20,546 nt of DNA, from IMG/VR virus record IMGVR_UViG_3300047471_000635, positions 1 to 20,546 of that record; one strand, given 5' to 3'. The position numbers and the translations under genes were made by a program. Below, one piece after another: positions 1-20,546 of the stretch (position 1 is its first letter; every line of letters begins with the position of its first letter). The DNA is from a virus. Under the pieces are notes generated by a model. It was not told the DNA's origin, ran no database searches, and was given only the letters and a program-made list of their open reading frames with translations.

Positions 1-880
1 ACCTGATTTTTCTCTTGTTGCCTTTGCGGTCCCCCTTGTTCGCGCTCGGCATCAGCAGCGACGGCACAGCGGTCTGGTCGCGCAGGCTCCCGACGTTGAG
101 TTTCTCAACCTGCACCGTCCGCGCCCCCGTCTCGGCATGCACCCAGACGTACAGGCCAAATCGCTCGCCGTGCTGGTCGCGGCACGCATGCACCAGGGTA
201 TCGATCTGGCTGTCGTTGAAGATGACGTTATTGGCAACCTGCGCGTTGGGCAGATTGGGAACGCCGCGCCACGCCTGCGTGCTGGTGATCTGCCGCGGGA
301 GATCTCGCGCCGCATCGTTGAGGGCGGAGCGAAACGCATTCATCAGCCGGTTGACGCCCGATGGCGCGAGCGTCTTGCGCAATTGGTCCTGGAAATTCTG
401 GATGTCGGGCACCGTCAACTGACGCACGAGTTTCTTGGCGAGCCAGCGCGGCAGATTGTGCGTCACGCGCGTGGCGTTGCCGGTGTCGCCGCCGAGCCGC
501 TCAAGCGCGGCCTTGTAGCGCGCGACGGCGCCCTCGACCGTGAGTGGGCCATCATCGCACGGCGCCTCGCCGGCCCGACCGCCGCCGCGGCCGATCGCCA
601 GCGCGGCCCTGGTGGCGCCCTCGTAGTCCAGGACATTCGAGTCATCCGCGGCGACGCTGTCGTCGGCGGTCGCGATCACCTTCTGGCGCGAGCGTGCCTT
701 GCCGTCTCCGGTCACCGCCACCCAGGTGCCGCCGCCCGCGGCGCAGCGATAGCCGAGCCGCACACCGGGCACGATCACGACGCAGTAGGGTCGGCCCCGC
801 GGCACCAGCCGCCCGGCCTTGCGCGCGCTGGCGCGCCCGGTGGGAGTTTCGAGATCCTTCTTGGTGATCGGCTTGCCCAT
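1..880 (-). CDS. int: Tyrosine recombinase (phage integrase), C-terminus cut off by window edge
   Basis: Site-specific recombinase expected to integrate and excise the phage chromosome. An open frame of 293 codons runs from ATG at 880 off the left edge without a stop. Residues 1-110 form an N-terminal arm-binding-like part. Residues 112-200 look like the helical core-binding (SAM-like) domain (TVEGAVARYKAALERLGG; a later LAPSGVNRLMNAFRSALNDA). The catalytic domain starts near 220 with a box I-like ETGAR, in which Arg254 would be the first catalytic arginine. A Lys-rich hairpin (ANKGDRKGNKRKIR) at the edge fits the catalytic-lysine beta hairpin. The His-x-x-Arg box and the tyrosine nucleophile would lie outside. 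Compared with usual integrases of about 380-400 residues, roughly 100 are missing. It lies last in the leftward unit but has its own upstream gap with a promoter and repeats. The family is inferred from motifs only. Confidence 0.88.
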   Translation of the reverse strand, partial: MGKPITKKDLETPTGRASARKAGRLVPRGRPYCVVIVPGVRLGYRCAAGGGTWVAVTGDGKARSRQKVIATADDSVAADDSNVLDYEGATRAALAIGRGGGRAGEAPCDDGPLTVEGAVARYKAALERLGGDTGNATRVTHNLPRWLAKKLVRQLTVPDIQNFQDQLRKTLAPSGVNRLMNAFRSALNDAARDLPRQITSTQAWRGVPNLPNAQVANNVIFNDSQIDTLVHACRDQHGERFGLYVWVHAETGARTVQVEKLNVGSLRDQTAVPSLLMPSANKGDRKGNKRKIR

Positions 881-883
881 CTC

Positions 884-905
884 GTGTCTCACCCGTGTCG
901 CACCC
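884..905. repeat. Tandem pair of an 11-bp repeat next to the integrase start
   Basis: Two head-to-tail copies of GTGTCTCACCC / GTGTCGCACCC, differing at one position pair, lie four bases upstream of the integrase ATG. The same two units recur in the opposite order at 1082-1103. Each unit contains GTGnnnCAC dyad symmetry. The place and arrangement fit binding sites for integrase arms, an excisionase or an integrase-autorepressing protein; function is inferred. Confidence 0.6.
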
Positions 906-937
906 AGGGGGTCTAAATCGCCCAGAACCGAGCGGGA

Positions 938-967
938 CCACTATGGACCGTTTTAGTGGAAATGCAA
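938..967 (-). promoter_or_regulatory. Candidate integrase promoter with overlapping dyad
   Basis: Read on the minus strand, TTGCAT (967-962) and CATAGT (945-940) are separated by 16 bp, resembling -35 and -10 boxes. A 6+6 bp inverted repeat (CCACTA / TAGTGG, at 938-943 and 954-959, 10-bp spacer) overlaps the -10 region, as an operator would. The integrase ATG is 60 bp downstream. The -35 hexamer is identical to that of the rightward promoter at 2686. The -10 match is only moderate. Confidence 0.4.
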
Positions 968-1081
968 GCGGAACAACCACTTAACTTGCTCCGGTTGAAA
1001 CCCATAAAGTCCGCTGGGCGCCCTGGAACGGCGGCAGTTTTTTCCGGTTTCTCGTGAGATATCAAAGCTGTAGCGGTTGGC

Positions 1082-1103
1082 GTGTCGCACCCGTGTCTCA
1101 CCC
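1082..1103. repeat. Second tandem pair of the 11-bp repeat
   Basis: GTGTCGCACCC followed directly by GTGTCTCACCC. These are the same two unit variants as at 884-905, in reversed order and in the same orientation, starting 198 bp away. The pair begins just after the stop of the preceding minus-strand gene and so closes off the far end of the non-coding gap. Paired spacing on both sides of an integrase promoter suggests cooperative protein binding. Confidence 0.6.
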
Positions 1104-1107
1104 AGCC

Positions 1108-1341
1108 TCACAGCCACGTCTCGACGATCTGCCGCTCGTCCTCGGCGTTGCGCGCAATCGGCGTCAGCCCCCGGCGCATCAGCGCCAACCGGATCTCGGG
1201 GAGCGTCTCGGCCACGATCACCTCATCTGTCGGCGCGCCGGCGCCGCGGCCAACGGTCCATCTGCGCGCAACGAAACTGTCCGGGTAATCGAGCGGATGC
1301 GCGTACACGACCCACATGGACAGGCTGTCGTTGGCGCTCAT
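1108..1341 (-). CDS. Small conserved-looking phage protein
   Basis: A 77-residue protein starting at ATG 1341, four bases after the stop of the upstream gene, with GGTGAG as a ribosome binding site inside that stop region. It contains an aromatic opening block (SMWVVYAHPLDYPDSFVARRW) of a kind I remember from small hypothetical proteins of proteobacterial phages, and a C-terminal half predicted to be helical (LPEIRLALMRRGLTPIARN, then DERQIVETWL). No catalytic motif, signal peptide or membrane segment is visible. It sits between the DUF7694-like gene and the integrase gap and is likely co-transcribed with the former. Function unknown. Confidence 0.7.
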   Translation of the reverse strand: MSANDSLSMWVVYAHPLDYPDSFVARRWTVGRGAGAPTDEVIVAETLPEIRLALMRRGLTPIARNAEDERQIVETWL

Positions 1342-1345
1342 GCTC

Positions 1346-1729
1346 TCACCCGGCTTTCGGCCCGACCAGGAGGTGCGACGGCATTGGCAGCCGCTCGCGC
1401 AGCGGCCGCCACAGATGCAGGCAATAGGGATGGTGGCTCACGTACACCGAGCGCGGCGGGTGGTACTGCACGACGCAGTCCTCGGGATCCCAGAACAGAT
1501 CCTTGACCCAGCACATTTCCTGCCAGTTCGGATTGCGCCGCCGGGTCGACACGCTGACGTGCTTCCAGCCGCCAAGCAGCGGGTCCGGGTCGCGGCCGTC
1601 GTCAGCGATGATCACCAGCCGCTCGCCGCACGGCCCCGGCAGATCGAAGGCGCCGCAGGACCAGCCCGGCGAGCTCCCGTTGTGACCCGTGGTGATGCGG
1701 TGTGGCTCAAGCCGGTCGGGGATTTTCAT
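1346..1729 (-). CDS. DUF7694-like phage protein
   Basis: A 127-residue protein whose ATG at 1729 overlaps the stop of the HTH gene (ATGA), implying translational coupling. The pattern of a central WKHVSVS, then PNWQEMCWVKDLFW, then HHPYCLHLWRPL and a C-terminal P-x-P-x-H-L-L-V-G resembles a family of unknown function widespread in phages, which I recall as DUF7694. The protein is rich in Trp, His and Pro and has no signal or membrane segment, so it is probably cytoplasmic. The family link is from memory of the conserved pattern, not a search. No function is established by the sequence. Confidence 0.75.
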   Translation of the reverse strand: MKIPDRLEPHRITTGHNGSSPGWSCGAFDLPGPCGERLVIIADDGRDPDPLLGGWKHVSVSTRRRNPNWQEMCWVKDLFWDPEDCVVQYHPPRSVYVSHHPYCLHLWRPLRERLPMPSHLLVGPKAG

Positions 1730-2109
1730 CCTCCCCCGTTCGCCTTCTTGCGCTGCGCCCGCTTCTTTTTCGGCCCGCGCTGCTTCAAGATCCAGTCGGC
1801 CATCTTCTCGCGCTCCTTCTTGAGATCAAGATCGCGCACTCTAACATAACCGACCACGACCTGACCGTCGCGGGTGAGCTCGTCGCGCCGCACGTAGCCG
1901 AGCGCGGCGGCAACCTGCGTTGAGGTCGCGTTGTTGGGTCGTCGCGTGGCGCCGTCGAACCAACCGTGGAACGTCGTCGGCGCGACGCCGCTGATCGCCG
2001 AGGCCGCACCGTTGGTGAGATGCTGCTCTGACTTGACCACGGTTCTTAAGGCATCGATGATCGGATCCTTGTCGACGAAGCGGTAGTTGCGATAGATGTT
2101 GACTTTCAT
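1726..2109 (-). CDS. Phage HTH DNA-binding protein, candidate repressor
   Basis: A 127-residue probable DNA-binding regulator. Residues 30-75 hold a helix-turn-helix: NGAASAISGVAPTTFHGWF, followed by a basic stretch with TRRPNNATSTQVAAALGY that matches the end of an XRE-like domain. The N-terminus (VNIYRNYRFVDKDPIIDALR) looks like the start of a Cro/CI-type fold. The C-terminal 35 residues are strongly basic (KKEREK ... RGPKKKRAQRKK), without the S24 peptidase domain of lambda CI, so it would not be cleaved like CI. ATG 2109 overlaps the stop of the upstream gene by four bases. It is the best candidate in the window for binding the inverted repeat at 2692-2710; that pairing is an inference. 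Confidence 0.75.
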   Translation of the reverse strand: MKVNIYRNYRFVDKDPIIDALRTVVKSEQHLTNGAASAISGVAPTTFHGWFDGATRRPNNATSTQVAAALGYVRRDELTRDGQVVVGYVRVRDLDLKKEREKMADWILKQRGPKKKRAQRKKANGGG

Positions 2110-2522
2110 TTTACGTACCTCGCGCGATCGCGGCCTTTTTTCGTCAATGAGTAGCCGTCGCCTTTGTTCTGCACCACGCCTTCATTCTGAAGACCGTAGA
2201 CAACCGAGCCGTAGGAAGATCCCGCTCGACCACTTTCGACAAAGGCTTGCTCAAAGCCGCCCTTTGTTACTGGCGCCTTGGCCTTCGCCAACACCTTCAT
2301 CACAATGTCCCTGCCGGTGGCGCCGGTTGGATCGACAAAGCGCGTCTTGCGCGCTTTCTTCTCATGTGGCTCGGCGCCGTTGCTCTTTGCGCTCTTTGCC
2401 GACGGTGCATCACCGAGCTCCAGATCAACCCTCACCACGCCGGGCGTCTTATGTAGGACAGCCATCACGCGCCCAAGCGCGTGCTCCTCGACACTTACCG
2501 ACAATCTAAATGGCTTTGCCAT
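2106..2522 (-). CDS. Two-part protein with a C-terminal winged-helix-like domain
   Basis: A 138-residue protein and first gene of the leftward unit, with a good ribosome binding site (AAGGGGAT) eight bases before ATG 2522. Residues 5-37 look like a small alpha/beta unit (RLSVSVEEHALGRVMAVLH ... VRVDLELG). A charged, low-complexity linker (about 38-66) follows. Residues 70-138 look like a winged helix-turn-helix: IVMKVLAKAKAPVTKGGFE, then SSYGSVVYGLQNEGVVQNKG and YSLTKKGRDRARYV, the last fitting a beta-wing. It may be a transcriptional regulator coupled to the next HTH gene. Neither family is named with certainty. It could bind the divergent control region just upstream. Confidence 0.7.
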   Translation of the reverse strand: MAKPFRLSVSVEEHALGRVMAVLHKTPGVVRVDLELGDAPSAKSAKSNGAEPHEKKARKTRFVDPTGATGRDIVMKVLAKAKAPVTKGGFEQAFVESGRAGSSYGSVVYGLQNEGVVQNKGDGYSLTKKGRDRARYVK

Positions 2523-2685
2523 CGCTTCGATCCCCTTCGCTCTTTAGGGCCCGGTCGACGCGCCGAGCGCCTTACCAAGTTTTCTGACGAACCAGCCCTT
2601 AAGTCAACCTAGGCGTGGGCGGTGTTTAAACGCACTGCCGGTCGCCGGGTACCGGAGACTGTAATATTATGTGATCACGCAGGTG

Positions 2686-2713
2686 TTGCATATACGCAAA
2701 ATCTGCGTATTAT
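2686..2713 (+). promoter_or_regulatory. Rightward early promoter
   Basis: TTGCAT (2686-2691) and TATTAT (2708-2713) are separated by 16 bp, close to sigma-70-type consensus. The expected start would be near 2720, giving a leader of about 20 nt before the GTG start at 2740, with GGAG at 2729-2732. This is the only strong promoter-like match in the divergent region. It would drive the plus-strand cassette 2740-5835. Confidence 0.6.
2692..2710. promoter_or_regulatory. Candidate repressor operator (inverted repeat)
   Basis: A perfect 7+7 bp inverted repeat, ATACGCA AAATC TGCGTAT, fills the spacer and enters the -10 box of the rightward promoter. A bound repressor would block RNA polymerase. The likely ligand is one of the two DNA-binding proteins encoded divergently at 1726-2522, or the XRE protein at 3980. 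I see no second perfect copy in the region. Confidence 0.55.
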
Positions 2714-2739
2714 GGAGACATCAGAAACGGAGCGGCCCA

Positions 2740-2931
2740 GTGATCATCCAGACCAAAGACGCCCGCAAGTGCAACGTCCAGCGGATCAAGACAAACAACG
2801 ACACCCCGCGCTGGTCCGAATTCAACAAGCGGTTCTACGTGTGGGGCTTCCGCTGGATCAAGTCGCGGCAGGCGTTCTCGACGGTTTCAGGCCTGCACAA
2901 TTTCGAGGGTTTCGAGGAGGTTCAATCATGA
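2740..2931 (+). CDS. Small basic protein, first gene of the rightward cassette
   Basis: A 63-residue protein using GTG 2740, chosen because GGAG lies seven bases upstream and the promoter lies just before it; no ATG exists upstream in this frame. It is basic and aromatic (KDARKCNVQRIKTNND, WSEFNKRFYVWGFRWIKSR), which would suit nucleic-acid binding. There is no recognised domain. Its stop overlaps the next ATG (ATGA, 2928-2931), so the pair is translationally coupled. As the first gene after the switch it may be a Cro- or antirepressor-like regulator by position only. Confidence 0.6.
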   Translation: MIIQTKDARKCNVQRIKTNNDTPRWSEFNKRFYVWGFRWIKSRQAFSTVSGLHNFEGFEEVQS

Positions 2932-3179
2932 CCATCCGACGCCAGAAGAAAATCGCCGACACCCTGGACGCGCTGGAGCGCGCCCTCGACCAGCGCGAGG
3001 CACTGCTCGGCAAGCTGGTCCGCTGCGAGCTCAAGATCCGCACGCTGCGCAAGCGCTCCACCCGCGCCCAAAAGGCCTACGTGAAAGGCGACGCCTCGGT
3101 CGCGGCCGGGCAGGCCCCGTCACCCTACCGTGCCGACCGCACGATCACCGACGAGCTCAACGACGAGATCCCGCTATGA
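2928..3179 (+). CDS. Small coiled-coil protein
   Basis: An 83-residue protein. ATG 2928 overlaps the preceding stop and follows a strong GAGGAGG (2914-2920). Residues 5-50 form a continuous charged helix with heptad-like leucines (KKIADTLDALERALDQREAL, then LGKLVRCELKIRTLRKRSTR), suggesting dimerisation. The C-terminus is short and acidic. It overlaps the next gene by ATGA. No family is recognised; it could be a regulatory or packaging-accessory coiled coil. Cytoplasmic. Confidence 0.68.
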   Translation: MTIRRQKKIADTLDALERALDQREALLGKLVRCELKIRTLRKRSTRAQKAYVKGDASVAAGQAPSPYRADRTITDELNDEIPL

Positions 3180-3400
3180 CCGACAACGTCATCCCGTTCC
3201 GGCCCCAGCCGCCGATCCCCGGCGACTGGGAGCTCGACACCGCGATCGAATGGCTGCGCCTCAACGAGGCCGCCGGTGGACAGGCCGAGGCCTGCCGCGT
3301 GGTCGCCCACTGGATCGAGGCGGTGACCGCGATCCGCAAGCGCCGGCCCGTGCCGTGCAACCACGACCCGGCCGACAATGACCTGATCCCGGACGTGTAA
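3176..3400 (+). CDS. Small hypothetical protein
   Basis: A 74-residue protein starting at ATG 3176, which overlaps the preceding stop. The opening (MTDNVIPFRPQPPIPGDWEL) is a proline-rich tail. The middle is a helix (DTAIEWLRLNEAAGG, then CRVVAHWIEAVTAIRKRR). Two cysteines (CRVV and PCNHD) and a histidine do not make a clear metal site. There is a 46-bp gap before the next gene, with its own ribosome binding site, so the first three genes form one coupled block. Function unknown. Confidence 0.65.
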   Translation: MTDNVIPFRPQPPIPGDWELDTAIEWLRLNEAAGGQAEACRVVAHWIEAVTAIRKRRPVPCNHDPADNDLIPDV

Positions 3401-3446
3401 CACCGCATTTCCCCGCAAAGTCCAATCATCCAACCGGAGAACGACA

Positions 3447-3728
3447 ATGACCTATGACAACTGGAAAACGACCAACCCCGAGGACGAGCGCCTCGGCTCG
3501 ACCATGCTTCCCCGCAGCACCCGCATGCAGTGCGCGGCCGACGACGCCGGCGCAATCGCCGACGAGCTCGAATGCCTCGGCAACCTGCTCGATCGCTTCT
3601 GGGAAAACCACGGCGAAGAGCTCGGCTCCAAGCTGATGGCGCTGATGCCGTGGCAGGTCGAGGTCAACCGGCCGCTGGCGAAGAAGGTGGCCGATTTCGC
3701 CCGCTCGCTTGAGCCGCCCGAGGACTGA
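3447..3728 (+). CDS. Small acidic hypothetical protein
   Basis: A 93-residue protein with GGAGAACGACA before ATG 3447. It has an acidic, helical centre (DDAGAIADELECLGNLLDRF) and a second helix ending RPLAKKVADFARSLEPPED. No catalytic motif, signal peptide or membrane segment is seen. Its stop is four bases before the next ATG at 3733. Function unknown; size and charge are those of the small early proteins that phages use to interfere with host or defence proteins, but nothing in the sequence proves this. Confidence 0.65.
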   Translation: MTYDNWKTTNPEDERLGSTMLPRSTRMQCAADDAGAIADELECLGNLLDRFWENHGEELGSKLMALMPWQVEVNRPLAKKVADFARSLEPPED

Positions 3729-3732
3729 CAAT

Positions 3733-3975
3733 ATGGCCCACAAGATCGAACTGACCGAGGCGCAATTCCTTGCCGTGAGGGGCGCTGTCCGCTGGAAAAT
3801 TCAAGAGGACAACATCGCCGGCCTCTCGACCCGCGCGCTTGAGAACGCTCTGAAAGTCCTGGAACGGCCCGCCCGCCCGGTGACGCGCAGCGGCAGCGTC
3901 CAATGCCCACACTGCCGCTGGGGGTTCGCCCCCAGCGTGATCGAGCAGCACATCCGCGAAAAGCATGGGGAATAA
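3733..3975 (+). CDS. Small protein with C-terminal C2H2 zinc-finger-like motif
   Basis: An 80-residue protein. ATG 3733 is preferred over an upstream GTG at 3709 because it follows the previous stop closely. The N-terminal part is helical (ELTEAQFLAVRGAVRWKIQ, then STRALENALKVLE). The C-terminus has Cys-x2-Cys-x11-His-x4-His (CPHCRWGFAPSVIEQHIREKH), a plausible zinc finger of C2H2 type with hydrophobic residues between the pairs. Such fingers in phage proteins can bind DNA or proteins. It overlaps or abuts the XRE gene that follows. Function unknown. Confidence 0.7.
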   Translation: MAHKIELTEAQFLAVRGAVRWKIQEDNIAGLSTRALENALKVLERPARPVTRSGSVQCPHCRWGFAPSVIEQHIREKHGE

Positions 3976-3979
3976 TCGA

Positions 3980-4252
3980 ATGGACAAGGACGAATTCCGG
4001 GCCGCCTGCGGGCGGCTCGGCCTGTCGCAGGCCGGCGCCGCCGGGTTTCTCGGCTACTCGATCCGCACGGTACACGGCTGGGCGAACGGGGACGAGATCC
4101 CGCGCCCGGTCGCGTGGCTGTTGCGGATCCTGGTGCGGCGCCATCTCAAGCCGGGCAGCGCAAAGTTCGCCCAGGCGACCCGGCCGCTCAAGCTGGTGTT
4201 CGACACCATCCCGGCGACCAGGGGCAACCCGCGCATCAAGGGAGCAGGATGA
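3980..4252 (+). CDS. XRE-type helix-turn-helix protein
   Basis: A 90-residue probable DNA-binding protein. ATG 3980 has GGGGA eight bases upstream; an in-frame ATG at 3965 would overlap the previous gene and is a weaker choice. Residues 10-50 hold a typical XRE helix-turn-helix (LGLSQAGAAGFLGYSIRTV, followed by HGWANGDEIPRPVAWLLRIL). The C-terminal basic tail (RRHLKPGSAKFAQ, RPLKLV) lacks a dimerisation or cleavage domain. It may act as a Cro-like or modulator regulator of the switch at 2692. It overlaps the next ATG (ATGA at 4249). Confidence 0.78.
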   Translation: MDKDEFRAACGRLGLSQAGAAGFLGYSIRTVHGWANGDEIPRPVAWLLRILVRRHLKPGSAKFAQATRPLKLVFDTIPATRGNPRIKGAG

Positions 4253-4503
4253 TGATCAAGTTCAAGGCTGCCAGTTCAAGCGGGCGCGAGATCTTAGGCT
4301 TTGGCCTGACCGAGCAAAACATTCAGCAGTTGAAAAAGGGCAACCCGGTATTCGTCATGGGCCCCGAAATGGGTCTGCCGTTCGACGTGACCATCATCTA
4401 CGGCAAGGACGAACAGACGATGGCTGCCGACCTCCGCAAGGCCGGCTTGATCGACCCGGAAAAGACGGTCATCCACGATACCGGCAAGAAACCCCGCCAA
4501 TGA
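4249..4503 (+). CDS. Small phage protein, GFGLTxxN type
   Basis: An 84-residue protein starting at ATG 4249 (a second ATG follows at 4252), coupled to the XRE gene by ATGA. The pattern ILGFGLTEQNIQQLKKGNPV, then FDVTIIYGKDEQTMAADL and a C-terminal KTVIHDTG, is one I recall among unknown alphaproteobacterial phage proteins. A small alpha/beta fold is likely. There is no signal peptide. Its stop overlaps the next ATG. Function unknown. Confidence 0.68.
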   Translation: MMIKFKAASSSGREILGFGLTEQNIQQLKKGNPVFVMGPEMGLPFDVTIIYGKDEQTMAADLRKAGLIDPEKTVIHDTGKKPRQ

Positions 4504-4856
4504 TGCACCACGCCACCCTGGCTGTTGCCGCCGGCTCCTCGGCCCTGGTGCTGGCCGCCGCAGTCGTCGAGCTCCCGCGCAAGGCGCCGCCGGCGCCGGT
4601 GATCCTGCCGATCCCCAAGGGGGATTTCGCCGGCCGTTTAAACGCTCGGCCGGATCCGCCGTTCGCCGAGCGCTGGGTAACGCTCGCGCCGGCGCCCGCA
4701 GCGGCCCGTGCAGAGGCGTTGCCGCTGCCCGTGCCCGAGGAGGCACCGCCCGCGCGGGTGCACCAGCGAGCTCCGCACGAGCTCTGTGCCGCGCACGGCA
4801 TGCGCAAGGAGTACTATCGGCGGGCTGGATGGCAGTACTGGCGCTGCCGGCGCTAA
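4500..4856 (+). CDS. Membrane-anchored Pro/Ala-rich protein with Cys/His/Trp C-terminus
   Basis: A 118-residue protein. Residues 5-25 form a hydrophobic stretch (ATLAVAAGSSALVLAAAVVE) that is a signal anchor or weak signal peptide. A Pro/Ala-rich linker (about 28-92) follows, then a compact end containing C-A-A-H-G-M-R-K, a Tyr pair and W-x-x-W-R-C-R-R. Two Cys and one or two His in the C-terminal 27 residues could hold a metal or a disulphide. ATG 4500 overlaps the previous stop (ATGA). Codon content is very GC-rich, and a GTTTAAAC sequence lies at 4636-4643. A periplasm-facing tail on a tether is inferred; function unknown. Confidence 0.62.
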   Translation: MMHHATLAVAAGSSALVLAAAVVELPRKAPPAPVILPIPKGDFAGRLNARPDPPFAERWVTLAPAPAAARAEALPLPVPEEAPPARVHQRAPHELCAAHGMRKEYYRRAGWQYWRCRR

Positions 4857-4874
4857 TGATGAGGTGAAGTGACG

Positions 4875-5066
4875 ATGACATCGCACACGACTATCTGGCT
4901 GCAACCCTGGTGCGCCGAATGTGATCGGAGTTCCTATGAGGGTCGCCAGTGGTGCGAAGACAATGTGTGGGACAAGTGCGACAATTGCGACGCGCTGCCG
5001 GTTAAATATGTGATCGCACCGGATCAGCCGAAGCCGGTCGATGACGGTGAGACAGATGCCTCCTAG
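4875..5066 (+). CDS. Small four-cysteine (zinc-ribbon-like) protein
   Basis: A 63-residue protein from ATG 4875, or 65 residues from GTG 4869, which is closer to the AGG at 4862-4864. It has WCAEC near the N-terminus and KCDNC near residue 40, i.e. two Cys-x2-Cys pairs, plus a fifth Cys (QWCED) between them. This fits a small zinc ribbon. The remainder is acidic. It lies 18 bp after the previous gene and overlaps the following one. Function unknown. Confidence 0.62.
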   Translation: MTSHTTIWLQPWCAECDRSSYEGRQWCEDNVWDKCDNCDALPVKYVIAPDQPKPVDDGETDAS

Positions 5067-5412
5067 CACGCAAGAAGTCCTGGACGGACTAGCCAACCTA
5101 CAAACTGCGTCGATGCCGCCGGGCTGGCGTGGTATCCTCAAGAGTGCGCATGCCGAGATCGCGCAGCTGCGGGCGGCCGCTGCGCCATTCTTGCGCTACT
5201 ACGATGACATTCGCTTCAATCTACGCAGGCAGCCGCGGCCGAGCGATGCGGCTGTCTCGGAGATGGGTGAGCGGTGCCCGGTCATCACCTGGGCAGAGTT
5301 CTACGCGCTGCGCGATGCGTTCCGTGATGAGCAGAAATTGGACGCCGACGAAAAGCAGGTGTTCGATGCCGCGCTACGGCGCAGTGTCAAGCCGGTCGAG
5401 GATAAGCGATGA
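5041..5412 (+). CDS. Hypothetical helical protein
   Basis: A 123-residue protein from ATG 5041, overlapping the previous gene by 26 bp; ATG 5056 (118 residues, with GGTGAG just upstream) is an equally likely start. The chain is mostly helical: QEVLDGLANLQTASMPPGW, then ILKSAHAEIAQLRAAAAPFL and ITWAEFYALRDAFRDEQKLD. No known motif is seen. It is coupled to the next gene by ATGA (5409-5412). Base composition in 5041-5835 is less GC-rich than in 2928-4856, hinting at a different history. Function unknown. Confidence 0.65.
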   Translation: MTVRQMPPSTQEVLDGLANLQTASMPPGWRGILKSAHAEIAQLRAAAAPFLRYYDDIRFNLRRQPRPSDAAVSEMGERCPVITWAEFYALRDAFRDEQKLDADEKQVFDAALRRSVKPVEDKR

Positions 5413-5624
5413 GCGACCGAGTACCAACCAACCTTGACAAGCCAGCCGATAGCTCGCTCGACTACGCCTACCGGCTCGCCTGGGCGCTATGGGAGAAACA
5501 CTACAAGATTGATGCGCCGGATTGGAAGCCTCTCCCTGATCTGCTCGGCCTGCTTACGCAGATCGACAACATGGCGGCAGGGCTGGTGCGGCCGTCTGCA
5601 AATGGGCAAACAGAGGAGCGATAG
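5409..5624 (+). CDS. Small hypothetical protein
   Basis: A 71-residue protein starting at ATG 5409, which overlaps the previous stop. It has an aromatic helical segment (LDYAYRLAWALWEKHYKID) followed by PDWKPLPDLLGLLTQIDNM, then a short polar tail. No motif of known function. The next gene starts two bases after its stop. It appears to be part of the same rightward transcript. Function unknown. Confidence 0.65.
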   Translation: MSDRVPTNLDKPADSSLDYAYRLAWALWEKHYKIDAPDWKPLPDLLGLLTQIDNMAAGLVRPSANGQTEER

Positions 5625-5625
5625 T

Positions 5626-5835
5626 ATGCTTGAGCTTTTGCACACCGCGGCATTTGCCTGCGTCATCGCTGTCTCAACCCCCGCCGGTGAAATCTGCGTC
5701 AAGCCGGATGGGAACGTAGAGTATCCAGCCGGCGTCGCGCTCGACCGGATTTCTCGCCAATTTTGGGAGGAAGTCGGGAGAGGTCTGCCGCGCGATTTCC
5801 TTTGTGGATTTCGGCCCACGTCGCTCAAGCCGTGA
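5626..5835 (+). CDS. Small protein with hydrophobic N-terminus
   Basis: A 69-residue protein with GAGGAG about nine bases before ATG 5626. Residues 2-18 are hydrophobic (LELLHTAAFACVIAVST) and might be a signal peptide or a short membrane segment, although there is no N-terminal positive charge. The remainder contains two cysteines (EICVKP and DFLCGF) that could form a disulphide if exported. It is the last gene of the rightward cassette and converges on the lysis genes. Function unknown. Confidence 0.6.
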   Translation: MLELLHTAAFACVIAVSTPAGEICVKPDGNVEYPAGVALDRISRQFWEEVGRGLPRDFLCGFRPTSLKP

Positions 5836-5969
5836 ACAGTTAGATGATCGGCAAAGCGTTTGCTGTTGCTGGACCTCAGCACGGTTTGCAGATCGGCGGC
5901 GGCCGCGGCGGGTAGGGCTGCAGCGGCTGCATCCGCTCATAGGACGGAGCGTCCGACCCCGTCTCCGCG
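5836..5969. other. Convergent intergenic region, no confident gene
   Basis: This 134-bp stretch lies between the ends of the rightward cassette and the leftward late region. I find small inverted repeats (GCAAA / TTTGC around 5860-5872, and GC-rich runs near 5895-5930) but no U-tract, so no convincing terminator. On the minus strand an 18-codon proline-rich frame (ATG 5932 to TGA 5876, sequence ending PPPICKPC) follows the 58-residue membrane gene by 37 bp. It is too short to call. Confidence 0.4.
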
Positions 5970-6146
5970 TCAGCGAATGGGGCTCCCGAAATCGTGCCAC
6001 CCGAGCAGGCCGATCAGGATGAACAACACGATCCATGAGCCGAACGTGCGATAGGGATTGGGCTCGGCTGTCCAGGGTCCGACACCCCAAACGCCGAAAA
6101 CCAGCACAATCACGTAGATCAGCCAGAACCAGATATTGGCACCCAT
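5970..6146 (-). CDS. 58-residue membrane protein, holin-like
   Basis: A short gene starting at ATG 6146, with AGGGAG seven bases upstream. It encodes 58 residues with two hydrophobic segments: IWFWLIYVIVLVFGVWGV (5-22) and SWIVLFILIGLLGW (37-50). A short polar loop containing WTAEPNPYR links them, and the tail is HDFGSPIR. Two membrane spans in a tiny protein at the end of a lysis cassette fit a holin or holin partner. I recall similar Trp-rich small proteins in Hyphomicrobiales prophages, but no family is certain. It follows the 93-residue membrane gene by 11 bp and is probably co-transcribed. Topology is inferred from hydrophobicity only. Confidence 0.65.
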   Translation of the reverse strand: MGANIWFWLIYVIVLVFGVWGVGPWTAEPNPYRTFGSWIVLFILIGLLGWHDFGSPIR

Positions 6147-6157
6147 GGTCGAGCTCC

Positions 6158-6439
6158 CTACTTCGACGGGTTGATGTGCAGTTCCTTGGTCATCACATCG
6201 ATGATCCGCTCAAGCCGCGAGGTGTTGCGTTCGGTTTCTTTTTCGAGAACCGTCAGGCGATTGTTGATCTCCGCGAGATGCGGCGAGCCGCGCACCTCCA
6301 GCGTCACGACCCGCGTTTCCAGCCGCACCATGTAGGCGGTGACGCTCAAACCCGCCGCGCCGATCGCAATGGCCTGCGCCACCAGAAAATAGACGAGGGT
6401 CTGGTTTTCCGAGAACCATGATCGGACCTTGTCGATCAT
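6158..6439 (-). CDS. Small membrane protein with coiled coil (holin or spanin-like)
   Basis: A 93-residue protein. A hydrophobic segment (about 14-37; LVYFLVAQAIAIGAAGLSV and onwards) follows a short charged N-terminus. After it comes a long charged helix (LETRVVTLEVRG, then LAEINNRLTVLEKETERNTS) with leucine spacing of a coiled coil. One membrane span plus a coiled coil resembles the inner-membrane spanin (Rz-type) layout as well as some holin-associated proteins. Its ATG overlaps the amidase stop (ATGA at 6436-6439), tying it to the lysis cassette. No Rz1-like lipoprotein partner was found nested in it. Holin, antiholin and spanin all remain possible. Confidence 0.68.
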   Translation of the reverse strand: MIDKVRSWFSENQTLVYFLVAQAIAIGAAGLSVTAYMVRLETRVVTLEVRGSPHLAEINNRLTVLEKETERNTSRLERIIDVMTKELHINPSK

Positions 6440-7401
6440 GCCGGGAAGGTGACCTCCACCGTATCGTCGGTTTCCAGCCCGAGATCCTGCATCACGCTCT
6501 GCGAGACATCGACCAGCCGGCCGGTGTTTTCATTCGGCCCCCAGTCAGCCGGCATGCAGACAACGCCGAAACCGGTGCGCGGGTTGCGCACAAAGGCCTT
6601 GAGCCCGAGGAGCTCGGCCTTGGAGTGCTGGTCGTAGTCCCACCGCATCGCCAGAAAATGCACATGCGGATTGAGCCGGCGCGCGAGCCCGGTCGTGCCG
6701 GGCGGCTGCGAGGGCAGGAATAGCTCCGGTTTCTGCGACACGCTGCTGATGAACGCCAGCCCCTCGCTCGGCGACACGCCGGCGTCCTCTGGGCCGCCAA
6801 ACCACGACACCGTGCCGGTCTCCACCTCGAAAGCCGGCGGCTCAGGCGGGTCCGGTCGATCGGGCCGCCCCGGCGTGCCTGGGATCGTCACGCCCGCGAT
6901 CGTCTCAGCGAGCGCCCGGCAGACGGCATCGAAACCGGTCTGGTAAAGCGCCACGTCGGTCTGGCTATCGACAAAGCAGACCTCGACGAGAATGGCCGGC
7001 GCGCTCGTTGAGTTCAGGAAGAACAAATCGCTGCGGTATTTGGGGCCACGGTTGGTAAACCCACAGCTAGCGATCGCCGCCGACACGTCGTCCGCGAGCT
7101 CCTCCTGCGTGACGTACAGACATTCGGTGCCGTGGCCGCTACCGTCGTAGGCGTTGAAGTGGATCGAGATATCAAGCTGGCGCTCGCGCGAATTGTGGAA
7201 ATCAACCAGCCGATTGAGGTTCTCGTTCTGCGAGGTTGATACCGTGTCCTCGTAGGTGGTCACATCGACGCCGGCCTCGCGCATGAACTGGGCCGCGCGA
7301 TCGACCACCCGCACCGCCTCCTGGTGCTCGTCGATGTAGCCCACGGCTCCCGAGACGTGCTTGCCGTGGCCCGACGAGATCACGATCCGGTCATAGGTCA
7401 T
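6436..7401 (-). CDS. Endolysin: amidase_3 domain fused to RlpA-like double-psi barrel
   Basis: A 321-residue cell-wall hydrolase. Residues 1-170 are an N-acetylmuramoyl-L-alanine amidase of the Amidase_3 type, which cuts the bond between MurNAc and the stem peptide. Visible parts are the zinc ligands His12 (SSGHGKHVSG), Glu28 (DEHQEAV) and His81 (SIHFNAY), and catalytic Glu140 (ILVEVCFVD). A Pro/Arg/Asp linker spans 172-190. Residues 197-321 resemble an RlpA-like double-psi beta barrel: the block PADWGPNENTGRLVDVS parallels the D-x-GP-x-x-GR-x-x-DLS signature, with Asp286 and Asp298. RlpA-type domains in bacteria can act as lytic transglycosylases. There is no signal peptide, so a holin would be needed for release. 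ATG 7401 overlaps the stop of the upstream gene. Confidence 0.85.
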   Translation of the reverse strand: MTYDRIVISSGHGKHVSGAVGYIDEHQEAVRVVDRAAQFMREAGVDVTTYEDTVSTSQNENLNRLVDFHNSRERQLDISIHFNAYDGSGHGTECLYVTQEELADDVSAAIASCGFTNRGPKYRSDLFFLNSTSAPAILVEVCFVDSQTDVALYQTGFDAVCRALAETIAGVTIPGTPGRPDRPDPPEPPAFEVETGTVSWFGGPEDAGVSPSEGLAFISSVSQKPELFLPSQPPGTTGLARRLNPHVHFLAMRWDYDQHSKAELLGLKAFVRNPRTGFGVVCMPADWGPNENTGRLVDVSQSVMQDLGLETDDTVEVTFPA

Positions 7402-7691
7402 TTGGGCGGCCCCTTCGGCTCATGCTTGTCCTCAAGCGCCTTGACGCGGTCTTGCGCCTCCTTGAGTGCGGTCTGCAGTTGTTCAACCTGCATCCGTAGC
7501 GACGTTACCTCGATTACCAGCGCACCGATCTGCGTACCGATGCGCTGGTCGAGCGTCGGGGATGGCGGTACCGGTGCCGGAGACTGTGCGAACACGGGGG
7601 CGCAGAGACCTATGCCAACCGACACAGCAACCGCTAGACAACGGGATAGCGAGAGCGGTAGAATTGCGGCCATGGATGTCATCCTGGGCAT
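7398..7691 (-). CDS. Secreted coiled-coil protein upstream of endolysin
   Basis: A 97-residue protein from ATG 7691; in-frame ATGs at 7682 and 7673 give 94 or 91 residues. Residues 8-36 look like a Sec signal peptide (LSLSRCLAVAVSVGIGLC followed by APVFAQ), with probable signal peptidase cleavage after VFA. The mature part has a Pro-rich link, then a coiled coil (ALVIEVTSLRMQVEQLQTAL, then KEAQDRVKALEDKHE). The cysteine contexts do not match a lipobox. It lies between the tailspike and the endolysin and is coupled to the latter by ATGA. A periplasmic lysis accessory role is inferred from position and layout. Confidence 0.65.
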   Translation of the reverse strand: MPRMTSMAAILPLSLSRCLAVAVSVGIGLCAPVFAQSPAPVPPSPTLDQRIGTQIGALVIEVTSLRMQVEQLQTALKEAQDRVKALEDKHEPKGPPK

Positions 7692-7761
7692 GGTGCTGGT
7701 TGTCCTCGTCTACGTGCTGTCCGAATGGGCATGCGGCGGCGAGGAGGGGCTTTGATCCGGC

Positions 7762-10700
7762 TTACGGCGTCTCATACATGATCCCCATGTTGATTTGATC
7801 ACCATTTACCCAGGTGGTTGTGCCGTCATAATAGCTGATGCTTAGTTGCGTCGCGCTGTCTAATATAAAACATATTATCCCCTTGAGCCTGCTCTGCCCT
7901 GAACAGCCAAGTGCATAGTTCAAGGTCGATGATATTGGCAACGGCAAGGTCATAAGTATACGACCGGTCGCTGTACCGACCGTAGGGATACCTATCGTCA
8001 CTCTCATGAGTACGATTTTGCCCCACTTTCTATATACCGCAGAGGCGCCGGCGGACGTAAAAGTGCCGGTTACATTCGTAATGACCGGACTGAACGAAGT
8101 CCCCGCTGACCCGCCCCAGGTTATCTCATTGGCAACTGTAAGATTGCCTGCTCCTGGATCGCTTGTGCCACCGACGTTGGCGCTGGAAAATGTTTGCAGC
8201 GCCGACCAGTTGTTGACGTGGCCGAGAGCGAGCGATGCCACCACCGCTCCTGTCGTCGGTGCGATTGTCAGTGTGCTGTCGGCGTTGCTGACGCTATTGA
8301 CGGCCCCACCTCCGCCCGAGCCGCAAGTCGCGCCAGTTCCGGACACCACACCTGTGGCGCTGGCCTGCAAACATTGGGTTGAGCCAGTGATGCCGGACAG
8401 TGCCAACGTGCTACTCGACACTCCCGCGCTAAATGTCTGCGCCGCACTCCAAGTATTGGCCTTAGCGAGATTGATCTCCAGGTTTGTTGTGGTGGTTCCA
8501 CTAACCGCTAAGGTAGTCCCCGTGCTAGTGATCGCGTTGACGCCACCGCCCCCAGAACCGCACGCCGCGCCCGTGCCAGAAACGACACCGATTGTGCTTG
8601 CTTGCAAACATTGAGAGCTTGCGCCAGTGACACCGGATAGAGTGAGACCGCTGAGGGTCTGCGGGGCGGTCCAGGTGTTGGCGTGCCCGAGGTTCAGGTC
8701 GACAGTAACCGCCGTCGTTCCCCCAACCGCGATCGTGCTGGCGGGACTGCTGACACCAGTAATTCCGCCCCCGCCGGCTCCGCAGTCAGACGCGGTGCCG
8801 GACACAAGACCGGTCGTATCGACGTGCAGGCACCGTGTGCCGCCCGTGATCCCGGTAAACTTAGCGCCCGTCGAGACAACCACCCCGTTGCCGCCGTCTA
8901 TGCCGACATTGGCACTGCCGACCGATAATCCACCGCTCGCTTGCATCGCCACGGTCGATGTCAATGACGCTGTGCCGGTGGGCGTAGTTAAGAATTGAAT
9001 TGATGCGCCCTGCTTTGTGTCGCTGTATGTCTCGGTGGCAACCATCTCGATCAGGGCGCCGCCGCCCGTAGAATACGTCGTTGCGCCGTATCCGGCCCCG
9101 CTGATGGCAGCGAGCAGCGTGCCCTGCGCCGTCGGCGAAGGGGCCGCCAGTGTCCCACCCGACGTGAAGAAATTCAGCGCTGGTGAGCCGGACGCCGCAA
9201 AAATGGTCTGCCTTGCGTTGCCTCCATTGGCACCGAGGATCTGTTGCACAGTATCGGGAATACCAAGCGTAGGCTTGGCTGTGTTCTTGGTCGCTACAGC
9301 AACCGCGTTCCCCACTGGATACGGCGGCGCCGCCTCGGTCGGGTCCATAAAAAACGTCGACCCATCGTCGCGGATATTGATCGCCGTGTTTGAAATGCCA
9401 AACGTCGGCCGCGCCGCCGAGGGCTGATAGCCGCCAATGTCGCTCGTGCTCTTGAAGTTTGTCCCGTTGGATATCACCAGCGTCGAGGCGTGCGAGCCGG
9501 AAATCTTGATGCGATTGGTCGCATAGCCGTTCCACCCGACCGTCCCGCCGCTGGTATAGGTGCCGCCGAAAGTTGTCCCAACCAGATCAATCTGCGTGCC
9601 ATTGACAATTGACACCGTGCCTTCTGCATTGCAGCCGGTCGCACCATTGATGCCGGTTGCCCACAATTTCTGACCATTGGTAAACCCGCCGGTGCCGCCA
9701 GTAATTGTCAAACGGCAAGCCGCGCCGGCGCCACTCACGGCCCCCGTAACAACTCCCACTGGCGGCATCGTTCGCTCAAATGACGATCCCATCACAGTGA
9801 TCGCGGACTGGTTCGCATTCTGTGAGACGGAGATATCCGCGTCCCCAGCATTGCCCTCGAAAATCACGCCCCGGAAACTGATCGCGCCATACCCGGCGCC
9901 AGGATCGCTAATGAGCACGCCGCCAGAACCGGCAACGCCGAGTCGGCCGTTGTACTGGAAACCTCCGCCGATAAATTCAAACCCATTCAGATGCGTGCCG
10001 TTGGCCCCGTAGGTGATGTTGCCGCCGATGTCCGGGTTAATGAATGTCCAGTTGTTCGGCTCGGTCACACTAACAGCAGCATTCCAATGAATGCCGCCAT
10101 TGTTCCACACTACGTGCGTGTCGTAGACCGATATCTGATCGGCATCGACATTGTCCCACCCGAGATCAAATTCAGCGATGACCACGTCGCGGACGACGCC
10201 ATAGGCCATCTTGTTGAATTTTAAACCGACGCTGCTGGGGACAAAGGTGGCGCCGGGATGGATGCCCTGCAGCCGGATATGCTCCAGATGAAAAAAGCCC
10301 TCAGGCCTGTTTGTGGCACCGATGTAGCTCAAGAGTGTGCCGTTCCCACCATAGGCGATGCACGTGGACGATGGCCCGGCACCCACAAGGTGGATGCGGT
10401 TGATAAAGACCGTCGATGTCGCTGCTGTCTCATCGATTGTGAGCGCGGCCGGCGCACCCGCAACCTTATAACATTGGCCCGCCGCGGATCGCGGGAAGTA
10501 CAGTGTGCCGCCGCCTCCAGCGAGCACCGCATTGATTGCCGCCTGAATTGCACTCGTGTCATCAGCAACACCGTCGCCAACGGCGCCAAAGTCTCTCACG
10601 CTGATGGTCTGGCCGATCTTCGACCATACGTCGTAAGGCACGGCACCGGTGCCGGCCTGAGTGAACGGCTGCAGCCTCGGCGCCGCATCGCTGCGCAGAG

Positions 10701-11211
10701 CGTTGGACGCAGCGCCATTCACGGCAGTCGGGCCAACCACCCCGGTCGGGTTCGCAAAGGTGACGCCGGTGCCACCGCTGCCGCATTCCGATCCGGTGCC
10801 GGAAACATTCCCCGCGGTGTCGGCGTGCAGACACTGCGACGACCCCGTAATCCCCGACAGCTTGAGCGCGCTGATCGACGCCCCCGCATTGAACGTCTGC
10901 AGGGCGGTCCAGGTGTTGGCGTGAGCGAGGTTCAGCGAACCGACGACGTTGCCCGTCGTCGGCGCAATCGTTAGCGTCGCGTCCGAATTGGTCACGCTGC
11001 TGACGGCCCCGGCGATGCCAGTGCCGCAACCAAAGCCGACGCCCAGCGTGTAATTAAGCGCCCCCGTTGGACAGTTCGGCACCGGCACCGTATTTGGCAG
11101 CCCGGAGCTCGTGGTAAAATTTCCCCACAAAGTGCTGGGTGGGAATTGCGTCTGCGCGACCGCCTGGGTCGAGAGTAGGGCCGCCGCGAGTGCAAACAGG
11201 ATACGTTTCAT
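7762..11211 (-). CDS. Modular tailspike with pectate-lyase fold and signal peptide
   Basis: A 1149-residue adsorption protein. ATG 11211 lies five bases after the previous stop; its ribosome site is weak (GGGT). Residues 1-20 are a textbook signal peptide (MKRILFALAAALLSTQAVAQ). Residues 69-147 form a first repeat module ending CGSGG. A further linker (FANPTGVVGPTAVNG, then NALRSDAAP) is typical of tail fibres. From about 203 the motif VRDFGAVGDGVADDTSAIQA marks a Pectate_lyase_3 type right-handed beta helix, reaching to about 480, as in tailspikes that cut surface polysaccharide. Beta-rich fibre sequence follows. Residues 785-1010 repeat the module (half, full, full, half), and the last 140 residues form a C-terminal tip. 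The polysaccharide target is unknown; export of a spike through Sec would be odd. Confidence 0.82.
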   Translation of the reverse strand: MKRILFALAAALLSTQAVAQTQFPPSTLWGNFTTSSGLPNTVPVPNCPTGALNYTLGVGFGCGTGIAGAVSSVTNSDATLTIAPTTGNVVGSLNLAHANTWTALQTFNAGASISALKLSGITGSSQCLHADTAGNVSGTGSECGSGGTGVTFANPTGVVGPTAVNGAASNALRSDAAPRLQPFTQAGTGAVPYDVWSKIGQTISVRDFGAVGDGVADDTSAIQAAINAVLAGGGGTLYFPRSAAGQCYKVAGAPAALTIDETAATSTVFINRIHLVGAGPSSTCIAYGGNGTLLSYIGATNRPEGFFHLEHIRLQGIHPGATFVPSSVGLKFNKMAYGVVRDVVIAEFDLGWDNVDADQISVYDTHVVWNNGGIHWNAAVSVTEPNNWTFINPDIGGNITYGANGTHLNGFEFIGGGFQYNGRLGVAGSGGVLISDPGAGYGAISFRGVIFEGNAGDADISVSQNANQSAITVMGSSFERTMPPVGVVTGAVSGAGAACRLTITGGTGGFTNGQKLWATGINGATGCNAEGTVSIVNGTQIDLVGTTFGGTYTSGGTVGWNGYATNRIKISGSHASTLVISNGTNFKSTSDIGGYQPSAARPTFGISNTAINIRDDGSTFFMDPTEAAPPYPVGNAVAVATKNTAKPTLGIPDTVQQILGANGGNARQTIFAASGSPALNFFTSGGTLAAPSPTAQGTLLAAISGAGYGATTYSTGGGALIEMVATETYSDTKQGASIQFLTTPTGTASLTSTVAMQASGGLSVGSANVGIDGGNGVVVSTGAKFTGITGGTRCLHVDTTGLVSGTASDCGAGGGGITGVSSPASTIAVGGTTAVTVDLNLGHANTWTAPQTLSGLTLSGVTGASSQCLQASTIGVVSGTGAACGSGGGGVNAITSTGTTLAVSGTTTTNLEINLAKANTWSAAQTFSAGVSSSTLALSGITGSTQCLQASATGVVSGTGATCGSGGGGAVNSVSNADSTLTIAPTTGAVVASLALGHVNNWSALQTFSSANVGGTSDPGAGNLTVANEITWGGSAGTSFSPVITNVTGTFTSAGASAVYRKWGKIVLMRVTIGIPTVGTATGRILMTLPLPISSTLNYALGCSGQSRLKGIICFILDSATQLSISYYDGTTTWVNGDQINMGIMYETP
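8182..8859 (-). repeat. C-terminal repeat modules of the tailspike
   Basis: Protein-level repeats at residues 785-1010. The unit is about 75-79 residues, with the core ANTW-[ST]-A-x-QT near its middle and LSG-[IV]-TG, then CL-[QH] and VSGTG-x-x-CGSGGGG at its end. Seen here are a second half (residues 785-816), two full units (817-890 and 891-969) and a first half (970-1010). Another full unit is at residues 69-147 (about 11007-10771). Each full unit has two conserved cysteines. Confidence 0.75.
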
Positions 11212-11215
11212 GTCG

Positions 11216-11779
11216 TTACCCAAAGCTAAGGATGACCCACCCGCCGGTGGGATTTGGCGCGAGGGAGGCAGCGCCGAATTTCGTGCGAATGACGACAGAA
11301 CCCAGGCCATCAGCCTTTTCCGTGCCATTGAACGTTACGGTGATGTTGTTTGTGTCGGCATCACCCTTGCCGTCCTTGATGTAGACCGGCCCGCGGGTAC
11401 GTAACCCTGCAGCGACGAGCGTCACCTGCGTCGGACTGCCGGCAGCTTTCTCGACAATGATGAGATCATCTGGGATCGACGCGAGATAGCCCACGCCAGA
11501 CTGCACGGTGATCGTATTAAAACTGTACGCGCCACCGCCGCCACCGCCGCTTCCTACCACGATCGACAACGGCATCGTGTTATAGACGCCGCTGACGCGG
11601 TCCCACACCTTGACCATTTTTTCGTCGGGAACCGGTATTGCACTCAGCGCCGCAAGCACCTCATAAGCCGAGCCGATCGTGTAGATGCCGTTTTTCTTCG
11701 TCACCTCGACGCCATCGATCGCGACCACCTGGGTCGGAAACGACGCCGAGACGTTGACCCGATAGGCAAAGGGCAGCAT
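11216..11779 (-). CDS. Fibre-associated structural protein
   Basis: A 187-residue protein. ATG 11779 is chosen because AAAGGAGG, the best ribosome binding site in the window, lies five bases upstream and overlaps the stop of the preceding gene. The N-terminal 75 residues (YRVNVSASFPTQVVAIDGV onwards) precede a glycine run (SGGGGGGAYSF). The C-terminal part (VQSGVGYLASIPDDLIIVEK, then GPVYIKDGKGDADTNNITV) resembles the beta-rich IKDGKGxAxxNNI tip domain often found in phage tail fibres. It sits between a small fibre-associated gene and the tailspike, so it probably belongs to the adsorption apparatus. Exact role unknown. Confidence 0.75.
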   Translation of the reverse strand: MLPFAYRVNVSASFPTQVVAIDGVEVTKKNGIYTIGSAYEVLAALSAIPVPDEKMVKVWDRVSGVYNTMPLSIVVGSGGGGGGAYSFNTITVQSGVGYLASIPDDLIIVEKAAGSPTQVTLVAAGLRTRGPVYIKDGKGDADTNNITVTFNGTEKADGLGSVVIRTKFGAASLAPNPTGGWVILSFG

Positions 11780-11790
11780 TGCTGCCTCCT

Positions 11791-12201
11791 TTAGTACGTC
11801 ACACCGCCGTCGATCACCGGCAACTGCGCGACGAACAGTTGTCGTGTTCCCTGGTCCGAGCCGTCCGAGGCAACGCAACCGACGCGGTATGTCCCGGCCT
11901 TGAGCGTGCGCATCTTGGTTTCCGGGAAAACCACCTGGAAATACCCCACGTCGAGGATCGCGATCCCGTTGCCGAGCGACGCCGTGAGTATCGGATACGC
12001 CTCGGGCGGGTCGTCGTACCAGGGCGCCATGGGGGTCGACCAATGCCCGACGCTGCGGCCAATGATGCGCACCTCAAGCTGGATCGAGGTAAGCCCCGAC
12101 AGGTCGATCGGGTCGCCGGTGTCGTCGTCGCGGAGCTCGATCACCGGCACCCAGCTTTCGCGGTTGGTAACTTGGGGAAACAGGATAGGGTTTGCGTACA
12201 T
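11791..12201 (-). CDS. Small tail/fibre-associated protein
   Basis: A 136-residue protein. ATG 12201 is preferred, with AGGAA six bases upstream; GTG 12204 would give one residue more. The start overlaps the stop of the tail fibre gene by one base (TGATG). It reads as a beta-rich domain (WVPVIELRDDDTGDPIDLSG, then IQLEVRIIG), a glycine/isoleucine strand region, and the end LFVAQLPVIDGG. This opening resembles the N-terminal domain of some baseplate or fibre-attachment proteins (BppU-like), which I recall only as a general pattern. Virion-associated is likely from context. Confidence 0.7.
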   Translation of the reverse strand: MYANPILFPQVTNRESWVPVIELRDDDTGDPIDLSGLTSIQLEVRIIGRSVGHWSTPMAPWYDDPPEAYPILTASLGNGIAILDVGYFQVVFPETKMRTLKAGTYRVGCVASDGSDQGTRQLFVAQLPVIDGGVTY

Positions 12202-13175
12202 CACAGTTTCCTGAAAAAGGTGCCAACAACACTGAGCGGCGTGTTGTTGTGCGTGCCGTTGCCGGCATTGTCTTTCATCGACGCAGTGACGCCAGAGAAA
12301 CGACTGTCAGTGGTTGCTGCTGTCGCGGTTCCGCCGGCGCCTCCGTTCCAGAGCCCCCCACCTGCGTTGACAATAAACCCAGCACTAAACGGGTTTACAA
12401 GATTATGAGAATGTTGCGCGTCGGCGAAAGCGAACGTCCACAGCCCGGTTGGCGCCTCGCCGACCAAGAGTTTATGCGCCGCCTCGCCGACCTTTGAACC
12501 GGCCGTCGTCGGATTGCCCTGCACGATCGGCGCGCTGGCAAGTCCCGCCGTATCGGCGTTGCCCATCGCGGTGTCGCCGACCGGCACGTAGCCGCGCTTG
12601 TCGGGCAACGTGATCTGCTTGCCTGCAGTAAAATCCGCGAGCCCGCTCGCGCCGCGCCCGCCAATCACCGGGCAGATCGTGTCAGCGTAGGTGTTCCACA
12701 GAAACACGAACAGCGCTTGCGTGTCGGCGTTTGCACGTTCGCCCGCGCCACTCACCGCGTTGCCGATCGTCCTGCCGTTGTCACGCACCCAACCAACGCG
12801 CGGGCCGGGCACGTCCAGCCAGATGACATCGCCAGCCTGGAAGATGGCCGCCGGATCCACGCCTGGGCCAGGACCGCCGCCGGTGCCGCTTGAGGGGCCG
12901 ACGACCAGCATGCTGGGATAGTCGAATTGCACCACACCGCCGCTGTCGGTCAGCCGCACATGCACCGAGCCATCCGCGAGGTAGAACATGGGCACCCGGC
13001 CGCTGTTGTCGCCGGCGAGCGGCCACGGGTTTTTGATCGTCAGGCCCTGGTCAAGAAAACTGTCTTGTGGTGTTGTGGTATTTGCGGCATAGATGTACAG
13101 CAAGCATCCCGCCAGCGGCTTGCCGAGAGCGCTGAACTGCTGACTGAGCGGGATGCCTGGGAGGGTGCCGGCCAT
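12201..13175 (-). CDS. Tail fibre with P22-like head-binding N-terminus and collar-type C-terminus
   Basis: A 324-residue fibre protein. The N-terminal 90 residues (FSALGKPLAGCLLYIYAANT, then NPWPLAGDNSGRVPMFYLAD and GVVQFDYPSML) resemble the head-binding domain of P22-type tailspikes, which docks on the tail machine. A Gly/Pro linker is at about 93-107. The C-terminal half has a phage tail-collar-like pattern: WLDVPGPRVGWVRDNGRTIG, then ITLPDKRGYVPVGDTAMG and the ending HNNTPLSVVGTFFRKL. The sequence suggests a short fibre or adaptor, with the 1149-residue spike gene as a second receptor-binding protein. ATG 13175 has only a weak ribosome site, and GTTTAAAC lies directly upstream at 13177-13184. 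Confidence 0.82.
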   Translation of the reverse strand: MAGTLPGIPLSQQFSALGKPLAGCLLYIYAANTTTPQDSFLDQGLTIKNPWPLAGDNSGRVPMFYLADGSVHVRLTDSGGVVQFDYPSMLVVGPSSGTGGGPGPGVDPAAIFQAGDVIWLDVPGPRVGWVRDNGRTIGNAVSGAGERANADTQALFVFLWNTYADTICPVIGGRGASGLADFTAGKQITLPDKRGYVPVGDTAMGNADTAGLASAPIVQGNPTTAGSKVGEAAHKLLVGEAPTGLWTFAFADAQHSHNLVNPFSAGFIVNAGGGLWNGGAGGTATAATTDSRFSGVTASMKDNAGNGTHNNTPLSVVGTFFRKL

Positions 13176-13186
13176 TGTTTAAACGC

Positions 13187-15517
13187 CTATTGTCCCACCT
13201 GATCGGAAAGCGTGTCGATCCCATGGTGCCCGCCCTCTTCGCCACCAAGCGAGCTCTCCAGAAGAGCGCCGGCGCCGGCGAGCACCTTGCGGGTACCGAT
13301 GTCGTGTGCGCCGACGCGAGCGGTGCCGGCAGTCGCCTGCCGCAGAGCATTCATCAGCACGGGCTTTCTGGTGACGATCTCAAGACCGCGTGCGAGCTCG
13401 CGCGGATCACGGGAGACAAGGAGCTCGCCAACGTGGCGAGCCACGCGATCGTCGACTATATGTGCGCCGTGACGGGCCGCCCCAACGAGGAGCGCGGCAG
13501 CGATGACATGCGACGGCTGGAAATCATGTTCCTTGATAGCTTCCAGGCTGCCGACCGCGCCCGCACCCGCAAGGCCGTGACCAGCGGTCATGCCGAGCTC
13601 CTTCAACTGACGCGCCGTGGTCGAATTTCCGAGGGCTTGGCGCGCCTTGTCGATCAGTGCCTCGGCCCGCAGAAGAGCCTCAAGCTGGTTCGCGCGCTGC
13701 GGACCCAACGCCATGTCGATCTTGCGCTTGGCGAGCGGGCTGTCGAGAAAGATGCTGTCGAGCACGTTCCCGCGGTTGCCGGCTTTCTCGATTTCGTCCG
13801 CGAGACGCGACGCAAATCCCCGCGCGAATAGCTCGCGCTCAGGATCCGACATTGTCGAGAGCAGCCGGCGGGCCTCACGCCAGTCGACGTTGCGCCTGAC
13901 AAAATCGGCGCCAGCCTCGTGCGCGTCGGCCGCTCCAAAAAACCTAGCCGCAACCCCTCGCGCATTGCCGAATTCCGGCACCGCCTTGTCGAGCTCGTCG
14001 AGCAGTTTTGCGTGCAGCCCCTTGAGCGTGCCTGCCTCCTCCTTGCGCCCGGCACGCTCGGCCGCGCTCGCCATGTCCTTTAATTCTCGCTGCGTGTAAT
14101 CCCAGAATTGCAGGTTGGGATAGGCCGGCAGGCCATTGGCGCCTTTTTGAAACACCACCTGACCGTCAGGCGTAACCTTGACCTTTGGATTGAACGCACC
14201 ATAACCGTCGAGGGCTGCCCGGTTGCGCCCGCGTTGGACTGCGCCCGCCATCGCTTGCGGCACGGCCTCGCTGCTCATGAGTTGCTCAAGGCCGGGCGTA
14301 TTGATCGGCCGATCGCCCCTCGCGTAGGCCCGATCATAGAGCGGCTTGTTTGCACGTCGCGCCGCCGCCGCCAGACGCTCTACGTCATCCCCCGCAGCCA
14401 TCCCTCCAGCAAGATCGCGGACATAGGGCGCGACCCGCTGCGACTGCTGACGATATCGCCTTTGCGTGAAATCCTCAGCAGCCTGCCGCGCCTCGGGCGA
14501 GACATTGGCGGCCGAGCGGAACAGCGCTCGCGTGCGCTCGCCACCGGTGTCGACAATCGCCCTCGGCGTGCCGGCGACGTTCGCCTCGGCAACCGCCGCC
14601 GGATCGAACCGGATCGAACGGCCCGTCTCCTCGGCCGCCGTGTGATCGGCACGGATTGTGTCAACAATCTTGCGCGCCGCCTCGGTCCTGGCGCTCTCGT
14701 CGCTCACCGCACCGCGGAACAGCGACCCAACACGTTTGGCAACCTTTGAAACAGTCTCGCCGGCGCCGGCGCCGGCGGCGCCAAACAGCGTTCCGGCGCC
14801 CGCCCCCTGCGCCGCGCCCGTAGCAATTCCTGCCGCGCCCTGGCCTTCGCTCACCGCCGAGCCGCCACCGTACAGCCCGCCGCCGACAGCGCCCGCGCCG
14901 ACCGAGCGCCCGACCCTTGCGAGCGTGGTCGCGCCCCTTGCAGCACTGAGCCCAGGGATCGGCACGGCGAGCGCGCCGGCAAGCTGGCCGCCGGCAAACG
15001 CATAAGGATGCTGCTCTTGAGCGAGTTGCTGATCCTGCAGCGCCCGTTCGCGGCCGCGGTTGTAAGCCTCGGTCACGGCCGGGTCGGGATGATTGGAAAA
15101 CTTGTCCGCGATCATGTGTCCCGCGCCGAGCAAAAACTTAGTCACCGCGTCGCTTGCCTCGCTTCCGCTCGGCGTGACCGGCCCGCCAGTCTCGGCGACG
15201 CCAGCTATTGCCGGCGCAAGCCCGAAACTCAGCCCCTCCGCGAGGCCGGCGCCGAGCGCCTCGCCGGTGCCGACCGTGCGGGTGCTTCCAGACTTTGCCT
15301 CTGGCGGCGTGTCGGGGAACGCCGCCCACGGGTCGCCTTTCGCCGCACTGGTCGCCGGCGCAGCGGGCGCGGCGGGCGCAGCGTCCGGAAACGCCGCCCA
15401 CGGGTCGCCGCCGGGCTGCTGTGCCTGCGTCGGCGGGCCGCTCCCCGCGGGGCCGATCCGGGTGATCTGGCGCCCCGTCGCTGGATCGGTTGTATATGTG
15501 GCGACCCAGTCGTTCAT
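13187..15517 (-). CDS. Large internal virion / DNA ejection protein
   Basis: A 776-residue protein, probably packaged in the head and injected with DNA, as P22 gp16 is. The N-terminus carries two copies of GDPWAAFPD (38-45 and 62-69), a type of motif seen at the start of phage ejection proteins. Residues 85-110 and especially 174-254 are rich in Gly, Ala and small residues with repeated G-x-x-x-G spacing (e.g. VGAGAVGGGLYGGGSAV), fitting membrane insertion. The remaining 500 residues are helical (DFTQRRYRQQSQRVAPYVRD, then ARRANKPLYDRAYARG). There is no visible transglycosylase motif. ATG 15517 overlaps the stop of the upstream ejection gene. Function is inferred from size, composition and order. 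Confidence 0.78.
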   Translation of the reverse strand: MNDWVATYTTDPATGRQITRIGPAGSGPPTQAQQPGGDPWAAFPDAAPAAPAAPATSAAKGDPWAAFPDTPPEAKSGSTRTVGTGEALGAGLAEGLSFGLAPAIAGVAETGGPVTPSGSEASDAVTKFLLGAGHMIADKFSNHPDPAVTEAYNRGRERALQDQQLAQEQHPYAFAGGQLAGALAVPIPGLSAARGATTLARVGRSVGAGAVGGGLYGGGSAVSEGQGAAGIATGAAQGAGAGTLFGAAGAGAGETVSKVAKRVGSLFRGAVSDESARTEAARKIVDTIRADHTAAEETGRSIRFDPAAVAEANVAGTPRAIVDTGGERTRALFRSAANVSPEARQAAEDFTQRRYRQQSQRVAPYVRDLAGGMAAGDDVERLAAAARRANKPLYDRAYARGDRPINTPGLEQLMSSEAVPQAMAGAVQRGRNRAALDGYGAFNPKVKVTPDGQVVFQKGANGLPAYPNLQFWDYTQRELKDMASAAERAGRKEEAGTLKGLHAKLLDELDKAVPEFGNARGVAARFFGAADAHEAGADFVRRNVDWREARRLLSTMSDPERELFARGFASRLADEIEKAGNRGNVLDSIFLDSPLAKRKIDMALGPQRANQLEALLRAEALIDKARQALGNSTTARQLKELGMTAGHGLAGAGAVGSLEAIKEHDFQPSHVIAAALLVGAARHGAHIVDDRVARHVGELLVSRDPRELARGLEIVTRKPVLMNALRQATAGTARVGAHDIGTRKVLAGAGALLESSLGGEEGGHHGIDTLSDQVGQ

Positions 15518-17007
15518 GGCACGTATTTGATCCCGAATGTGCCGTCAGGTTTTTGAAACTTGAACGGCGAGCCCTTCGGCAAGCCCGACGCTTGAACTTG
15601 TGCGGGGCTCGTAAATTCCGGCGGCGCCACGAGGCGAATGTCTTTCATCTCCGCCGCGCTGAACATTGGATGCTCGCGATTGTATTTCGCGAGGATCGGG
15701 TTAAAGCCGTTGTCGAGGCGGCCGCCGTTGTATTTGTCGGCGAGATCTTGCACCTCCTGAATGTGCTGACCGGTCCTGTATCCGAGCTCGGTCAGGTAGC
15801 GCAGCGCCGCCGGGCTGTTGTCGGATTTCTGCGCTGCATCTTCCATCAGCTTGATCTGCGACTGGAAGATGCGACCGCCGCCCTGGCCCATAGCGCCAGC
15901 TTCCGATTTCAACTGGTTGACCTGATTGAGGATGTTCTGCGCCAGCACCTTCTTGATCGCCTCCTGCGGGAGCGCGACGTTTGGATCACCGCCGAGCGCG
16001 ACGAGTGCACGCTTATAGGCGAGATTTAGCTGACTCCCCGTGCCTGAATAGAAATTGGGATCCTTGAAAATCGAGCTCATCGCATCGAGATGCGGGCGCA
16101 TTTCATCGTAGGCGCGTGCTGCCCCCTGGATGCCGTTGTAGAGCGCGCCGCCGCGCTTTGCCTCTTCGCCGCGATAGGTTTTTTCAGTTTCAAGACCCGC
16201 AGCCGCGAGCGTCTCGTCGATCTTTTTTGCCCTTTCATCATATTGCGCCGCGCGATCAAGCATTGGCTTGGTGTCATACTTCACCTTCATTGCCGCGCTT
16301 TTCTGGTCAATCTCCTGCGCTTGCTGCCGCAAGTTGTTGGCCTCCGTGTTGAGGTAGTCACGAAACCAGACCGCACCCTTGCTTTTGAACGGCCCTGGCA
16401 CCAGTGCATCCGCGGCCGTGGATACGCTCTGTTGCGGTCCCGCTTGTGGCCCGACAGAGGCCGGCGCCGCTTGCGCCTGCGGCCCTGCAGGGCCCGGCGG
16501 GACCACCTGTCCGGTCCTGTTCACATTGTTGACCGCCTGCACGGTCGACATGTTGGGCGGGATATTCTGCGCCGGCCCAACCGTCGCATCAGCAATCGGG
16601 CCGATCCCGGCCTGCGTCGGGCCCTGCGGCTCTTGCTGCACAGGCGCGTCGGGCTGCGGCGACATGGGACGTTGCGCAGCCGGCTGCGCCGGTTGATCCG
16701 GCGTGCCTATTCCATAGGGGCTCTCCGGTTTTGGCACAGGCCGCATGCCATACTCAAGTTGCAGGAATTGCGTGCCGCCGGCATAGTCGCCAAGTTGAAA
16801 TAGCTTTTGGGCGGCCGCCTTATAGTCGGGCTGTCCAGAGGCGTCCTTCGGGAAACCTTCCTTGAATGCAGTCTGGATCGCCTGCTGGCGCTGCTGATTT
16901 TGGCCCTGGTAGTAAGCATTGCCGAGGTCGCCGAGCGCGGAGAAGTCCGCCTTCGGTACCACGAGGCTCGGCGGAGCCGGCAGCTGAGCATTGTCCCAGG
17001 CGGGCAT
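15514..17007 (-). CDS. Ejection/internal virion protein
   Basis: A 497-residue protein. The N-terminus has MPAWD, then KADFSALGDLGNAYYQGQNQ and a following ASGQPDYKAAAQKLFQLGDY. Residues 110-210 are low complexity, rich in Pro, Gln and Ala. The C-terminal 280 residues are helical (LNTEANNLRQQAQEIDQKSA, then MLDRAAQYDERAKKIDETLA). The last part ends ASGLPKGSPFKFQKPDGTF. Its N-terminal blocks recur in the 126-residue gene just upstream. It follows the order and size of P22 gp20-like ejection proteins. No catalytic motif is visible. Confidence 0.75.
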   Translation of the reverse strand: MPAWDNAQLPAPPSLVVPKADFSALGDLGNAYYQGQNQQRQQAIQTAFKEGFPKDASGQPDYKAAAQKLFQLGDYAGGTQFLQLEYGMRPVPKPESPYGIGTPDQPAQPAAQRPMSPQPDAPVQQEPQGPTQAGIGPIADATVGPAQNIPPNMSTVQAVNNVNRTGQVVPPGPAGPQAQAAPASVGPQAGPQQSVSTAADALVPGPFKSKGAVWFRDYLNTEANNLRQQAQEIDQKSAAMKVKYDTKPMLDRAAQYDERAKKIDETLAAAGLETEKTYRGEEAKRGGALYNGIQGAARAYDEMRPHLDAMSSIFKDPNFYSGTGSQLNLAYKRALVALGGDPNVALPQEAIKKVLAQNILNQVNQLKSEAGAMGQGGGRIFQSQIKLMEDAAQKSDNSPAALRYLTELGYRTGQHIQEVQDLADKYNGGRLDNGFNPILAKYNREHPMFSAAEMKDIRLVAPPEFTSPAQVQASGLPKGSPFKFQKPDGTFGIKYVP

Positions 17008-17020
17008 TAGTGCTCTCGCT

Positions 17021-17401
17021 TTATGTCGGGTTTCCGATGCCGCTGGGCATCAAGAAATTGCCGACCGTATTGCCAAACGCAGTGAGCCCGGAGGCTAATC
17101 CGGGAAAGTTTCCGCCCTGCAGAAAACCACCTGCCGGCGCCGCATAGTTTGGTTGTCCGGTCGCTGAATTGACTGGTATGGCACCCTGCGGCGCGAGGAC
17201 CGGGCCGTTTGGTCCCACCTGCCCCTGCTGCGGTTGGCCCTGCTGCATCCGCTGCTGCTGTTGCAGAAACAGTTGTCGTTGCAGTTCCTGCCGCTGCCTT
17301 TCGTCCTGCCGCTTGCGGTAATCATCGCCGATCGCGCCCAGCGCCGAGAAATCTGCCGCCGGCATGGCGATGTTCGTTGGGCTTTGATCCCATGAAGCCA
17401 T
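17021..17401 (-). CDS. Short paralogue of the ejection protein N-terminus
   Basis: A 126-residue protein starting at ATG 17401, with AAGGGGAT about eight bases upstream. It shares two blocks with the next gene: ADFSALG followed by GxxY and a Gln/Arg-rich helix, and ATGQPNYAA (ASGQPDYKA in the partner). Both proteins also begin M-x-x-W-D. After a Gln-rich stretch (RQLFLQQQQRMQQGQPQQGQ) the chain ends in a Gly/Phe segment (GGFLQGGNFPGLASGL). It has none of the partner's helical C-terminal 280 residues. Probable origin is duplication plus truncation, or a small virion protein using the same targeting motif. Virion localisation is inferred. Confidence 0.72.
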   Translation of the reverse strand: MASWDQSPTNIAMPAADFSALGAIGDDYRKRQDERQRQELQRQLFLQQQQRMQQGQPQQGQVGPNGPVLAPQGAIPVNSATGQPNYAAPAGGFLQGGNFPGLASGLTAFGNTVGNFLMPSGIGNPT

Positions 17402-17416
17402 TGGCGCTTATCCCCT

Positions 17417-18067
17417 TTAGACGAAGGCCGCCGCCGCCTTGGCGGCGTTGAGCCCGAAATTCCACATATTCTGTGACGCCTGTTGCGGCGCCAGAGCGGC
17501 TGCCGCCTGCGCGTTGCCGATGCCGACATTGGTGCCGTAGGCCATGCTGGCCTGGGTGCCATAGTTCTGCGCCGTGTTGCCTGCCATTGCGTTGTAGCCC
17601 GCCTGCGCGCCGCCCGCGTTGGCGGTCGAGGCGCCGATAAAGGGTTGCAGGTTGCCGACGTATTGCTGCCAGTTTTGATTGGCGAGGTTATGCGCGAGCG
17701 TAGTAATCCCCGCCGCCGTGTTGCCCGAGCCGAGCGAGCCGGTCGCGGCCGCGTTGCGCATGTAATTCTGGGTTGCCTGATCGACCCCATACTGGTAGCC
17801 GGGACTGCCCTGGAAATTTGCCACGGCGTTCGCGTTGCCTTGTGGTCCGTTGACGCCGGTCGCGTTGGCATAGGCGGTCTGGCCCGCCTGCGTTGTCCCA
17901 AGATTTTGCAGGAACGGCGTGACGCCCTGGGTATACTGCCCGGTCGATGTGTCGAGCCCGGTCTTGAGCAGATCCTGGCCCTGCTGTTGCCCCCTTTGCA
18001 GCGCGGCCTGTTGAGCAGCGGCCGCCTGCTCCTGCGGTGCGGATGAGAAAATGTCGAACAGGCCCAT
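17417..18067 (-). CDS. Ejection/internal virion protein, glycine/alanine-rich
   Basis: A 216-residue protein rich in Ala, Gln, Asn and Gly, beginning MGLFDIFSSAPQEQAAAAQQ. The middle has repeated Asn/Gly/Gln segments (GNTAAGITTLAHNLANQNWQ) and the end is an amphipathic helix (WNFGLNAAKAAAAFV). Composition fits the short internal ejection proteins (P22 gp7-like) or a minor virion protein. It starts directly after the previous stop (TAAATG). No signal peptide; the amphipathic ends could bind membrane. Family membership is inferred from place and composition. Confidence 0.7.
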   Translation of the reverse strand: MGLFDIFSSAPQEQAAAAQQAALQRGQQQGQDLLKTGLDTSTGQYTQGVTPFLQNLGTTQAGQTAYANATGVNGPQGNANAVANFQGSPGYQYGVDQATQNYMRNAAATGSLGSGNTAAGITTLAHNLANQNWQQYVGNLQPFIGASTANAGGAQAGYNAMAGNTAQNYGTQASMAYGTNVGIGNAQAAAALAPQQASQNMWNFGLNAAKAAAAFV

Positions 18068-18322
18068 TTAGATCACCCTGATCTGCACGGCATTGCCGCT
18101 TCGATAGAGGCCGCCGATCGGCACGCCGGCCGTCGCCGCGGCGGCGTCGTTCGCCGCATTGACGAGGCCGCCGACGTTCCCGGTCGCCATCGACCGCGCG
18201 ACCCGATCGATCGACTGCAACCATTCCATCCACGGCGTTGGCACCGCCGCGATGCCGCCGTCGACCGTGACGAGCGGAACGTGCGGCTGTTGCGGCAGCG
18301 GCTTGGGTTGCTGCAGGGCCAT
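18068..18322 (-). CDS. Small virion-associated protein
   Basis: An 84-residue protein. ATG 18322 is chosen because GAGGG lies about eight bases upstream and the start overlaps the stop of the gp10-like gene by one base (TAATG). The N-terminus is Pro/Gln-rich, the centre has TPWMEWLQSIDRVARSM, and the C-terminal ending AAAATAGVPIGGLYRSGNAV resembles a pattern I have seen at the end of many small phage proteins (AAGVPxGGLYRxGxxVQIRV). It sits where P22-like phages carry tail-needle or adaptor genes, but it is too short to be a gp26 homologue. Function unknown. Confidence 0.7.
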   Translation of the reverse strand: MALQQPKPLPQQPHVPLVTVDGGIAAVPTPWMEWLQSIDRVARSMATGNVGGLVNAANDAAAATAGVPIGGLYRSGNAVQIRVI

Positions 18323-19761
18323 TACGGTGCCCTCACAGTGGTTGATTGCGTGCCGCCCAGGTGGCCGATGTAGACCGGGTCGGCGATGTCGAGCCGCCAG
18401 CGCCGGCCGTGACGACCGGACATGCCGAGCGAGGTTGCGTAACAGGCGTGCCGGCCGTCGGCCTGCTTGCCCAACTTGCGCATGATCGGCACGCTCCACT
18501 TGGTGCCGCCGTCGTCCGACCATGAGATTTCGATCGTCGGATCGACCTGGATCGGGTCGATGCCGGTAGCGATGCCGACGCCCGGCTGAAACTCAAAATC
18601 CGCCCGCGCCACCCTGGTGCGCACCGGGAAATCCGCCACCGGCCCGCTTTCGATCCGGCACACCTGTTGCACGCCGTATTCGGTGAAGGTGGCGCCGTCG
18701 ATCGCGCCCAGCTTGCCCGACTGGGTGTCGCCAAGGATCCACTTATTGAACGCAAGGGTGCCGCCAATGCCGCGCCAGCGGGTGAACTGACCGGTGAGCA
18801 GGCTGGCGCGCTCGTTCCACTTCTGCGCGCCGAGGCCAAACTCCCAGGTGAAACTTGGCCCCGAGATTGTCCAGAACGACTTGCCCTCGTGGGTGTAGCA
18901 GCCGGCCTCCAGTTGTGTCGGATCTACCTTCGCCTGCGCTTGAATGAGGCGATCGAGATCAGGAGGCGACACCTTGTCGGGTTGGAGGCCGGTCCCGAGC
19001 CGGTAGACCCCGCAATCATCACCGACCCAGAGCAGATTGCCGAAACCCTCCTCCCAGCCGGCGAGCGCGGTGGGAGCGATCAGGCCGCGATCGAGCACGG
19101 CGAGGCGCGAATAGGGGAAGCCTGGAGGCGGGTTTGCGGTGTCCGACCACACCTCGCAGCCCGCCGTCGTAAAGATGAACAGCAGGCCCTTGTGCGCCAC
19201 CACGCGGATCAGCGCGTCCTGTGCCTTGCTCTCCGCGACCGTGAAGCACAAAGGGTCGACCGAGCTCGAGTTGATGCCGGTGGCAAACACCCGCCGATCG
19301 CCGATGCCGAAGAAGAAATACCCGTCCTGGAAGCACACCGAATTCGCAAACGGCAGATCGGCATCCGGCCATGCGATTGGCGCCGCGCCCGATGCGTCGG
19401 TCAGGAAAGCACCGTTCTCGGTGACGATCGCGACCTGACACGTCGGCACCAGATTGTTGCGCGCCATCTGCACCTTTTTCGTGCCGGCGAGCGCGCCAAC
19501 GTCGGCGTCGACCCCGTTTGCGTCGATCTTGCGCAGCCGGCCATTGAACGCCGCAAACAGGAAATTGTTGACCAGCAGGCTGCCGCGGTAGCCGGCCTGC
19601 GCGGTGGTCGCAAACGTCGCGAGGCCCGGCTGCCGATGGCGCACCGAGCGCCCATCAACGATCGGCTCAGCCGAGCAGTTGATCAGACGCCCGGCGCCCT
19701 CGACCGGATGACCGCCGGGGGCAGTAGTCAACGGAAACGGGATTTTCGGCGGCGCCGGCAT
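18322..19761 (-). CDS. P22 gp10-like tail hub / packaged DNA stabilisation protein
   Basis: A 479-residue protein. ATG 19761 (TGATG overlap with the previous stop) is preferred over TTG 19764. The opening PGGHPVEGAGRLINCSAEPI and QPGLATFATTAQAGYRGSLL, then repeated beta blades (NGRLRKIDANG, VGDDCGVYRLGTGL) and the ending SGRHGRRWRLDIADPVYIGH, resemble the P22 gp10 family. In P22 this hub plugs the portal after packaging and anchors the tail. Length is close to P22 gp10 (about 472). The partner gp4-like gene lies directly upstream, as in P22. Confidence 0.82.
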   Translation of the reverse strand: MPAPPKIPFPLTTAPGGHPVEGAGRLINCSAEPIVDGRSVRHRQPGLATFATTAQAGYRGSLLVNNFLFAAFNGRLRKIDANGVDADVGALAGTKKVQMARNNLVPTCQVAIVTENGAFLTDASGAAPIAWPDADLPFANSVCFQDGYFFFGIGDRRVFATGINSSSVDPLCFTVAESKAQDALIRVVAHKGLLFIFTTAGCEVWSDTANPPPGFPYSRLAVLDRGLIAPTALAGWEEGFGNLLWVGDDCGVYRLGTGLQPDKVSPPDLDRLIQAQAKVDPTQLEAGCYTHEGKSFWTISGPSFTWEFGLGAQKWNERASLLTGQFTRWRGIGGTLAFNKWILGDTQSGKLGAIDGATFTEYGVQQVCRIESGPVADFPVRTRVARADFEFQPGVGIATGIDPIQVDPTIEISWSDDGGTKWSVPIMRKLGKQADGRHACYATSLGMSGRHGRRWRLDIADPVYIGHLGGTQSTTVRAP

Positions 19762-20114
19762 CAATAATACTCCGTGCGCAACCGCTCATAGGTCGGTCGT
19801 CCGCGCACGATTTCGCGGATCTGGCTCTCGGCCTGCAGCACCTGGGCGTTGAGCTTGTCGAGCTCGTCCTGTTGGAGCCCAAAATTCTGCTTGTTGCTGT
19901 CGGCGAGCAGGATCGCGGTCTGAATGAAAATCTCATCCGGGACCGCGTCCGGGTTGGGGATGTAGACGAGCTCGCGGGCAGCAAGCGCCTTAAGCACCGT
20001 GTCCACGTCGTCGTCGATGATCTTGGCGGTGTCGGCGTCGACCGTCTGGCCGACCGCCGAGATACCGAGAACATCGAGCGCTTTCGAGACAAGGTCTGCC
20101 CGCGTGCGGCTCAT
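19761..20114 (-). CDS. P22 gp4-like tail accessory factor
   Basis: A 117-residue protein from ATG 20114, which overlaps the previous stop by one base (TGATG); TTG 20117 is an unlikely alternative. It is helical (MSRTRADLVSKALDVLGISA, then TAKIIDDDVDTVLKALAARE, then EIFIQTAILLADSNKQNFGL) and ends in an acidic-to-basic tail with RGRPTYERLRTEYY. The length and first-helix pattern match P22 gp4-like adaptor proteins, which bind the portal and recruit gp10. It is directly coupled to the gp10-like gene. Confidence 0.78.
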   Translation of the reverse strand: MSRTRADLVSKALDVLGISAVGQTVDADTAKIIDDDVDTVLKALAARELVYIPNPDAVPDEIFIQTAILLADSNKQNFGLQQDELDKLNAQVLQAESQIREIVRGRPTYERLRTEYY

Positions 20115-20482
20115 CAATCGTCCTCGATCATTTTGCGGTCATCGAGCGCGACCGGGTCGATGTCCTTGCCGGGCGGCGTGATCGGCTCGGCCGTCGGCCT
20201 GACCCGCTTCGCCCGCGGGTGGCCCTCGACCTCAAACCACGGGTTGGTTTTCGCCGACGCGATGATGTCCTTGCGGGTCACCCGCTTGGGCACGTTGGCC
20301 TCGAATGTCACGCCGGCTGCATCGCTTTCGCCGGCCCACACGGTGGTGACCGGATCGCCGGGATCGAGCGGCCGATAGGTCACCATGGTGCCTTTCGGCT
20401 TCTCGACCTCGACCTCGTGTTCGGGTTCGTCCTCATGCGTATTGCGTGGCCGCCCAGGCCTGCGCTTCTCGTGCTCGGTCAT
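20114..20482 (-). CDS. Small phage protein with AT-hook-like N-terminus
   Basis: A 122-residue protein from ATG 20482, with GAAGGG about eight bases upstream. The N-terminus has an AT-hook-like RRPGRPRN and an acidic His/Glu run. The middle (GDPVTTVWAGESDAAGVTFE, then RVTRKDIIASAKTNPWFEVE) resembles proteins located between coat and gp4 genes in several phages. The end is polar (GKDIDPVALDDRKMIEDD). Its ATG overlaps a TGA (ATGA) in another frame that is open to the right edge, so an upstream gene could end here. Function unknown. Confidence 0.7.
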   Translation of the reverse strand: MTEHEKRRPGRPRNTHEDEPEHEVEVEKPKGTMVTYRPLDPGDPVTTVWAGESDAAGVTFEANVPKRVTRKDIIASAKTNPWFEVEGHPRAKRVRPTAEPITPPGKDIDPVALDDRKMIEDD

Positions 20483-20505
20483 GCGGTTTCCCTTCCGTAG
20501 AGGGA

Positions 20506-20533
20506 CCGCGGGGCGCCGGGTGGAACCCCGCGG
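20506..20533. terminator. Strong hairpin upstream of the 122-residue gene
   Basis: CCGCGGGG (20506-20513) and CCCCGCGG (20526-20533) form an 8-bp perfect stem with a 12-nt loop, extendable on the minus strand by a G-U and a G-C pair. It lies where phages often have a partial terminator or attenuator after the coat gene. No U-tract follows it, so it may instead be an RNA-stabilising or processing hairpin, or part of an upstream coding frame that ends at 20479. Confidence 0.4.
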
Positions 20534-20546
20534 CCAAGTGAGCTCC

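Follow-up and report, generated by a model that had tools for sequence, protein, structure and literature searches.

A Sec-type signal peptide on a split-off, cysteine-paired podovirus spike points to possible folding of phage host-recognition proteins outside the cytoplasm

The combination of a predicted signal peptide with paired cysteines recurs on spikes or tail fibres of dozens of related, uncultured phages. Some phages may thus let their host-recognition proteins fold beyond the cytoplasm and attach them to the virus particle only once the cell bursts. In the textbook view, tailed phages assemble entirely in the cytoplasm, a compartment in which disulfide bonds do not form. The spike gene from which the analysis starts lies in a stretch of 20,546 bases (the window) that comprises one whole record of an uncultured virus; judged by its genes (Hc3, a DNA ejection protein, tail genes and an Amidase_3 endolysin), this virus is a P22-like, soil-type podovirus, and nearly all of its relatives are likewise uncultured. 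Comparison of the predicted proteins establishes a Sec-type signal peptide at the start of the spike, its conservation among relatives, and its ties both to a split spike architecture and to paired cysteines. The relevant features of the window are:

18325-19764, minus strand: head closure protein Hc3
12201..13175, minus strand: collar-type tail fibre of 324 amino acids with an N-terminal Pam1-type head-binding domain and no signal peptide
11791..12204, minus strand: small tail gene of 137 amino acids without a signal peptide, between collar fibre and adaptor, and in the same place in relatives
11216..11779, minus strand: stand-alone adaptor (putative connector) of 187 amino acids without a signal peptide, with a predicted fold like the N-terminal domains of CBA120 TSP4 and like T4 gp10/gp9
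7762..11211, minus strand: spike of 1149 amino acids and 16 cysteines, with a PF12708 pectate-lyase/epimerase start (residues 203-240), Cys-pair repeats (127-143 and 794-963) and a fibre-like C-terminal region
11155..11211, minus strand: predicted Sec signal peptide, residues 1-19 of the spike (from translation and a rule-based call; kept in L064-L066)
7398..7691, minus strand: gene of 97 amino acids located between those of spike and endolysin, with a likely signal peptide of its own (..AVSVGIGLCAPVFA/QSP) and, behind it, a coiled coil
6436..7401, minus strand: Amidase_3 endolysin (PF01520, 4.8e-24), part of the lysis cassette that adjoins the spike

The first 60 bases of the spike gene (11152-11211, minus strand) encode MKRILFALAAALLSTQAVAQ, which the first-pass annotation had read as a genuine Sec signal peptide, and this reading holds up. 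All three elements of a Sec-exported substrate of signal peptidase I are present in the leader: a charged n-region (K2, R3), a hydrophobic core spanning roughly residues 4-14 with no charge past R3, and an AxA-type site at residues 17-20, where cleavage is predicted after residue 19 (MKRILFALAAALLSTQAVA/Q; AVA/Q). The signal calls were made with a rule-based predictor written for this analysis, not with SignalP; it was positive on 7 of 8 E. coli signal peptides and on 0 of 3 cytoplasmic or virion controls, and its background is 2.9% for random draws from the spike's own composition and 7.2% for shuffles of the first 60 residues. Among the upstream head and ejection ORFs of related contigs the rule is positive at this background rate as well (9/317).

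The start codon at 11211 lies 4 nt past the upstream stop (which ends at 11216), and the junction ..GGGTAAnnnn ATG AAA CGx ATC.. is common to the three nearest relatives (L064, L065 and L066), in which synonymous substitutions and even the insertion of one codon have left it intact; the start of the spike is thus kept in these phages although their spike bodies differ. This spacing and the conserved junction make the start codon sound, and the longer frame listed from 11328 would run into the adaptor gene upstream of it. The corresponding genes of the nearest syntenic relatives begin with MKRILFTLAALLFSTQAFA/Q, MKRILFASAAAVLLSTQAFA/Q and MKRILLALAAALISTPAIA/Q, followed by bodies of 141 to 1130 mature residues that differ in sequence. 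Loss of the signal peptide in close homologues, named at the outset as evidence that would speak against it, is therefore not what these relatives display. With false positives of the predictor at 2.8-7%, one might still suspect a functionless hydrophobic leader or a wrongly chosen start codon, but conservation in relatives, the architecture rule and the cysteine pattern described below render chance or misannotation extremely improbable.

The first-pass annotation overlooked that this protein makes up only the distal half of a spike split over two genes, an architecture to which the signal peptide belongs. As expected of a virion tailspike, the long tail gene has a pectate-lyase/C5-epimerase-like beta-helix start (residues 203-286; PF12708, 4.2e-8; phrog_1171, 2.3e-6); domain and profile searches of the spike (P0001) found no N-terminal head-binding or connector domain of its own. 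The putative connector is instead the product of the separate upstream gene. Further along the spike, residues 663-776 resemble a domain of a 'cell wall surface anchor family protein' (8on4, 2e-6; 8oml, 7e-6), a likeness that hints at a possible exchange between phage spikes and bacterial surface proteins.

The family of the 187-residue adaptor occurs as a stand-alone gene in some phages and as the N-terminal part of a long spike in others, and its profile matches the N-terminal region of CBA120 TSP4 (9e-4). Searched with Foldseek, a structure model of the adaptor (mean pLDDT 79, pTM 0.55) matched CBA120 TSP4 (7rfo, 3.7e-7), the T4 baseplate chain 5iv5_AC (3e-4) and T4 gp9, the long tail fibre connector (1qex, 7e-3). 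Because of this predicted fold, shared with the connector domains of T4 gp9/gp10 and CBA120 TSP4, and because of its gene place, the adaptor is probably a virion connector, whose role, judged by place, would be to receive a separately made fibre. Unlike the spike of the window, the fibres of T4 and the spikes of CBA120 have, to our knowledge, no signal peptides, and their joining takes place in the cytoplasm.

In an automated count across the relatives, stand-alone adaptors are followed by a signal-bearing gene in 26 of 32 cases, against 2 of 33 for adaptors fused to the body (Fisher 1e-8, 1e-4 and 0.003 at 90, 60 and 45% clustering, respectively; since the sequences are related, raw p values here and below overstate their independence, and clustered and tree-based versions are given alongside). 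Two of the signal peptides had been missed by a first, stricter rule and were checked by eye. The one clean exception, L105, combines a stand-alone adaptor with a signal-less body that starts M-SWQVPDYSIPIG, where the counterpart in L043 has a signal peptide and then QWQTPQYSIPIG; in two further exceptions (L035 and the cultured phage Pam5) a fused adaptor is followed by a small signal-peptide gene. The fused bodies of other phages occupy the same gene place as the signal-bearing ones. Eight contigs (L114, L116, L117, L118, L120, L122, L123 and L134) have two connector-domain genes per cassette, so some phages seem to carry two different connector-borne spikes.

The signal recurs on a second tail protein of the same cassette, the collar-type fibre. 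In the window this fibre is signal-less, unlike its homologues in L051, L053, L054 and L035, and its N-terminal domain matches head-binding structures (7eeq, 1.2e-13; 9vyg, 3.4e-14; in addition to a tblastn match to Pam1). A signal peptide is called by the rule in 36 of the 87 proteins with a Pam1-type head-binding domain, and in 21 of the 27 that could be scored the predicted cleavage falls exactly where the signal-less versions begin after their Met (M-AGT versus AFA/AGT). When scored with a profile built only from cultured, signal-less spikes, the domain does equally well in either class (medians of 51.5 and 58.2 bits, p 0.58; E<1e-5 throughout); hence, the exported fibres still seem to dock on virions. 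These data also bear on an option raised by the first-pass annotation, namely that the N-terminus of the spike is an uncleaved hydrophobic peg that fixes it to the adaptor or the virion in the cytoplasm. Although short N-terminal anchors do occur in phage proteins, the coincidence of predicted cleavage with the start of signal-less homologues speaks against such a peg, the segment on the collar fibre precedes a domain that already binds virions, and cysteine pairs and even cysteine numbers follow the signal, as detailed below; we therefore regard this option as very improbable.

The 16 cysteines of the spike fall into eight successive pairs. Three pairs with a spacing of 16 residues lie in a repeat near the C-terminus (794/810, 868/884 and 947/963), and a fourth (127/143), in the same repeat unit, lies near the N-terminus. 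The first-pass annotation's remark that its paired cysteines would suit an oxidizing compartment is thus borne out; across the family, too, the mature parts of signal-bearing proteins tend to contain an even, paired set of cysteines, as an oxidizing compartment would lead one to expect. Contigs retrieved through the spike's repeat code for fibres or spikes that are unrelated in other respects, and most of these proteins have a plain signal peptide at their start (exceptions are L010, L014, L016 and L022). The NLAHANTW repeat of the spike also occurs in two contigs (L056 and L058) that were binned as Candidatus Pacebacteria and Kaiserbacteria. Among cultured phages, searches with the spike gave one weak match and searches with the repeat motif one match (E 0.9), and no cultured relative of the distal cysteine-bearing module was found.

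On the collar fibres, cysteines co-occur in alignment columns 32 and 66 and in columns 198 and 206. Of the signal-bearing fibres, 24 of 28 have such a pair, as against 0 of 45 signal-less ones, and even cysteine numbers are found in 26 of 28 signal-bearing fibres versus 14 of the 42 signal-less fibres that have any cysteine. The signal-less fibre of the window and its four closest relatives keep only the first cysteine of the pair in the head-binding domain. On a collar fibre tree computed without the Cys-pair columns, at least nine gains or losses of the signal are required, of which four are forced by well-supported branches; in independent pairs, the cysteine pair only ever accompanies the signal, with only three informative pairs on supported branches. 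The spike bodies follow the same trend: cysteine density is 1.47 per 100 amino acids in signal-bearing bodies versus 0.54 in fused ones (p 2e-6), and the number is even in 19 of 23 versus 10 of 24. This evidence is independent of the signal rule and says, as far as sequence can, that the signal-bearing proteins fold where disulfides form.

Two cultured phages have counterparts of the signal-bearing spike. Burkholderia phage BcepC6B gp19 and Xanthomonas phage PBR31 orf035 possess clear signal peptides, lie after the spike gene and before the lysis genes, match the phrog_11393 tail fibre, and contain 4 and 3 cysteines, respectively. They share with the spike of the window the signal peptide, a paired-cysteine motif (PsC....al.yt...GfGC) and the place between spike and lysis genes; they differ from it in that they accompany a complete, signal-less spike and in that their bodies are otherwise unrelated. 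The exported protein would therefore be an extra fibre in these two phages and not a split body. Their distal domain shares 36-46% identity with the corresponding domain of fibres that lack a signal, from phages of Pectobacterium, Klebsiella and Enterobacter; the same receptor-binding domain thus occurs both fused without a signal and split with one. The PBR31 paper reports a signal peptide only on the esterase gp40 (PMC10975493), and the study of BcepC6B structural proteins treats gp15, gives gp16 and gp18 as structural, and holds no data on gp19.

This gene order is shared by Pseudanabaena phage Pam5, whose spike is fused and signal-less and is followed by a small signal-peptide gene. Directly behind the Pam5 tail spike gene (L061, 10008-10813), two small genes annotated as hypothetical (gp19 and gp20) have signal-peptide-like starts. 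The tailspike gp17 of cyanophage Pam1 (PDB 7eeq) and the P22-type tailspikes resemble the system of the window in the podovirus spike cassette, the beta-helix body and a collar fibre domain homologous to that of Pam1. Pam1 gp17 lacks a signal peptide, whereas here the body is split off, stands behind a separate connector and bears a signal.

The main rival to an exported virion part is an exported protein that never joins the particle, be it a receptor-masking, superinfection-excluding protein or a diffusible depolymerase, acting from the periplasm or freed at lysis against the trapping of progeny on debris or exopolysaccharide. The signal peptide and the cysteine evidence fit export in general, the spike does have a pectate-lyase/epimerase-like start, and the signal-bearing proteins of BcepC6B and PBR31 adjoin complete signal-less spikes. 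There is also a precedent in RcGTA, whose tailspike TspA reportedly detaches from particles and breaks down biofilm (PMC13420450); TspA is an alphaproteobacterial beta-helix spike, comparable to that of the window, that can act apart from the particle, but no signal peptide is mentioned and it detaches after assembly instead of being exported beforehand (PMC13420450). A free protein would have no need of the head-binding domain that signal-bearing collar fibres keep, an argument that weighs less for the spike body itself. Other phages have adaptor-fused bodies in the same gene place, and annotated tail fibres of other phages share the distal domains found in BcepC6B gp19 and PBR31 orf035. Moreover, searches of signal-bearing bodies in the same position found no recognized enzyme domain in L034, L078 and L131, and only a Gly-rich tip in L139, which counts against the secreted depolymerase considered by the first-pass annotation. 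We judge a purely free-acting protein to be unlikely, if a reading to be taken seriously. One exported pool might also supply docked spikes together with free protein that blocks receptors or acts as a depolymerase, because any exported excess would be freed at lysis anyway; a separate form of the spike was not found, the next Met after Met1 being residue 335, and such a dual role appears rather improbable to us.

The explanation that we favour, and hold to be somewhat better than an even bet, is Sec export of the spike, oxidative folding in the periplasm and docking on finished virions at lysis. The host Sec system would export the spike body, the signal peptide would be removed after residue 19, and the protein would fold in the periplasm with disulfide bonds, while heads and tails with the signal-less connector assemble in the cytoplasm. 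Once the holin has opened the inner membrane and endolysin and spanins act, finished particles would meet the periplasmic spikes, which would then dock non-covalently on the connector. The collar-type fibre of related phages may take the same route, its head-binding domain following directly behind the signal peptide. Export of the spike is strongly inferred from sequence and its cleavage predicted; docking on the connector afterwards is a proposal. This route is supported by a signal that is kept while bodies change, the adaptor rule, the connector-like fold, the match of cleavage site and signal-less start, the tie between cysteines and signal, and the mere background rate in upstream genes. 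Points against it are the exceptions to the adaptor rule, the rule-based nature of the signal calls, the relatedness of the sequences counted, the complete signal-less spikes that accompany the exported proteins of BcepC6B and PBR31, and the dilution at lysis, which docking beyond the cytoplasm would have to outpace. In P22 and T4, tailspikes and fibres, respectively, are the last parts to attach and can be joined to completed particles in extracts; classical holin lesions are of a size that lets particles through. The premise of the first-pass annotation that the spike is assembled in the cytoplasm is what this evidence calls into question.

Additional exported products may be encoded nearby. 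The 97-residue protein encoded next to the spike might act in lysis or as a partner of the spike in the periplasm. Downstream of the collar gene in L050/L066, at a distance of about 1.0-3.2 kb, signal peptides occur on each of three short genes in a row (160, 263 and 255 amino acids), which gives the impression of a stack of exported adhesin genes. A function specific to lysogeny was set aside, because an integrase search of eight contigs of the group found one in five and none in the other three, which measure 38-56 kb and include two with a signal-bearing collar fibre. Among prophages in 397 genomes of one bacterial order (that of a Rhizobiales MAG), 20 genes for the head-binding domain yielded one weak rule call and no clear signal peptide, and a class-wide genome sample searched for signal-bearing prophage genes added little to this result.

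A literature search for signal peptides on tailspikes or tail fibres found, in the papers it covered, no description of them, nor any account of Sec-exported, periplasm-oxidized spikes that dock on virions at lysis; candidates considered and dropped were Circe gp063, an Agrobacterium jumbo phage, B. uniformis phages, CB5, JG068, KP34-like phages and rumen phages. Whether the phages compared here form a class with two-compartment virion assembly, in which a connector-bearing particle made in the cytoplasm is joined at lysis by Sec-exported, disulfide-bonded fibres or spikes, and in which repeated gains or losses of a signal, right at the N-terminus of one and the same fibre, have switched phages between this route and the cytoplasmic one, is in our view evenly balanced.

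If true, a key part of the particle would be made outside the cytoplasm and added at lysis in many phages. This would bear on the maturation of disulfide-containing spikes and on the mixing of spikes between co-infecting phages, on the annotation of tail fibres in metagenomes, where such genes can be mistaken for those of secreted host proteins, and on the production of such depolymerases or adhesins in the right compartment. As the cultured phages BcepC6B (gp19) and PBR31 (orf035) carry such genes, the idea is directly testable.
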